Source: Pseudomonas hydrolytica
GTDB taxonomy: Bacteria > Pseudomonadota > Gammaproteobacteria > Pseudomonadales > Pseudomonadaceae
Assembly: GCF_021495345.1 (NCBI RefSeq)
Contig: NZ_CP099397.1
Span: forward strand, 2,356,001 to 2,420,000
DNA length: 64,000 nt
Reading direction: 5' to 3'
Positions 1 through 64,000 of the stretch are shown here, piece by piece. Every line of letters begins with the position of its first letter. Positions within the stretch are counted from its first letter, which is position 1. The notes beneath the pieces were generated by a model. The model made no database searches and was not told where the DNA came from. It worked only from the letters and a program-made list of their open reading frames with translations. Made by a program: the position numbers and the translations under genes.

Positions 1-1
1 C

Positions 2-190
2 GCCAAGGCCCGTCGTACCTCGACGCTGGAAGAGGTGGCCGGTATCGGTCCCAAGCGGCGGCGCGAGCTGCTCAATCACTTCGGCGGGCTGCAGGAACTG
101 TCCCGCGCCAGCGCCGAGGAAATCGCCAAAGCGCCGGGAATCAGCAAAAAGCTCGCAGAGTTGATTTATGCCACCCTGCACAGCGAGTAG
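2..190 (+). CDS. uvrC: UvrABC excinuclease subunit C, C-terminal end (partial)
   Basis: Only the last 62 codons are in the window; the gene begins upstream. The reading frame ends with the helix-hairpin-helix region typical of the UvrC C-terminus ([13 protein letters not shown] followed by [13 protein letters not shown]), the part that binds DNA near the damage and supports the 5' incision in nucleotide excision repair. The stop is 33 bases before pgsA, and uvrC-pgsA followed by tRNA genes is a standard Pseudomonas order. Identification is from the motif and this context. Confidence 0.9.
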
Positions 191-223
191 AATGCCCGTT
201 CACCTCGCAGCCTAGTTGTGCCG

Positions 224-784
224 ATGAATATCCCCAACTTGCTTACCGTGCTCCGGGTTCTGCTGATTCCGGTTTTCATCCTGCTGTTCTACCTGCCGTT
301 CTCCTGGAGCTACTGGGCCGCCAGCGCAGTGTTCGCCATTGCCGCCGTGACCGACTGGCTCGACGGTTATCTGGCCCGTCGCTGGGAGCAGGGCACGCCT
401 TTTGGCGCCTTCCTCGATCCGGTTGCTGACAAATTGATGGTGGCGGTGGCTCTGGTGCTGTTGACGGCCGAACACTCCAATCTCTGGCTGACGCTGGCGT
501 CGGCGACCATCATCGGTCGCGAGATCGTGGTGTCGGCATTGCGTGAATGGATGGCCGAGCTTGGGGCTCGTGCACACGTGGCAGTGTCCAATCTCGGCAA
601 ATGGAAAACTGCGGCACAGATGGTGGCCTTGGTGATTCTGCTGGCCAATCCACCTCAGTTCACCGTCTGGGTGATCCTCGGATATGCCTTGCTGATCATC
701 GCTGCCGTGCTGACTTTGTGGTCGATGCTGCAGTACCTGTTGGCCGCCTGGCCGCACCTCAGCACCACCTCCGAGAAGAAATAA
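224..784 (+). CDS. pgsA: CDP-diacylglycerol--glycerol-3-phosphate 3-phosphatidyltransferase
   Basis: An inner-membrane enzyme of 186 residues that makes phosphatidylglycerol phosphate from CDP-diacylglycerol and glycerol-3-phosphate, the committed step to phosphatidylglycerol and cardiolipin. The CDP-alcohol phosphotransferase signature is complete near residues 45-70 (LDGYLARRW ... [10 protein letters not shown], with the spaced Asp residues). Several hydrophobic membrane segments follow, and the length is normal. The ATG at 224 is chosen because [11 protein letters not shown] is the usual family N-terminus; a GTG two codons upstream is the alternative. It follows uvrC closely and is probably co-transcribed with it. 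Confidence 0.95.
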
Positions 785-851
785 TTATTTTTGAATCAAA
801 GGGTTGACGCGGCGATTCGATTCTATAGAATGGCGCCCGTCGACAAGACAA

Positions 852-927
<76 letters not shown>

Positions 928-965
928 GTTTTACACGAGTCGCCAAGGCGGCTCGTTTGATTTAA

Positions 966-1039
966 GGCTGAGTTGCAGAGTGGTTATGCACCGGATTGCA
1001 AATCCGTGAACGCCGGTTCGATTCCGACCTCAGCCTCCA
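966..1039 (+). tRNA. tRNA-Cys (anticodon GCA)
   Basis: A 74-nt cloverleaf with acceptor GGCTGAG/CTCAGCC, anticodon loop ATTGCAAAT, T-loop GGTTCGATTCC and encoded CCA. It lies 38 nt after tRNA-Gly and is followed directly by a terminator hairpin, so the two form one transcript. Confidence 0.97.
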
Positions 1040-1047
1040 ATTCGAAA

Positions 1048-1082
1048 AGCCTCGTAGATCACTGATTTACGAGGCTTTTTTC
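1048..1082 (+). terminator. Rho-independent terminator after tRNA-Cys
   Basis: Perfect 9-bp stem AGCCTCGTA (1048-1056) / TACGAGGCT (1068-1076) with an 11-nt loop, followed by a run of T. It separates the tRNA-Gly/Cys unit from tRNA-Leu. Confidence 0.9.
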
Positions 1083-1159
1083 ATTCTCCAAGGCAGGTGT
1101 TGCGTGCCTTGCGGGTAAGCGAAGGGCTGTATATAGTCCAGCCCTTCCACAGCGCTGCC

Positions 1160-1246
1160 GCCCGAATGGCGAAATCGGTAGACGCAGGAGACTTAAAATC
1201 TCTCGCTCGCAAGGGCGTGCCGGTTCGAGTCCGGCTTCGGGCACCA
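1160..1246 (+). tRNA. tRNA-Leu (anticodon TAA)
   Basis: An 87-nt tRNA with a long variable arm (class II), acceptor GCCCGAA/TTCGGGC, anticodon loop ACTTAAAAT (anticodon TAA), T-loop GGTTCGAGTCC and encoded CCA. Its 3' end is the integration site of the following island; the gene itself stays intact because the island restored the 3' half. Confidence 0.97.
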
Positions 1247-1248
1247 TT
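1223..1248 (+). repeat. attL-type repeat: 3' end of tRNA-Leu
   Basis: GTTCGAGTCCGGCTTCGG followed by GCACCATT, the end of tRNA-Leu. The same 18-mer followed by CACCATT recurs in direct orientation at 6666-6690, so this is one end of an element that integrated in the T-arm/acceptor part of the tRNA. Confidence 0.85.
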
Positions 1249-1287
1249 GACATGATTTCAGATGATCCCGTATCAGTCTGAAACCCA

Positions 1288-1317
1288 ATAAAACCGGCGC
1301 ATGTGGCCGGTTTTTTT
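1288..1317 (+). terminator. Rho-independent terminator after tRNA-Leu
   Basis: 8-bp stem AAACCGGC (1291-1298) / GCCGGTTT (1306-1313) followed by T residues. It ends tRNA-Leu transcription just inside the island and would insulate the island from the tRNA promoter. Confidence 0.8.
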
Positions 1318-1352
1318 GTGCCCGTATATTTTCAAATGAGCCTGTACAGTCT

Positions 1353-1381
1353 CATTTTTAGGGATACGTTTAGGGATACGG
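1353..1381. repeat. Left arm-type repeat pair of the island
   Basis: CATTTTT followed by two tandem copies of the core AGGGATACG separated by TTT. A near-identical block lies just inside the other island end at 6582-6613. Paired direct repeats flanking the attachment core are what integrase arm-type binding sites look like; that role is inferred. Confidence 0.6.
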
Positions 1382-1382
1382 A

Positions 1383-1890
1383 TGGTTCGACGGAAATGCT
1401 CCAGCAGGCGCCCACAATCGACCGGACGCAAGCGCGCATCTTTCGGCTTGATCTTGGTCTTGATGAAGTCGGTAAAGGTCATGTCGGCCATTGGGTTCTT
1501 GCCGATCAGGCCGAGGCTCGCGGCCTGCTTGAATGCAACCTTGAGCACGCCGAACACCAAACGCACATGCGCCACGCTGCATTGCGATTGCAGCGGCCAC
1601 ATCAGCTTGGTGTCTAGCGTGGCATGGTTCAGTTCGACCAAACGCAGCGCGCCGAGGCAGGGCAGTAGCTGGCATTTCACCGCCGAGCGTGCCGTGGCTT
1701 TTCGGTTCTTGCTCAGGTTGCCGTCGTGCGCGACGCGATGCGTATACCACTCCAGCACCTCGCTGACGGTTGACCAACCGGACGTAGACAGCGCGCCCGA
1801 TTGTGGCTCGATTGCAAGGCGTTGCATGACGCTAGGCAGCACCGACAGCACCGCCTTCGGGTCTGTAAGCGGCGTTACAGTGCGAGCCAT
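1383..1890 (-). pseudogene. int: Tyrosine integrase, N-terminal half, inverted and separated from the catalytic half
   Basis: Reading on the minus strand from an ATG at 1890, about 170 codons encode the N-terminal and core-binding part of a phage-type tyrosine recombinase (for example VSEVLEWYTHRVAHDGNLSK, then KNPMADMTFTDFIKT and RLRPVDCGRLLEHFRR). Similarity stops at 1383, where the frame runs into the arm-type repeats; the open frame continues to 1273 but that tail is not integrase. The catalytic half lies head-to-head on the plus strand at 1905-2468. Turning 1383-1905 over would put the codons for LLEHFRR-T directly before RYRHETTAV, giving one continuous gene with its start just after the arm repeats. 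No catalytic residue lies in this half. Confidence 0.8.
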
Positions 1891-1904
1891 AGGGATCGTT
1901 TTGG

Positions 1905-2468
1905 GCCGCCCGTTACCGTCACGAAACCACGGCGGTCGCTCTGGCGGTGCTGATGCTGGCCCACGGCACGCGGATCGGTGAAACCCGCCAAGCCAAGTGG
2001 CGGCACTTCGACCTGATCGGCAAGACCTGGCATATCCCAGCCGTCGACACCAAGACCAAGAAAGCCCACACCCTGCCACTCACCGCCCAGGTGTGCGCCT
2101 TCCTGGCCCGCTATCGTGCTAGCCAGGTGGCCCGAGGTTATGACGGCGCCTACCTGTTCCCCGGCGTGCAGGGCCGCCCCTTCAGCGAAATGCAGGCGCA
2201 GTTGGCGTTTACCGCGTTGTCGGGCGAGCAATGGACCAGCCACGACCTCAGAAAAACCGCGCGCACCGCCTGGACTGACCTGGGCGTCGATTACCTGATC
2301 GGCGAGCTGCTGCTGAACCATGCGCTGAAGGCCCTGGACGTGACCTATATCCACACCACGGCCGAGGCACAGAAACGTCAGGCTCTGGAGCGCTGGCATG
2401 CCTGGCTCGATGAGCGCGGCTTTGCCGCCCTGCACAGTGCGGCGGGGGTGACTGACGCCAGGACATAA
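1905..2468 (+). pseudogene. int: Tyrosine integrase, C-terminal catalytic half
   Basis: An open frame without its own natural start encodes the catalytic domain of a tyrosine recombinase. The first catalytic Arg is in HGTRIGETRQAKW, the H-x-x-R box is in SHDLRKTARTAW, the later His is in LLNHALK, and the nucleophilic Tyr is in DVTYIHTTAE. All catalytic residues are present, so the domain is not decayed; it is only cut off from its N-terminal half, which lies inverted at 1383-1890. The next gene begins on the opposite strand. A short internal GTG (1947) could start translation but would give only a catalytic fragment. Confidence 0.8.
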
Positions 2469-2557
2469 GCGAGACAGGCCAACCCCAGCCCCTACCGCCC
2501 AGGCCAGCGGCGGCGGGGCTGGGCAGGAGGGTCAGAAATTGATTACAGGGGAGTAGG

Positions 2558-3661
2558 TTATAAAGTGGATCGGACACCTACTGTCGAGAACGGATATGGC
2601 CTGTTTGCAAGCGCATCTTGGCCTCGCTCGGCATCGGGTTGACCTATACCGCTTCGAAATTTCTCCAAGGCAAAATTGCGCCACTCATCAGGCATAGTGC
2701 GCCACCAAGAGGGCCGCATGTACGTATTCTCAAGGTGCTCAAATGCCAGCTGGATTACAGCTGTGGCCTTCTCCACATTCGGTATACGCTTAAACGACTC
2801 AACAAACGAAGCTACTTGGCTGTCGCTCCCTCCCAACCATCCAAAGGCGGCAACAGATACACCGTTCAAGGTGGTCAGATTGAATGCGACATGGTCGAAA
2901 TCGGCACTACCTCTGCCGAGAATCTGCAGCTGAGAGCCGTCAAAATCGACTTCTGGATGAAATGCACCGCAGGCAACTACAGGCAGAACGTCATCGAATT
3001 CAATCGCGTAGACTGAAAAGTCAGAGAGATCACCCTGGCGAAGTGCTATGTCATAGCGATCTTTCCATCTCTCCAAGTCTGCTAGACCTCTTTTCATACC
3101 TTCAAAAGAGTAGTGGAGACGGGTCTGGATCGCGGCTTGGATGAAGAAGGGGGTTCCAGAATCTAGCTCGCGTTGGATGGGCACGCCTTTAAGCGCCGCC
3201 CGCTTGGTGAACAGCTCAAATGCAATGGCGCGAAATGTCAAAAGAAATACGCTTTCGCGAGATAGCGTGACTGCACCATTCTCAACAGGGCGAAAAAGCT
3301 CTGTGTCGTGCCTGCTACAGAAGCCGTTAAACGTGGAAGCACTTCGCACACCTATCTCAGCAGGCTCAAGACTTCCGCCATTTTCGAAGATATCTTCGAT
3401 GCCAGCTTTTGACGACATTACATGGCCTTGCTCCGCTATATCTGCAAGGCCGCCTCGGCGTTGAATTGTGTGTGCTCGAACTATTCCTTGACTGCACGTA
3501 TCCGGCTCGGCGTCTGGATGGGAGCAATAACCCTCGACATACTGACGCCTCAAATCTGCAAGTAGTTTTCCAATGTTGGGGCGCTTGCGCTTATCTCGCC
3601 CTTTATGACACCACTTCCACTTAGTGCCTGACCCACACCAGCAAGGCTGATAGGGGTCCAT
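2558..3661 (-). CDS. SEC-C motif protein with an additional Cys/His cluster, function unknown
   Basis: A 367-residue island protein. The N-terminus carries a SEC-C zinc-binding motif (PCWCGSGTKWKWCH, residues 7-20). This is followed by a second Cys/His-rich stretch: C..H around residues 45-60, AHTIQRRGGL, then STFNGFCSRHD near residue 120, which looks like an HNH-type metal site. The remaining 240 residues have no motif I recognise. SEC-C motifs occur in SecA and in many mobile-element proteins as protein- or nucleic-acid-binding modules. The ATG at 3661 is preferred because the motif then sits at the extreme N-terminus; an upstream ATG at 3730 is possible. It is divergent from the nuclease-like gene. 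A defence or regulatory role is inference from the setting only. Confidence 0.6.
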   Translation of the reverse strand: MDPYQPCWCGSGTKWKWCHKGRDKRKRPNIGKLLADLRRQYVEGYCSHPDAEPDTCSQGIVRAHTIQRRGGLADIAEQGHVMSSKAGIEDIFENGGSLEPAEIGVRSASTFNGFCSRHDTELFRPVENGAVTLSRESVFLLTFRAIAFELFTKRAALKGVPIQRELDSGTPFFIQAAIQTRLHYSFEGMKRGLADLERWKDRYDIALRQGDLSDFSVYAIEFDDVLPVVACGAFHPEVDFDGSQLQILGRGSADFDHVAFNLTTLNGVSVAAFGWLGGSDSQVASFVESFKRIPNVEKATAVIQLAFEHLENTYMRPSWWRTMPDEWRNFALEKFRSGIGQPDAERGQDALANRPYPFSTVGVRSTL

Positions 3662-4359
3662 GTGCTCACGCGGGTGAATAGGTTCAGGTTCTGAGAAGGC
3701 CGCTGTTAACGATGGATGGGGCGGTAGCATGATTGTCTATCCGGGGCAAAGGTTCAGGCCCCCCGAGAGTAGCGCTAAGAGGAACATAAGCAAAATACGG
3801 TCGTCAGGCCCGCCCGGTTCGCGGATTTTCCGGCGCGGTGAAATCGGTGCCCTTTGTCCACCTTTTTTGACCATAAAACAGGTCAGCCGAGCACCTAAGG
3901 CGTTGTTTTTCCTGGTGTCCACCGCCTAAAGAAAAGGTGGCAAGGTGGACATATCCATGCACCTCAATACTCGGCTAGTTACACCACAACCCGCGTAGCT
4001 ACTGGCCTCCCTAAGCCCATGGAGGGGGTATCCAGATCCCTAGCATCTCATCGCCCCGACACCGAACGCCTAGACGTTTTCACTGGGCCGCGAAATAAGA
4101 GATTTAGCGCTGTCTGTCGGGTGGTCGTGCCCCCCCTGTTCAATTGTGTCCATCTACTCAGTCAGCTGCCTTCGTACTGATCGACGATGCGCCTGGCTTG
4201 AAAAATTGGATCAATACACGCCACCATGACTGTTCTGGCATTGGCGCCGCAGTAGGCGAGCATCTCTCGTGATTTTGGCTGACTCTACGGGTTTAAAGTT
4301 AAAAGTTTGATCTAGAGATTTTTGTTCTCGTGCTAAATTTAAATTGCTTGAGGGAAAAG
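3662..4359. other. Intergenic region between the two divergent island genes
   Basis: About 700 bases with no convincing gene. It must hold both divergent promoters; the last 80 bases before the nuclease-like gene are strongly A/T-rich (around 4290-4345), as expected for a promoter. A 9-bp inverted repeat GTCCACCTT / AAGGTGGAC lies at 3856-3864 and 3942-3950. Short open frames here show no family resemblance that I can support. Confidence 0.5.
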
Positions 4360-6456
4360 ATGGATCTTCAAAAATTACGAGAAATCGTAGATTTTTCTCT
4401 GCCTGAAATTAATTCTTGTGGTGGAGACCTTCGGCAACTCTATGAGTATGTAGGGCTTGATGCTAGTTCCTCGCTTACGATGAGCGAGGTTTCCAATGCG
4501 CTTTATGAGAAAATCCGAGGGGCATTCGCGTCTGGTCATGCTGAAGTATGGAGAGTCTGTAGATCATTGCGCACCGATCTCATTCGGGAACATGTACTTC
4601 AAGGTGCGAATTTAGAGCCGTATATAGATGTTCTCGATCACCTCGCTGATGCAATACGTGTTGATGGTGATCTTAGGTCGCCAATCGAGGGGGATTGGGC
4701 TAATGCAATTCGGGCTGCCTACGATCACACACATATCCGCAGTTGGGGTGACAAAAATCGAGAGAGAACTTATTCGCGTGAGTTTAAGGTTGCCAGGGCG
4801 GCGCGTGTATTAAGAGATGCTGGATTCCCTGTAATTTTGGAATCAGGGAAGTTGACGCTTGATGAGGCGGCTGAGAGAGGATTAGTTTCCACAATTGAGG
4901 ATATAGTATCCACTATGGGTGGAATAAATGTTGCTCGGAGAATTTTCAAGGAGATTTCACCGCTTTACGATTCGGACCAGCAGCGTTATCACGTAGTTCG
5001 GCGCGTATCAATGACCGATGAGATCGCCCCCCAAATGCCTTGGGGTTATCTACTCCAACTGGCAGTAAAGCATGCGCAGGGCCGCAAACCATATAGTAAT
5101 ACCGATAGCCAGTGGGTCAGGCTCTGCGGTTTAGTGCAGGCATTTGCTGCGATCATTGATGTGCAGCCGTATTCACCAACTTTTTATAGCTCGTTCGACG
5201 CAATCGAACTTTTGCCGTTCCTCCAAGAGATGGCCGTCTATGATGTTCTTTTTTGTATTCCGCAAATACGACCAAGGGATGTAATTAAGCTGGCGAGGGG
5301 TATGCTCGGTTGGTTGGCTCTGGATGAGCCAACAAGTGCAGGGTGGTCGATTGAGCAGGCATTGGTGGTCATCGATTACTTGATCAATGTATCTTGCAGT
5401 GTAAGGGGGCCGGTTTTTGTAGATGAAATTGACATTCGTCGTGCTTGCTCAGTAGTGCCGCGTGAGACTGTAGAGAAAATTTTGAATGAAGTCCTGAGTC
5501 ATCCCATTTTCGGCGCTAATCGAAATTTTTCTCATCCCACAGACGCCCCAACCCCTGATACCCCTAAGTCGGGTCATGATTTCTTCTTGCGTCCACTACT
5601 GCGTTCGTCAGGTCGAGGCTATATCATTCTTGATTGCTCGGTTTGTGCTCCTGCTTATCTGGAGGCACTACTATCAGCATTAAGGTTAGAGATGAAAGGC
5701 CTTGACGACAAAGTTGGATTGGCAGTCGAGAGATTTCTCAAGGCGGAGATGGCATCACATGGCGTCGCTGTTGCGGGCGGGGATTATAATTCTGCTGGTG
5801 AGCATGGAGAATGCGATCTAGTGATCGAAACAGCAGAGGCAGTTATATTTGCCGAGGTTAAGAAAAAACCGCTCACACGAAAAGCAAAAGCCGGCTCTGA
5901 TGCTGCCCTGCTGCTTGATCTTGCAGGAAGTCTCCTCGCCGCCCAGGCACAAGCTGGATGGCATGAGGTACGGCTGCGCCGTGATGGCTACCTTGAACTT
6001 GATTACGAGGGGGATACTAAGCGCATAGCGCTTTCTGGCCGGGAAATAGAGCGGGTGGCGATATCTTTATTGGACTTTGGCGGGTTCCAAGATAGAGTTC
6101 TACTGAAGCAATTTCTTGAAGGAACGATGAATGCGGAGTTCATAGTTGACGACGTAAAACTTAGCAAGAAATTCCAAGAAATTAATGGGGCGTTAGCTGA
6201 AATCCGCGATCAGCTGGCAATGCTTCACCCTGGCGAAGCAACAATCAATCAGCCTTTCTTTCACTGCTGGTTTATTAGCGTGCCTCAGTTTCTGGTCCTC
6301 TTGGATGGCGTTACGGATAGCGCTGGCTTCAAGAGCGCGCTTTGGAGCAGTCGGCATATCGTGACTGGAAGTTCTGATCTCTATTTCGATTTGTCGTACA
6401 TGAGAAGGTTGAAGCGGCAGGCGCATACAGAGACTGCTTCGCTTACTGTGGTCTGA
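4360..6456 (+). CDS. Large island protein with a C-terminal PD-(D/E)XK nuclease motif, candidate defence effector
   Basis: 698 residues from the ATG at 4360, chosen because GAGGGA lies 4-9 bases upstream; a start at 4330 would add ten residues. The first 430 residues are mainly helical in appearance with no recognised motif. Near residues 484-503 the sequence GECDLVI ... FAEVKKK has the spacing of a PD-(D/E)XK nuclease active site (Asp486, Glu499, Lys501), preceded by a hydrophobic strand-forming segment. Codon use is A/T-richer than in the core genes. It is the largest cargo of a minimal island beside a tRNA, where single-gene anti-phage systems often sit. Nuclease activity is inferred from the motif; the defence role is a guess from context. 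I do not recognise the full-length family. Confidence 0.6.
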   Translation: MDLQKLREIVDFSLPEINSCGGDLRQLYEYVGLDASSSLTMSEVSNALYEKIRGAFASGHAEVWRVCRSLRTDLIREHVLQGANLEPYIDVLDHLADAIRVDGDLRSPIEGDWANAIRAAYDHTHIRSWGDKNRERTYSREFKVARAARVLRDAGFPVILESGKLTLDEAAERGLVSTIEDIVSTMGGINVARRIFKEISPLYDSDQQRYHVVRRVSMTDEIAPQMPWGYLLQLAVKHAQGRKPYSNTDSQWVRLCGLVQAFAAIIDVQPYSPTFYSSFDAIELLPFLQEMAVYDVLFCIPQIRPRDVIKLARGMLGWLALDEPTSAGWSIEQALVVIDYLINVSCSVRGPVFVDEIDIRRACSVVPRETVEKILNEVLSHPIFGANRNFSHPTDAPTPDTPKSGHDFFLRPLLRSSGRGYIILDCSVCAPAYLEALLSALRLEMKGLDDKVGLAVERFLKAEMASHGVAVAGGDYNSAGEHGECDLVIETAEAVIFAEVKKKPLTRKAKAGSDAALLLDLAGSLLAAQAQAGWHEVRLRRDGYLELDYEGDTKRIALSGREIERVAISLLDFGGFQDRVLLKQFLEGTMNAEFIVDDVKLSKKFQEINGALAEIRDQLAMLHPGEATINQPFFHCWFISVPQFLVLLDGVTDSAGFKSALWSSRHIVTGSSDLYFDLSYMRRLKRQAHTETASLTVV

Positions 6457-6581
6457 ACACTCTCAATCTTGCCCGTTCGCTGCCGGCTACCTTGTGGGGC
6501 GCATGGGCAAACCGGGGTCAAGTCGTGGTTGGCACTGGTGCAATTTACTCGCGCGATACAGTTGCGTGCTGGGTGAGGGTA

Positions 6582-6613
6582 CATTTTTGTTTAGGAATAC
6601 GTTTAGGGATACG
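6582..6613. repeat. Right arm-type repeat pair of the island
   Basis: CATTTTT, GTTT, then AGGAATACG and AGGGATACG separated by TTT, in the same orientation as the left block at 1353-1381. It ends about 50 bp before the right tRNA-Leu repeat. The position just inside the att repeat and the conservation argue for recombinase binding sites. Confidence 0.55.
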
Positions 6614-6665
6614 TGTTCTGTGGGGTGGCCGCAGAGGCCAGATGCAGCCTGGCCTCTGGTTATGT

Positions 6666-6690
6666 GTTCGAGTCCGGCTTCGGCACCATT
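6666..6690 (+). repeat. attR-type repeat: duplicated 3' end of tRNA-Leu
   Basis: GTTCGAGTCCGGCTTCGG followed by CACCATT, identical to the tRNA-Leu 3' end except for one missing G in the acceptor stem. It marks the distal island boundary. Confidence 0.85.
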
Positions 6691-6984
6691 TAAATCAAGC
6701 GCTTACGGTTTTTCGCGGCTGTATAGCTTGGTCCGCAATTTACGCCGTGGTCCGCAATCGATCAGATCAGCAAGCAGCTGATCGGCGTTACTGCCAGCAA
6801 TCATGTCATGAAACGTTCCTGCCACGGATGATCACCCGTCAAGCCGGCCCCGGTCGCTGCTTGCACCGTGGTGCTCAAGCTAGCCTCGCAAACCCCATTC
6901 TCGCATCCGCCTTTTAAGCCAGATACTTTCCTTGACTTCTAGCCTGCGAGGCGCAGACTTTGTCAAGTAACAGCAGCAAACCCC

Positions 6985-7342
6985 TTGGGCTTGGCTGGAT
7001 TTGGTTTTCCGACGCTTGTCATGCCGCGCTTGCCGTTCGATTGGCTAGGCATGCTGAAGCTGGCGCTGGATATTCAGGAAACCGGTAAGCAGCACAGGAT
7101 TTCCCTCGACGGTCCCGGTGTCGAGGAAAAGGACATCCAGATCACGCCCGACAACGACGTGCCGATGGTGCGAGGTGAAAGCGCCAGGAGCCAGAGAAGA
7201 GCGAAGTGGCTTTTCTCGTGTCGAACTTCCCTACGGCAGTTTCCAGTGTGCACTGAACCTGCCCGACGATGCCAACCAGGATTCGAAGCGCGAAGCAAGT
7301 GCACCGAAGCACGGCCGTTCGATTCCGATTGAAGCTGAGTCG
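6985..7342 (+). pseudogene. Small heat-shock protein Hsp20, frameshifted remnant
   Basis: Pieces of an Hsp20 alpha-crystallin domain lie in two reading frames. The first frame gives PFDWLGMLKLALDIQE and GPGVEEKDIQITPDN; after about 7180 the similarity shifts frame to GFSRVELPYGSFQCALNLPD and then a C-terminal RSIPIEAE carrying the IxI-type motif. No single open frame covers the gene and no proper start is visible, so it is inactive. It lies directly upstream of clpG, where heat-resistance loci carry an intact hsp20. The roughly 290 bases between the island end (6690) and this remnant contain no gene that I can support. Confidence 0.75.
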
Positions 7343-7435
7343 GATATTTCCATTGCGGTCGCCACGAAGTCCCACCAGGAAACGAGGCGCCGCGGCCTGC
7401 GGCCCTCGTCATCTCAATGACCAAGGAGCGTCCGC

Positions 7436-10279
7436 ATGGCCAGGAAGCAATGTCAAATCTGCGGCCAACCCGCCACGGCGCGGGTGGAAGCCAATCTCAA
7501 TGGTCGCCTCACCACCATGCTGTTGTGTGACGATCACTATCGCCAACTGGTGCGCCAGCAAAAACGCGCCATTTCCCCGCTGGAAGCCCTTTTCGGCTCG
7601 CGCAGCGGTCTGTTCGAAGATTTTCTTGGCAGCGATTTCTTCCGCATCGGAGAAGAGTCGGCACCGGCTGCAGCCGATGCCGATGAAGTGGTCGATGCGT
7701 CGTTTGGCGAACCAGCCTCCACAGCGTCGGGCGCGCCGCGCCGTCGCGGCAGCGGGTTGGCCAGCCGCATCAGCGAGCACTCCGAGGCTCTGTTGCAGGA
7801 AGCCTCCAAGCATGCCGCGGACTTCGGTCGCTCCGAAGTCGATACGGAACACCTGTTGCTGGCGCTGGCCGACAGCGACGTGATCAAGACCATCCTGAGC
7901 CAGTTCAAGATCAAGGTCGATGACCTCAAGCGCCAGATCGAAGCCGAGGCCAAGCGCGGCGACAAGCCGTTCGAAGGCGAGATCGGCGTGTCGCCGCGGG
8001 TGAAGGATGCGCTCAGCCGCGCCTTCGTCGCCTCCAATGAATTAGGACACTCCTACGTCGGGCCCGAGCACTTCCTGACCGGTCTGGCCGAAGAGGGCGA
8101 GGGGCTGGCCGCCAACTTGCTGCGCCGCTATGGCCTCACGCCGCAGGCCCTGCGCCAGCAGGTAAACAAGGTGGTCGGCAAAGGGGCGGAGGATGGCCGC
8201 GCCGAGACGCCGACCAATACGCCGGAGCTCGACAAGTATTCGCGCGATCTCACCAAGATGGCCCATGCGGGCAAGCTGGATCCGGTCATCGGCCGCGCGC
8301 AGGAAATCGAAACCACCATCGAGGTGCTGGCGCGGCGCAAGAAGAACAACCCCGTATTGATCGGCGAGCCTGGCGTGGGCAAGACCGCCATCGTCGAGGG
8401 GTTGGCGCAGCGCATGGTGGCTGGCGAGGTGCCCGAGACGCTGCGCGACAAGCGCCTGGTGGAGCTGAACATCAATTCCATGGTGGCCGGCGCGAAGTAC
8501 CGTGGCGAGTTCGAGGAACGCGTGCAGAAGGTGCTGAAGGAGATCGCCGAGCACCAGGGCGAGATGATCCTCTTCATCGACGAGGTGCACACCATCGTGG
8601 GTGCCGGCCAGGGCGGTGGCGAAGGCGGGTTGGACGTGGCCAACGTCTTCAAGCCGATGATGGCGCGCGGTGAGCTGAACCTGATCGGCGCGACGACGCT
8701 CAACGAGTACCAGAAGTACATCGAGAAGGACGCCGCGCTGGAGCGGCGCTTCCAGCCGGTCATGGTGCCCGAGCCAACGGTGGCGCAGACCATCATGATC
8801 CTGCGCGGCCTGCGCGATACCTTCGAAGTGCACCACAAGGTCAGCATCACCGAGGACGCGATCATCGCGGCCGCCGAGCTGTCCGATCGCTACGTCACCG
8901 CGCGCTTTTTGCCGGACAAGGCCATCGATCTGCTTGATCAGGCTGCCGCCCGCGTGAAGCTGTCGGCGACGGCCCGCCCCGTTGCGGTGCAGGAGTTGGA
9001 GGCCGAACTGCACCAGTTGCGCCGAGAGCAGGACTACCTGGCCTCCCGCAAGCAATACGACAACGCGGCGGAGGTCGGCAAACGCATCGAAGCCAAGGAG
9101 GCCGAACTCAAGACGCAGGTCGAGGACTGGGAACGCGAGCGCGGCTCGGGCAGCGCCGAAGTCAAGGCGGAACACGTGGCGCAGATCGTCTCGCGCCTGA
9201 CCGGAATTCCGGTCAATGAGCTGACGGTGGAGGAGCGCGAGAAGCTGCTGCACCTGGAGCAGCGGCTGCATGAGCGCCTGGTGGGGCAGGACGAGGCGGT
9301 ACGCGCTGTGGCGGATGCGGTGCGGCTGTCGCGCGCGGGACTGCGCGAAGGCAGCAAGCCCGTGGCCACGTTCCTGTTCCTGGGTCCCACCGGCGTCGGC
9401 AAGACCGAGCTCGCCAAGGCGCTGGCCGAATCCGTCTACGGCAACGAGGGCGCCCTGTTGCGCATCGACATGTCGGAGTACGGCGAGCGTCATACCGTGG
9501 CGCGGCTGGTGGGCGCTCCACCGGGCTACGTCGGCTATGACGAAGGCGGCCAGCTCACGGAGAAGGTCCGTCGCAAGCCCTACAGCGTGCTGCTGCTCGA
9601 CGAGATCGAGAAGGCCCACCCCGATGTCTACAACATCCTGCTGCAGGTGTTCGACGACGGGCGGCTCACCGACGGCAAGGGGCGCGTGGTGGACTTCACC
9701 AACACCATCATCATCGCCACCTCCAACCTGGGCTCCGACATCATTCAGCGCCGGCTGAAGGCGCGCGGAGCGGCCGGCGAGGAGTACGAGAAGACCAAGG
9801 CAGAGGTGATGGACGTGCTGCGCGGGCACTTCCGCCCCGAGTTCCTCAACCGCATCGACGAGCTCATCGTCTTCCATGCGCTGGGCAGGGAGGAGATCCG
9901 CCACATCGTCGGCCTGCAACTCGAGCGCGTGGCCCGCAATGCCGCGAGCCAGGGGGTGACGCTGACTTTCGATGGGACGCTGGTCGATCACTTCGCGGAA
10001 GAAGGCTACAAGCCCGAATTCGGCGCTCGCGAGCTCAAGCGACTGATTCGCAGCGAGCTGGAAACGGCACTGGCGCGCGAGATGCTCGGCGGTGGCATCG
10101 GCAAGGGCGATCACGCCCATGTACGTTGGGACGACAAGTCGGAGCGGGTCGCGTTCGACCGCGAGCAACCTGCTCCGACCAGCGCCGAAGCACCCTCTGA
10201 ATCTGCGCAACCGCCGGGCCCGCCCAGGGAGTCGAGCAAGGGGACGCGCAAGAAGAAGTCCGAAAGTGGCAAGGCATGA
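7436..10279 (+). CDS. clpG: Clp/Hsp100 disaggregase of the ClpG/ClpK type
   Basis: A 947-residue AAA+ disaggregase. The N-terminus has a Cys-rich zinc-finger-like extension (CQICG ... LLCDDH, residues 6-36) that is diagnostic of ClpG/ClpK rather than ClpB or ClpC, followed by Clp_N repeats (about 110-240). The first AAA+ domain has Walker A GEPGVGKT near residue 310 and Walker B LFIDEVHT near 380; the second has GPTGVGKT near 650 and [12 protein letters not shown] near 720. The C-terminal tail is basic and low in complexity. The family dissolves heat-aggregated proteins without DnaK and gives high thermotolerance. The ATG follows an AAGGAGCG ribosome-binding site. The neighbouring hsp20, ftsH remnant, psiE and kef genes mark a transmissible stress-tolerance locus. 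It appears intact. Confidence 0.93.
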
Positions 10280-10393
10280 GGCACGGGGCTGCCCTAATCC
10301 TGAAAATGGGAGACGGGCAGCCCGTCCAACCAGATGCGGCGTCCCTGCGCGCGCGTGGTGGAGTACGCGCGACATCCTGCCGTGACGAACTGG

Positions 10394-10504
10394 TGCGCTG
10401 CCGACATCGCCCGCGAAATGACCACGTGCTTCGGCATGGACGAAGGCCTGGGCTGGCACAAGAGGCGCAGCGACCGCGATTTTTTGGGAGTGGCCTGTTT
10501 CTGA
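10394..10504 (+). pseudogene. FtsH C-terminal remnant
   Basis: A frame of 36 codons reading ADIAREMTTCFGMDEGLG ... RDFLG resembles the end of the FtsH protease domain (AxDIARxMVTxFGM...LG). It has no upstream coding sequence for the ATPase, so it looks like the scar of a deletion removing most of ftsH. Heat-resistance loci carry ftsH downstream of clpG, which supports the reading. The match is short, so this is a moderate call. Confidence 0.5.
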
Positions 10505-10515
10505 AGGAGTGGTGC

Positions 10516-10986
10516 ATGAACAACAGCAATCAGACCGGGACGACACTCGAACGACTGCGCCGCGACTGGGCGGTGATGACGTTTTACGAACGCTTCGAGC
10601 AGGCCGTCGCCATCATCCTTTCAGCGGTGATCGCGGTGATTATCCTGGTGTCCCTGGCGCAGCTGATTCAGATTGTCTTCAGCCTGCTGATCATCGATGC
10701 ATTCAATCCGCTCGACCACAAGATCTTCCAGACTGTGTTCGGCATGATCATGACGCTTCTGATCGCGATGGAATTCAAGCACTCCATCGTGCGCGTGGCC
10801 CTGCGCCGTGACAGCATCATTCAGGTCAAGACCGTCATCCTGATCGGGTTGATTGCCCTGTCCCGCAAGTTCGTGATTCTCGATCCCGATGTCGGCCCGG
10901 CCAAAGTCGCCGCATTGGCCGGCGCCACTCTGGCCCTGGGGCTGACCTATTGGCTGTTGCGTGAGCGCGATGACCGCATTGTCTAG
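10516..10986 (+). CDS. psiE: PsiE-family inner-membrane protein
   Basis: 156 residues with four predicted membrane segments (around 38-60, 75-95, 110-125 and 130-148), matching the phosphate-starvation-inducible PsiE family in length and pattern, including FKHSIVRVALRRDSIIQVKTVILIGLIALSRKFVI as the characteristic central stretch read in two parts. The start at 10516 has AAGGAG about 8 bases upstream. The biochemical function of the family is unknown. A psiE copy is a standard member of transmissible stress-tolerance loci, usually beside the kef gene as here. It follows the ftsH remnant directly, so it has probably moved next to clpG by deletion. Confidence 0.85.
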   Translation: MNNSNQTGTTLERLRRDWAVMTFYERFEQAVAIILSAVIAVIILVSLAQLIQIVFSLLIIDAFNPLDHKIFQTVFGMIMTLLIAMEFKHSIVRVALRRDSIIQVKTVILIGLIALSRKFVILDPDVGPAKVAALAGATLALGLTYWLLRERDDRIV

Positions 10987-11309
10987 GACGTCACGCCTGC
11001 CAGCGGGTGGCCCAGGCCACAAACGTCGAGTCTGGCTACGGCATCGCTTGAGCGACCGCCGACAGGCAGTGCTGCCGGTTTGCACTTTGATCGGTATCAC
11101 TCGCCGGCGGCCTTTTACTCGGCGAAAGGGGGCTGTGGATCGCCCCGGGAGCAAGCCTACTTGCCTTGTTATTCGAACCGGCGGCAGCTGCAGCGCCGAC
11201 GCTGAAGTTGTATGGCGCACGTGCCATCCGGTCGGGTGAAGCACCCGAAATCGAGGGTGTACGAACGTTTACCTGTAACCGCTCCTGATACGGACTGAGG
11301 ATCAAGGCT
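10987..11309. other. Intergenic region between psiE and the Kef antiporter
   Basis: About 320 bases without a supportable gene. It contains an 18-base stretch (11026-11043) that matches the tRNA-Leu 3' end at 16 positions (TCGAGTCTGGCTACGGCA), possibly a degenerate attachment copy or chance. The stretch probably holds the kef promoter. Confidence 0.4.
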
Positions 11310-13091
11310 ATGGCCGCTGAAGGCAACGCAGGGCAATTATTGGGTGTCGTTACGTTGCTTGCCGCCGCCGTGGTGGCAGTGCCGCTGCTCAAACGCATCG
11401 GGTTCGGCTCGGTGCTGGGTTACCTGGCGGCGGGGATGATGATTGGTCCCTTCGGACTGCAACTGATCCATGACCCCCACACCATCATTCGGGTGGGCGA
11501 GCTGGGTGTGGTGATGTTTCTCTTTGTGATCGGACTGGAGCTGAAACCCTCGCATCTATGGGAGCTGCGCGGGCAGATCTTTGGCCTGGGCAGCCTGCAG
11601 GTGGTGGTCTGTGCTGTTCTGCTCACCTTCGTCGGTATGGCCTTTGGTTTCCCCTGGCAGGTGTCGTTTGTGTGCGCGGCCGGTTTTGTACTCACATCCA
11701 CGGCCTTGGTTATGCAGGTCCTCTCGGAGCGCGGTGACATAACCGAGCCGAGGGGGCAGCGCATCGTGTCCATTTTGCTGTTTGAAGACCTGTTGATCGT
11801 GCCGTTACTGGCGGTGGTGGCTTTTCTCGCGCCCACTGAAGTGGTGCATGAACCCACCTCACCGCTTTGGCAGCGCATAGGTATCGCCGCCTTGTCCTTG
11901 GGCGCACTGGTGGCCATCGGATTGTGGCTGCTCAATCCGCTGTTTCGGGTATTGGCTCAAGCCCGGGCGCGCGAGGTGATGACCGCCGCTGCGTTGCTGG
12001 TGGTGCTGGGTGCGGCGCTGCTGATGGAAATCGGCGGGTTTTCAATGGCGATGGGGGCGTTCGTTGCCGGCGTGCTGCTGTCGGAATCCACATTTCGCCA
12101 CCAGCTGGAGGCCGACATAGAGCCGTTTCGCGGTCTGCTGCTGGGGCTGTTTTTTCTTGGCGTCGGCATGGCGTTGGATCTGCAAGTGGTGGCCACGAAC
12201 TGGATGCTCATCACCTCTGGTCTGCTGGCGCTGATGCTGGTCAAGGCGCTGTGTATTTATGCGGTCGCGCGCCTCGCGAAGAGCTCCCATGGCGACGCGC
12301 TGGATCGCGCCGTGCTTATGGCGCAGGGGGGCGAATTTGCTTTTGTGCTGTTTGCCGAGGCGCTCAAGCTCAGGGTCATCAGTCCCGAGGTCAACGCCAA
12401 TATGACGGCTATCGTGGTGCTCTCCATGGGCGTTACGCCGGTGGCCTTACTGCTGTACAGGCGGTTTGCGCGCGCACAAAGCGTTTCCATGGACGGCGTG
12501 GAGCCCGCACAGAATCTGCAAGGCAATGTACTCATCATCGGCTTTGGCCGCGTGGGGCAGATTGCCTGCCAGGCACCGCTCGCTCAGGGAGCGAAACTTT
12601 CCATCATCGAGATAGATCCGGAGGTGATCCGCGCCGTGGAACCCTATGGTTTCAAGGCCTATTACGGTGATGGTGCCCGCCATGAAATATTGCACGCTGC
12701 CGGTGCTCATCACGCCCGCGCCATCATCGTTTGTGTGAACGACAAGAAAGCCGCGACACGCATAGTCGAAAGTACGCGGCATTACTGCCCGCAAGTGAAA
12801 TTGCTGGTGCGTGCCTTTGACCGCGAACATGCGCTGGAGCTGGTCAAGCACGACGCGGACTACATAGTGCGGGAAACCTTTGAGTCGGCCCTGCTGCTCG
12901 GCCGTCAGGCCGTGCTGACGCTGGGGGCGTCTGAGCACGAAGCCGACGCGGTGACCGAGGAAGTGCGCATGCGCGATGCCGAGCGTTTTGCCCTGGAAAC
13001 AACGGGTGGTCTGTTTGCCGGGCGAGCGTTGGTACTGGGAAATATCGAGCGTATCGAACCGCCGAACCAAGAAGCGCGGGACGCCCAGTGA
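11310..13091 (+). CDS. Kef-type monovalent cation:proton antiporter (CPA2) with RCK domain
   Basis: 593 residues. The first 390 are a run of hydrophobic membrane segments of the CPA2 exchanger fold, beginning VVTLLAAAVVAVPLLKRI and including the family's GFVLTSTALVMQVLSE segment. From about residue 407 a soluble RCK (TrkA-N) nucleotide-binding domain begins with the Rossmann motif VLIIGFGRVGQIA. It should exchange K+ or Na+ for H+ across the inner membrane, gated by a ligand at the RCK domain. Its place after psiE corresponds to the kefB/kefC gene of heat and oxidative stress-tolerance loci, where it is thought to help with oxidant or pH stress. It appears intact. Confidence 0.88.
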   Translation: MAAEGNAGQLLGVVTLLAAAVVAVPLLKRIGFGSVLGYLAAGMMIGPFGLQLIHDPHTIIRVGELGVVMFLFVIGLELKPSHLWELRGQIFGLGSLQVVVCAVLLTFVGMAFGFPWQVSFVCAAGFVLTSTALVMQVLSERGDITEPRGQRIVSILLFEDLLIVPLLAVVAFLAPTEVVHEPTSPLWQRIGIAALSLGALVAIGLWLLNPLFRVLAQARAREVMTAAALLVVLGAALLMEIGGFSMAMGAFVAGVLLSESTFRHQLEADIEPFRGLLLGLFFLGVGMALDLQVVATNWMLITSGLLALMLVKALCIYAVARLAKSSHGDALDRAVLMAQGGEFAFVLFAEALKLRVISPEVNANMTAIVVLSMGVTPVALLLYRRFARAQSVSMDGVEPAQNLQGNVLIIGFGRVGQIACQAPLAQGAKLSIIEIDPEVIRAVEPYGFKAYYGDGARHEILHAAGAHHARAIIVCVNDKKAATRIVESTRHYCPQVKLLVRAFDREHALELVKHDADYIVRETFESALLLGRQAVLTLGASEHEADAVTEEVRMRDAERFALETTGGLFAGRALVLGNIERIEPPNQEARDAQ

Positions 13092-13309
13092 GTATTCATT
13101 CGGGATCGTATGGGACTGTCGCCGTCGACCGTCTCGCTCTGTATCGCTGCCTTGCAGCAGGGGTAACTGGTGACCTCGCAACGCATCGCCCCCGGACTAT
13201 CACAAACGCCCTGCGCGGAGCTCCAGGTGGCCTTGATAACGCTGATTTGATATCCGCTCGCAAGGATTTCTCAGCTCCTCAACATCTTTTGAAATAGGTA
13301 GGAGGGCGC

Positions 13310-14278
13310 ATGTTCACTCCGAATTCCATTCCCTATCAGCAACAACCTGGCTTTCAGCGCACTTACCGCCAAGGCCGCCTGACCCTGGGTCTTTTCTTCC
13401 CTCTCGAAGCCTTTGCCGGTGATACGCCGAGCATGCTCGACCAGGCGAGCCTGGCCCAACGTGCCGACAAGCTGGGTTTCTCTGCTCTCTGGTTTCGCGA
13501 CGTGCCGTTACGTGACCCCAGTTTTGGCGATTCGGGTCAGGTCTTCGATCTTTGGGTCTACCTGGGTTTTATGGCGGCACATACACACTCGATTGCCCTG
13601 GGTACCGCCTCGATCATTCTGCCAATCCGCAATCCCCTGCATACCGCCAAGGCCGCAACCAGTGTCGATCAGCTCAGCGGTGGCCGCCTGTTACTCGGTG
13701 TGGCTTCCGGTGACCGGCCGGTGGAGTTTCCCGCATTCGGTGTCGACCCGGAGCAACGCGACAGCCTGTTCCGCGAATACCTCGCAGTATTTCGCGAGGT
13801 TCAGCGCAGCAGTTTCGTGCCTTTGACCTGGTCCGGCGGGACGCTTGAGGGCGCGGATCTGATTCCCAAGCCGACCACGGCGGAAATTCCGTTCTTTGTC
13901 ACCGGCCATAGCCGCCAGACCCTGGAATGGATCGCCCGCTACAGTCATGGCTGGATCAGTTATCCGCGCGCCCCGAAGACGCAGGCGCTGATTGTCGAGG
14001 ACTGGCGCGCTGCGGTTCGTGCCGAATGCGGTGAGCTGTTCAAACCCTTCACCCAGTCGCTATACATCGACCTGACGGATAGCCCGCAGACACCACCTCG
14101 CCCGATCCACCTGGGCTATCAACTAGGGCGATATCACCTGATCTCGTTGCTGGAAAGCTTGCAGGAAATCGGGGTTAACCACGTGATCGTCAATCTGAAA
14201 TACGGCCAGCGCCCCGCGGGCGAGGTTATCGAGGAGCTCGGTCAGTTCGTGCTAGCCAACTTCGTCCTGTCGACATGA
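13310..14278 (+). CDS. Luciferase-like (LLM class) flavin-dependent oxidoreductase
   Basis: 322 residues with the luciferase-like TIM-barrel pattern: LTLGLFFPLEAF at the first strand, ADKLGFSALWFRDVPL, then TASIILPIRNPLHTAKA and SGGRLLLGVASGDRP, the phosphate-binding region for FMN. The family uses reduced FMN and oxygen to oxidise small organic molecules, or F420/FMN for reductions; the substrate cannot be told. A good AGGAGG lies 8 bases before the ATG. It stands alone on the plus strand between the stress locus and the sulfur operon, with 218 non-coding bases on either side. The related monooxygenase in the sulfur operon is a different subfamily. Confidence 0.8.
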   Translation: MFTPNSIPYQQQPGFQRTYRQGRLTLGLFFPLEAFAGDTPSMLDQASLAQRADKLGFSALWFRDVPLRDPSFGDSGQVFDLWVYLGFMAAHTHSIALGTASIILPIRNPLHTAKAATSVDQLSGGRLLLGVASGDRPVEFPAFGVDPEQRDSLFREYLAVFREVQRSSFVPLTWSGGTLEGADLIPKPTTAEIPFFVTGHSRQTLEWIARYSHGWISYPRAPKTQALIVEDWRAAVRAECGELFKPFTQSLYIDLTDSPQTPPRPIHLGYQLGRYHLISLLESLQEIGVNHVIVNLKYGQRPAGEVIEELGQFVLANFVLST

Positions 14279-14496
14279 GGCAGCAGGGTGCTGGACAGCT
14301 ACGACCCACGCTCACTGCTTCGTACGTGAGACGGGCCACCTAGCCGCCACGCCGGCGCTGGGCTTGAACGAGCCGAGCAGCGCAAGCTCGACGACCACCC
14401 AAGGCAGCCCCGGCTCTCATCGCGCTGCTGCGCGTGCCGCAGAAGGAAGTTTGCAGGCCCATCGTCTCTCCGATGCATGCATTGCGTGGGTCGAGA

Positions 14497-15150
14497 TCAG
14501 GTGCGGTGATTGAGGCGCTTGGCCAGGCGATCGCCGCTGAACTGGATCAGGCTGACCAGAACCACCAGGGCGACGATCACCGTGAGCATCACCTGGCTGT
14601 CGAAGCGCTGGTAACCGTAGCGGTAGGCCAGGTCGCCAAGACCGCCGGCACCGATGGCGCCGGCCATGGCCGAGGAATTGATCATGGTCACCAGGGTGAT
14701 GGTGAAGCCGCCGACGATGCCCGGCAGGGCCTCGGGCAGCAGCACGTGCCAGACGATGTGCCAGCGCCGGCAGCCCATGGCCTGCGCCGCTTCGATCAGG
14801 CCATGATCGACTTCGCGCAGGCTGACCTCGGCGATACGGGCGAAGAACGGCGTGGCGGCGATGGTCAGCGGCACCACGGCCGCCCAGACGCCGTAGGTGG
14901 TGCCGACGATCAAACGGGTGAAGGGAATCAGCGCCACCATCAGGATCAGAAAGGGAATCGAGCGGAACAGGTTGACGATGGCGCCCAGCACCTGGTTCAG
15001 CCGCGGCGCCTCGAAGATGCCGCCCTTGCTGCTGGTGACCAGGAACACCGCCAGCGGAATGCCGGCCAGCAGCGCCAGCAGCGACGACACGCCGACCATC
15101 AGCAGGGTATCGAGCAGGCCTTGCCAGAGGCGATCAAGCAGTAGTGACAT
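14497..15150 (-). CDS. metI: Methionine ABC transporter permease MetI
   Basis: 217 residues, five hydrophobic segments, and the ABC permease EAA loop ([20 protein letters not shown], near residue 139) that docks onto MetN. Length and N-terminus ([22 protein letters not shown]) are normal for MetI. It imports D- and L-methionine, and in this branch often other sulfur compounds. The start overlaps the end of metN by 17 bases, so the two are translationally coupled. Last gene of the minus-strand sulfur operon. Confidence 0.93.
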
Positions 15151-16231
15151 AACCCAGTACCTCCAGGTGATCGGCCAGTGGCCGTAGGTTGTCGAGCAGG
15201 GTGGGGTGGTCGAACGGCGACTGGCCGACGGCGAGGATCAGATGCCCCACTGCGTGGCCCTGGATCTGTTCCAGGCTGGCGTCGAGCAGCGTGACGCGGC
15301 CGCCCAGTGCCGCACCGATGGCCGGCAGGTCAGGCTCCAGGCCGCTGCCGATGAAGTGCAGGCGCAGGATCAGATCGTCCTCAGGACTTTCGCGCTCGCT
15401 GTGCAGACGCTCTTGCAGACGCGCCGGCAGGGCATGCTGCAGCGGCGCGAGGAGAGTGCGCGTCACCTCGTGGCGGGGGGAACCGAATACCCGCCACACC
15501 GGCCCCTGCTCGACCACTTCGCCATGCTCCAGCACCACCACGCGGTCGCAGATCTCGCGGATCACCGCCATCTCGTGGGTGATCAGCACCACGGTAAGGT
15601 TCAGGCGCTGGTTGATCTCGCGCAGCAGGCCGAGGATCGACTGGGTGGTCTCCGGGTCCAGCGCGCTGGTGGCCTCGTCGCACAGCAATATCTGCGGATC
15701 GTGCACCAGGGCGCGGGCGATGCCCACGCGCTGTTTCTGCCCGCCGGAAAGCTGCGCCGGATAGGCCGCGTGCTTGTTTTCCAGACCCACCAGTTCGAGC
15801 AGTTCGCGCACCTTGCGCTGGCGCGCCTCGCGCGGCACGCCGGCCACCTTCAGCGGCAACTCGACGTTCTGCCACACGCTCTTGGCCGACATCAGGTTGA
15901 AGTGCTGGAAGATCATGCCGATGCGCCGGCGCAGGGCGACCAACTGCTCCTCGTCGTACAGGGCGATGTCGATGCCGTCGATCAGCACCCGGCCGCTGCT
16001 GGGCTGCTCCAGGCGATTGATGGTACGCAGCAGCGAGGACTTGCCTGCGCCGCTGCGGCCGATGATGCCGAACACTTCGCCACGGGCGATTGCCAGGTCG
16101 ATGTCGCGCAGCGCCTGCACCGGACCGTGGGCGCCCTCGTAGGTCTTGCCCAGGGTGTCGAAGCGCAGGTGCGCGTCGAGGTGCTGGCTGGCCTGTGCAG
16201 CCTGCTGCAGATGAGGATCGAAGCCGCTCAT
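15134..16231 (-). CDS. metN: Methionine ABC transporter ATP-binding protein MetN
   Basis: 365 residues from the ATG at 16231, which begins one base after the metQ stop. The ATPase has Walker [12 protein letters not shown], the signature [15 protein letters not shown] and Walker [13 protein letters not shown], then the H-loop VLITHEM. After residue 290 a C-terminal NIL domain follows, which in MetN binds methionine and inhibits uptake when internal methionine is high. The N-terminus is some 20 residues longer than in E. coli MetN, ahead of [12 protein letters not shown]. The open frame extends further upstream into metQ, but that part is antisense noise of a different frame. Confidence 0.93.
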
Positions 16232-16232
16232 C

Positions 16233-17027
16233 TCAGCTCTCCCAACCCGGCTGGTAGAGCTTGCCGTGAGCCTTGTCCAGGGCGGCGCGCACGGCCGGCG
16301 AGTGCTGGTAGATGTCGATGAACTTGAGCAGGCGGGCGTCCTTGGCCTTGGCCGGCTGAGTGACGAACTGGATGATGTACTCGGGGTTGTCCAGTCCGTC
16401 GAACAACAGCGCGGAGGCCGGATCGAAGGTGTTGGCCAGGCGGATGTAGGCTGGATAGCCCTGGACCACATCGACTTCCTCATAGGCGCGTACCAGTTGC
16501 ACGGCCTCCAGTTCGATGATGCGGATGTTCTTCGGGTTGGCGGTGATGTCCTCGAGGGTGGCCTTGTAACCGACGTCCGGTTTCAGCTCGATCAGCCCGG
16601 CCTTGCGCAGCAGTTGCAGGCCGCGTCCGCCATTGATCGGGTCGTTGGCGATGGCCACCTTGGCGCCCTCGGGCAGGCTGGCGAAGTCTTTGTACTGCTT
16701 CGAGTACAGGCCGACGTTGTTGAGCACGCCGCGCGCCACCGGCACCAGGTCATAGCCGCCTTCCTTCCTGGCGTTATCAAGGAAGGGGATGTGCTGGAAG
16801 TAATTCACATCGATATCGCCGTTGGCCAGGCTGACGTTGGGCGCGATCCAGTCGGTGAACTCGACCAGCTCCACCTCCAGGCCCTGTTTCTTCGCCTCGG
16901 CCACGGCCACTTCCAGCGGCGGGGCGAAGGCGGCGGTGGTGCCGAGTTTCAGGGCCGGTTCGGCCAGCGCCAGGCTGCTGGCGGCAAGCAGAGTGCCGAG
17001 GGTCAGGGTTTTCAGGGTCTTGAGCAT
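16233..17027 (-). CDS. metQ: Periplasmic methionine-binding protein, MetQ/NlpA family
   Basis: 264 residues. The N-terminus is a signal peptide ([18 protein letters not shown]) with a type I cleavage site before EPALKLG; there is no lipobox Cys, so it is a soluble periplasmic protein, unlike the E. coli lipoprotein. The body has the NlpA family features [20 protein letters not shown] and QHIPFLDNA. It delivers methionine or a related sulfur compound to MetI-MetN. It is preceded by a REP pair and the flavin monooxygenase gene, 54 bases upstream, all on the same strand. Confidence 0.9.
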
Positions 17028-17050
17028 GATGGCGTCCTTGTGGTGTCGGT

Positions 17051-17119
17051 GTAGGTGCCGGCTTGCCGGCGATCCCAGGTTTCAGCGGTGTGATTGATCG
17101 CCAGCAAGCTGGCTCCTAC
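17051..17119. repeat. REP pair (inverted palindromic repeats)
   Basis: GTAGGTGCCGGCTTGCCGGC (17051-17070) and its opposed partner GCCAGCAAGCTGGCTCCTAC (17100-17119) match the Pseudomonas REP form GTAGGAGCCGGCTTGCCGGCGAT in inverted arrangement around a 29-base spacer. The right copy lies inside the 3' end of the upstream monooxygenase gene. Such pairs can stabilise upstream mRNA or terminate weakly. Confidence 0.75.
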
Positions 17120-18485
17120 GGGGGCTGTGAAAGGTTTCGATGTGTTGGCGAAACGCCGCACCGGGGTGATCGGCCGGCAGGCGCGGGCCCTGGCCGAACA
17201 GCTTGTGGCGCAGGGCGCCGTCTGCGTAGGCGGTCTTGTAGCGGCCGCGGCGTTGCAGCTCGGGCACGACCAGGTCGATGAAATCGGTGTAGCTTTCCGG
17301 GGTGACGATGCGCGTCAGGTTGAAGCCGTCCAGGCCGGTGGCGTCGATCCAGGCGATCAGTTGTTCGGCCACTTGCTCGGGTGAGCCGACCACCAGCGGG
17401 TAGCGACCGCCAAGGGCGTGCTGCTCGAGCAGACGCCGCTTGGTCCAGCCGCTGAAAGTCTTGACCACCGACTCGATGGCGTTGGTCTTGCGCGGCTGGA
17501 TCGGCTCGTCCAGGCCGAAGGCGTCCAGGTCGATGCCGGTGGAGCTGGAGAAATGCGCGATACCGGCTTCCGGGCTGGCATGGCGCAGATACTCGGCGTG
17601 CTTGTCGCGGGCCTCGGCCTCGCTCGGCGCGACGATCACGGCGATGCCCATGAACACCTTGATCGCCTCGGCCGTGCGGCCGGCCGCCACGGCGCTGGCG
17701 CGTACCTTGTCGACCTGAGTGCGCACCGCCGCGTGGTCGTTGCCACCGATGAACACGCACTCGGCATGCTCGCCGGCAAAACGCAGGCCGCGTGGCGACG
17801 AGCCGGCCTGGAACAACAGCGGCGTGCGCTGCGGCGACGGCTGGCTGAGGTGATAGCCCTCGACCTGATAGAACTCGCCCTGGTGACGCACCTTGTGCAC
17901 CTTGCCCGGCTGGGCGTAGACGCGCTGCTCGCGGTCGGCCAGCACGGCATCGTCCTGCCAGCTGCCTTCGAGCAGTTTGTAGAGCACCTGCAGGTACTCG
18001 TCGGCCTGGTCATAGCGGCGGTCATGCTCGACCTGCTGCGGGCGGCCCATGGCCTTGGCCGCGCTGTCCAGATAGCCGGTGACGATATTCCAGCCCACGC
18101 GCCCTTGAGTGAGGTGATCAAGGGTCGAAAGGCGCCGGGCGAAGGTGTAGGGCGCCTCGTAGCTGAGGTTGGCGGTCACGCCGAAACCCAGATGGCGGGT
18201 CACGCCGGCCATGGCCGAAACCAGCAGCAACGGGTCGTTGACCGGCAACTGGATGGCCTCCTGCAGCGGCAGGTCGATGCCGTTCTGGTAGACGTCGTAG
18301 ACGCCGAGGATATCGGCGATGAACAGCCCGTCGAACAGCCCGCGCTCGAGCAACTGCGCCAGTTCCGTCCAGTAGCTCAACTGGTTGAAATCCGTCGAGC
18401 GGTCGCGCGGGTGCGTCCACAGCCCGTGATGGATATGTCCGATGCAGTTCATGTTGAAGGCGTTGAGGAGGATTTCCCTGGCCAT
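17082..18485 (-). CDS. NtaA/SnaA/DszA-family flavin-dependent monooxygenase
   Basis: 467 residues of the luciferase-like subfamily that includes nitrilotriacetate and dibenzothiophene sulfone monooxygenases: LNAFNMNCIGHIHHGLWTHP at the N-terminus, GLFDGLFIADILGVYD, and GWNIVTGYLDSAAKAMGR carrying the FMN-contact region. With reduced FMN from a separate reductase it would cleave C-S or C-N bonds. The position after two SfnB-like genes and before metQNI makes release of sulfur from organic compounds the likely job. Start and the preceding stop overlap as TGATG. The last ten residues (SQLAGDQSHR) come from the REP sequence, so the natural end may have been altered. Confidence 0.88.
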   Translation of the reverse strand: MAREILLNAFNMNCIGHIHHGLWTHPRDRSTDFNQLSYWTELAQLLERGLFDGLFIADILGVYDVYQNGIDLPLQEAIQLPVNDPLLLVSAMAGVTRHLGFGVTANLSYEAPYTFARRLSTLDHLTQGRVGWNIVTGYLDSAAKAMGRPQQVEHDRRYDQADEYLQVLYKLLEGSWQDDAVLADREQRVYAQPGKVHKVRHQGEFYQVEGYHLSQPSPQRTPLLFQAGSSPRGLRFAGEHAECVFIGGNDHAAVRTQVDKVRASAVAAGRTAEAIKVFMGIAVIVAPSEAEARDKHAEYLRHASPEAGIAHFSSSTGIDLDAFGLDEPIQPRKTNAIESVVKTFSGWTKRRLLEQHALGGRYPLVVGSPEQVAEQLIAWIDATGLDGFNLTRIVTPESYTDFIDLVVPELQRRGRYKTAYADGALRHKLFGQGPRLPADHPGAAFRQHIETFHSPRRSQLAGDQSHR

Positions 18486-19684
18486 CAGATGGTCCCCCGG
18501 CGTGGCGGCAGGCGCTCGTTGAGCGCGTAGTCGCCGATGGCGTGGTACTTCCAGCGCACCGGGTCGTGCAGCGTGTGGGTGCGTGCGTTGCGCCAGTGCC
18601 GGTCGAGGCCGTATTCGGCCAGGGTGGCGCGGCTGCCGGACAGCTCCAGCAGCTTGCTGGCAATCAGCAGCGAGACCTCGGTGCTGATGGCGCGGGCTTC
18701 GGCCACGGCGATCGAGGCGGCGGCCACGCTCTGTTCGTCCGGCGCGGCCTGGGCACGGTCGACGAACTCGCCAGCGCGCTCCAACAGGGCTTCGGCTGCA
18801 TGCAGGCGGATCACCAGACGGCCGATTTCCTGCTGGGTCAGCGGGTCATCGCTGGCCTTGTCGATGCCGGCGTCGATCCAGGGGCGCGACTTGTGGCGGA
18901 CGAACTGCAACAGATCTTCGTAGGCGGCGCGGGCGATGCCGGTGTCGATGGTCGCATGCAGCAGCTGGGCGAAGGGGCCGACGGTGGTCGGGCGGTCGAA
19001 GGCGCTCTGGAACGGCACCACGTCCTCGGCGGCCACCGGCACGTTGTCCAGCAGCACCGAGCCGCTGCCGGTGGTGCGCTGGCCGAAGCCGCTCCAGTCG
19101 TCGATCACCTGCAGGCCGGGCGCCTGGCGCGGGATGAAGGCCAGTTGGCCATTGCCGTGCTCGTCCACCGCCAGGGTGGGAATGCGCTGCGCATACAGCG
19201 CGCCGGTGGCGTAGAACTTGCGCCCGTTGACGCGGTAGTGCTCGCCATCGCGGCTCAGCCGGGTGTTGCGATCCAGCGCGGTTTTGGTGCCGAGTTCGGC
19301 CAGGGCGTTGCCGAAGCGCTTACCGGCCAGAACTTCGCCGTAGAGGCGACGTTGCTGCGCTTCGCTGCCGTTGATGCGCAGCACTTCCAGGGCATAGAAG
19401 TGGTTCTGCGGAATCTGCCCGAGCGAGGCATCGGCCTGGGCAATGCGGGCGATGACCTTGGCCAGGGTGACGCTGGAAACGCCCGCGCCGCCAAAGGCCT
19501 TGGGCACGCTGATGGCCCAGAGGCCGGAGTGGCTGAACAGTTCCAGTTCAGCGTGCGGCACGCGCCGTTCGCGGTCGCGTTCGGCACTGCCGGGGGCCAG
19601 CACCTCGGCCAGGGACTGGGCTACATCGAGGGCTTCGGCGTCGCTGCGAATCAGCGCCACCGTGGAAGTCAAAGGTGCGTTCAT
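18485..19684 (-). CDS. SfnB-type acyl-CoA-dehydrogenase-like flavoprotein (second copy)
   Basis: 399 residues with the acyl-CoA dehydrogenase fold: N-terminal helices, FGGAGVSSVTLAKVIARIAQAD, the middle beta domain (RDGEHYRVNGRKFYATGALYA) and C-terminal helices ending LDRHWRNARTHTLHDPVRWK. This ending and the length fit the SfnB/DszC group, which work as FMNH2-dependent oxygenases on sulfur compounds rather than as fatty-acid dehydrogenases. It is a tandem paralogue of the gene upstream (gap of 3 bases), with near-identical C-terminal DNA. It overlaps the monooxygenase gene by TGATG, so it is tightly coupled. Confidence 0.85.
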   Translation of the reverse strand: MNAPLTSTVALIRSDAEALDVAQSLAEVLAPGSAERDRERRVPHAELELFSHSGLWAISVPKAFGGAGVSSVTLAKVIARIAQADASLGQIPQNHFYALEVLRINGSEAQQRRLYGEVLAGKRFGNALAELGTKTALDRNTRLSRDGEHYRVNGRKFYATGALYAQRIPTLAVDEHGNGQLAFIPRQAPGLQVIDDWSGFGQRTTGSGSVLLDNVPVAAEDVVPFQSAFDRPTTVGPFAQLLHATIDTGIARAAYEDLLQFVRHKSRPWIDAGIDKASDDPLTQQEIGRLVIRLHAAEALLERAGEFVDRAQAAPDEQSVAAASIAVAEARAISTEVSLLIASKLLELSGSRATLAEYGLDRHWRNARTHTLHDPVRWKYHAIGDYALNERLPPRRGTI

Positions 19685-19687
19685 GGC

Positions 19688-20926
19688 TCAGATCCAGGAA
19701 TGGCGGGCGGGGTGACGTTGGTTGAGGTGCCAGGCGCCGACGGCGTGGTACTTCCAGCGCACCGGGTCGTGCAGGGTGTGGGTGCGCGCGTTGCGCCAGT
19801 GGCGGTCGAGGCCGAACTCGGCCAGGGTGGCGCGGCTGCCGGCCAGTTCCAGCAGCTTCTCGCTGGCGGTCAGGGAGATTTCGGTGGTCAGCGCCTTGGC
19901 TTCGGCCACCGCGATGGAGGCGCGGGCGGCAGCATCGGCATCGATGGCGCTTGCTGCGACCTCATCGAGCACGCGAGCGGCCTTGTGTAGCAGCGCTTCG
20001 GCAGCGTGCAGTTCGATCTGCAGGCGGCCGACATCGGCGATCACGTAGGGATCATCGCCGGCACGCTCGACCTTGGCATCGATCCAGGGGCGAGCCTTGT
20101 GCCGCACGAAATTCAGGGTGTCGCGCAGTGCGCCGTCGGCGATGCCCAGATCGATGGCGGCCTGGATCAACTGGGAGAAGGCGCCCTGGATGCTCGGCTT
20201 GTCGGCCAGCGGCCAGAGCGGGATCAGGTTGTTCTCGTCCACCTCCACGTCATTCAGCAACACGGTGCCGCTGGCGGTGGTGCGCTGGCCGAAGCCGGAC
20301 CAGTCGTTGACGATACGCAGCCCGGCACGCCCGCGCTGGATAAAGGCCAGCCACGGTCGGCCCTGATCGTCCAGCGCCTTGCTGGCGATCCAGTGGGCGA
20401 AGAGGGCACCGGTGGAATAGAACTTCTCGCCGCTGAACAGCCAGCGGCCGCCGCGCTGCACCAGGCGTGCCTGGATGTCCAGGGTGTGCTTGCTGCCCCG
20501 TTCGGGGCCGCCGTTGCCGATGCGCCAGCCGGCCAGCACGCTGGCGAACAGGCGCTGCTGTTGTTCCTGGCTGGCGGCCGCCTGCAGGACGCCGAGCAGG
20601 CCGAACTGGTTCTGCGGTATCTGCCCCAGGGCCGGGTCGACCGCGGAGATGATGCGAAACACCTCGGCGATGGTCACATGGGACAGCTGCGGGCCACCGA
20701 AGGCGCGCGGCACGGCGATGCTGCCGAGGCCGCTGGCGGTGAAGCGTTCCACCAGTTCCCAGGGCAGGCGGCGCTCGCGGTCGCGCTGGATGACTTCCAG
20801 CTGCGCCGCTTCTGCCAGGGCATGTGCAGCCTGCAGGGCTTCGGCGTCAGTGCTGAGAATGGCGGCGGGGAACAGCGAAGGGGCGACGTCCTGGTCGCTG
20901 TCCTCAAGGGTAATCGGACTGGTCAT
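19688..20926 (-). CDS. SfnB-type acyl-CoA-dehydrogenase-like flavoprotein (first copy)
   Basis: 412 residues from the ATG at 20926 (MTSPITLEDSDQ). Same architecture as its neighbour: VPRAFGGPQLSHVTIAEVFR, RGGRWLFSGEKFYSTGALFA and the family ending RHWRNARTHTLHDPVRWK. The group includes SfnB, involved in dimethyl sulfone use, and DszC; FMNH2-dependent S- or C-oxygenation is the likely reaction, substrate unknown. It is the first gene of a minus-strand operon running through the second copy, the monooxygenase and metQNI. Expression under sulfate starvation is expected from the family, not shown here. Confidence 0.85.
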   Translation of the reverse strand: MTSPITLEDSDQDVAPSLFPAAILSTDAEALQAAHALAEAAQLEVIQRDRERRLPWELVERFTASGLGSIAVPRAFGGPQLSHVTIAEVFRIISAVDPALGQIPQNQFGLLGVLQAAASQEQQQRLFASVLAGWRIGNGGPERGSKHTLDIQARLVQRGGRWLFSGEKFYSTGALFAHWIASKALDDQGRPWLAFIQRGRAGLRIVNDWSGFGQRTTASGTVLLNDVEVDENNLIPLWPLADKPSIQGAFSQLIQAAIDLGIADGALRDTLNFVRHKARPWIDAKVERAGDDPYVIADVGRLQIELHAAEALLHKAARVLDEVAASAIDADAAARASIAVAEAKALTTEISLTASEKLLELAGSRATLAEFGLDRHWRNARTHTLHDPVRWKYHAVGAWHLNQRHPARHSWI

Positions 20927-21016
20927 GCAAACCTCATCTTGTGGATGTGCCGCAGCGGCACCGAGATGAGGGCGCAACGGAGCGGCGGGAAAATCGAGGC
21001 TCCGGTGGTCCGGTTT

Positions 21017-21066
21017 TTATACCCTAGAAGATTTAAAAATATCTGTTAAATATGCTTTAGGAATAT
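21017..21066 (-). promoter_or_regulatory. A/T-rich candidate promoter of the sulfur operon
   Basis: A sharply A/T-rich 50 bases in otherwise GC-rich DNA, about 90 bases upstream of the first SfnB-like gene. It holds a loose dyad CCTAAAGCATATTT ... AAATCTTCTAGG (minus strand) and a TATAAA-like box. It probably holds the operon promoter and activator site; no factor can be named. Confidence 0.4.
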
Positions 21067-21168
21067 GCATGTGCCTGGAAGTTGGATCGACCCTTTCCAG
21101 GCACGCTGCAAGCCGGTCCGTCCCGGTCTTATCGCTGCTTGCAATCCGGCCTGCGCCTGTTGCGACGA

Positions 21169-22152
21169 TTACCGCGACTCGTTGCGCAAGTGCAGCAGGC
21201 CCCAGCCGAGCAACAGGACCACCGCCGTTGCGGTCATCAGCCTGGGCATCTGACTGTCGCCGGCCGGTTCGCGCCAGCCGCCGTCGATGCGTCTTTCCCC
21301 AGACGGCGGATGGAAGAGGTTGCCGCTGGAAGGTCGGGCGCGCTGTCCCCGCTTCAGGGCTCGTCCGACGATCAGGCCGGAAAGCTGGGTGAAGCCAGGC
21401 ACCAGGAAATGGGCGAGCCGCAGCAGGGTGGCCGTGCTGCCCACCGTTTTGCTGGCTCTGGGCTTGAGCACGACTTCGATCATGGCTTCGGCGACCAGGC
21501 GCGGATCGTAGCGCGGCGGTGGCGGGGTCAGTGCCCGGCCGGTGAAGTTGCCGCCATCGCGAAAGCCGGGGGTATCCATCACGGCTGGGTAGAGATCGCA
21601 GACGTGAATGTTCGGCCAGGGCGTGAGTTCGCCACGCAGCGCTTCCGTCAATCCGCGCAGGCCGTACTTGGCCGCGGAATAGGCCGCGGCGTAGGGTTGG
21701 GCGACCCAGCTGCCGAGCGACAGGGTGTTGATCAATACGCCCGATTTCTGCGCTTTGAAATACGGCAGCACGACGTAGGCGCCGCGCAGGTAACCGAGCA
21801 GGTCGGTCTGCACGACCTGTTCGTGAGCAGCCAGCGGCGTGTCCTCGAAGCGGCCAACGGCGCCGACGCCGGCGTTGTTCACCCAGACATCGATACGCCC
21901 GGCGCCGAAGTCTGCCGCCTGCTTGGCCAGGTGCTCCATGGCCTGGTTGCGAGTGACGTCCGTGGGCACTGCCAGCGCCTGCGCGCCAAGCTGCTCGCAC
22001 TCCCTGACCACGGCGGCAAGCGCTTGGGCATCGCGAGCGGCGAGCACCAGGCGTGCCCCGTGGCGGGCGAATTCATGGGCGGCGCAACGGCCAATGCCGC
22101 TCGATGCACCGGTGATCACCACGAGCGAGTCGTTCAGTTGAGCTGTAGCCAT
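21169..22152 (-). CDS. SDR-family oxidoreductase with C-terminal membrane anchor
   Basis: 327 residues from the ATG at 22152. A classical short-chain dehydrogenase: cofactor motif TGASSGIG near residues 14-21, NNAG in VWVNNAGVG, active-site Tyr and Lys in YSAAK, and after the 250-residue core a tail ending in a hydrophobic helix (TATAVVLLLGWGLLHL). It would reduce or oxidise an unknown substrate with NAD(P)H at the membrane. A second SDR of the same design lies at 23192-24169, with a KGG protein and a copper-storage protein between them. An in-frame ATG 14 codons upstream is a less likely start. Confidence 0.85.
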   Translation of the reverse strand: MATAQLNDSLVVITGASSGIGRCAAHEFARHGARLVLAARDAQALAAVVRECEQLGAQALAVPTDVTRNQAMEHLAKQAADFGAGRIDVWVNNAGVGAVGRFEDTPLAAHEQVVQTDLLGYLRGAYVVLPYFKAQKSGVLINTLSLGSWVAQPYAAAYSAAKYGLRGLTEALRGELTPWPNIHVCDLYPAVMDTPGFRDGGNFTGRALTPPPPRYDPRLVAEAMIEVVLKPRASKTVGSTATLLRLAHFLVPGFTQLSGLIVGRALKRGQRARPSSGNLFHPPSGERRIDGGWREPAGDSQMPRLMTATAVVLLLGWGLLHLRNESR

Positions 22153-22260
22153 CGGGCCCTCCGCAATCGTTGGTAAAGCGCTGCCTGCCGCCATGGCTTG
22201 CGCTCTATCGGCACGGCTCGCGTTGCGTAGCCCGGCGGCTGATATTCAGGTATGACGAAA

Positions 22261-22288
22261 ATAAAAAGGAGGCCCTGAGCGGGCCTCC
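22261..22288 (-). terminator. Rho-independent terminator of the KGG gene
   Basis: On the minus strand, 8-bp stem GGAGGCCC / GGGCCTCC with a 5-nt loop followed by TTTTTAT, beginning 11 bases after the KGG stop codon. Confidence 0.85.
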
Positions 22289-22298
22289 CTGAGGCTGC

Positions 22299-22475
22299 CT
22301 ATTGACGGCCGCCACCGTGGCTGTTTTGGCCACCCTTGCGTCCCGCCTCGGAGGCTTTTTCCCGGTCATTGGCGAAGTTGCCGCCGCTGGCCTTGCCGCC
22401 TTTCTTGCCGGCCTCGGAGGCCTTCTCACGATCATTTGCAAAGTTGCCTGGGTTGTTGCTGTTGCTATTGGTCAT
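22299..22475 (-). CDS. KGG-repeat stress-induced protein (small)
   Basis: A 58-residue hydrophilic protein with two copies of the repeat NFANDREKASEAGKKGG (second ends AGRKGG), the hallmark of the KGG / stress-induced (GsiB-like, YciG-like) family. The N-terminus MTNSNSNNPG and the Gly/Asn-rich end are typical. Members are induced by osmotic or general stress and desiccation; the molecular role is unknown. A good terminator follows. AATTCCAGATG-type spacing upstream gives a weak ribosome-binding site (GGAGA). It is one of four stress genes clustered between two SDRs. Confidence 0.88.
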   Translation of the reverse strand: MTNSNSNNPGNFANDREKASEAGKKGGKASGGNFANDREKASEAGRKGGQNSHGGGRQ

Positions 22476-22668
22476 CTGGAATCTCCCGATGCGCAGAGGC
22501 GAGATTGCCCCTGTTACTCAATGGAGAAACAAGCCGCGCTGGGCGTTCACACTATTTCTCTGCCGCCGATTGCTGCGGCTGACGAACGGCTGGGCGGACC
22601 CTTGGCAAGCGTATCGGAGCCCGGGCTCACCGCGCCGGCTGGCTTCGCGCACGCCTGGAAAAGCGCCT

Positions 22669-22696
22669 GAACCCGAGCCGATCACGCCGAGTCCAC
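22669..22696 (+). promoter_or_regulatory. Candidate AlgU/RpoE-type promoter of the copper-storage gene
   Basis: GAACCC, 16 bases, GTCCAC, 73 bases before the ATG. This fits the ECF pattern GAAC(C/T)T-N16-GTC. It is a pattern match only. Confidence 0.4.
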
Positions 22697-22768
22697 TGCA
22701 GACATCGCCTCGCGTCAGCGCTCGTGCTACGCGAGAGCTACCGGTCAATTCTTCACTGGAGAACGATC

Positions 22769-23098
22769 ATGCATAACGCTCGTTTCGAATCCTGCATCAA
22801 GGCCTGCCTGGACTGTGCGGTGGCCTGCGACCATTGTTTCGGCGCCTGCCTGGGCGAATCAGAGGTGCAGATGATGGCGCGCTGCATACGCCTGGACCGC
22901 GAATGCTCGGAAATCTGCCGGCTCGCCGCGTCGCTGATGTCCAGCGGCAGTGACTCGGCAGGCGCGCTCTGCAAGGTCTGCGCGTACATCTGCAGGCAGT
23001 GTGGGGAGGAGTGTGGCAAGCACGAGGCCGAGCATTGCCAGCAGTGTGCCAAGGCTTGCATGCACTGCGCCGAACAGTGCAGCCAGATGGCCGCCTGA
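22769..23098 (+). CDS. Four-helix-bundle copper-storage protein (Csp / DUF326 type)
   Basis: 109 residues with 19 Cys, spaced along helices as CxxxC and CxxC (CIKACLDCAVACDHCFGAC; then CKVCAYICRQCGEEC and CQQCAKACMHCAEQC). This is the pattern of the Csp copper-storage proteins, whose four-helix bundle packs Cu(I) in its core. There is no Tat or Sec signal, so it is a cytosolic Csp3-like form. It likely buffers copper or protects it from thiol stress. The start at 22769 has TGGAGAACG upstream. It is divergent from the KGG gene and flanked by the two SDR genes. Confidence 0.9.
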   Translation: MHNARFESCIKACLDCAVACDHCFGACLGESEVQMMARCIRLDRECSEICRLAASLMSSGSDSAGALCKVCAYICRQCGEECGKHEAEHCQQCAKACMHCAEQCSQMAA

Positions 23099-23191
23099 CG
23101 CCTCGCACATGAGCGCTGCGGCCGTCGGTCGCCGCGCTCCGTGGCAATCGCCGGGATCGCTGGTCAGCGACTCGTCAGGCGAGGGTGCCGC

Positions 23192-24169
23192 TCAGATCAG
23201 CAGCAAGGCCAGCAGGACCGCGCAGATGCCCAGCACCGCGACCACCCGGCTGGCGCTCAATGTCCAGGCGTGCTTTCGCGCGTTGCGGGTAAAGCGCCCA
23301 CGTACCTCGTGCAGACCGTTCACGGGTTCGAACAGGTTTCCGGCTTCGGGCTCTGCCTGGGTATCGTCCACCATCTGCCCGGACCACGCGGCACGTGCCA
23401 TGAGCCGATCGAGCAGGCCCGGAAACAGCAGGGTGCCGATGATCGCCTTGAAGGTGGGCGTGCCGACCCAGAGCTCTCTCGGCGGCGCGCTGGCGACGCT
23501 GAGAATCGCCCGTGCGGCGACCTCAGGGTCATGTATCGGAGGCACGGGCTGCACCCGCTTGCCCAGCTTGTTGCGGGCCCAGTCGAATTGCGGCGTGTTG
23601 ATCGCTGGTAGCTGAACCATGCAGAGCTTGATGCTGCTGCCCTGGTGGATCAGTTCGCAGCGCAGCGAGTCGGTAAAGCCCCGTATCGCAAACTTCGCCC
23701 CGCAGTAGGCTGATTGCAGGGGAATCGCGCGGTAGGCGAGCGCCGAGCCGACCTGGATGATCACGCCGCGATTGCGTGGCCGCATCAGCGCGAGCGCCGC
23801 CAGCGTGCCATGCACCGTGCCCAGATAGGTCACCTCCGTGACTCGCCTGATTTCGTCCGGCATCAGCTGCTCCACCGCAGCGAACACCGTCACCATCGCC
23901 GAATTGATCCAGACATCGACGGGGCCGAGTTCGGCTTCGAAACGTTGCCCGGCCAGGGTGAGCGCCTGCGCATCGGCCACATCCACACTGACCGCCAGGG
24001 TGGGCACGCCATAGGCCTGCAGCTCCTCTTCGGTCAGCGCCAGGCCCTCGTCGCTACGGGCGAGCAGACCGATGGCATAACCGGCGGCGGCGAAAGCATG
24101 GGCAGTGGCGCGCCCCACGCCTGCGCTGGCGCCGCAGATCACCACGACGCGATGGTCGACTTTGTTCAT
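23192..24169 (-). CDS. SDR-family oxidoreductase with C-terminal membrane anchor (second)
   Basis: 325 residues from the ATG at 24169. Cofactor motif CGASAGVG near residue 12, WINSAM in place of the usual NNAG, active-site YCGAK, and a C-terminal hydrophobic helix (VVAVLGICAVLLALLLI). It is a paralogue of the SDR at 21169-22152 with the same layout: soluble SDR domain, linker with GNLFEP or GNLFHP, then membrane anchor. Substrate unknown. A possible ECF promoter (24197-24223) lies just upstream. The altered NNAG motif could change stability of the catalytic site. Confidence 0.83.
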   Translation of the reverse strand: MNKVDHRVVVICGASAGVGRATAHAFAAAGYAIGLLARSDEGLALTEEELQAYGVPTLAVSVDVADAQALTLAGQRFEAELGPVDVWINSAMVTVFAAVEQLMPDEIRRVTEVTYLGTVHGTLAALALMRPRNRGVIIQVGSALAYRAIPLQSAYCGAKFAIRGFTDSLRCELIHQGSSIKLCMVQLPAINTPQFDWARNKLGKRVQPVPPIHDPEVAARAILSVASAPPRELWVGTPTFKAIIGTLLFPGLLDRLMARAAWSGQMVDDTQAEPEAGNLFEPVNGLHEVRGRFTRNARKHAWTLSASRVVAVLGICAVLLALLLI

Positions 24170-24196
24170 TCGCTTAGCCTCGCAAATACTCGAGAA

Positions 24197-24223
24197 GTAG
24201 AGGCGTTCGGCGAGCCGGGGTTC
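24197..24223 (-). promoter_or_regulatory. Candidate ECF-sigma promoter of the second SDR gene
   Basis: On the minus strand GAACCC, 16 bases, TCTAC, about 30 bases before the ATG. It resembles GAACTT-N16-TCTGA used by AlgU. Pattern match only. Confidence 0.35.
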
Positions 24224-24435
24224 AACCCCAAGTACCCGGGCAGTGGACCCGATGTCCAGGCGCGGCCACTGCGTGAGCCGAACGACGATGCAACTCATCG
24301 CTCCAGGCGGGCCTCCAAGGCTGAGACAGGGCACTCGGCCAGCCGGCCAGGTACGCCCGGGCTTTGCTGCGAAACATCCGCGGAGCAGGGCGGCGCCACG
24401 CTGCCGTGCCGCGTGCGCCGAAAAGGGAGGCATCC

Positions 24436-25668
24436 ATGCAACAGCTCTACCTGGGGCTCATGGCCGCGACGGCCATCGTTCTGCTGCTGGGGCTGCTGTC
24501 GCGCCCGCTGAAGCGCTATGGCCTGGCAGCTCCCTTTCTTGCCCTGCTGGGTGGGGTACTGCTTGGTCCGCAAATGCTCGGCCTGTTGCAACCGGATGGT
24601 TGGGGCCGCACGCAGCTGCTGCTGGAGAAGGCGGCCCAATTGAGTTTGGCGATAGGTCTGATGAGCGTGGCGCTGCGCCTGCCGGCCGGCTACATACCGC
24701 AGCACTGGCGCTCGCTGGCGGTGCTGGTGGGCCTGGCTCTGCCGTTGATGTGCCTAAGCGCAGCGCTGCCGCTGTACTGGCTGTTCGATCTTTCGCCGCT
24801 GCTGGCACTGCTGATCGGCGCCGTGGTCTGTCCCACCGACCCCATCGTGGCCACCTCGGTGGTGACGGGCGAGATCGCCGAGCGCGATCTGGATGAACCT
24901 CTTCGTCATCTGATCTCTGCCGAGTCGGGGCTGAACGACGGGCTGGCCTTGCCGCTGGTGATGCTGCCGCTGCTGTTGCTTGGCCTTTCGCCGCTCGAGG
25001 CTGGCCGGCAGTGGCTGGTGACGGTGGTGCTGTGGGAGATCGGCGGTGCCGTACTGTTCGGCCTGCTGCTCGGTTTGCTCGCCGGCCGGCTGCTGCGCCT
25101 GGCCGAACGCATGCGCTTCATCGAACAGCCCTCGTTCATGAGCTACACGGTGGCGTTGTCGCTGCTGGCACTGGCCGGAGCTGAGTTGCTGCATACCGAC
25201 GGGGTTCTCGCGGTGTTCGTCGCCGGACTGGCCTTCGACCAGATGGTCGGCGGCAAGGAGCGCGCGGAGGAGGAGCGGGTGCAGGCGGCGATGGACCAGT
25301 TCTTCACCCTGCCGATCTTCATGCTGCTCGGCGTCGTGCTGCCCTGGGCCGAATGGCTGGCCCTGGGCTGGCCGGCCGTGGCGCTGGTGCTGGCCGTATT
25401 GCTGCTGCGCCGGCTGCCGGCCCTGTTGGTGCTGCGGCCGCTGCTACCGGCGCTGCAGCGGCGGCGCGACCTGCTGTTCGCCGGCTGGTTCGGCCCCATC
25501 GGCATCGCCGCGCTGCTGTACGCCTCGCTGGCCAGCGAACGCAGCGGCGAGCCGCTGGTCTGGCAACTCGGCAGCCTGCTGATCTGCGCCTCGGTGGTGG
25601 CTCACGGCCTGACCGCGACGCCCTTTACCCGCCTGTATGGATACTGCCGACGCGCCAGCCGCGAGTAG
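24436..25668 (+). CDS. CPA1-family cation:proton antiporter
   Basis: 410 residues, nearly all hydrophobic, about twelve membrane segments. The motif CPTDPIVATSVVTG near residue 137 and the nearby SAESGLNDGLALPLV are hallmarks of CPA1/NhaP-type Na+(K+)/H+ antiporters, the Asp residues forming the ion site. It lacks the soluble C-terminal domain of NhaP2. It would exchange monovalent cations for protons across the inner membrane, fitting an osmotic or pH stress cassette. The start at 24436 has AGGGAGGC upstream. Its end is 2 bases from the convergent pyruvate-oxidase-like gene. Confidence 0.87.
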   Translation: MQQLYLGLMAATAIVLLLGLLSRPLKRYGLAAPFLALLGGVLLGPQMLGLLQPDGWGRTQLLLEKAAQLSLAIGLMSVALRLPAGYIPQHWRSLAVLVGLALPLMCLSAALPLYWLFDLSPLLALLIGAVVCPTDPIVATSVVTGEIAERDLDEPLRHLISAESGLNDGLALPLVMLPLLLLGLSPLEAGRQWLVTVVLWEIGGAVLFGLLLGLLAGRLLRLAERMRFIEQPSFMSYTVALSLLALAGAELLHTDGVLAVFVAGLAFDQMVGGKERAEEERVQAAMDQFFTLPIFMLLGVVLPWAEWLALGWPAVALVLAVLLLRRLPALLVLRPLLPALQRRRDLLFAGWFGPIGIAALLYASLASERSGEPLVWQLGSLLICASVVAHGLTATPFTRLYGYCRRASRE

Positions 25669-25670
25669 GG

Positions 25671-27467
25671 TCAGTTGTCCTTGCGCTTGCCTGGCAGCAG
25701 CGCGCCGAACAGCTGCTTGGCGGTCTGCGCGAGGATGCCGCGCTGGTCGGGGTCGCCCTGCAGCAGGGTGGAGGCGAACTGCTTGGCCTGCTCCAGGCTG
25801 ATGTGCGGCGGCAACGGCGGCACGTCCGGGTCGGTGCGAAATTCCAGCAGCACCGGACGCTCGGCGGCCAGCGCCTGCTCCCAGGCAGGACCGACATCCT
25901 CCTCGCGCTCGATCAATACGCCGGTCAGGCCGATGGAGTTGGCGAAGGCGTGGTAGGGCACATCGGGAATGTCCTGAGAGGCCTCGAACTTCGGGTCGCC
26001 CTCCATTACCCGTTGCTCCCAGGTGACCTGGTTGAGGTCCTGATTGTTGAACACCGCCAGCACCCACTGCGGGTTTGCCCATTCGCGCCAGTACTTGGCC
26101 ACGGTGATCAGCTCGGCCAGATTGCTCATCTGCATGGCGCCGTCACCCACCAGGCCGACCACCGGGCGATCCGGATGGGCGAACTTGGCGGCGATGGCAT
26201 AGGGCACCGCCGCGCCCATCGAGGCCAGGCCGCCGGAAAGCGAGCAGCTCATGCCGCGACGGATCTTCAGATCGCGGGCATACCAGTTGGCGCAGGAGCC
26301 GGAGTCGCAGGTGACGATGGCGCGCTCCGGCAGGCGCGGTGACAGCTCGTAGACCACCCGCTGCGGATTGATCGGCTTGGCCGAGACCATGGCGCGCTTT
26401 TCCAGGGTTCGGTCCCAGTCGCTGCGCCAGTCCTCGATGGTGGCGCGCCAGCTGCGCTCCTGCTTGTCCTCCAGCAGCGGCAGCAGGGCGCGCAGGGTTT
26501 CGGCGGCATCGCCGACCAGGTTGACCTCCATCGGATAGCGCAGGCTGAGCATGTCCGGCTGGATGTCGATCTGCACGCCGCGGGCCTTGCCCTCCTGAGG
26601 TAAAAACTCGGAGTAGGGGAAACCCGAGCCGATCATCAGCAGGGTGTCGCATTCCTCCATCATCTTGTAGCTCGGCACCGTGCCCAGCAGGCCGATGGAG
26701 CCGGTGACCCAGGGCAGGTCGTCGGGCAGCACGGCCTTGCCCAGCAGCGCCTTGGCCACCCCGGCGCCAAGCTTCTGCGCCACCTCGAACACCTCATCGC
26801 CGGCATTCAGCGCCCCGGCGCCGACCAGCATGGCGACCTTCTTGCCGCTATTGAGCACCTCGGCGGCGCGTTGCAGATCCGCTTCATAGGGCACCACCCT
26901 TGGCCGGCTGTAGCCGATGCCGCTATGCACGGTGCCGTGCTTGTGCGGCGGCTCCGTGTATTCGGCTTCCTGCAGGTCGTTGGGCAGGATGATCGCGGTC
27001 ACCCGTCGCTCGCCGATGGCGGTGCGGATCGCCCGGTCGACCAGGTGGCGTACCTGCGCCGGCGCGCTGGCCTGCTGGACGAAGGCGCCGGCGACGTCCT
27101 TGAACACCGACACCAGATCCAGCTCCTGCTGGTAATGCCCACCGAGCGCGGTGCGCGCCTGCTGGCCGGTGATGGCGAGCACCGGCATATGGTCCATGCG
27201 CGCGTCGTACAGGCCGGTCAGCAGGTGGGTGGCTCCCGGCCCGGAGGTGGCGATGCAGACTCCCAGCTGGCCGGAGAACTTGGCATCGGCCGCGGCCATG
27301 AAGGCGGCCATTTCCTCGTGGCGCGCCTGGATGAACCTGATCTTGCCGTCCGCCCGGTTGAGCGCGCCGAACACGCCGTTGATGCCATCTCCGGGATAGC
27401 CGTAGATGCGCCGTACGCCCCACTGATAGAGCCGCTCGACGATGAAATCTCCGACTGTCATGGCCAT
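25671..27467 (-). CDS. Thiamine-pyrophosphate enzyme, pyruvate oxidase/acetolactate synthase-like
   Basis: 598 residues with the three-domain layout of TPP enzymes: N-terminal PYR domain with the catalytic Glu in RHEEMAAFMA, central domain (LVGAGALNAGDEVFEVAQKL), and the C-terminal PP domain with the ThDP motif VGDGAMQM ... AVFNNQDLNQV (GDG-x-NN). The closest group is the PoxB-like pyruvate oxidases, which turn pyruvate to acetate and CO2, but no membrane-binding C-terminal helix is obvious, so the exact reaction is uncertain. It is preceded by a candidate ECF promoter and convergent with the antiporter gene. Confidence 0.85.
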   Translation of the reverse strand: MAMTVGDFIVERLYQWGVRRIYGYPGDGINGVFGALNRADGKIRFIQARHEEMAAFMAAADAKFSGQLGVCIATSGPGATHLLTGLYDARMDHMPVLAITGQQARTALGGHYQQELDLVSVFKDVAGAFVQQASAPAQVRHLVDRAIRTAIGERRVTAIILPNDLQEAEYTEPPHKHGTVHSGIGYSRPRVVPYEADLQRAAEVLNSGKKVAMLVGAGALNAGDEVFEVAQKLGAGVAKALLGKAVLPDDLPWVTGSIGLLGTVPSYKMMEECDTLLMIGSGFPYSEFLPQEGKARGVQIDIQPDMLSLRYPMEVNLVGDAAETLRALLPLLEDKQERSWRATIEDWRSDWDRTLEKRAMVSAKPINPQRVVYELSPRLPERAIVTCDSGSCANWYARDLKIRRGMSCSLSGGLASMGAAVPYAIAAKFAHPDRPVVGLVGDGAMQMSNLAELITVAKYWREWANPQWVLAVFNNQDLNQVTWEQRVMEGDPKFEASQDIPDVPYHAFANSIGLTGVLIEREEDVGPAWEQALAAERPVLLEFRTDPDVPPLPPHISLEQAKQFASTLLQGDPDQRGILAQTAKQLFGALLPGKRKDN

Positions 27468-27570
27468 GGGAACCCTCCGTTACGATCAGACTGGGGGCCA
27501 GACAGGGCGGACGCCTGAGCGTCGGAGGCGACGATTTACGCCGCCCGCCCTGCATGACCGCTGGAATAGG

Positions 27571-27598
27571 GTGGACGTGAGGAGGCGCTGGGAAGTTT
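27571..27598 (-). promoter_or_regulatory. Candidate ECF-sigma promoter of the pyruvate-oxidase-like gene
   Basis: On the minus strand (G)AAACTT, 16 bases, GTCCAC, about 105 bases upstream of the start. It has the same spacing as the candidates at 22669 and 43544. Pattern match only. Confidence 0.3.
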
Positions 27599-27757
27599 CT
27601 ACTGATTGACCTGTGGTCATGCAGCGAAGGCGCAGGCGGCGAGCGATGCGGCGCCAGGCTGGTCGCGACGCCGGCTGTCATCATTCCTTCGCAACTCCTT
27701 CACATGACTGCCACCGCGCTTCGTTGCAATCGCTGCAACCGCCAGGAGGATGCAGCG

Positions 27758-29119
27758 ATGCAGATATGCGTGATCGGGGCTGGATACGTGGGTTTGGTGA
27801 CGGCGACCTGCTTTGCCGAAATGGGCAATCAGGTGGTTTGCGTCGAGCGCGACCCGCAGCGCGTCGCGCGTCTTGCCCAGGGCGAGGTGCCGATCTACGA
27901 GCCGGGGCTGGAAAGCATGCTGCGGGCGCAGCTGGCCAGCGGGCAGCTCAGCTTCAGCGCCCAGCTCAAGAGCGGCATTCGCCGCGCCGAGATCATCTTC
28001 ATCGCCGTGGGTACGCCCAGCGGCGAGGATGGTTCGGCCGATCTGTCCCATGTGCTGGCGGTCGCCGACGAGCTGGGCGAGCGGCTGGAGCGCAGCTGCC
28101 TGGTGGTGGACAAATCCACCGTCCCGGTCGGCACCGCCGAGCGCGTGGCGCAGCGCATCAATGCCGGCCTGGCGCGACGAGACGTACGCGGGCGGGTCAC
28201 CGTGGCGAGCAACCCGGAGTTTCTCAAGGAAGGTTCGGCCGTGGAGGACTTCATGCGCCCCGATCGGGTGATCGTCGGTTGCGACGACGAGCGTGGGCGC
28301 GAGCTGCTGCGGAGGCTTTACGCGCCTTTTCTACGCAACCACGACCGCCTGCTGTGCATGGGCGTGCGTGCTGCCGAGTTCAGCAAGTACGCGGCCAACG
28401 CCTTCCTCGCCACCAAGATCTCCTTCATCAACGAGATGGCGGGTATCTGTGCGCGGCTGGGTGTGGATATCGAGGAAGTCCGCCGTGGCATCGGCAGCGA
28501 CCGACGCATCGGCACGCACTTCATCTACGCCGGCTGTGGCTATGGTGGCTCGTGCTTTCCCAAGGACGTAAAGGCCCTGATTCGCACCGCCGAGCACGAG
28601 GGCATCGAGCCGGGCATCCTGCGCGCGGTCGAGGCGCGCAATGCGCTGCAGAAGACGCTGCTGTTCCAGGCCCTGCGCGAGCATTTCAACGGCCACCTGC
28701 ATGGCCGCGTGGTCGCGCTCTGGGGGCTGGCCTTCAAGCCCGGCACCGACGATCTGCGCGAAGCGCCCAGCCTGGTGTTGCTCGAGGCCCTGCTCAATGC
28801 CGGCGCCAAGGTGCAGGCCTGCGATCCGGCGGCCAATGCCGGAGTCGCCGCGCGCTATGGCCAGGCGATCGAGAGCGGGCAGCTGGTACTCAGCGAATCG
28901 CCGTATGCGGTCTGCCAGGGCGCCGATGCGTTGGTGCTGGTCACCGAGTGGAAGCAGTTCCGCCAGCCCGACTTCGCGCGCATCCGTGGGGCGATGCGCA
29001 TGCCCGTGGTGTTCGACGGGCGCAATATCTATGACGCCGATCAGCTGGTCGAGCTGGGTTTTCTCTATCGTGGCATCGGCCGGCCCGCTGTGGGCAGTTG
29101 TAAGGCCAGCGCGGCTTGA
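27758..29119 (+). CDS. ugd: UDP-glucose 6-dehydrogenase
   Basis: 453 residues. N-terminal Rossmann motif VIGAGYVGLVTATCFAEMG, the central helix linking two domains, and the catalytic Cys in CGYGGSCFPKDVKAL near residue 265. It oxidises UDP-glucose twice to UDP-glucuronate with NAD+, feeding surface polysaccharide or lipid A modification. Translation starts at 27758, with AGGAGG 8 bases upstream. galU, which makes its substrate, follows 43 bases later on the same strand, so they form a nucleotide-sugar operon. Confidence 0.94.
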   Translation: MQICVIGAGYVGLVTATCFAEMGNQVVCVERDPQRVARLAQGEVPIYEPGLESMLRAQLASGQLSFSAQLKSGIRRAEIIFIAVGTPSGEDGSADLSHVLAVADELGERLERSCLVVDKSTVPVGTAERVAQRINAGLARRDVRGRVTVASNPEFLKEGSAVEDFMRPDRVIVGCDDERGRELLRRLYAPFLRNHDRLLCMGVRAAEFSKYAANAFLATKISFINEMAGICARLGVDIEEVRRGIGSDRRIGTHFIYAGCGYGGSCFPKDVKALIRTAEHEGIEPGILRAVEARNALQKTLLFQALREHFNGHLHGRVVALWGLAFKPGTDDLREAPSLVLLEALLNAGAKVQACDPAANAGVAARYGQAIESGQLVLSESPYAVCQGADALVLVTEWKQFRQPDFARIRGAMRMPVVFDGRNIYDADQLVELGFLYRGIGRPAVGSCKASAA

Positions 29120-29162
29120 TAGACTGAGCGCGTTTTTTCCACTACCCCCATCAGGGAACCCC

Positions 29163-30002
29163 ATGATCAAGAAATGCCTGTTTCCCGCTGCCGGTTACGG
29201 CACCCGCTTCCTGCCGGCTACCAAGGCCATGCCCAAGGAAATGTTGCCGGTGGTGAACAAGCCGCTGATCCAGTACGGCGTCGAGGAAGCCCTGGAAGCG
29301 GGGCTGAACGAGATCGCCATCGTCACCGGCCGCGGCAAGCGTGCCCTGGAAGACCATTTCGACGTGAGCTACGAGCTCGAACACCAGATCAAGGGCACCG
29401 ACAAGGAGAAGTACCTGGTCGGCATCCGTCGTCTGATCGACGAGTGCTCCTTCGCCTACACCCGTCAGGTGGAGATGAAGGGCCTGGGCCATGCCATTCT
29501 CTGCGGCCAGCCGCTGATCGGCGACGAGCCTTTCGCCGTGGTGCTGGCGGACGACCTGTGCCTGAACCTGCAAGGCGATAGCGTGCTGGCGCAGATGGTC
29601 AAGCTGTACAACCAGTTCCGCTGCTCCATCGTGGCGATCCAGGAAGTGCCGCGCGAGGAAACCTCCAAGTACGGCGTGATCGCCGGCGAGATGATCCGCG
29701 ACGACATCTACCGCGTCAGCCATATGGTGGAGAAGCCCAAGCCGGAGGATGCTCCCTCGAACCTGGCGATCATCGGCCGCTACATCCTCACCCCGGACAT
29801 CTTCGACCTGATCCGCGATACCCCGCCGGGCAAGGGCGGCGAGATCCAGATCACCGACGCGCTGATGCGCCAGGCCCAGCAGGGCTGCGTGATGGCGTAC
29901 AAGTTCAAGGGGCAGCGTTTCGACTGCGGCAGCGCCGAGGGCTACATCGACGCCACCAATTTCTGCTTCGAGAACCTGTACAAGACCGGCAAGGCCTATT
30001 GA
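29163..30002 (+). CDS. galU: UTP--glucose-1-phosphate uridylyltransferase
   Basis: 279 residues with the nucleotidyltransferase signature AAGYGTRFLPATKAMPKEML at the N-terminus and VLADDLCLN at the metal site. It makes UDP-glucose from UTP and glucose-1-phosphate, the precursor used by ugd upstream and by galE further along the window. Length and ending (YIDATNFCFENLY) are normal. It ends in a strong hairpin shared with the convergent VOC gene. Confidence 0.96.
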   Translation: MIKKCLFPAAGYGTRFLPATKAMPKEMLPVVNKPLIQYGVEEALEAGLNEIAIVTGRGKRALEDHFDVSYELEHQIKGTDKEKYLVGIRRLIDECSFAYTRQVEMKGLGHAILCGQPLIGDEPFAVVLADDLCLNLQGDSVLAQMVKLYNQFRCSIVAIQEVPREETSKYGVIAGEMIRDDIYRVSHMVEKPKPEDAPSNLAIIGRYILTPDIFDLIRDTPPGKGGEIQITDALMRQAQQGCVMAYKFKGQRFDCGSAEGYIDATNFCFENLYKTGKAY

Positions 30003-30053
30003 GCCTTCGCCACCCGCTGCGCACGGCTGTCTGAGCGGTGCGCAGCTAGCGCT

Positions 30054-30083
30054 GCAAGACGCCACCTGCCGGTGGCGTCTTGC
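30054..30083. terminator. Bidirectional hairpin between convergent galU and VOC genes
   Basis: Perfect 13-bp stem (30054-30066 / 30071-30083) with a 4-nt loop. It lies between two convergent stop codons. The T-run is poor on both sides, so termination may be partial. Confidence 0.7.
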
Positions 30084-30086
30084 ATT

Positions 30087-30509
30087 TCAGGGAATCGGCA
30101 TCTGTTCCGAACCCGGCCCCAGCGGCTGGCCGAAGCTGAATTCCAAGTAGTTGCCGGCAGGATCGCGCAGGCCGCAGTAGTAGCCGACCGGGTAGGGTTC
30201 GTCGCGCGGTGGCCAGATCAGGCAACCGTCTTGCGCGGCCATGGCCGCGACATGATCGACTTCCTCGCGACTGGCCAGGGCGAAGCCGAAGTGGCTGTAG
30301 TCGTCGCTCGCTAGGTGCCGGTCCTGGCCGCCGGGCATGATGACGAAGATGAACTGGTGCTCCTTGCCGGGCTCGGACATCCAGACGATGCGCGTGCCCT
30401 TGCCGGGGCGCTGGTGGATCACCTGCATGCCGCAGTAGCGCTGGTAGAAGGCGATGCAGGCATCCAGATCGGGTACGTGCAGCGCCAGGTGAGTCAGGGT
30501 CGGGCGCAT
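30087..30509 (-). CDS. Glyoxalase/VOC-superfamily protein
   Basis: 140 residues with a paired beta-alpha-beta-beta-beta fold: [22 protein letters not shown] at the start, [13 protein letters not shown], and the metal-ligand-type [18 protein letters not shown] near the end. It is a lactoylglutathione lyase-like or fosfomycin-resistance-like metal enzyme, but the exact reaction cannot be named. It lies between galU and the glutathione reductase gene, and a role in glutathione-dependent detoxification is only a guess. Confidence 0.8.
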
Positions 30510-30582
30510 GAGGCTATCCTCCTGGTGTCAGCTTAGCCGCTGGCTTTCGGGTATGCTGGCGGCCTGTTCAAGGAGGCCGCAG

Positions 30583-31941
30583 ATGAGTTACGACTTCGAC
30601 CTGTTCGTTATCGGCGCCGGTTCCGGCGGTGTGCGTGCGGCGCGTTTCGCCGCCGGTTATGGCGCGCGCGTGGCGGTTGCCGAAAGCCGCTACCTGGGCG
30701 GTACCTGCGTCAACGTTGGCTGCGTGCCGAAAAAGCTGCTGGTGTACGGCGCGCATTTCTCCGAAGACTTCGAGCAGGCCGCCGGCTTTGGCTGGTCGCT
30801 GGGCGAGGCCAGCTTCGACTGGCCGACGCTGATCGCCAACAAGAACCGCGAAATCCAGCGCCTCAACGGCATCTACCGCAATCTGTTGACCAACAGCGGC
30901 GTGACTCTGTTCGAAGGGCATGCTCGGATTGTCGATGCCCACACGGTGGAAGTGAACGGCCAGCGTCACAGCGCCGAACGCATCCTGATCGCCACCGGTG
31001 GCTGGCCGCAGATTCCCGACATCCCCGGTCGCGAGCATGCCATCAGTTCCAACGAGGCGTTCTTCCTCGAGCAACTGCCCAAGCGCGTGCTGGTGGTGGG
31101 CGGCGGCTATATCGCGGTGGAGTTCGCCTCGATCTTCCACGGCCTGGGCGCACAGACCTCGCTCTTGTATCGCGGCGAGCTGTTCCTGCGTGGTTTCGAT
31201 GGCGCGGTGCGCGAGCACCTGCGCGACGAGCTGAGCAAGAAGGGCCTGGACCTGCAGTTCAACGCCGACATCGCCCGCATCGAAAAACGCGCCGATGGCA
31301 GCCTGGCTGCCACGCTCAAGGACGGCCGCGTGCTGGAAGCCGACTGCGTGTTCTACGCCACCGGACGGCGGCCGATGCTGGACAACCTCGGCCTGGAGAA
31401 CGTCGAGGTCAAGCTGGACAAGCGCGGCTACATCGAGGTGGACGAGCTGTTCCAGACCTCCACGCCATCGATTCTCGCCCTCGGCGATGTGATCGGCCGC
31501 GTGCAACTGACCCCGGTGGCCCTCGCCGAAGGCATGGCCGTGGCGCGCCGCCTGTTCAAGCCGGAGGAGTACCGGCCGCTGGACTACCGGATGATCCCCA
31601 CTGCCGTGTTCAGCCTGCCGAATATCGGCACCGTGGGCCTGAGCGAAGAACAGGCCATCGAAGACGGGCACAAGGTGAAGATCTTCGAGAGTCGCTTCCG
31701 CCCGATGAAGCAGACCCTCACCGAATGCCAGGAGCGCACCCTGATGAAGCTGGTGGTCGATGCCGACAGCGATCGCGTGCTGGGCTGCCACATGGTCGGC
31801 CCGGAGGCGGGCGAGATCATCCAGGGCCTGGCCATCGCGCTCAAGGCCGGTGCCACCAAGCAGGTGTTCGACGAAACCATCGGCGTGCACCCGAGCGCCG
31901 CCGAAGAGTTCGTCACCCTGCGTACGCCGGTCAGCCGCTGA
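30583..31941 (+). CDS. gor: Glutathione-disulfide reductase
   Basis: 452 residues of the flavoprotein disulfide reductase fold. FAD motif [20 protein letters not shown], redox-active disulfide [14 protein letters not shown] near residues 42-55, NADPH motif [14 protein letters not shown], and the C-terminal His-Glu pair in [13 protein letters not shown]. It reduces oxidised glutathione with NADPH in the cytoplasm. The Arg residues after GGGYIAVE ([14 protein letters not shown]) fit NADPH preference. The AGGAGG-like site is 8 bases before the ATG at 30583. The TRIC remnant follows 7 bases after the stop. Confidence 0.94.
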
Positions 31942-31948
31942 GAGACGC

Positions 31949-32409
31949 ATGGAAAAGCTGTTCTATGTTGCCGACCTGTTCGGCGTGGCGGTGTTCGCCA
32001 TCACTGGCGCGCTGATGGCCGGGCGCAAATCCATGGACCTGTTCGGCGTGCTGGTCATGGCCATCGTCACCGCCCTCGGTGGCGGTACCCTGCGCGACCT
32101 GATCCTGGACAACCACCCGGTCAGCTGGATTCGTGACGACACCTACATCCTGGTGGCCTCGCTGGCAGCGCTGGGCACGGTGGTCTGGGTGCGCATGACC
32201 CGGCCGATTCACGAGAAGGGGCTGCTGATCGCCGACGCCTTCGGTCTGGCCGTGTTCACCGTCTACGGCACCGAACTGGCGCTGCAGCACGACACGCCGA
32301 TCAGCACCGCGGTGATCATGGGCGTGATGACCGGCGTGGTCGGCGGGGTGATTCGCGACGTGCTGTGCAACGAGATCCCGCTGATCTTCCAGAAGGAAAT
32401 CTATGCCAC
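31949..32409 (+). pseudogene. TRIC/UPF0126 (YadS-like) cation channel, truncated
   Basis: The first 153 codons encode a typical bacterial TRIC channel: FGVAVFAITGALMAGRKSMDLFG, ALGGGTLRDLILDNHPVSW, and the second repeat TAVIMGVMTGVVGGVIRDVL. At QKEIYAT (ending near 32409) the family sequence stops, about 50 residues short of the usual 205-residue length and lacking the last membrane helix. From there the frame stays open to 33079 but reads through the next VOC gene in the wrong frame and gives a low-complexity Arg/Ala/Gly-rich tail. A deletion has joined this gene to the upstream edge of the VOC gene. The protein would be a truncated, probably non-functional channel. Confidence 0.8.
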
Positions 32410-32456
32410 TGGCATCTGGGATTGCCGCGCTTTCACCTGCTGGACAGACATTGAAG

Positions 32457-32834
32457 ATGATCGAGCGACTGGACCATCTGGTGCTGACCGTGGCCGATAT
32501 CGAGGCCACCGTGGCCTTCTACGAACGGGTGCTGGGCATGCGCCACGAGCGTTTCGGTGCCGGGCGCAGCGCCTTGGTGTTCGGCCGGCAGAAGTTCAAC
32601 CTGCACCAGGCCGGCCGCGAGTTCGAGCCCAAGGCCGCCAGACCGACGCCGGGCGCCATCGACCTGTGCCTGATCACCGACTGGCCGATGTCCCGGGTGC
32701 TTGCGCATCTGGCCGAGCAGGGCGTGGAGGTGGAGGAGGGGCCGGTGGCGCGCACCGGCGCCATCGGGCCGATCGAGTCGGTGTACTTCCGCGACCCGGA
32801 CGGCAACCTGATCGAGGTCAGCCGCTACCCGTAG
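32457..32834 (+). CDS. Glyoxalase/VOC-superfamily protein (second)
   Basis: 125 residues: MIERLDHLVLTVADIEATVAFYERVLGMRHE opens the first repeat (read in two parts), and the second closes with ESVYFRDPDGNLIEVSRYP, giving the Glu metal ligand. This short form matches the VOC family proteins often annotated as virulence or dioxygenase-like. The start at 32457 is chosen because it aligns with the family; an upstream frame (32403) is open only because of the deletion fusion with the TRIC gene. It is co-oriented with that remnant and now probably transcribed from the gor promoter. Confidence 0.82.
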   Translation: MIERLDHLVLTVADIEATVAFYERVLGMRHERFGAGRSALVFGRQKFNLHQAGREFEPKAARPTPGAIDLCLITDWPMSRVLAHLAEQGVEVEEGPVARTGAIGPIESVYFRDPDGNLIEVSRYP

Positions 32835-32852
32835 CGCGCGCCAAGGCCTTGC

Positions 32853-33740
32853 TCACGTCTTGCCAGCGCGGTTCTGTTCCAGGTTTTGCCGCAATTGCCG
32901 TGCATCGTAGGGCGCGCGGACCTTCACGTCGTTGTCGAAGTAGCAGTACAGGTCGCGCGGCTTGCGCGGCGGGCGATGGCGGCTGTCGATCAGCTGCGCG
33001 TCGTCTGGCTGGTCTCCGGCCGTCCAGGCCTCGATGCGTGCCTGCCAGCGCCGCAGCGCCTCGTCCGAATAGCCGCTGACGTAGAGCTGGGCGTCGCCGT
33101 GCAGGCGCAGGTAGAGAAAATCGGCGGTGACGTCCTCGAGGTAGGGCCACTTGCCGGCGGTATCGGCGACCACCAGCGCCACGTTGTATCGGCGCAGCAG
33201 GTCGACGAAGGCCTGGCAGCGGAAGCTGTCGTTGCGAATCTCTACCGCGTGGCGCAGCGCTCGGTCCGGCAGGGCATCCAGATAACCGGTGACATGCAGA
33301 CGGGCGTCGGCATGGCGGGCGAGCTGTCGCCCCTGATCGGTATCGCCGGGCAGCTGCGCGAGGAAGTCGCCGAACTGCTTTTCGTCGAAGCGAAAGCTGG
33401 GCGGGAACTGCCAGAGTATCGGCCCGAGTTTCTCCTTCAGCGACAGCGGGCCGGAGGCGAAGAAGTTGGCCAGCGGCTGTTCGATGTCGTCGAGCCGGCG
33501 CACATGGGTGATGAAGCGCGGCGCCTTGACGCTGAAGACGAAATCCTCCGGCGTCTCGGCGTACCAGCCGGCATAGCGCTGCGGGCTCTGCAGGCCATAG
33601 AACGAGCCGTTGATCTCGATGCTGTTGACCTCGCGCGAGGCGAATTCCAGCTCGCGACGCTGGACCAGGCCCTTGGGATAGAAGTCGCCGCGCCAGGGCG
33701 CATAGCGCCACCCGGAAATGCCGATGCGCACATCGCTCAT
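32853..33740 (-). CDS. DUF72 (YecE-type) protein
   Basis: 295 residues of the DUF72 family, a TIM-barrel-like protein of unknown function. The N-terminus RIGISGWRYAPWRGDFYPKG is the family's diagnostic G-x-S-G-W motif, followed by FVFSVKAPRFITHVRRL and ending FDNDVKVRAPYDARQLRQ. Transcription runs away from the aldehyde oxidoreductase genes. About 38 bases upstream is a strong promoter-like motif (33778-33808) that recurs exactly before the small exported protein gene at 37931. The activity of the family has not been shown. Confidence 0.88.
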   Translation of the reverse strand: MSDVRIGISGWRYAPWRGDFYPKGLVQRRELEFASREVNSIEINGSFYGLQSPQRYAGWYAETPEDFVFSVKAPRFITHVRRLDDIEQPLANFFASGPLSLKEKLGPILWQFPPSFRFDEKQFGDFLAQLPGDTDQGRQLARHADARLHVTGYLDALPDRALRHAVEIRNDSFRCQAFVDLLRRYNVALVVADTAGKWPYLEDVTADFLYLRLHGDAQLYVSGYSDEALRRWQARIEAWTAGDQPDDAQLIDSRHRPPRKPRDLYCYFDNDVKVRAPYDARQLRQNLEQNRAGKT

Positions 33741-33777
33741 GCAAACCCTCCTGCTTGCGTCGCACAGGTGTCGACTC

Positions 33778-33808
33778 TATTTCCTACCCTGGCGCCGGCA
33801 GGAAGTTC
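33778..33808 (-). promoter_or_regulatory. Shared promoter-like motif upstream of the DUF72 gene
   Basis: On the minus strand GAACTT (33803-33808), exactly 16 bases, then TAGGAAATA (33778-33786), followed by G. The identical elements with the same spacing occur at 38000-38030. The -35 box equals that of AlgU/ECF promoters, but the -10 region is not the usual TCTGA. Confidence 0.65.
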
Positions 33809-33910
33809 AGGCTTTCTGGCGCGTTACGCCGAGCACGCGAGCTGAACGATTCGCCGATAGCGGTCTCAGAAAATCATGGATGCCCCCAGACAGCCGACCG
33901 AGGTAGCCCC

Positions 33911-34416
33911 ATGAGCACCCCCTGTACCGAAGGTTTCGCGCGCCAGGCGATATCCCTGACGCTGAACGGCAGCCCCTGCCAGGTCGAGGTCCAGCCCTGG
34001 ATCACCACGCTCGATCTGCTGCGCGAGCGGCTCGATTTGATCGGCACCAAGAAGGGCTGCGACCACGGTCAATGCGGGGCCTGCACCGTGCTGCTCGACG
34101 GTCGTCGGGTCAATGCCTGCCTGCTGCTGGCGGTGATGCTCGACGGCCATGAACTGACCACCATCGAAGGCCTGGCTGCAGGCGGTGAACTGCACCCGAT
34201 GCAGCGCGCCTTCATCCGGCACGATGCCTTCCAGTGCGGCTACTGCACGCCGGGGCAGATCTGCTCGGCGGTGGGCCTGGCCGGCGAGGGCAGGCTGGAG
34301 GGCGCCGCCGACCTGCGGGAACGCATGAGCGGCAACCTGTGCCGCTGCGGGGCCTACAGCAATATCCTGGCGGCCATCGAAGAGGCCTTGCCCGTCTGTG
34401 AGTCGGAGGTGCGCTC

Positions 34417-34420
<4 letters not shown>
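33911..34420 (+). CDS. paoA: Aldehyde oxidoreductase, [2Fe-2S] subunit (PaoA/YagT-like)
   Basis: 169 residues. The plant-ferredoxin-type cluster uses CDHGQCGACTVLLDG ... NAC, and the second cluster uses CGYCTPGQ and GNLCRCG, both complete. It is the electron-transfer subunit of a xanthine-dehydrogenase-family enzyme. Unlike E. coli PaoA it has no twin-arginine signal, so the complex should be cytoplasmic. The stop overlaps the next start (ATGA), giving a three-gene operon with the FAD and Mo subunits. Confidence 0.88.
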
Positions 34421-35402
<982 letters not shown>

Positions 35403-35406
<4 letters not shown>

Positions 35407-37607
35407 ATTCGTCCCGCATCGGCCAGCCGCTCGACCGCGTCGACGGCGTGGCCAAAGTCACCGGCCAGGCGCGCTATGCGGCCGAGTATCCCGCCGACGG
35501 CCTGTTGCACGGCAGCGTGGTGTGCAGCGCGATTGCCCGGGGCCGCGTTCGTGCGATCGACGCTTCGGCGGCTCTGGCGCTGCCGGGCGTGGTCTGGGTG
35601 CTGACCCACGAGAACCGCCCGGTCATGGCCGGCGACGACGAGAGCTACGAGGATGAGGACGCGGCGGACGGTTCGCCGTTTCGCCCGCTGTTCGATGCGC
35701 GGGTGCGCTACAGCGGCCAGCCGCTGGCCCTGGTGCTGGCCGACAGCCCGGAACTGGCGCGCCACGCCGCCTCGCTGGTGCGCGTGGACTATCAGCCCGA
35801 CGAGCACGAAACCGATTTGCGCGCGGCGCTGCAGCGCGCCCATGACGCCCCGGCCGAACTGCCTGAACCGCGTGGCGACGCAGACGCAGCCATCGCCGGC
35901 GCCGAGGTGCAACTGGCGCTGGAATACGAGCTGGCCAACGAATACCACAACCCCATGGAGCCGCACGCCTCGACGGTGATCTACCAGCCAGGCGGCGACC
36001 TGCTGGTGCATGACAAGACCCAGGGCCCGCAGAACAGCCAGCAGTACCTGTGCAACGTCCTCAACCTCGAGCCTTCGCGCGTGCGGGTTCTCTCGGCCTT
36101 CGTCGGCGGCGCCTTCGGCTCCGGCCTGCGCCCGCAGTATCAGCTGCCGCTGGCGGCCATGGCGGCGCTGACGCTGCGCCGTTCGGTACGGGTGGCGCTG
36201 ACCCGCCAGCAGATGTTCACCTTCGGCTACCGGCCGCGCACGGTGCAGCGTCTGCGCCTGGGCGCCTCCGCTGAGGGCAAGCTGCAGGGGCTGATCCATG
36301 AGGCCATCGGGCAGACCTCGCGCTTCGAGGACTTCACCGAACAGGTGGTGCCCTGGTCCGGCATGCTCTACCACTGCGACCACCTGCGCCTGGATTACCG
36401 CCTGACGCCGCTGGACGTCTATACGCCGCTGGACATGCGCGCCCCTGGCGCCGCCACCGGTCTGTTCGCCCTGGAGTCGGCGATGGACGAGCTGGCCTGG
36501 GCCACCGGGACGGACCCGGTGCAGCTGCGCCTGCTCAATTACAGCGAGACCGATCAGAACCAGGGCAAGCCTTACTCGAGCAAGGAACTGCGCGCCTGCT
36601 ACCGGCAGGGCGCTGAAGCCTTCGGCTGGAGCCGGCGCAGCGCGCAGCCGCGCAGCATGCGCGAGGGTGAGCAGTTGATCGGCTGGGGCATGGCGACGGG
36701 CGTCTGGGAGGCCATGCAGAAGCCTGCCAGCGCGCGCGCGAGCCTCAGCGCCGATGGCCGTCTGATCGTCGCCAGCGCCACCTGCGACATCGGCCCGGGC
36801 ACCGCCACCGCCATGACCCAGATCGCCGCGGACACCCTCGGCATCGACCCGGCGCGGGTGCACTTCAAACTCGGCGATTCCACCTTGCCGACGGCGCCGT
36901 TGCAGGGCGGCTCGTTCACCGTGTCGTCGGTCGGCAGCGCCGTGCGCGAGGCCTGTCTGGCCCTGGCCCGGCGCCTGTGCGAAGCTGCCCGGCAACTGCC
37001 CGATGCCCCCTTCAGCGATGCCAGCCAGTTGCGCTGCATCGACGGCCGGGTGCAGCAGGGTGACGACAGCCAGCGCGCCATCGATCTGCAGGAACTGCTG
37101 GCGCGCCACGGCAGCCTGGCAGCCGAGGTGGATGCCAAACCGGGCAAGCAGCGCGAGCAGGTCGCCAGCGCCACCCATTCGGCGGTGTTCGTCGAAGTAC
37201 GGGTGGACGAGGCGCTGGGCACTGTCCGCGTCAGCCGGGTGGTCAGCGCCATCGCCGCAGGGCGGGTGGTCAACCCGAAAACCGCGCGCAGCCAGATACT
37301 CGGTGGCGTGGTCTGGGGCATCGGCATGGCCCTGCAGGAAGAGGCGCTGATCGACCACCGCCTCGGTCGCTGCATGAACCACAACCTTGCGGACTATCAC
37401 CTGCCGGTGCATGCCGATATCGGCGACATCGAGGTGATCTTCGTGGAGGAGGAAGACGCGCTGGTCAACGCCCTGGGCTCCAAGGGCGTCGGCGAAATCG
37501 GCATCGTTGGTGTTGCCGCTGCGGTGGCCAATGCCGTGTATCACGCCACCGGCAAGCGCATCCGGCAGTTGCCGATCACCCTCGACCGGCTGCTGCAGGG
37601 CGAGTAG
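35403..37607 (+). CDS. paoC: Aldehyde oxidoreductase, molybdenum-cofactor subunit (PaoC/YagR-like)
   Basis: 734 residues, a full-length large subunit of the xanthine oxidase family. The N-terminal domain starts RIGQPLDRVDGVAKVTGQARY; cofactor contacts include GGAFGSGLRPQYQLP and GATTGLF-type loops (APGAATGLFALESAMDELA); the catalytic Glu is in KGVGEIGIVGVAAAVANAV near the end. It oxidises aldehydes, typically aromatic, to acids. The set lacks an adjacent PaoD/XdhC insertion chaperone in this window, so that factor must be elsewhere. Confidence 0.88.
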
Positions 37608-37619
37608 GGCGGGCCGCGC

Positions 37620-37931
37620 TCATTTGATCGCGGCGGGGTCCGTGGCATCGTCCAGCGTGCCACCGGGGCCGGAGCGTTCGGGGGAGTCGTCGCGCTTGCC
37701 ATCGTTGGTCATGTTGCCATCGCGGGTGTTCACCGGCCTGCCATCCTGCGTCCGTACCTTGCCATCGGCATCACGGTAGGTCTCCAGCTCCTCCTGCGGG
37801 GCGGGATTGCCGGACGGGCTGGACACCGAGCCCCGACCACTTTCCTCGGTGCCGGCCGGCGCCTGGGCATGGGCGTGGCTGGAGAGGGCGAATGCGCTGC
37901 ATAGCAGCAGTGCGAGATGTGCCTGGGACAT
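37620..37931 (-). CDS. Small exported hydrophilic protein, function unknown
   Basis: 103 residues. A clear signal peptide (AHLALLLCSAFALSSHAHA, cleavage before QAPAG) precedes a highly charged, probably disordered part with ETYRDADGKVRTQDGRP and GNMTNDGKRDD repeats of Asp/Gly/Lys. No known domain. It is convergent with paoC, and its promoter region carries the same motif as the DUF72 gene (38000-38030), which suggests shared stress regulation. Periplasmic location is inferred from the signal peptide. Confidence 0.65.
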   Translation of the reverse strand: MSQAHLALLLCSAFALSSHAHAQAPAGTEESGRGSVSSPSGNPAPQEELETYRDADGKVRTQDGRPVNTRDGNMTNDGKRDDSPERSGPGGTLDDATDPAAIK

Positions 37932-37999
37932 GGTTTTCTCCTTTCATGGACAAGGCGCGGTGGGTGGCGGAGAAGCCGCCCCGCAAACCGGCCTGACAC

Positions 38000-38030
38000 T
38001 ATTTCCTACCTTCAGCCCGCCAGTAAGTTC
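38000..38030 (-). promoter_or_regulatory. Shared promoter-like motif upstream of the small exported protein gene
   Basis: On the minus strand GAACTT (38025-38030), exactly 16 bases, then TAGGAAATA (38000-38008), about 69 bases before the start. Same sequence and spacing as 33778-33808. Confidence 0.65.
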
Positions 38031-38083
38031 AGGTTCTGCGCGGCGGCGAAGCGCCGGATCGCCGCCAACGAGACGGTCACCGT

Positions 38084-39859
38084 TCAGTCCTCGGCGCTTT
38101 TGAATCCGGCTGCCTGGGTGTTCCACAGGGTGGCGAAGATGCCGCCCTGCAGGCACAGCTCTTCCGGCGAGCCATCCTCGACGATCTGGCCGTCCTCCAG
38201 CACCAGCACGCGGTCGAAGCTGGCCAGCGTGGACAGGCGATGCGCGACGGCCAGCACCGTGCGGCCCTGCATCAGGTCGGCCAAGGCCGTCTGGATCTCG
38301 GCTTCTGAGCGGGTATCGAGCGCCGAGGTCGCCTCGTCGAGCACCAGGATCGGCGCGTCCTTGAGGAAGGCGCGGGCGATGCCCAGGCGCTGGCGCTGGC
38401 CGCCGGAAAGCATCACGCCGCGTTCACCGACCAGGGTGTCGTAGCCCTGCGGCAGTTCGCGCACGAACTCGTCGCAGAAGGCGTGGCGCGCGGCGGCAAT
38501 GACCTCTTCGTCGCTGGCCTCGGGTCTGCCGTAGCGGATGTTCTCGCGAATGCTGCGATTGAACAGTGCGGTTTCCTGCGGCACCACGGCCATGCGCGCG
38601 CGCAGGCTGTCCTGGCTGACTTCGCTGATGTCCTGACGGTCGATCAGGATGCAGCCATGCTGCACGTCGTCGAGGCGCTGAATCAGGCTGATCAGCGTGG
38701 ATTTGCCGGCCCCTGAGGCGCCGACGATGCCGACCTTCTGCCCGACCGGAATATGCAGGTTGAAGTGCTCGAATACCTTGCGCCCGTCCGGGTAGGCGAA
38801 GCACACGTCGCGAAATTCGATGTCGCCGCGCCACAGGGCCAGCTGCGGTTCGGGATCGTCCAGGCCGTGCGGCTGTACGATGATCTTCAGGGTGTCGTCG
38901 ATCGAGCCGATCTGCTGCGTGGTGTCCACCAGAGCCAGCGCCAGGTCGCGCGAGCCATGCAGGATACGGAAGGTCAGGGCGCTGACCATGACCACGTCGC
39001 CGGCGGTGACGCTGCCGGCCAGCCACAGCTGGATCGCCCAGATCAGCATGCCGCCGGCCATCAGCGACAGGCAGATGTCATGGATCACCCGGGCTTTTTC
39101 CAGGTACATCCAGCTGCGCCGCTGGGCACGGGCCTCCAGGCCGATTTCCTCGGCCAGGCGCTGGCTTTCGCGGTCCCGCGCGGAGAACGCCTTGATCGTC
39201 CAGACGTTGGAGACCACGTCCACCAGCTCGCCACCGACCCGCGCGGCCTGGGCGGCGAAACGCTGGTGCTTGCTGCGGCCGCGGATACCGAAGGAGATGA
39301 TCAGCACGCCGACCACCAGCACGAAGCCGATCAGTGCCCAGGCCATCTGTCCATGCACGGTGAACAGCACCACCACCGCGCCGAGGAAATCCACGCAGGG
39401 CGGCATGATCTTCCAGGCCAGGCCGCCGTAGATGGCACCGGCGGCCTGGCCGGTGGCCGAGATGCGATTGCCCAGGGCACCGGCATAGTGCTGCGCGAAG
39501 TAGCGCATGGGGTGGCCGGTCAGGTGGCGAAACAGGTCGACCCGGATGTCCACGCAACTGGCCACCACGGTACGGCAGCCCAGCCATCCGCCGAGACGCC
39601 AGAACACGTTTTCCACCACGATCAGGCCGATGAAGATGCCCAGCGGGAACCACACGTCGGCCTGCTGGCGGTCGTTGGTGGCCATCGCATCGACCAGCAG
39701 TTTCATCCCGTACTGCACGGCCACGGCGCAGCTGCCGGCGCCGGCTATCAGCAGGAACATGCCGCCGAAATGCCAGGGCCGCTTGAGCACGTAGCGCGCC
39801 AGGAAGGCGAGCGGCTTGCCCGGCAGGGCCTGCTGGGCGTCGTGGGCGCTGCTGCTCAT
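38084..39859 (-). CDS. ABC exporter, fused permease and ATPase (MsbA/MsbA-like type)
   Basis: 591 residues, one half-transporter that would dimerise. Six membrane helices (about 30-300) precede the ATPase: Walker A GASGAGKSTLISL near residue 390, signature LSGGQRQRLGIARAFL, Walker [13 protein letters not shown] and H-loop AHRLST. Exporters of this type move lipids, glycolipids or peptides outward. It is the last gene of a minus-strand operon with a glycosidase, UDP-galactopyranose mutase and a glycosyltransferase (start overlaps the glycosidase stop by four bases), so it likely exports the sugar product made there. The substrate is inferred. Confidence 0.85.
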   Translation of the reverse strand: MSSSAHDAQQALPGKPLAFLARYVLKRPWHFGGMFLLIAGAGSCAVAVQYGMKLLVDAMATNDRQQADVWFPLGIFIGLIVVENVFWRLGGWLGCRTVVASCVDIRVDLFRHLTGHPMRYFAQHYAGALGNRISATGQAAGAIYGGLAWKIMPPCVDFLGAVVVLFTVHGQMAWALIGFVLVVGVLIISFGIRGRSKHQRFAAQAARVGGELVDVVSNVWTIKAFSARDRESQRLAEEIGLEARAQRRSWMYLEKARVIHDICLSLMAGGMLIWAIQLWLAGSVTAGDVVMVSALTFRILHGSRDLALALVDTTQQIGSIDDTLKIIVQPHGLDDPEPQLALWRGDIEFRDVCFAYPDGRKVFEHFNLHIPVGQKVGIVGASGAGKSTLISLIQRLDDVQHGCILIDRQDISEVSQDSLRARMAVVPQETALFNRSIRENIRYGRPEASDEEVIAAARHAFCDEFVRELPQGYDTLVGERGVMLSGGQRQRLGIARAFLKDAPILVLDEATSALDTRSEAEIQTALADLMQGRTVLAVAHRLSTLASFDRVLVLEDGQIVEDGSPEELCLQGGIFATLWNTQAAGFKSAED

Positions 39860-41004
39860 GCCTGCCGGGCCAGTTGTCCGGCCAGCGCCTCGAACAGCGT
39901 TCGCTGGCGCTGCAGCTCCATGGCCAGAGGGGCGTGCACGGGGCGCCGGCCCAGCTCGTCGGCAAAGCCGAACAGACCTGTCGGGCAATGGCGGTCGTCG
40001 ATCCAGCCGGGATAGTCGACGACCGGGTACAGGCAGATGCCTTCCAGCGGCAGGCCGCGTTGCAGGGCCAGATGCACCTGCTCGCCGACGTAGCGCAGCC
40101 AGTCGACACGCTGGTCGCCCTCGGCGCCGGTTTCGGCCACCAGGATGGGCCTGCGGTAGCGCTGGTGGACCTCGGCGAGAATGCCACTGAAGGGGCGGTA
40201 GTGCGGCTCGCCTCGCCACAGCGTATCGCCGCCGAGAAACCACTGGTTGTCGGGGTAGTAGTTGACGCCGACGATATCCAGATACTCCGGTTTGCCGCCG
40301 AGCCCCGGCCATTGCATGCCCGTGAGCATGTCCCAGGCCTGGAACTGCGACAGGCGATAGCGCTCGGCATCCTCCTGCTCGCTGGCGCGGTTGCTCCTGG
40401 CGACGACATGGATGACGGGGTCGACCTGCACGAAACGCGCTCGCGGATCGACCTCGCGGATCGCCTCGATGGCCGCGATGCTGGCGCGTATCAGCTGATG
40501 CTTGAGCTCGTCGCCGCGGCCTGTCGCCAGGGGCGAGAAATAGCCGACTTCGCCGCCGGCCCAGGCCCAGAAAGACATCTCGTTGAGCGGCGAGTAGAAC
40601 GGCACGCGGTCGCTGTGCTCGCGCACCAGGCGGGCCGCAGCGGCGGCGAAGCGGGCGAAGCGCTCGACGAACTGCGGGCGCCAGATGTCGATGTGGTCAG
40701 GCCAGCCGTAATGGCACAGATCCCAGATGACCTGCACGCCAGCCTGTTCGGCGGCCTGCAACTGCGGCAGGAAGCTGGACCAGTCGTAATGACCGGGAGT
40801 CGCCTCGATCAGATGCCAGCGCAAACCATCCCGTGCGCTGCGCAGGCCCTGCTGACGCAGCGCCGTGTAGTCTTCGGCTGCCCAGCGCTGGTGGGCGGTG
40901 TTCTCGATCAGGTCGAGCCGCCGACCGTCCTGTCGACGGTGGGTCGAACACTCGAAACCGCCCATGAAGAAGCTGTCGAACAGCGAAGGCACATGCATCG
41001 TCAC
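39856..41004 (-). CDS. Clan-A glycoside hydrolase-like protein (family 1-like)
   Basis: 382 residues with an (alpha/beta)8 barrel and the two catalytic Glu residues of clan GH-A: the acid/base in SPLNEMSFWAWAGG near residue 145 and the nucleophile in ILVAETGAEGD near 275. The N-terminus GGFECSTHRRQDGRRLDLI resembles GH1/GH5 proteins, and the family member YNHDW-type substrate site cannot be told. No signal peptide, so it would act in the cytoplasm, unusual for a degrading glycosidase in a polysaccharide export operon. It may trim or transfer the sugar made by the neighbours. Its coding region overlaps the exporter gene by four bases. Confidence 0.72.
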   Translation of the reverse strand: MTMHVPSLFDSFFMGGFECSTHRRQDGRRLDLIENTAHQRWAAEDYTALRQQGLRSARDGLRWHLIEATPGHYDWSSFLPQLQAAEQAGVQVIWDLCHYGWPDHIDIWRPQFVERFARFAAAAARLVREHSDRVPFYSPLNEMSFWAWAGGEVGYFSPLATGRGDELKHQLIRASIAAIEAIREVDPRARFVQVDPVIHVVARSNRASEQEDAERYRLSQFQAWDMLTGMQWPGLGGKPEYLDIVGVNYYPDNQWFLGGDTLWRGEPHYRPFSGILAEVHQRYRRPILVAETGAEGDQRVDWLRYVGEQVHLALQRGLPLEGICLYPVVDYPGWIDDRHCPTGLFGFADELGRRPVHAPLAMELQRQRTLFEALAGQLARQA

Positions 41005-41007
41005 TCC

Positions 41008-42204
41008 TTATCGTGCCAGATGGGTCAGTCTCTCTTCAGCCTCGGCGGGTGCCTCTTGGCTTTCCCGCTGAGCCTGCTCGATGCGCTGATACAGGGCCAG
41101 CGCCTGGCCCACGACCTGATCCATGTTGTAGTACTTGTAGGTGCCGAGACGCCCGAGAAAGGTGACCCCTGGCGTGGCGTCCGCCAGCTGCTGGTAGCGC
41201 TTGTACAGCGCGGCGTTTTCCGGTCGTGGGATAGGGTAGTAGGGATCGCCTTCGGCGGAGGGATATTCGTAGGTGATGCTGGTCTTCGGATGCGCCTGAC
41301 CGGTGATGTGCTTGTACTCGCTGATGCGCGTGTAAGGCACGCCTTCGTCCGGGTAGTTGACCGTGCCCACCGCCTGGAAGCGCTCCTGGTCCAGGCTGCG
41401 GTGTTCGAAGCGCAGCGAGCGATAGGGCAGCTTGCCGTAGCAGAAATCGAAGTACTCATCGATGGGGCCGCAGTAGATCAGCTGGTCGTGCTGGATGTCA
41501 TGGCGGATTTCGCGGTAATCGGTATTGAGCATCACCTTGATGTTCGGGTGGTCGAGCATGCGTTCGAACATCCGTGTGTAACCGTGCAGGGGAATCTGCT
41601 GGAAGCTGTCGGTGAAGTAGCGGTCGTCGGTGTTGGTGCGGGTCGGGATTCGCGAGGTCACCGACTTGTCCAGCTGCGACGGATCCAGCCCCCACTGCTT
41701 GCGGGTGTAGCCGCGGAAGAACTTTTCGTACAGTTCGCGGCCGATCTGGTTGACCACCACGTCCTCGCTGGTGCGGATGTCATCGACGGGCTCGGCCCGG
41801 CTGGCCAGGTAGCGCTCGGCCTCTTCGTCGCTCTGCAGGTCCAGGCCATACAGGGCGTTGAGGGTGGTGCGGTTGATCGGAATCGGCACCTGCTGCTCAT
41901 CGACCACGGCCAGCACCCGGTGCTCGTAGGGGCGCCATTGGGTGAAGCGGGACAGATAATCGACTATGCGCTGGGAATTGGTGTGAAAGATGTGCGGGCC
42001 ATAGCGATGCACCAGCACACCGGCTTCATCGTGGTGATCGTAGGCGTTGCCGGCAATGTGCGGACGGCGGTCGATCACCAGGACGCGTTTGCCCAGCCCG
42101 GCGGCCAGGCGCTCGGCGAGCACGCTGCCGGCGAAACCCGCCCCGACGATCAGGTAGTCGAAGCCGCGGCGCGGGGTATCGTTCAGGTAGCTCAAGCCAG
42201 ACAT
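41008..42204 (-). CDS. glf: UDP-galactopyranose mutase
   Basis: 398 residues. FAD motif IVGAGFAGSVLAERLA at residues 19-34, PHIAGNAYD, the substrate loop HRYGPHIFHT and QWGLDPSQLDKSVTSRIPTR with the conserved Arg residues. The enzyme interconverts UDP-galactopyranose and UDP-galactofuranose, the donor for galactofuranosyl transfer. The start overlaps the end of the glycosyltransferase gene by 13 bases. galE, which makes its substrate from UDP-glucose, is divergent next door. Confidence 0.94.
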   Translation of the reverse strand: MSGLSYLNDTPRRGFDYLIVGAGFAGSVLAERLAAGLGKRVLVIDRRPHIAGNAYDHHDEAGVLVHRYGPHIFHTNSQRIVDYLSRFTQWRPYEHRVLAVVDEQQVPIPINRTTLNALYGLDLQSDEEAERYLASRAEPVDDIRTSEDVVVNQIGRELYEKFFRGYTRKQWGLDPSQLDKSVTSRIPTRTNTDDRYFTDSFQQIPLHGYTRMFERMLDHPNIKVMLNTDYREIRHDIQHDQLIYCGPIDEYFDFCYGKLPYRSLRFEHRSLDQERFQAVGTVNYPDEGVPYTRISEYKHITGQAHPKTSITYEYPSAEGDPYYPIPRPENAALYKRYQQLADATPGVTFLGRLGTYKYYNMDQVVGQALALYQRIEQAQRESQEAPAEAEERLTHLAR

Positions 42205-43385
42205 TCGATCATCTCCTGCATACGGGTCTGGGTCTGATCCCAGGACATGTCGCCGAGGGTGCGGTCGGCGTTCTTCAGAAACTCTTCGCGATCGGCGGCC
42301 AGTTCGAGCGCTTTCTCGCAGGCGGCGACGAACGCCTCGGCGGTGTCAGCGATCAGCACCACGCCGCTTTCGCCGTAGCCGCGTATCACGTCCGCCACTG
42401 GCGTGGACACCACCGGGCAGCCGCCAGCGAGGTACTCGGGGGTCTTGGTGGGGCTGATGAAGCGAGTCGACTCGTTCAGCGCGAAGGGCATCAGCGCGAC
42501 GTTCCAGCCGGCGAGGTAGCCCGGCAGCTCGTCATAGGTCTTGCCGCCGAGGAAATGAATGTTCGGGCGGCGCGGCAGGGCGGCTGCATCGATCTTCACC
42601 ACCGGGCCGATCATCACGAACTGCCAGTCCGGGCGTAGCGAGGCTGCCTGCTCGAGCAAGGCGATGTCGAAGCGCTCGTCGATCACGCCGTAGAAGCCGA
42701 GGCGCGGCCGGCCGATGCCCGCCTGGTCCGGCGGATTGTTCTGAAAGCCCCGCGCCGTGGCGAAATGTTCGATATCCACGCTGCTTGGAAAGGGGTGAAC
42801 GTTGTCATGCAAGGTGCGCTTGGCTTCCCACAGGCTGTAGCCGCCGGTGAATACCAGGTCGGCCCGCTCCAGCAACTCGCGCTCGCGCTGCAGCAGTTGC
42901 GGTGGCGCGCCTCTGAAGCCCGACAGTTCATCCATGCAGTCATAGACGACGGTGCTGGCATTCAGGTGCCGGGAGAATGCCAGGCTCATCGGCGTGTAGT
43001 ACCAGAGCAGCAGGTCTTCCACACCGAGCCTGGCCAGGTAGTCGTCAAGCAGGGCGCGCAGCGCCTCGCTGCTCGCGTCGGCTTCAGCCTCGCGCCCGAC
43101 GGGCAGGCGCGGCACCAGCACCTGCACACCTTGCTCATCCGGGCGCACCTCCAGCCAGGGCTCGGCCTCGTCGCAGGGCACCGGCTCTTCGAAGAACAGC
43201 ACGTTGTACGAACGGGCGAAACGCGACATCAGGTGCTGTGGCCGCTGGTAGACGAAACTCCAGCGCAGGTGCGACAGACACAGCAGGGTCGGGATCAGCG
43301 GGTCGAACACCACGGCCGCTTGCGACGCCTCCTGGGGTTTGGGGGATTTACCGATTGGCTGTTGAAAGGGGCCTGCCCAACTCAT
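42192..43385 (-). CDS. Family 1 (GT-B type) glycosyltransferase
   Basis: 397 residues from the ATG at 43385. The N-terminal part has LSHLRWSFVYQRPQHLMSRF, typical of the glycosyltransferases next to glf in Pseudomonas, and FFEEPV; the C-terminal donor domain includes FISPTKTPEYLAGGCPVVSTP and GVVLIADTAEAFVAACEKAL, a nucleotide-sugar binding pattern. With UDP-galactopyranose mutase immediately downstream, UDP-galactofuranose is the most likely donor. Upstream sequence to 43663 is non-coding and shared with galE on the other strand. No second transferase is in the cluster. Confidence 0.82.
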   Translation of the reverse strand: MSWAGPFQQPIGKSPKPQEASQAAVVFDPLIPTLLCLSHLRWSFVYQRPQHLMSRFARSYNVLFFEEPVPCDEAEPWLEVRPDEQGVQVLVPRLPVGREAEADASSEALRALLDDYLARLGVEDLLLWYYTPMSLAFSRHLNASTVVYDCMDELSGFRGAPPQLLQRERELLERADLVFTGGYSLWEAKRTLHDNVHPFPSSVDIEHFATARGFQNNPPDQAGIGRPRLGFYGVIDERFDIALLEQAASLRPDWQFVMIGPVVKIDAAALPRRPNIHFLGGKTYDELPGYLAGWNVALMPFALNESTRFISPTKTPEYLAGGCPVVSTPVADVIRGYGESGVVLIADTAEAFVAACEKALELAADREEFLKNADRTLGDMSWDQTQTRMQEMIECLA

Positions 43386-43543
43386 GTTTCCGATTCCCTT
43401 GGCTGTTGTCCAAGCAGGTCTGCCGATGCATGTACACCGCTGCCCGTGCAAGAAGTGATTCGAACAATGGACGGCCTGCTCCGCGGGGCAGTTCAACAAA
43501 TCGGCTGAGCGTTGCGCTGCCGCGTGCGTTCATCTTTCTCCTT

Positions 43544-43570
43544 GAACTCCGGGACTCACCGCCTCGTCGG
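43544..43570 (+). promoter_or_regulatory. Candidate ECF-sigma promoter of galE
   Basis: GAACTC, 16 bases, GTCGG, about 95 bases before the galE start. It resembles GAACTT-N16-TCTGA, used by AlgU for envelope polysaccharide genes. Pattern match only. Confidence 0.3.
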
Positions 43571-43663
43571 TATTTAGGACTGCGTTCCCAAACCGCCATG
43601 AAGTATCCGCCGACATGTGCATCACGGCGGCCTTCAGGCGACCCGTCGCTTAAGGAGGTGAAC

Positions 43664-44713
43664 ATGATTCTGGTCACGGGAGGTGCCGGCTACATCGGCT
43701 CTCATGCGGTGCTCGCGCTGTTGCAGGACGGCCACGACGTGCTGGTGCTGGACAACCTGTGCAACAGCTCCAGCAAATCTCTCGAGCGGGTGGCACTGAT
43801 CGCCGGTCGCGCCGCGCATTTCGTCGAGGGCGACATCCGTGACCGTGGCCTGCTCGATGCGTTGTTCCGCCAGTGGCCGATCACTGCGGTGATGCACTTC
43901 GCCGGCCTCAAGGCAGTGGGTGAGAGCGTGCAGGACCCGCTGCGCTACTACGAAACCAACGTCGCCGGCAGCATCACGCTGTGCCAGGCCATGGCGGACG
44001 CTGGTATCTTCGAGCTGGTCTTCAGTTCCTCGGCCACGGTCTATGGCGAATCGGTCAAGGTGCCGATCTCGGAGCAGTGCACCACGGGCATCCCGACCAA
44101 TCCCTACGGCCAATCGAAGCTGATGGCGGAGAACGTGCTCAAGGCCCTGGCTCATTCCGACCAGCGCTGGTCCATCGCCCTGTTGCGCTATTTCAATCCC
44201 ATCGGCGCCCATGAGTCCGGCCTGATCGGCGAGGATCCCGACGGCATTCCCAACAATCTGCTGCCCTACATGCTGCAGGTGGCGGTCGGCCGCCGGCCGC
44301 ACCTGAGCGTCTACGGTATCGACTACCCCACGCGCGATGGCAGCGGGATTCGCGACTACATCCATGTGATGGATCTGGCCGAGGGCCATTTGCGCGCGCT
44401 GCAACGGCTCTCCGCTACCAGCGGGGTGTCGATATGGAACCTGGGCACCGGCCAGGGCTACTCGGTGCTGGAAATGCTCCGCGCATTCGAGGGCGTGGTG
44501 GGGCGCAAGCTGCCCGTGCGCTTCGCGCCGCGTCGCTCCGGCGACATCGCCCAGTGCTGGGCTGATCCGAGCAAGGCCCGGCAGGAGCTGGGCTGGAAGG
44601 CCACGCGCGATCTCAAGGTCATGCTCGAGGATGCCTGGCGTTGGCAGCGCATGAACCCGCATGGCTATCAGGGGGCACCAGAAAAGGACTCGGCCGCGGC
44701 ACTGGCAAGCTGA
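43664..44713 (+). CDS. galE: UDP-glucose 4-epimerase
   Basis: 349 residues. NAD+ Rossmann motif VTGGAGYIGSHAVLALL, SSSATVYG and the active-site Tyr-Lys in NPYGQSKLMAENVLK, ending in an unusual short tail HGYQGAPEKDSAAALAS. It interconverts UDP-glucose and UDP-galactose, supplying glf. The ribosome-binding site TAAGGAGGTG lies 4 bases before the ATG, a near-perfect complement to 16S rRNA, so translation is probably strong. It is divergent from the galactofuranose operon. Confidence 0.93.
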   Translation: MILVTGGAGYIGSHAVLALLQDGHDVLVLDNLCNSSSKSLERVALIAGRAAHFVEGDIRDRGLLDALFRQWPITAVMHFAGLKAVGESVQDPLRYYETNVAGSITLCQAMADAGIFELVFSSSATVYGESVKVPISEQCTTGIPTNPYGQSKLMAENVLKALAHSDQRWSIALLRYFNPIGAHESGLIGEDPDGIPNNLLPYMLQVAVGRRPHLSVYGIDYPTRDGSGIRDYIHVMDLAEGHLRALQRLSATSGVSIWNLGTGQGYSVLEMLRAFEGVVGRKLPVRFAPRRSGDIAQCWADPSKARQELGWKATRDLKVMLEDAWRWQRMNPHGYQGAPEKDSAAALAS

Positions 44714-44767
44714 TGGATCACCGTTCGGCGAGCAGTACCGTCGGCAGCGTCCGGGTGGCGGAGTAGC

Positions 44768-46006
44768 TCAAGCGTTCAGCAGAACGCGCTGTCGCCAGGC
44801 CGGAGCCGCGACGGGAAACAGCACTTCGGTTGGGTGAAAGCGTGCCAGACCCAAGGCGGCCACCTGGCGCTGGCGTTGCTGGGCCTTAACCAGCGCCTGG
44901 CGGTAGCCCTGTTCGCTGATCGGCTGACCGAGGAAATAGCCCTTGCCGTTCTGGTAGACGTCTTTCTCCCGTTGCCACCAGGCCTCGATCAGATCCGGGT
45001 CAGGCCAGGGCAGGTTTTCATCCTCGTCCAGCGCGACGTTGGCATCGGCCGGATCGTCATTGGGACCGGCGTCGTAATCCGGCGTATCGCGCAGCTCCAG
45101 ATCGAGCAGGGCCAGGTCGGCACCGCTGATAAGGCTGAAGGCCTCGCCGGCAACCCGCGCGTTGGGTATGTCGCGCATCTGCTGAATCAGCCAGGGAATG
45201 CTCACCGGATCGCCCAAAAGGCCGACGGCCTGGATGACCAAGCGACGTTGCTGTGGCTGCTGCATCGCCTGACGAATCCAGGCGATGCTGGTATCTCTTG
45301 ACTGCCAGGCCAGCAGCACGGGCAGGGCGCGGTGCTGGAACGCGACCGCCTGTTCGGCGAACTGGCGCAGCAGCGGCAGGGCCTCCTCATCGCCCATCTG
45401 CGCCGTGGCCCAGTTGGCCCAGAAACGTGCGCCTTGGTCGGGATGCAGGCGATGGGCGCGGATGGTCGGCAGCAGATCACGCCGACGCAGTTCGCCCGCC
45501 GTACGCGCCGATTGGGCGATGACGTCCGCATCGGCATGCGCCAGCCCCGCAATCAACGCCGCCCCCGGATCACGCCGATGCATGCCGCAGGCGGCCAGGC
45601 CGATGCAGCGAAACAGCGCTTCCGGCGAGCCCAGCAGCTTCTGAACCCAGGGTTCGACTCGCGACCATTCCAACCAACCCAGCGCCGCGGACATGTAACG
45701 TGCACCGTCGGGGTGGGCGCGCAGATGTTCGGCCAACCGGGTCATGGCGGAAGTATCGGCGGTTTCGAAAGCCAGCACCGTGGCTGCGAATATCTCGCCC
45801 TGGGCGTTGGGATTGAGCTGCTCGAGCAGAGTCTCGATAGCGACCGGGCCCGCGATACGCAGGCCGTCCAGATGGGCTTCGATACGGTTGTCGAGGGTGC
45901 TCAGATGGTTGAGGTCGTAGTGTGGCTGGCGGACGGCGATGCTGCGCAGCAGGCCGAGGAAGGAGGCTTCTTCGGTGTGTTGGGTTAGGACGTCTGTGAT
46001 TAGCAT
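44768..46006 (-). CDS. TIGR02270-family T6SS-associated protein
   Basis: 412 residues of the TIGR02270 family, HEAT-like helical repeats (for example DADVIAQSARTAGELRRRDLLPTI), with WQREKDVYQNGKGYFLGQPI near the end, a signature of this group. Members are found only in type VI secretion loci with PAAR-like effectors and have no proven activity; a chaperone or adaptor role is likely. It is the last gene of the effector module (matching PA0101 by position after the effector and immunity genes), and separated from galE by about 50 bases on the opposite strand. Confidence 0.82.
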   Translation of the reverse strand: MLITDVLTQHTEEASFLGLLRSIAVRQPHYDLNHLSTLDNRIEAHLDGLRIAGPVAIETLLEQLNPNAQGEIFAATVLAFETADTSAMTRLAEHLRAHPDGARYMSAALGWLEWSRVEPWVQKLLGSPEALFRCIGLAACGMHRRDPGAALIAGLAHADADVIAQSARTAGELRRRDLLPTIRAHRLHPDQGARFWANWATAQMGDEEALPLLRQFAEQAVAFQHRALPVLLAWQSRDTSIAWIRQAMQQPQQRRLVIQAVGLLGDPVSIPWLIQQMRDIPNARVAGEAFSLISGADLALLDLELRDTPDYDAGPNDDPADANVALDEDENLPWPDPDLIEAWWQREKDVYQNGKGYFLGQPISEQGYRQALVKAQQRQRQVAALGLARFHPTEVLFPVAAPAWRQRVLLNA

Positions 46007-46015
46007 AAAGCGGAC

Positions 46016-46936
46016 TCAGGCGAGCTCATGCCAGGTGCTCCCGTCAGCGCTCCAGCACTGGTGCTTGCGTCCCGTCGACAGGAGAATGCCGTCGTCGGCA
46101 TCTAGTTGACCGCAGGTGACTGGCTCTCCGAGGCGCATGTCCACCTGCTGTGGCATATGATTCGCGTCGAGTCGATATAACGCATTGCTGGTGGCGAAGA
46201 AGATCTCTTCGTTGAAGTATTGAATATCCCATATTTGGGCATCTAGGCCAGTCTCGACTACCTCCCAGGCGCTTTGTGAGCCGATCATCAGGAAGCCGTT
46301 CTTGCCCGCCACTACTACCTGGCGGTCGGGAAGCATATGAACCGCGTTGAGGATCACGTTGGTTGGGCTGTCTAGCTGTTCCCAGCGTCCCGCATGACAG
46401 CGCCACACCTCCCCAGCGAAGCCAACGGCATATAGTTCTGCCTCGTCGATTCCATGGATCGCGTTGAAACCGACGACATGCATCAATCTGCGGTCTTGCA
46501 GTGTCCCTGCGTCCTTTCGCTCCCAAGCGCCCGCTAGGTTGCGCCGGTAGACCTGCCGCCCCATGCCCACTGCATAGACGCCTTCGCCAATGGTCCGTAG
46601 GTCGCGCAGTACACCATAGACATCGGGTCCATCACCGGCGGGCCATATCGGAGACTCGCTATCGCCGGTAGTGGTGCCGTAGCCCATGTGACCATCCGGC
46701 CCCATATAGATCAGTTCTACGCCTCCCCCACGCGGAACCTTTTGGATAGCCATGCGAGTGCAATACCAAGGCACGTTGAATGCCGAAGGCTGCGCAGCCG
46801 AGAAGACCCACTTAATCAGAGTAGCGTTCGCTGCTCCCTTCTCCGTCAGCTGGTCGATCTGAGCTACTGCACGAGCCGTAGTGCAGTTCTGCACCAGTCC
46901 GTGCAAATAGCTGAAATGCTTTTTCTCGAATGCCAC
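46016..46936 (-). CDS. Probable immunity protein, beta-propeller-like
   Basis: 306 residues without signal peptide or membrane segment. The sequence has repeating Trp- and Gly-rich blades (GVYAVGMGRQVYRRNLAGAWE, ELYAVGFAGEVWRCHAGRWE, QVVVAGKNGFLMIGSQSAWE), a propeller-like pattern. The gene follows the PAAR-like effector by 10 bases, the usual place of the immunity gene, and corresponds to tsi7 (PA0100) of P. aeruginosa by order. It should bind and block the toxin domain in the cytoplasm. Lower-GC third positions hint at a module exchanged as toxin-immunity pair. Assignment is from position and pattern. Confidence 0.65.
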   Translation of the reverse strand: MAFEKKHFSYLHGLVQNCTTARAVAQIDQLTEKGAANATLIKWVFSAAQPSAFNVPWYCTRMAIQKVPRGGGVELIYMGPDGHMGYGTTTGDSESPIWPAGDGPDVYGVLRDLRTIGEGVYAVGMGRQVYRRNLAGAWERKDAGTLQDRRLMHVVGFNAIHGIDEAELYAVGFAGEVWRCHAGRWEQLDSPTNVILNAVHMLPDRQVVVAGKNGFLMIGSQSAWEVVETGLDAQIWDIQYFNEEIFFATSNALYRLDANHMPQQVDMRLGEPVTCGQLDADDGILLSTGRKHQCWSADGSTWHELA

Positions 46937-46946
46937 TTTGTACTCC

Positions 46947-48038
46947 TTACAGTGAGCCGCCGGCCGCCGACATTCCGCTTATCGCCGAGATTTCCGCTTG
47001 CAGCGCCGTACTTTGCTTGGCATCCAGTGTGCCCACCGAGCGAGTACCTGCCTGTGGATCAGTTCTCAGCGGAGTGTTTTCGGCTACCCCACAGCGTTCC
47101 TTGTGATAACTGTCCAGTTGTGCCGCCGTGCATTTATCGTTGCACTGTTCGTTTACCGCCTTGTTTGCTTTGACTCCGGCGTTGCGCGCATCTGCGTAAG
47201 TCCAACCGCCGGATTGCTCGTGGTGCTTGGCCTCTATTGCCTGCTGGAAGGCATGGTACTGGCCATGTTCACCGGAATGCCGGGGCCCTTCGGCACATAC
47301 GCAGGGCGATTCTGTGTCCTTGTAGGCCTGCTTGCCCTGAGGTGCGGTGAAAAACATGCTTTCGCCCTCACCACGCTTACCCACCTCGTAGAAACAATGC
47401 GCCTCGATCAAATGGTGCGGCTGCTCTCCGGGGCAACAACCGATCCCGCTTTTCCTCTTTCCTTGGTTGTAGGAAACCAATAGGCATTTCCTGGCCTTTT
47501 TGCACTCTTTATCGGCGCATTTCTCTGCCTTGCTCTCTTTGCCTGCGCAGGCCGTCTTCTCTTTCTCAACGTCCTCCTCGCAATCTTTGTGAAGGGCCAT
47601 GGTTTGCTTATCGGAATAGATCCAGGGAGGCGTATTACCAGGAAATGACGCATGGTTATGCGTCGTCATATCCAAGTTCCGAACGACATTCTCCCCCTCG
47701 AACTTCACATCCATCGACCATGAGGTGAAATACACCTTGCCCTTGATCTTGCTGGTAATCACACCCTTCTTCGGCGCGCAGCCGGCTTCGTCGCCATAGC
47801 TGGTCTTGAAGTAGCTCTTGTTCTTGAGCATCACTTCCTTGCCAGTGATCTTCACCGTGCGGGTGCCGTTGGTGGTGTCCTTGGCCATGCCGGTATTGGG
47901 GTAGGGGATGGGCACGCCGGGCGGGGTGGCGGGCGTCTGCGGTGGAGTGAAGCAGACGTCGGGGAAGCAGGCGATGGACTTGCCGTCGGCCGACTTGCAC
48001 GACACTTCCATGTTGTTGGCGTAGACCTCGTTGGCCAT
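46947..48038 (-). CDS. PAAR-like (DUF4150) T6SS effector with C-terminal nuclease-type domain
   Basis: 363 residues. The N-terminal DUF4150 domain (1-130) begins MANEVYANNMEVSCKSADGK and forms a PAAR-like tip for VgrG. After a Cys/Lys-rich linker (150-200) the C-terminal domain has CCPGEQPHHLIEAHCF near residues 201-216 and GPRHSGEHGQYHAF near 251-264, a His-rich metal pattern of the HNH/EndoVII (GHH2-like) DNase toxins, here with Pro in place of the first Gly. It matches the position of tse7 (PA0099). The product is likely injected into rivals and cuts DNA. The gene begins overlapping the preceding gene by TGATG; the immunity gene follows. Confidence 0.75.
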   Translation of the reverse strand: MANEVYANNMEVSCKSADGKSIACFPDVCFTPPQTPATPPGVPIPYPNTGMAKDTTNGTRTVKITGKEVMLKNKSYFKTSYGDEAGCAPKKGVITSKIKGKVYFTSWSMDVKFEGENVVRNLDMTTHNHASFPGNTPPWIYSDKQTMALHKDCEEDVEKEKTACAGKESKAEKCADKECKKARKCLLVSYNQGKRKSGIGCCPGEQPHHLIEAHCFYEVGKRGEGESMFFTAPQGKQAYKDTESPCVCAEGPRHSGEHGQYHAFQQAIEAKHHEQSGGWTYADARNAGVKANKAVNEQCNDKCTAAQLDSYHKERCGVAENTPLRTDPQAGTRSVGTLDAKQSTALQAEISAISGMSAAGGSL

Positions 48039-49075
48039 CAGGCGGCCCTCACCGGTTGGTAGCTGAGCAGGGCGGCGGCGCGTTGGCCGGCGTCGTTGCC
48101 AAGGTGACAGAGGATGTTCGGGCCATCGCCGTAGGCCTTGCGGCTGGCGGCCAGGGTCACGGCGAGCATGGCCGGACCGATGGCGGCGCCGACTTCGCCG
48201 ATGCAGTCGGCCGGGTGCCAGATATGGAAGAACTCCTTGCGCACGCGCAAGGTGCGACTGAGCGCCAGCGAAGCCTCCTTGAAGTAGTACTGCTCGCCGG
48301 ACAGGTCGGTGACGCGATAGTCCATCTGCTCCAGGCCGCAGCCCACTTCGGCCAGAGCGGCGCGGATGGCCTGGGTCAGGCCTTCGGCGCGCAGGGGGAT
48401 GTCTTCGCTTTCCACGGTGGCCGGCTCCATGCCGAAGCCAAGGCCGAGGCAGGCCAGTTGCGGTTCCTCGCTGGCGACCGGAGCGCCGATCACCACGGCA
48501 GCGGCGCCTTCACCGGGAATGAAGCCGTTGGAATTCTGGCTGGTCAGCAGGCGCTCGCGCTCCTCGAAGGCGGCCAGGGTCGGTGCGCTGAGAAAGGAGT
48601 CGACACCGGCGATCAGCACGTGGCGATGGCCGCCCTGGTAGATCAGCTTGCGTGCATTGAGTAGTGCCACGGCGCCGCTCACGCGGCCGCGGGCGATGAC
48701 GTTGGAGCTGGGATGAAAGGCCAGGCCCAGCTCCCGTTCGATATCGTGCAGCAGTTCGATGTCCAAACCGTCGAGGCGTCCGGGGCGCTCCTGTTCGGCC
48801 ACGCCGAGCAGCAGCGGGGTTTGCGCCGGGTCGACCCCAGGCGTGCTCTGCAGGGCTTCGGCGATGGCGCGGGCGGCCATCTGGATCAGCTTGGTGCGGC
48901 CGCGCCAGGGTTGTTCCAGCGGCACGCTGGCGGCGATCAGCCATTCGCCGCCACGGTCGATGAAGCGGGTTTCCTGGAAGTTGTCGATGGCGCAGCGAAT
49001 GGCCGCGCAACTGGCCGGGGCGCTGAGGCCGACCGCGCTGACCATGCCGGAGCCGAGAATGCACAGGGCGTTCAT
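48038..49075 (-). CDS. Beta-ketoacyl-synthase-like (thiolase-fold) T6SS-associated protein
   Basis: 345 residues from the ATG at 49075, thiolase-fold: CILGSGMVSAVGLSAPASCAAIR, LIAGVDSFLSAPTLAAFEER and GFIPGEGAAAVVIG near residue 190, the last equivalent to the conserved GEGA loop. The place of the active Cys (usually in xCSS) reads RGRVSGAVALL, without Cys, so it may not be a condensing enzyme. Its counterpart in P. aeruginosa (PA0098) is coded before tse7. In this operon a role in effector maturation or loading is inferred. Both neighbours overlap it by TGATG. Confidence 0.75.
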   Translation of the reverse strand: MNALCILGSGMVSAVGLSAPASCAAIRCAIDNFQETRFIDRGGEWLIAASVPLEQPWRGRTKLIQMAARAIAEALQSTPGVDPAQTPLLLGVAEQERPGRLDGLDIELLHDIERELGLAFHPSSNVIARGRVSGAVALLNARKLIYQGGHRHVLIAGVDSFLSAPTLAAFEERERLLTSQNSNGFIPGEGAAAVVIGAPVASEEPQLACLGLGFGMEPATVESEDIPLRAEGLTQAIRAALAEVGCGLEQMDYRVTDLSGEQYYFKEASLALSRTLRVRKEFFHIWHPADCIGEVGAAIGPAMLAVTLAASRKAYGDGPNILCHLGNDAGQRAAALLSYQPVRAA

Positions 49076-50187
49076 CAGTCGGCCTCCGTCGCCTGGTGTC
49101 TGGACTTGACCAGGCTGCCGAGACCGGCGTGGTAATCCTTGCCCAGCTCGCGGGCACGCCACCAGGCGCGCGACATGCTGCCCACCAGCACCTGGGCGAT
49201 TTCAAACATGTTGCGTTTGAGCGGGCGGCTGATGCGCCAGGTCAGCTGCACCTGGCGCGCCTCGGTGTCGATCAGCAGGGTATCGATCACCGCATGCACC
49301 GTCTCATGGCCGCCCTTGTTGAGAAAGAAGGTTACCGGCACGGACATCTGCGGAATGCGAAAGCCCGCGCGTTCCTGCGCCGTGAGGTTGAGCAGCAGCA
49401 CCTCCTCACCGCCCTTGAGGTGCTCGGTCTGCTGGTCGGCCGGCGCGGCCTGGAAGTAGCGATTGTCGAAGTCGGCCGGTAGGAAGGGAAAACAGTCCGC
49501 CAGCCAGGCCTCGTCGTAGGTGCCGGCGAAGGCAGCGCGCTGCGGCCAGTGCCGGCCAAGCGGGCCGAGCGCCATGGGGCGAAAGTCGCCATGCGGGCTG
49601 TCGATGGGTTTGCCCAGCTCCTCGGTGCTGGGCATCGGCATGCCGAGCATGTCGGCGCTGTCCGTGCCGCGTGGATACCAGCCGATACCCGCCGGGTTGT
49701 CCTGGTAGGCGTGCTGCTGCTCGGGGCTGCCCTTGACGGGATGGGCGCCGCCAAAGGCCTGGGCGTAGGAGATCGTCTGTTCGAGAAAAGGCTGCGGCAG
49801 CCCGGGGGCGACGCCGAGCAGCCCCGGCTGCCACTGCCTGGGGCCGAGTACCGAGAAGGCCTTGCCGACGCGGCCGACGCGAATGCCGGCGGTGATCTGC
49901 GTTGCCGGCCTGCCGCCCGGTGCGTGGGCCTTGCCCTGCACCAGCACGTCGCAGAAGGGTTTGCTCGGGGCGAAGTCCATTTCCTGCAGCGGTGCGCTGA
50001 GGCCCGGCTCGCCATGAAAGGTGTCGGCCATCAGCAGCGGCTGCTGGGTATCGAGCAGGCGCGCCTCGCGGCCGTCCAGTGGCAGGTCGAAGGTACCCTT
50101 GGCGATCACCACCAGCGATTCGCGGCCGTCGGGCGCCAGGCCCTGGGTAAAGGCCGCCATCAGTCGGGTCGCGTTGAGCAGTTCCAT
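49075..50187 (-). CDS. DUF2169 protein, T6SS effector adaptor
   Basis: 370 residues with the DUF2169 core, starting MELLNATRLMAAFTQGLAPDGRESLVVIAKGTF in two parts and including GPRQWQPG, QTISYAQAFGGAHP, NPAGIGWYP and WPQRAAFAGTYDEAWL, family-specific motifs. DUF2169 proteins are coded with DUF4150 PAAR-like effectors and act as adaptors for loading them onto VgrG. The start at 50187 follows the DUF6484 gene by 14 bases. The end overlaps the thiolase-like gene by TGATG. Confidence 0.85.
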   Translation of the reverse strand: MELLNATRLMAAFTQGLAPDGRESLVVIAKGTFDLPLDGREARLLDTQQPLLMADTFHGEPGLSAPLQEMDFAPSKPFCDVLVQGKAHAPGGRPATQITAGIRVGRVGKAFSVLGPRQWQPGLLGVAPGLPQPFLEQTISYAQAFGGAHPVKGSPEQQHAYQDNPAGIGWYPRGTDSADMLGMPMPSTEELGKPIDSPHGDFRPMALGPLGRHWPQRAAFAGTYDEAWLADCFPFLPADFDNRYFQAAPADQQTEHLKGGEEVLLLNLTAQERAGFRIPQMSVPVTFFLNKGGHETVHAVIDTLLIDTEARQVQLTWRISRPLKRNMFEIAQVLVGSMSRAWWRARELGKDYHAGLGSLVKSRHQATEAD

Positions 50188-50201
50188 ATGCCTTGCGCCT
50201 T

Positions 50202-50636
50202 CTAGTTGATCTGCACCGAGCCGCCCTTGATGCGGTTGACCCCGCTGGAGCGGCTGGAGAGGTAGGCGCCCTGGATGATCACCTTGCCGGCGCGGGTCAG
50301 GGTGATGCTGGCCTTGCCGCAGCGCAGCACGATTTCCTGCTCGGCGCGCAGCTCCAGGCGCTCATCATCGAGCTTCACCTGCGCTGCTGGCGCCGCGCCG
50401 AGCAGCCGGCCGATCACCAGCGGGCGCATCGGGTCGCCGTTCTCGAACATCAGCGCGACCTGGGCGCCGATGTCCGCACCGGTCAGTGCCGCCATGCTGC
50501 GGGCGACAAGGCCCTGTGCGTCGGCGCAACCGGGAAAGCTCACCCGCGGCGAGCCGTCGTCGGGCAGGGCGAGCAGGGTGCCGATCATCACGCCGTCGAG
50601 GCGCGCCTGGCTGGGCAGGAAGTATTGAACCGTCAT
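50202..50636 (-). CDS. DUF6484 protein, T6SS effector-module component
   Basis: 144 residues from the ATG at 50636. The first half is a beta-rich domain similar to the OB-like start of VgrG tip proteins (DGVMIGTLLALPDDGSPRVSFPG), then GADIGAQVALMFENGDPMRPLVIGRL and a short beta-strand tail. It sits directly after vgrG and before DUF2169 as in P. aeruginosa (PA0096 position). It probably helps seat the effector on VgrG; function not established. Confidence 0.72.
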   Translation of the reverse strand: MTVQYFLPSQARLDGVMIGTLLALPDDGSPRVSFPGCADAQGLVARSMAALTGADIGAQVALMFENGDPMRPLVIGRLLGAAPAAQVKLDDERLELRAEQEIVLRCGKASITLTRAGKVIIQGAYLSSRSSGVNRIKGGSVQIN

Positions 50637-50646
50637 AACTGGGCTC

Positions 50647-52872
50647 CTAGTTCTGCAGAATCTTCTGCCCCTTGACCACCACGTTCTTGCTCGCCTTGAC
50701 GTTGATCGCCCCGGAGCCGTCGATGGTGATGTTCTTGCCGCGAATGGTGATGGTGCCATCCTTCTTCATGGTGATACTGGCCGAGCCGGTGGTCAGGGTG
50801 ATGGAGTCGCCCGCGTTCAGGGAGAAGTTCTTGCCCACGCTCAGGCTGTCGTCCTTGCCGATGCTGCTGTCGCGACTCTGACCGACGCTGCGCGACTCGT
50901 TCTTGCCGATGCTGGTGCTCTGGTTGCTGCCGATGCTGATGTCTTCGTTCTTGCCAACCTTCTCGGTACGGTTGCTGCCGATGGTGATGCTCTCGTCGCT
51001 GCCGACATCCTCGGTGCGGTTGTTGCCGATGCTGATCTTCTCGTTGCTGCCGACCTTCTCGGTACGGTTGGCGCCGATGGTGATGCTCTCGTCGCTGCCG
51101 ACATCCTCGGTGCGGTTGTTGCCGATGCTGATCTTCTCGTTGCTGCCGACCTTTTCGGTGCGATCGACGCCGATGGTGATGGTCTCGTTGTTGCCGACCT
51201 TCTCGGTGCGGTCCACGCCGATGGTGATGGTTTCGTTGTTGTCCACCGTCTCGGTACGGTCGTGTTTGACGTGCACCGTTTCGTCGTTGTCGATGGTCTT
51301 GGTGCGGTCGTGGCCGACCCAGTGGGTCTCGTCGTTCTCGACCTCGATGTCCTGGTTCTTTTCCGCATGGATGAACAGCTGCTCCTCGCCTTTCTTGTCC
51401 TCCATGCGGATTTCGTTGAAGTTGGCCGGTGTGCCTTCCTTGCTCGAACGGCTCTTCACGCCGCTCTGGGTGGCATTGGCGGGCAGGTCGTAGGGCACCG
51501 TCTGCTCGGCGTTGTAGACGCGACCGGTGATGATCGGCCGATCCGGATCGCCTTCGAGGAAGCTGACGATCACCTCCTGGCCGATGCGCGGAATCTGGAT
51601 CGCGCCCCAGTTCTTGCCGGCCCAGGCCTGCGACACGCGCATCCAGCAGGAGCTGTTCTCGTCGGACTGGTCGTGGCGGTCCCAGTAGAAGTGCACCTTG
51701 ACCCGGCCGTACTGGTCGGTCCAGATCTCCTCGCCGCTGGGGCCGACCACCATGGCGGTCTGCGGCCCGCGCACGATGGGCATGGGGGTCAGCGGCAGGG
51801 GGCGAAAGGCCTGGCTGGCGTCCATGCAGTCCAGCTCGCTGGTGAACTGCTCGAGGTTGTCGCCGAAGCCGGTCTCATAGGCCTCCTGGCGGATGCGGTA
51901 GCGCGCACCGACCACCAGGTACTCGCGGTTCTGGTCGGCGCGCTCGTAACCGCTGAGCTTGAACAGATGGCCCGAGCCCAGGCCACGGGCACGGCCGCGC
52001 AGCTGTACTCGCTCGAACTGCGTATGGATGGCCTCGATGCGGGTGCGCGCATAGTGCTCGCCGTCCTTGCTCTGCACGTACTCGCCGGGATAGTCGAACA
52101 GCGGGTATTCGGCGTTGCCATGGCTGCGCGAGACGCTGGAACGCACGTCGAGGCTGGCGCTGGGGCGCTGAAAGTCGTAATCGGTCAGTGCCAGCGATCC
52201 GGGCTGCACCTCGCGCGCCAACTGCCAATCGTAGAAGTGGTCGCGCTCACGCATCTGCAGTTCAGGCGGGTAGAACGGCACGCTGGCGTAGCCGTCCACC
52301 GTCGAATGGGCGCCGTAGGCGTCGGCCAGCACCAACACGTGGCGCGCCTTCTCGTGGCGGAAGTAGTAGTAGATGCCTTCCTGCTCCATCAGCCGGCTGA
52401 CGAAGTCGAAGCTGGTTTCCCGGTACTGCACGCAGTACTCCCACTCCCGGTAGCTGCGGCTGAGGCTGTCTTCGAAATCGGAAAAACCCAGGTCGCGGAA
52501 CACCTGCTTGATGATGTCCGGCACCGTCTTGTTCTGAAAGATACGGCAGTCGGAGGTCCGGCTCAGCAGCCACAGCCATGGCCGCAGGGTGACCTGATAG
52601 CCGGCGAACTGGCCGATGCCCACGGTCTGTCGGCAGGCGCAGACGATGCCGTGGAAGTAACGATCGCCGCCATCGGGCAGCTCCAGCGACAGCCCCATGG
52701 GCTTGCCCAGCAGCTGGTCGAACTTCACCGAGCCATCTTCCGAGGTCAGCTCCAGGTGGTACTGGAACGGGCGGCCCAGTTCCTCGCTGCCATCCATGCC
52801 CTGCAACAGCAGGACGTTGGGCCCCAGTGGTCCGTTGACCTGAACCGCTCTTGTGCTTTGCGTGATGGCCAT
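50647..52872 (-). CDS. vgrG: VgrG spike protein
   Basis: 741 residues. The N-terminal gp27-like part includes FQYHLELTSEDGSV and GIVCACRQTVGIGQFAGYQVTLRPWLWLLS; the gp5-like OB region includes GRVKVHFYWDRHDQSDENSSCWMRVSQAWAG and PRIGQEVIVSFLEGDPDRP (in parts). From about residue 500 a beta-helix of 16-residue repeats forms the needle, ending in ITIRGKNITIDGSGAINVKASKNVVVKGQKILQN. It trimerises and carries PAAR-like effectors on its tip. No extra enzymatic domain is fused. It belongs to the vgrG1b-type module. Confidence 0.95.
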   Translation of the reverse strand: MAITQSTRAVQVNGPLGPNVLLLQGMDGSEELGRPFQYHLELTSEDGSVKFDQLLGKPMGLSLELPDGGDRYFHGIVCACRQTVGIGQFAGYQVTLRPWLWLLSRTSDCRIFQNKTVPDIIKQVFRDLGFSDFEDSLSRSYREWEYCVQYRETSFDFVSRLMEQEGIYYYFRHEKARHVLVLADAYGAHSTVDGYASVPFYPPELQMRERDHFYDWQLAREVQPGSLALTDYDFQRPSASLDVRSSVSRSHGNAEYPLFDYPGEYVQSKDGEHYARTRIEAIHTQFERVQLRGRARGLGSGHLFKLSGYERADQNREYLVVGARYRIRQEAYETGFGDNLEQFTSELDCMDASQAFRPLPLTPMPIVRGPQTAMVVGPSGEEIWTDQYGRVKVHFYWDRHDQSDENSSCWMRVSQAWAGKNWGAIQIPRIGQEVIVSFLEGDPDRPIITGRVYNAEQTVPYDLPANATQSGVKSRSSKEGTPANFNEIRMEDKKGEEQLFIHAEKNQDIEVENDETHWVGHDRTKTIDNDETVHVKHDRTETVDNNETITIGVDRTEKVGNNETITIGVDRTEKVGSNEKISIGNNRTEDVGSDESITIGANRTEKVGSNEKISIGNNRTEDVGSDESITIGSNRTEKVGKNEDISIGSNQSTSIGKNESRSVGQSRDSSIGKDDSLSVGKNFSLNAGDSITLTTGSASITMKKDGTITIRGKNITIDGSGAINVKASKNVVVKGQKILQN
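50880..51310 (-). repeat. 48-bp tandem repeats coding the VgrG beta-helix
   Basis: Successive 48-base units encode 16-residue repeats of the form NRTEKVGSNEKISIG. A stretch of about 77 bases is exactly duplicated at an offset of 96 bases (starting near 50980 and 51076). Such identical units could recombine and change needle length. Confidence 0.8.
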
Positions 52873-52902
52873 GACGGCTTCCTCTGGCTATCGCGGTTGG
52901 GG

Positions 52903-55605
52903 TTAGGCGCCGAAGTCGTAGTGCAGGGCGTTGTCGCGTTGGCTGATGCGCACGCCGGCGAGCGGTTTGCCCTCGAGCATGCGGGTAAGGAACTCACGAC
53001 TCATGTCCGGCAACAGGCTGTTGGTCAGAATGGCGTCGATCATCCTGCCGCCGCTCTCGATCTCGGTGCAGCGCGAGACGATCAGGTCGATCACGCTGTC
53101 GTCGTACTCGAATGGCACCTTGTGCCCGGCTTCCACGCGCTTCTTGATGCGGTCGAGCTGCAGCCGGGTGATGGCCTTGAGCATGGTGTCGGAGAGCGGG
53201 TAGTAGGGGATGGTCACCAGGCGGCCGAGCAGCGCCGGCGGGAATACCTTGAGCAGCGGTTCGCGCAAGGCCTTGGCGATGGAGTCCGGATCGGGCATCA
53301 GCTCCGGGTCGCTGCACAGACTGGCGATCATGTCGGTGCCGGCGTTGGTGGTGAGCAGAATCAGGGTGTTCTTGAAGTCGATCAGGCGGCCCTCGCCATC
53401 TTCCATCACGCCCTTGTCGAAGACCTGGAAGAAGATCTCGTGCACGTCCGGATGCGCCTTCTCCACCTCATCCAGCAGCACCACGCTGTAGGGCTTGCGC
53501 CTGACGGCCTCGGTCAGCACGCCGCCTTCGCCGTAGCCGACGTAGCCGGGCGGGGCGCCCTTGAGGGTGGAGACGGTGTGCGCCTCCTGGAATTCGCTCA
53601 TGTTGATGGTGATGACGTTCTGCTCGCCGCCGTACATGGCCTCGGCCAGGGCCAGCGCGGTCTCGGTCTTGCCCACGCCGGAGGTGCCGGCGAGGAGGAA
53701 CACGCCGATCGGTTTGCTCGGGTTGTCCAGCCCGGCGCGTGAGGTCTGGATGCGCTTGGCGATCATCGCCAGGGCGTGGTCCTGACCGATGATGCGTTTT
53801 TTCAGGTGCTCGTCGAGACGCAGCACGGTATCGATCTCGTTGCGCGCCATGCGCCCGACCGGAATGCCGGTCCAGTCGGCCACCACCGAGGCCACGGCCT
53901 GATAATCGACCGTGGGCAGGATCAGCGGATTTTCCCCTTGCAGAGCGTTCAGACTGTTCTGCAGTTCGCTGAGACGGGCGCGCAGGGTGTCCAGCTCCTC
54001 CTGGCTCAGGGCAGGGGTGTCGGCGCCACCTTCGCGGCTGGTGCCGTCCACCGGCTCGGCGGCGGCGCGCAGGCTGGCGCGGGTGGCCAGCAGCTCGTCG
54101 ACCAGGGTCTTTTCCTCGGCCCAGCGCGCTTCCAGCTCGCCCAGGCGGGTGCGCTCCTCATCCAGAGCGGCCTGCGTGTCGTCCTGGCGACTGCCGATGG
54201 CAATGCCGATGGCCTGCTCGCGGGCGATGATGGCCAGCTCGGTCTCCAGTGCCTCGATACGCCGGCGGCTGTCGTCCACCTCGGCCGGCACCGCATGCAG
54301 GCTGATGGCGACGCGGGCGCAGGCGGTGTCGAGCAGGCTCACCGACTTATCCGGCAACTGGCGCGCCGGGATGTAGCGGTGCGACAGCTTGACCGCGGCC
54401 TCCAGCGCCTCGTCGAGGATCTGCACCTTGTGGTGCTGCTCCATGATCGAGGCCACGCCGCGCATCATCAGGATCGCCTTGTGCTCGGACGGCTCGTCCA
54501 CCTGCACCACCTGAAAGCGCCGGGTCAGCGCCGGGTCCTTCTCGATGTGCTTCTTGTACTCGGCCCAGGTGGTGGCGGCCACGGTGCGCAGGGTGCCGCG
54601 TGCCAGCGCCGGCTTGAGCAGGTTGGCGGCGTCGCCGGTGCCGGCCGCGCCACCGGCGCCCACCAGGGTATGCGCCTCGTCGATGAACAGGATGATCGGC
54701 TTGGGCGAGCTCTGCACGTCCTCGATCACCTGGCGCAGGCGCTGCTCGAATTCGCCTTTCATGCTCGCGCCGGCCTGCAGCAGGCCGACGTCGAGCGCGC
54801 GCAGTTCGACGTCCTTGAGGCTCGGCGGCACGTCGCCGGCGACGATGCGCAGGGCGAAGCCCTCGACCACCGCGGTCTTGCCGACGCCGGCCTCGCCAGT
54901 GAGGATCGGGTTGTTCTGCCGGCGGCGCATGAGGATGTCCACCAACTGACGAATCTCCTCGTCGCGCCCGACGATGGGGTCGAGCTTGCCGCTGCGCGCC
55001 TGTTCGGTCAGGTCGACGGTGAAGCGCTTGAGCGCCTCCTGCTTGCCCATGGCACTGGGGGCCATGGCGCCGCTGGCTTCGCCCGGCGCCCCGGCGGCGT
55101 TGAAGCCGTCGCTGGCGCCGAGGCCGTTCTCCGGCGAGTTGCCGACGTATTCGTCGAAGCGCTCGATCAGGCTTTCCACCTTGATCTTGTCGAACTCGCG
55201 GGAAATGGCCGACAGCGCATGGCGCAGGCTCGGCGTCTTGAGGATGCCGACGATCAGGTAGGCGGTGCGCACCTGGCTTTCGCCGAACATCAGGCTGCCG
55301 TAGACCCAGCCACGTTCGACCGCCTCCTCGACGTGGGACGACAGGTCGGTGATCGAGGTGGAACCGCGCGGCAGGCGATCCAGCGCCTCGGTGATGTCCT
55401 TGGCCAGTCGCGCCGGGTCGATGTTGAACTGGCGCACCAGCTGGTGCAGGTCGGAATCCTGCAGCTGGAGAATCTGATGCAGCCAGTGCACCAGCTCGAC
55501 ATAGGGATTGCCGCGCAGCTTGCAGAATACCGTGGCGGCTTCGATGGCCTTGTAGGCCAGGCTGTTCAACTTGCCGAACAATGCGGCGCGGCTGATCTCA
55601 CTCAT
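52903..55605 (-). CDS. clpV: T6SS ATPase ClpV (TssH)
   Basis: 900 residues of the Hsp100 type. N-terminal domain, then AAA+ 1 with Walker A TGEAGVGKTAVVEG and ILFIDEAHTLVGAGG, and AAA+ 2 with Walker A GTSGVGKTETALALA and VVLLDEVEKAHPDVHEIFFQ. The C-terminal end lacks ClpP-binding IGF loops. It disassembles contracted TssBC sheaths in the cytoplasm so they can be reused. The start overlaps the tssG end by 8 bases. Confidence 0.95.
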   Translation of the reverse strand: MSEISRAALFGKLNSLAYKAIEAATVFCKLRGNPYVELVHWLHQILQLQDSDLHQLVRQFNIDPARLAKDITEALDRLPRGSTSITDLSSHVEEAVERGWVYGSLMFGESQVRTAYLIVGILKTPSLRHALSAISREFDKIKVESLIERFDEYVGNSPENGLGASDGFNAAGAPGEASGAMAPSAMGKQEALKRFTVDLTEQARSGKLDPIVGRDEEIRQLVDILMRRRQNNPILTGEAGVGKTAVVEGFALRIVAGDVPPSLKDVELRALDVGLLQAGASMKGEFEQRLRQVIEDVQSSPKPIILFIDEAHTLVGAGGAAGTGDAANLLKPALARGTLRTVAATTWAEYKKHIEKDPALTRRFQVVQVDEPSEHKAILMMRGVASIMEQHHKVQILDEALEAAVKLSHRYIPARQLPDKSVSLLDTACARVAISLHAVPAEVDDSRRRIEALETELAIIAREQAIGIAIGSRQDDTQAALDEERTRLGELEARWAEEKTLVDELLATRASLRAAAEPVDGTSREGGADTPALSQEELDTLRARLSELQNSLNALQGENPLILPTVDYQAVASVVADWTGIPVGRMARNEIDTVLRLDEHLKKRIIGQDHALAMIAKRIQTSRAGLDNPSKPIGVFLLAGTSGVGKTETALALAEAMYGGEQNVITINMSEFQEAHTVSTLKGAPPGYVGYGEGGVLTEAVRRKPYSVVLLDEVEKAHPDVHEIFFQVFDKGVMEDGEGRLIDFKNTLILLTTNAGTDMIASLCSDPELMPDPDSIAKALREPLLKVFPPALLGRLVTIPYYPLSDTMLKAITRLQLDRIKKRVEAGHKVPFEYDDSVIDLIVSRCTEIESGGRMIDAILTNSLLPDMSREFLTRMLEGKPLAGVRISQRDNALHYDFGA

Positions 55606-56635
55606 GTTCGCAGCTCCTTGATTCGGTGGGTTGCCGGCTGGCGTAGTCGCGCACCAGCAGCAGGTCGTCGGGGTCCTGTAGCGGTGTGCCGAGCCAGGTG
55701 TTGAAACCGAGCTGGGTGCGGCCGTCGAGATCGATGCGCGGCGTCTCCTGGCAATGCAGCACCAGGTTCACCTCCCAATCCAGTTCGTCGCCCTGATGTT
55801 CGGCGACCCAGGCCGCCAGCTCGGCGAAGTTCTCCTGCCCCGGCAGCAGGCGCTGGTATTGCTCGAGGCTCAGCGGGCCGAGGCGGATACGGAACTTGTG
55901 TTGGCGATCCCACACGTGGGTGCCCAGGCACAGGTCGCTGCCCAGCGTGCAGGCGGCCGCGCCGACCTGGCTGTAATGCGGCAGCTGCAGCCATTGGCCG
56001 ACGTATTCCTCGATGCTCACCGGCACCTCGAAATAGTGTTCGAGAATGGCGCGCAGGCCGTCCGGGTAGCGGGTCTGCGCGGCCAGGTGGCCGCTGTAGT
56101 GCAGGCTCGCCGAGTCGGCCAGCGGGCCCTGGCCGAGCAGGCTGGTCATGCCGCGACCGGACAGCGCCGCCAGGCGCATCGACCAGTAGTCGTCATCCGG
56201 CCGGTCATGGCTGACGGTCGGGCGGGATTCGGCCCAGGCGCGGTAGAACAGGGTGAGCAGGCGATGATGAAAGACGTCGAGGAAGCGCTTGAAGGTAGGG
56301 TCGCCGGCGTTGCGCTGGCGCTCGCGGGCGTATTCGGTCAGATGCAGGGGCAGCGGGCCGTTGGGGCCGGTCAGACCGAAGAAGAACTGTTCGATGCGCG
56401 GCACCTGGCCCGGTTGCACGCTGGCCAGGGTCGAGGGGGCAAAACCGCACTCGGGTTGCTGGCCGAGGCGCAGCGGATCGTCGGCCAGGCGCACCGAATG
56501 GCCGAGGCGCGGCCGGTCGGCCGCCTCGCACTCGATACGCCGCAGTGCCTGGAAGAAATCGTAGCTCCAGGGTGCATCGACCATCGCAGCGGCGCTGCCT
56601 AGAGGTTCGGGCGGCGACCCGGCTGTGCCTGCCAT
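55598..56635 (-). CDS. tssG: T6SS baseplate protein TssG
   Basis: 345 residues from the ATG at 56635 ([15 protein letters not shown]), which overlaps the end of tssF by 37 bases. The family core starts APWSYDFFQALRRIECEA and includes TEYARERQRNAGDPTFKRFLDVFHHRLLTLFYRAWA (in parts) and VPVSIEEYVGQWLQL. TssG with TssF, TssE and TssK forms the baseplate wedge. The open frame extends upstream to 57145 but that part is out-of-frame tssF. Confidence 0.9.
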   Translation of the reverse strand: MAGTAGSPPEPLGSAAAMVDAPWSYDFFQALRRIECEAADRPRLGHSVRLADDPLRLGQQPECGFAPSTLASVQPGQVPRIEQFFFGLTGPNGPLPLHLTEYARERQRNAGDPTFKRFLDVFHHRLLTLFYRAWAESRPTVSHDRPDDDYWSMRLAALSGRGMTSLLGQGPLADSASLHYSGHLAAQTRYPDGLRAILEHYFEVPVSIEEYVGQWLQLPHYSQVGAAACTLGSDLCLGTHVWDRQHKFRIRLGPLSLEQYQRLLPGQENFAELAAWVAEHQGDELDWEVNLVLHCQETPRIDLDGRTQLGFNTWLGTPLQDPDDLLLVRDYASRQPTESRSCEHE

Positions 56636-58458
56636 CGCATGATCTCTCCACGTTCGGTGGTGCGCAGCACCGTTTCGGTAAAGCTGTTGATCGACACATA
56701 GCGCGCGAGAAAGCGCTCGAACACCGCGCCAAGCAGGTACACGCCGGTACCGCGGAAGGCGTTCTCGTCGAACTCCAGGTTGATCTCCAGGCCGCGACCG
56801 AAGACGATCGGCCCCGGCATCGGCAGACGCCGCGTGCAGGGGGCGCTGCGCACTTCGCGCAGACCCTCGATCTGCAGCTGCAACGCCGAATCGGACGGAT
56901 CGCCGTACAGGCGCAGCAACTCGCGCAGGGCCGCGGCGCCCTGGCCGCGTTCGCTGAGCGACAGGTAGTTGAGCGACAGCTGGCTGATCAGGCGCCAGGC
57001 GCTGGCATCGTGGGCGCGGCTGGCACGCGGGCGGCTGGGTCCGGCCAGGCAGCGCACGGCCTGCACCGGGGCGCTGTCCTCCAGGGTGAAATCGCTCTTG
57101 CCGGTGCCCACCGGCATCAGCAGCGGCAGGTCGCGATTGGTGCACAGGGCGCCAATGCCCAGCTGGCGCAGGTCATGTCTATACGGCGCCTGGTTGACGT
57201 CCACCAGCGAAACGAAGGTTTCGCTGCCCACGTAGGTGGAACGCGGCCCGCGCCGCCGGGCCTGGCTGGACAATCGGCGTGCCTCGCGGCGCACCACGTA
57301 ATAGGCCTGCTCGCGGCCATAGCGGGCCGGGTCGCGGATGGCATAGAACGGCTGGAAGGGTTGCTCGGGTCCGCTGCCGTGGCCGCTGACCTGGGTCAGC
57401 GAGTGCACCTCGAAGTCCAGCGGGCGGGTGCGGTCGGCGATGACCTGATATTCATGCACGCGGTCGCTCAAGTGGATGCGGTCGGCGCGACGGGGAAACA
57501 GGTTGATCGCCGGGGTGCAGAAGGGCACGAACTGCGCGGCCGATACCGAGCCTTCCAGGCTGGTATCGAGGCGGTTGAACAGTACCACCAGTTCCAGCTC
57601 CTGGGTCGCGCAACGAGCCACCCCGCGCAGCAGACCGCTGAACTCGACGAACAGGAAGCGGTTGGGCAGGGCGAAGTACTCCTGCAGCAGGCGGTAGCCC
57701 TGGAAGGCGCGCGGCACAACGGGCAGCACCGCATCCTTGTCGTCGAAGCCGCGCGCCTGGATGCAGCTCAGCGGCAGGCGCTCGGCCCATTCGCCGTCGA
57801 CGCTCTTGATGAACAGGGCGCAGGCATTGCCCAGCAGTTGCTCATACAGGCGAAACGGCTGCTCGTCCGCCCCGGCGAGAAACAGTGACAGGCTGTCCAG
57901 CGCCAGGGCCTTGAAGGGCATGCCGGCGCCACATTTGAGACGAATGCGCAGACCGGCCTTGGCCCTGGGTTCTGCCGCGGCCAGGCGGCCCAGGGCGGTG
58001 GCCGGGTTGCCGAAGTACTCGGCGCGGCTGACTTCCAGCGGCCACAGCGTCACGTCATGGCTGGTGCGGTATTCGCAGGCGGTCTGTTCCTCGTGCCCCA
58101 GCTGGCCTCGCAGCGCTGCGCCGCGCTCGATCCGGAAGCCACTGGCCAGCGAGCCTTCGTCCGGGTCGGCGCACAGCTGCACCACGGTCATCGACGGTGT
58201 CGGCGCCAGGTAGTGGGGGTAGGCGATTTCCAGCAGGTTATGGGTGAAGGTGGGGTATTCGGCGTCCAGTTTCAGATGGACACGGGCGGTGAGGTAGGCG
58301 AAACCCTCCAGCAGTCTTTCGACATAGGGGTCGGCGCAATCGATGCCGGACAGCGTCAGGCGACTGGCGATCTTGGGGAACTCGGCGGCGAACTCCGCCG
58401 CGCTTTCGCGGATGTGCTGCAGCTCCTGGTTGTAATAGTCGAGCAGGCGCGGGTTCAT
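56599..58458 (-). CDS. tssF: T6SS baseplate protein TssF
   Basis: 619 residues from the ATG at 58458. Family start [33 protein letters not shown] and [21 protein letters not shown] are present, with [31 protein letters not shown] later. It is the main scaffold of the baseplate wedge together with TssG. The start overlaps the tssE stop by four bases (ATGA). Confidence 0.93.
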
Positions 58459-58967
58459 GAGCGCCTCCTGCCATCGACCGGGGCGACCTTGATGTGCCCG
58501 GTTTCCAGGTCGAGATCGGTGGACAGCAGCAGGCGCAGCGGCACCGGCTCGGCCCACAGGTCAGCCTCGATCTCGAAGCTCAGGGCGTTGTGGTTCATCT
58601 CGTCGCTCTGCAGTTGCGCACGCACCCGCAGCGAGCCCTTGAGCAGACGCGGCTCATAGGTCTCGATGATTTCCGTCAGCACGCTCTCGACCAGCTGCAC
58701 GTCGATGCTCGAAGCGGTGTGGCCGGACAGCGGTGGCAGACCGAAATTGATCACCGAGCTGCCGGCCGGCATCTGCGCGGCGCTCTCGCTGTCGAGCAGG
58801 GCCGTGGTATTGAGCAGCCAGGCCAGGTCGCGCAGCACCGAAGCCTTGAGCTGGTTCTGGTTCATCACCCGGCGTTCGGCGCTTTCCTTCGGGTTGTGGG
58901 GATCGTCGTCGGTGAGACGATCGAGCAGCGAAGGTTGCAAGCGCTCCTGCAGGGTCAGCTCGGCCAT
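58455..58967 (-). CDS. tssE: T6SS baseplate protein TssE
   Basis: 170 residues, related to phage gp25. Features: [18 protein letters not shown] at the start, [29 protein letters not shown], and [18 protein letters not shown] near the end. It starts sheath assembly at the baseplate. It starts 2 bases after the tagJ stop and overlaps tssF by ATGA, so the baseplate genes are coupled. Confidence 0.92.
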
Positions 58968-58969
58968 CG

Positions 58970-59770
58970 TCAGGCTGCTCCTGCGCCGAGGGTGAGGCTG
59001 CGCAGCTCGAACAACGCGGTATCGCCCAGGTCGGTGGCGAACAGCCGCTGGCCGATGGGCAGGCCGTTGTCGAGCCAGTCCAGCTTGCGTGCCAGGCGCG
59101 CCGCGTCATCGCCGAGTTGGACCGTGTCGGGATAACGGCTGGGAATCAGCGCCACGGTGCTGCCGCCGTTGCGCAGGGTCAGCTCGGCGGGCATCCACAC
59201 CAGGTCGCGCAGATCGCTGGGCGCCTCGCACGTCAGGCTGGCGATGTTCTCCATCGGCAGCCAGACGTAGCGGCCATTGACGATCAGCTCCAGCACCGGG
59301 CCGAGTCGCGGGTCGGCATCGGCGCACCAGGCGAAGGCTTCGCCATTGAGTTCCCCAGGTACCGCCGGTGCGGCTTCGAAGGCCTGATCGCGCAGCGCCT
59401 GTGCTGCCTCGGCATGGCCCCGCGCATCCACTTGCAGCGCCTGGATCAGGGGCGCCAGCCAGGGCGCGGGTTCGCCCAGCAGCACCGGTGTCAGACGTCC
59501 GGCGAATACTTCGGCACGTAGCGCCTCGCATTCCAGCGCCGAGCGGTAGGTCTGCACCATGGCCAGGGTGGAGGCGTCCAGCTCGCCTGCCACCTTCAAC
59601 TGGTTCTGCGCGCGGCTCCATTGCCCGAGCACCGCCAGCAGCTGGAACAGGAACACGCGCAACGACGCATTGGACGGCTGCGCCCGCACCTGATCCTGCA
59701 GCGCGTTGAGCGCCTCATCGAGCTTGCCGGCACGTAGCAGTTCATCGGCGTTCATCACTGCATCCTTCAT
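58970..59770 (-). CDS. tagJ: T6SS accessory protein TagJ (ImpE family)
   Basis: 266 residues of the ImpE family: [47 protein letters not shown] forms a TPR-like N-terminal part, with [28 protein letters not shown] towards the C-terminal end. In P. aeruginosa TagJ1 binds TssB and supports ClpV recruitment. It is a marker of H1-type T6SS. The start is taken as the first Met (59770); MNADELL at 59755 is an alternative and might be better placed. It lies after the Tae4 immunity gene. Confidence 0.88.
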
Positions 59771-59801
59771 TCATGCACCGCGCGGGTGCGGGTAGGTCTT
59801 G

Positions 59802-60248
59802 TCAGGAACCCTGAGCCGCGGCCTCGAACAGGCCGATGAAGACTTTCTCGTCCCACTGAAAGGGCGGGCAGGCGGCAACCCGGCTGACCACCGTGGAAGC
59901 CTCCAGCCCCTGTTCGGTCGTCCTGATCGCCTGCAAGGTGGTGTCACAGTCGCGGCTGGGCGGCTCATCCGGCTCGCTGCTTTCCACCAGCAGCACCTGG
60001 GTGCTGCCCACCTGCTGCGTGCGCAACCTGCCCTGCGGGTCGCGGTGGAACTGGCAGGGCCACTTGAGCAGCAGGTCTAGTTCGCCGTCTTCGCCGATCA
60101 GTCGGCACTGCCCGGCGTGGTCCTGCAGCTGCAGCCTCTGCTCGCTGAACAGGGCCTGGGTGGCGCTGTCGGCAGCCGACTGGGCGCAGGCAGCCAGGCT
60201 CAGGCACATCAGGCCGGCAAGGCTTGCCGAAAGTGGCGTCGCTTTCAT
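59802..60248 (-). CDS. Lipoprotein, probable Tae4 immunity protein
   Basis: 148 residues with a lipoprotein signal peptide: SLAGLMCLSLAAC, lipobox LAAC giving Cys21. The rest is a small beta-rich protein with CRLIGEDGELDLLLKWPCQF and CPPFQWDEKVFIGLFEAA. It overlaps the tae4 stop by ATGA, the position of the immunity gene. Tae4 works on peptidoglycan, so a periplasmic, lipid-anchored inhibitor fits. It is longer than known Tai4 proteins (about 110 residues), and the assignment is from position and signal. Confidence 0.7.
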   Translation of the reverse strand: MKATPLSASLAGLMCLSLAACAQSAADSATQALFSEQRLQLQDHAGQCRLIGEDGELDLLLKWPCQFHRDPQGRLRTQQVGSTQVLLVESSEPDEPPSRDCDTTLQAIRTTEQGLEASTVVSRVAACPPFQWDEKVFIGLFEAAAQGS

Positions 60249-60676
60249 GTCAGCTCCCAGAACCAGACCTGGGCGGCGTGGTTGGCCGGGTCGTCGTAGG
60301 TCTTGGTACGGCCGCGGTTCCACAGGTCGATGTGATCGCCCGTGGCCGTGGTTTCGCCGCTGCGGGTGAAGCAGTCCTTGAAGAAGATGATGCCGGTCTT
60401 CTCGTTGACCTGACGCTTGGCCAGCGCCCCGTCGGTGAAGACGGTCGGCCGGCCGAGATGATGACGCCACAGCCAGTTGGCGAGGGACTCCGCCCCGCGC
60501 GCATGGCCGTGACTGCAACGCGGCTCGGAATAGGTCTGGCGATCCACGCGGATGCTCCGCTCCGCGTTGAGGGTGATGCTCAGGCGGATCGCACATTGAT
60601 TTTCCCATCCCCCGTCGCAGGGATGACTCTCCGTGGGATAGCTGCTCCACAAGTTGATGAAAGCAGGGCGGGCCAT
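60245..60676 (-). CDS. tae4: T6SS amidase effector Tae4
   Basis: 143 residues, a compact DL-endopeptidase/amidase. The catalytic Cys is in ENQCAIRLS (Cys28) and the His in TATGDHIDLWN (His115); CSHGHARGAESLANWLW and EKTGIIFFKDCF are the remaining family motifs. Tae4 cuts D-Glu-mDAP bonds in the stem peptides of rival cells. No signal peptide is present, so it is exported through the T6SS, probably inside Hcp rings. It follows hcp after a hairpin and precedes a lipoprotein. The AAAGGAGT ribosome-binding site is 7 bases upstream. Confidence 0.9.
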   Translation of the reverse strand: MARPAFINLWSSYPTESHPCDGGWENQCAIRLSITLNAERSIRVDRQTYSEPRCSHGHARGAESLANWLWRHHLGRPTVFTDGALAKRQVNEKTGIIFFKDCFTRSGETTATGDHIDLWNRGRTKTYDDPANHAAQVWFWELT

Positions 60677-60716
60677 TGTCGAAACTCCTTTCGCGCATGA
60701 CCGGGTTTGAAATTAC

Positions 60717-60744
60717 CCACCCCGAGTTCCTGCTCGGGGTGGGC
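60717..60744 (-). terminator. Hairpin between hcp and tae4
   Basis: Perfect 11-bp stem CCCACCCCGAG / CTCGGGGTGGG with a 6-nt loop, 6 bases after the hcp stop, followed on the minus strand by TAATTTC. The T-run is weak, so it may act as an attenuator or mRNA stabiliser that leaves hcp made in excess over downstream genes. Confidence 0.75.
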
Positions 60745-60749
60745 TGCGT

Positions 60750-61241
60750 TCATACCTTGACGTTCTCGCGGATGTTCCAGCCGTACTTGACCGGGCCTCC
60801 ATCCTTGGCACCATCGGCTTTCTGCGGCTGGTAGTCGACCAGCACCTGGGCGAAGTTGAGCGAGACGTTCTCGGTCAGGCGATCCTCGCCGCCGCTGCCG
60901 CCGGTGCTGACGGAGGACACCAGGACTTCCTTGAGGGTGATGATCAGGTACTCCACCGGTGATTCGCCACCGGCCTTGCGCACCGTCAGCTTGGCTTCCG
61001 GGAAGTGCTTGCCGTTGGAACACGCCATCATCAGGTTGGGTGAGGACTTGTCGATCCACTTGGTGATCGAGATGTCCTGAATGCTGACCTTGCCGGCACC
61101 GCCACCACCGCCCTGGTGCATGTTGCCGCTCTGCGACATGCCCCAGCTCCATGCCAGTACGTCGATTTCCTTTCCGTGGGTCTTGTCGGCGGATTCGCCT
61201 TCGAGATCGCCGATCTTGATGAACATATCAACAGCCATCAT
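60750..61241 (-). CDS. hcp: T6SS tube protein Hcp
   Basis: 163 residues, the normal Hcp1 length: MAVDMFIKIGDLEGESADKTHGKEIDVLAWSWG (in parts), GKVSIQDISITKWIDKSSPNLM, and SLNFAQVLVDYQPQKADGA. Hexameric rings form the inner tube and bind small effectors in the lumen, such as the Tae4 coded next. The start is MMAVD at 61241, or one codon later. Preceded by tssC at 73 bases and followed by a hairpin. Confidence 0.95.
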   Translation of the reverse strand: MMAVDMFIKIGDLEGESADKTHGKEIDVLAWSWGMSQSGNMHQGGGGGAGKVSIQDISITKWIDKSSPNLMMACSNGKHFPEAKLTVRKAGGESPVEYLIITLKEVLVSSVSTGGSGGEDRLTENVSLNFAQVLVDYQPQKADGAKDGGPVKYGWNIRENVKV

Positions 61242-61314
61242 GCCTCCTTGGTGGCTAGCGCCACACTATGCAGAACGATGCCCTCCCAGGCGGCGGGCAC
61301 CCGTGTTGGATGAA

Positions 61315-62811
61315 TCAAGCGCCCTTGGCCGAGGGCAGTTTCGACACCAGGCGCAACGACACGGTGAGCCCTTCCAGCTGGTAATGCGGCCGCAGGAAGA
61401 ACTTCGAGCTGTAGTACCCGGGGTTGCCTTCGATTTCCTCGACCACGACCTCGGCCGCCGCCAGCGGGTGTTGCGCCTTGGTGGTCTCGGTGGAGTGGGC
61501 GGGATCGCCATCGACGTAGTTGAGGATCCAGTCCTGCAGCCAGCGCTGCATGTCGTCCTTCTCCTTGAACGAGCCGATCTTGTCGCGAACGATGCATTTC
61601 AGGTAATGCGCGAAGCGGCAGGTGGCGAACAGGTAGGGCAGGCGCGCGGCGAGGTTGGCGTTGGCGGTCGCGTCGGGATCGTCGTACTCGGCCGGCTTCT
61701 GCAACGACTGCGCACCGATGAACGCGGCCAGGTCGGTGTTCTTCTTGTGCAGCAGGGGCATGAAGCCATTCTTCGCCAGCTCGGCCTCGCGGCGGTCGGA
61801 AATGGCGATCTCGGTGGGGCACTTCATGTCCACGCCACCGTCGTCGGTGGGGAAGGTGTGGGCGGGCAGGTTGGTCACCTCGCCGCCGGACTCCACGCCG
61901 CGGATGCGCGAGCACCAGCCGTAGAGCTTGAACGAGCGGTTGATGTTCACCGCCATGGCGTAGGCCGAGTTGGCCCAGGTGTACTTGCTGCTGTCGGCGC
62001 CGCTGGTGTCCTCCTCGAAGGCAAAGGCATCGACCGGATCGGTCTTGGCCCCGTAAGGCAGGCGGGCGAGGAAGCGCGGCATGGTCAGGCCGATGTAGCG
62101 GGCATCCTCGGACTCGCGCAGCGAGCGCCAGGCGGCGTATTCGGGGGTGGTGAAGATCTTGGTCAGGTCACGCGGGTTGGACAGCTCCTGCCAGGAGCCC
62201 ATGCCCATGACCGTGGGCGATGCCGCCGAAATGAACGGCGCGTGCATGGCCGCGCAGACCTTGGACAGTTCGGTGAGCAGTTCCACGTCCGGCGGCGACT
62301 GGTCGAAGTAGTAATCGCCGACCAGACAGCCGTAGGGTTCGCCGCCGAACTGGCCGTATTCCTCTTCGTACATCTTCTTGAAGATCGGGCTCTGGTCCCA
62401 GGCGGTGCCCTTGAACTTCTTCAGGGTCTTGTGCAGCTCGCCCTTGGAGATGCTCATCACGCGGATCTTCAGCTGCTCGTCGGTCTCGGTGTTGTTGACC
62501 AGGTAGCTCAGCCCGCGCCAGGCGCTCTCCAGTTGCTGGAAGTCCTGATGGTGCATGATCAGGTTGATCTGCTCGGTGAGCTTGGCGTCGATGGCCGCGA
62601 TGATCGACTCGATGGACTTGATCGCATCGTTGGAGATCAGGTCGGTCTTTGCCAGCGCATGTTCGGCCAGGGTGCGCACTGCGGTTTCCACCGCCTCGCG
62701 GGCGCGCTCGGTCTTGGGTTTGAATTCCTGCAGGAGGAGGGCGGCGAAGTCGCCGCCTTCTGCGGTAGCAGTCCCGGCCTGGGCCTGCTGTTCGGTCATC
62801 GTCTCGGCCAT
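61315..62811 (-). CDS. tssC: T6SS large sheath protein TssC (VipB)
   Basis: 498 residues: MTEQQAQAGTATAEGGDFAALLLQEF, LTEQINLIMHHQDFQQLESAWRGL and YLVNNTE are conserved, also PYGCLVGDYYFDQSPPDVELLTEL and LKCIVRDKIGSFKEKDDMQRWLQ. With TssB it forms the contractile sheath. The start is 16 bases after tssB. Confidence 0.95.
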   Translation of the reverse strand: MAETMTEQQAQAGTATAEGGDFAALLLQEFKPKTERAREAVETAVRTLAEHALAKTDLISNDAIKSIESIIAAIDAKLTEQINLIMHHQDFQQLESAWRGLSYLVNNTETDEQLKIRVMSISKGELHKTLKKFKGTAWDQSPIFKKMYEEEYGQFGGEPYGCLVGDYYFDQSPPDVELLTELSKVCAAMHAPFISAASPTVMGMGSWQELSNPRDLTKIFTTPEYAAWRSLRESEDARYIGLTMPRFLARLPYGAKTDPVDAFAFEEDTSGADSSKYTWANSAYAMAVNINRSFKLYGWCSRIRGVESGGEVTNLPAHTFPTDDGGVDMKCPTEIAISDRREAELAKNGFMPLLHKKNTDLAAFIGAQSLQKPAEYDDPDATANANLAARLPYLFATCRFAHYLKCIVRDKIGSFKEKDDMQRWLQDWILNYVDGDPAHSTETTKAQHPLAAAEVVVEEIEGNPGYYSSKFFLRPHYQLEGLTVSLRLVSKLPSAKGA

Positions 62812-62826
62812 GGTCTGCGTCCTCTA

Positions 62827-63342
62827 TCAGCTCTGCGGCTCGGAATCGGTCGGTTTCGGTGCACTGGCCAGCGCCTGCAGCAGGGCCGGATCCTTGATCG
62901 CCTTCATGATCATTTCCTCGGCACCGGTCTTGCCGTCCATGTAGGTCAGGAGGTTGGCCAGCTGGGTGCGGGCTTCGAGCAGTTGATTGAGGGCATCGAC
63001 CTTGCGCGCCACGGCGGCGGGGCTGAAGTCGTCCATGCTCTCGAAGGTGATGTCGAGGCTGAGGTTGCCTTCACCGCTGAGGGTGTTGGGCACGTTGAAG
63101 GCGACGCGCGGTTTCATCGCCTTGAGCCGGGAGTCGAAGTTGTCCACGTCGATCTCCAGGAACTTGCGGTCAGCTACCGCCGGCAGCGGCTCGGCGGGCT
63201 TGCCCGCGAGATCGGCCATCACCCCCATGACGAAGGGCAGCTGGACCTTCTTCTCCGCGCCGTAGAGCTCCACGTCGTACTCGATCTGCACCCGTGGAGC
63301 ACGGTTGCGAGCGATGAATTTCTGGCTGCTGGGGTTGGCCAT
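62827..63342 (-). CDS. tssB: T6SS small sheath protein TssB (VipA)
   Basis: 171 residues: SSQKFIARNRAPRVQIEYDVELYGAEKKVQLPFVMGVMADLAGK (in parts) and NVPNTLSGEGNLSLDITFESMDDF are family blocks. It pairs with TssC in the sheath; the helix bound by ClpV is in the N-terminal part. Located just after tssA, as in P. aeruginosa H1. Confidence 0.95.
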   Translation of the reverse strand: MANPSSQKFIARNRAPRVQIEYDVELYGAEKKVQLPFVMGVMADLAGKPAEPLPAVADRKFLEIDVDNFDSRLKAMKPRVAFNVPNTLSGEGNLSLDITFESMDDFSPAAVARKVDALNQLLEARTQLANLLTYMDGKTGAEEMIMKAIKDPALLQALASAPKPTDSEPQS

Positions 63343-63405
63343 CTTGTTCCTCCTGCGCTGCGGTTGCGGCTGTAGTGCTGTGAATGGGAAAAGTGCTCAG
63401 CAGAG

Positions 63406-64000
63406 CTATTCGCCCTCCGGTCCCCGGAAGCGTTCGAACTGGGAAAAGCCGTCCGGGATCAGGTTGCGCACGATGGTGGCGAAGTCGGCGTTGACCAGGG
63501 TCTTGGCACGGTTGAGCAGCACCGGAACCGGGCTGGAGGGCTCGTGCCTGGCGTAATAGGCGAGGATGCGGTCGAGCGCCTTGAGCACATCGTCGCGATG
63601 GTTGATCTCGCCGCTCGGGCGCGGCGCCGAGGCACTGACGGCTGCGACTTCGCCTGGCTCGGCGGGCGCAGGCTGCTCGGAGCTGGCCTGCTCGCCGCCT
63701 GCGGCGGGCGCATGCTCGTTGACGATGTGCACGGCGTGGCGCAACAGCTGCTTGATCGCGCCGAGTTCGGCTCCGCGATCGGAGCCCACGCGCTCGTTGA
63801 CTTCGCGCTCGATGCCCTGCAGCGCCGCCTGGGCGGCCGTGATCGCGGCGCGACAGGCCTCGACCTGTTCCGCGTCGCTGTCGCGAAAGGCGCCGCCGAC
63901 CTGCTCGAGGCTCATGCTCTCGCTGGTGAAGCGCTGCAGCCCGCTGGCATTGAGCGCTGCACGCAGGGTGACGGTGCCGAAGGCGCGTGAACGGATCAGC
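63406..64000 (-). CDS. tssA: T6SS protein TssA, C-terminal part (cut by window end)
   Basis: The open frame runs off the right window edge; the C-terminal 197 codons are present. Visible: LIRSRAFGTVTLRAALNASG (start of the part shown), FRDSDAEQVEACRAAITAAQAALQGI and the ending HRDDVLKALDRILAYYARHEPSSPVPVLLNRAKTLV (in parts), the ImpA/TssA C-terminal region. TssA primes baseplate assembly and tube/sheath polymerisation. An internal Met at 63915 is not the true start. Confidence 0.9.
   Translation of the reverse strand, partial: LIRSRAFGTVTLRAALNASGLQRFTSESMSLEQVGGAFRDSDAEQVEACRAAITAAQAALQGIEREVNERVGSDRGAELGAIKQLLRHAVHIVNEHAPAAGGEQASSEQPAPAEPGEVAAVSASAPRPSGEINHRDDVLKALDRILAYYARHEPSSPVPVLLNRAKTLVNADFATIVRNLIPDGFSQFERFRGPEGE

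Follow-up and report, generated by a model that had tools for sequence, protein, structure and literature searches.

A tRNA-Leu island relic in Pseudomonas hydrolytica probably grounded by a deletion and an inversion in its integrase genes

Main finding

The beginning of a 64,000-nucleotide stretch of the Pseudomonas hydrolytica chromosome (contig NZ_CP099397.1, positions 2,356,001–2,420,000; hereafter the window) holds what is most probably the relic of a grounded tRNA-Leu island, left by an illegitimate deletion and an inversion with both integrase halves dead (estimated probability 0.88). Directly observed were how the genes are arranged in relatives, what has been deleted and inverted, that repeats persist at either end, and that another strain has the same inverted chimera. 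In the ancestor, an integrase (A) would have stood beside the tRNA gene, with a primase-like module and then another integrase (B) behind it. A deletion of 6.7 kb would have left ~12 codons at the start of A, fused to codon 70 of B, and a 508-bp piece comprising the 5′ end of A and the N-terminal and central part of B would have been inverted in the same event or later, presumably by end joining with approximately 2 bp of homology. Neither half would be expected to produce a working recombinase, and the island could presumably not leave by itself. Since the deletion and the flip of half a gene removed most of the integration machinery, the island is probably stuck in the chromosome.

Organization of the island and its integrase remnants

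At the start of the window, chromosomal genes are accompanied by a run of tRNA-Gly, tRNA-Cys, and tRNA-Leu, the last of which is the attachment gene of the island (Table 1). Attachment and arm-type repeats stand at both ends (1222–1246 and 6666–6690 for the attachment repeats), and the length of the relic could therefore be set at approximately 5.4 kb. The arm-type repeats that an earlier note on this DNA had reported near the left end were confirmed as a double repeat, which recurs at the right end with a chance expectation of 0. A grounded island would be recognized by the retention of both attachment repeats and by a defective recombinase of its own. Both repeats were retained, with the right tRNA-end copy one base shorter, and in the sequence A is gone beyond ~12 codons and B is split and devoid of codons 1–69, so that both would be defective.

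Table 1. Features of the island and matches to the P. toyotomiensis locus (L072). Coordinates are those of the window; codons of integrase B are counted from the ATG at L072 9329.
Feature	Coordinates	Strand	Evidence
tRNA-Leu(TAA), attachment gene of island	1160..1246	+	ARAGORN
Left attachment repeat, tRNA-Leu 3′ end	1222-1246	+	repeat search
Double arm-type repeat, left end, TTTAGGGATACG x2	1357..1380	+	
Inverted segment, 508 bp, ends share 2 bp (AA/TT)	1395..1902		blastn and alignments
Inverted N-terminal/central part of integrase B (codons 70-223)	1395..1857	-	L072 9536-9998, 95%
Deletion junction, 6718 bp of L072 (2818-9535) missing	1856..1857		
Integrase A 5′ remnant, leader and ~12 codons, ATG at 1890	1857..1902	-	
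Catalytic half of integrase B (codons 224-411) in ancestral orientation	1902..2468	+	PF00589, E 1.1e-17
Island cargo ORF, 390 aa, SEC-C motif under curated cut-off	2558..3730	-	
Island cargo ORF, 708 aa	4330..6456	+	ORF list
Right-end double arm-type repeat with 1 mismatch	6590..6613	+	
Right attachment repeat, tRNA-Leu 3′-end copy, one base shorter	6666..6690	+	blastn 96%, E 9e-4
clpK, heat-survival disaggregase gene	7436-10279		NCBIfam ClpK
Block 1	5-1396		blastn, L072 1378-2771
Block 2, start of integrase A	1902-1856	-	blastn, L072 2770-2817
Block 3, integrase B	1857-1395	-	blastn, L072 9536-9998
Block 4, integrase B	1901-2564		blastn, L072 9997-10660

The description of two integrase halves lying head to head proved to be real, with the catalytic half on the plus strand (PF00589) and the 5′ piece on the minus strand from 1890 to 1395. 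The latter had been taken for the N-terminal half of a single integrase; it does consist of integrase N-terminal sequence, but is itself an A/B chimera, and its A portion matched L072 2770–2817 and, in P. composti (L069), 2654–2701 by blastn. The earliest start codon of the catalytic half (1902–2468) lies at 1947, and its DNA identity was 99% to P. composti and 98% to P. toyotomiensis (blastn). The genome of P. hydrolytica contains a single N half, and 1902–2468 is its sole close C half, the next match standing at E 3e-12.

Regarding the cargo, the 708-aa ORF revealed no Pfam family at E 0.01 and no PADLOC family, while a weak YraN-like stretch could be seen. It is flanked by right-end sequence on one side and by the right arm repeat on the other, and is missing from that place in P. 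toyotomiensis. The clpK gene lies just past the right repeat, outside the island. Window positions 6590–12000 were 93% identical to L072 15102–20544, and this similarity suggests that a second element may follow in tandem.

Comparison with intact relatives

A scan of named genomes yielded 14 loci. The same run of tRNA-Gly, tRNA-Cys, and tRNA-Leu precedes three of them, in P. toyotomiensis (L072), P. composti (L069), and P. guineae (L073), and among these three, the integrase closest to that of the window was carried by P. toyotomiensis and P. composti. Both species have an intact island at tRNA-Leu, in which integrase A is followed by the primase-like module and integrase B. Integrase A is 436 aa long and shows arm-binding, central, and catalytic Pfam domains in P. 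toyotomiensis. Integrase B is 411 aa long if started at the ATG at L072 9329, in agreement with the 411-aa database protein P0068. The interval between A and B, here named the primase-like module, contains ORFs with toprim and DUF927 domains. A profile search found two integrases in each of the two islands, spaced 5128 and 5244 bp apart in L072 and L069 (coordinates read by eye), and the same layout was present in L069, L070, L072, and L073. At L070 2330–4078 (P. xionganensis) a two-integrase module lies behind a tmRNA gene, indicating that related modules use different RNA-gene sites.

Alignment of the window with P. toyotomiensis resolved four main blastn blocks (Table 1), and the same four were obtained with P. 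composti. In the comparison at tRNA-Leu that the earlier note had called for, integrase B is continuous in both species, and both inversion junctions stand in the ancestral order. Both sides of the deletion are likewise kept in the ancestral state in these two islands. The left double arm-type repeat is identical in both and differs by one base in P. guineae, and a comparable tRNA-end repeat was located at the corresponding position in P. toyotomiensis and P. composti, giving island sizes of approximately 12.6 kb and 9.6 kb, respectively (both by eye). Relocation of the lost 6.7 kb to another part of the genome was considered and rejected, as the 6718 bp of missing DNA had no match in the own genome (single contig, 5.29 Mb) while the same query matched five of five relatives as a positive control.

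Genus survey and other broken integrase B genes

The genus sample consisted of 298 genomes including the own genome, and matches were accepted at E ≤ 0.001. The C half was matched in 254 of the 298 genomes and the N half in 75. Among the 89 listed N-half matches outside the own genome, 85 had a C-half match within 2 kb, and all 85 pairs lay on one strand in the normal order, with 0 in opposite orientation; the four unpaired matches were the weakest, and for these the C-half matches used, the 90 strongest, offered no partner. Both halves shared strand and frame in 58 fetched loci, some of which contained the same gene twice. Further, of the 14 loci from named genomes, 13 had collinear halves and one had no N-half match. 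Collinearity throughout the paired matches and fetched loci makes the head-to-head order of the window exceptional. When the whole split gene was searched against 144 relatives, 30 matched at 64–96% identity, and every match except that in the own genome was partial.

Of 40 fetched loci drawn from the 85 paired loci of the genus sample, at least five (L117, L118, L141, L144, and L151) were recognized by eye to have another integrase ahead of B and in its orientation; B thus mostly stands alone.

Other rearranged copies of B were also found. In P0005 the start of A is fused to B at a different point, and in P0002 and L071 primase-module sequence is fused to B, all joints having been read by eye. 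Because the protein search was limited in length, it favours short fragments, and the share of broken B genes is uninformative. The integrase B fragment P0001, from a 4407-bp metagenome contig, begins within a few residues of the right breakpoint of the window (...IH|WAARY), perhaps because this linker broke there independently, and its upstream peptide had no source among the loci compared.

A viral source was rejected: a 17-mer of the left junction occurred in two viral contigs, both of which were unrelated according to blastn with the first 12 kb and tblastn with the halves, and the deletion-junction and right-junction patterns were unmatched in viral contigs. Distant matches occurred in seven plasmid records, and in each of them less than 80% of the query was covered. 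Among the literature titles and abstract openings listed, none concerned an integrase split by inversion.

Breakpoints of the inversion

The earlier note had placed the breakpoints at 1383 and 1905, which were corrected by comparison with P. composti and P. toyotomiensis to 1394|1395 and 1902|1903, with a 2-bp ambiguity. At each junction, neighbouring blastn blocks have 2 bp in common, and both ends of the inversion share AA/TT; chance would give an overlap of at least 2 bp at 18% of random junctions. The end repeats that had been proposed, ACGGATGG and ACGGGCGG, match in only six of eight bases and lie outside the breakpoints. As a control, 2000 pairs of 40-bp windows were drawn at random in the region and close pairs were skipped; of the 1823 pairs used, 1712 contained an inverted 8-mer match of at least 6/8 and 629 one of at least 7/8. 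The best inverted 8-mer match at the true breakpoints was 7/8, no better than chance. Among the 21 inverted-repeat pairs in 1300–2000, none had one arm at each breakpoint.

Age and decay of the inverted allele

In P0065, a protein from a 7380-bp metagenome contig, antisense DNA of the B catalytic half runs straight into MARTVTPLTDPKAVLSVLPS. This read-through indicates that P0065 carries the right inversion junction together with the A/B fusion; the evidence covers these two joints. In the N half, 108 of 109 residues matched the window, and 5 of 55 antisense residues differed (start residue left out). The presence of the same inversion despite these residue differences shows that the allele is inherited and arose before the two strains separated. 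Accordingly, of the "recent chance inversion" offered by the earlier note, the chance inversion was upheld by the 2-bp junctions and the ancestral order in two relatives, but "recent" holds only in part, as the inversion predates the split from the strain of P0065.

The statement that neither half had decayed was largely correct: in both halves the part derived from B is free of stops, but one base beside the junction, present in P. composti, P. toyotomiensis, and P. guineae, is lost in the window, and the decay is thus slight rather than nil. P0065 appears, from its protein, to keep the reading frame that this loss removed. Of the codon changes specific to the window, 11 in the N half are silent and 3 replace a residue; in the C half, 1 is silent and 3 replace a residue. 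The absence of stops from the B-derived parts and the mostly silent changes of the N half indicate slight decay by point mutation, a point against the main reading, and the silent changes also suggest that most N-half divergence probably accrued under protein constraint.

Divergence was compared between 1395–1857 and 1902–2465. The N half differed from P. composti at 24 of 463 positions and the C half at 4 of 565 (Fisher p 9e-6, with sites not independent), and the corresponding differences between P. composti and P. toyotomiensis were 16 and 8 (p 0.04). A single simple event does not explain the greater divergence of the N half, which stands as a counterpoint to the main reading; the unequal divergence of the halves points to mosaic recombination.

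Alternative explanations

The earlier note had raised a phase-variable switch, in which flipping of 1395–1902 turns the island integrase on and off. Such a switch would fit the two open and well-conserved halves, the inheritance of the inverted form in more than one strain, and the right junction, where the L072 blocks abut with no bases gained or lost, thus keeping the frame (by eye). Invertons are described as segments with inverted repeats of 10–40 nt at both ends, to which an invertase binds; the invertase gene is often nearby (PMC11892184). No inverted repeats of 10–40 nt flank the segment at 1394/1902, and no invertase gene was found close by: the three serine recombinase (PF00239) matches of the genome all lie outside the window, and the only tyrosine recombinase (PF00589) match within it is the broken C half. 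Moreover, flipping the segment back, which had been expected to restore a continuous integrase, produces a chimera that lacks the first 69 residues of B and all of A past ~12 codons. The missing first residues of B putatively bind arm sites, judging from the family, although the Pfam scan of B named no arm-binding domain. An un-inverted chimera of ~356 aa was absent from the best 120 of 869 B-related proteins after 8000 candidates had been scored, with the limit that clustering at 90% could hide one; the inverted chimera was found in one other sample (P0065). An invertase encoded elsewhere in the genome could conceivably act on the segment. With no flanking repeats, no other recombinase gene of the two common families in the window, and a gene incomplete in either orientation, the reversible switch was rejected as scarcely tenable. 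An assembly error of the own genome, which would explain the restriction of the head-to-head order to this one among the genomes searched, is hardly credible at all: the genome is one contig, and P0065, from a metagenome assembly, shows the same junction and chimera and yet differs at 5/55 and 1/109 residues, on which ground this possibility was dismissed.

It is unlikely that integrase A or B itself made the inversion through recombination between an arm-type site and some secondary site within B. The arm repeats and the leader of A form a 13-bp hairpin in P. toyotomiensis (L072 2734–2783; z −3.2, with 3 of 200 shuffles folding equally well), and the left breakpoint falls at its inner edge, which would agree with such a reaction; inversions between attP and secondary sites are mentioned as a possible way of grounding prophages (PMC6379469). 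Strand exchange would, however, be expected at the tRNA end, and the breakpoint is ~150 bp away from it. At L072 9998, the right breakpoint, no arm repeat was present with up to three mismatches, the nearest being at 9226–9237, and no tRNA-end repeat was present either. The lack of both repeats there speaks against the integrases themselves, and their action at arm or core sites was rejected. A hairpin-provoked break is possible at the left breakpoint. Very unlikely, too, is that the inverted A–B chimera is maintained and horizontally shared to lock the island in place; the same right junction does occur in at least two diverged strains, and the changes of the N part are mostly silent. If the lock were selected for, this would be a neat case of domestication, while nothing here demands selection. 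Illegitimate deletion and inversion remain the simplest explanation. The genome contains 19 PF00589 matches, including relatives of integrase A (best 3.8e-62), and another of its integrases could perhaps excise the island in trans.

Significance and comparison with known systems

The event looks like ordinary decay of a known kind, that of a grounded element, and is informative about decay. It illustrates in detail how a two-integrase tRNA island can become stuck, with one deletion and one inversion breaking both recombinases while the end repeats remain. Opposed open gene halves need not mean a switch, and this caution arises because the intact relatives revealed integrase A and the missing 6.7 kb.

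The window resembles the invertons described in PMC11892184 in having a flipped DNA segment that interrupts a gene, and departs from that description in lacking 10–40 nt end repeats, a nearby invertase, and a complete gene after restoration. GInt islands are described with a ginABCD operon of three integrases and a small fourth protein (PMC5385486), and likewise bear more than one tyrosine recombinase per island; unlike in that description, the intact relatives show two integrases 5.1–5.2 kb apart, and none of the four larger ORFs between A and B of P. toyotomiensis is an integrase. Among the changes reported for grounded prophages are inversions and deletions (PMC6379469). As in that account, the attachment repeats are kept, the recombinase gene is broken and the element is probably fixed; the present case differs in being a small island at tRNA-Leu, whose loss of excision we infer. 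The islands of P. toyotomiensis and P. composti share with the relic the same site, the arm repeats, and integrase B (98–99% DNA identity in the catalytic half), but differ in still having integrase A, the primase-like module, and a full-length B.
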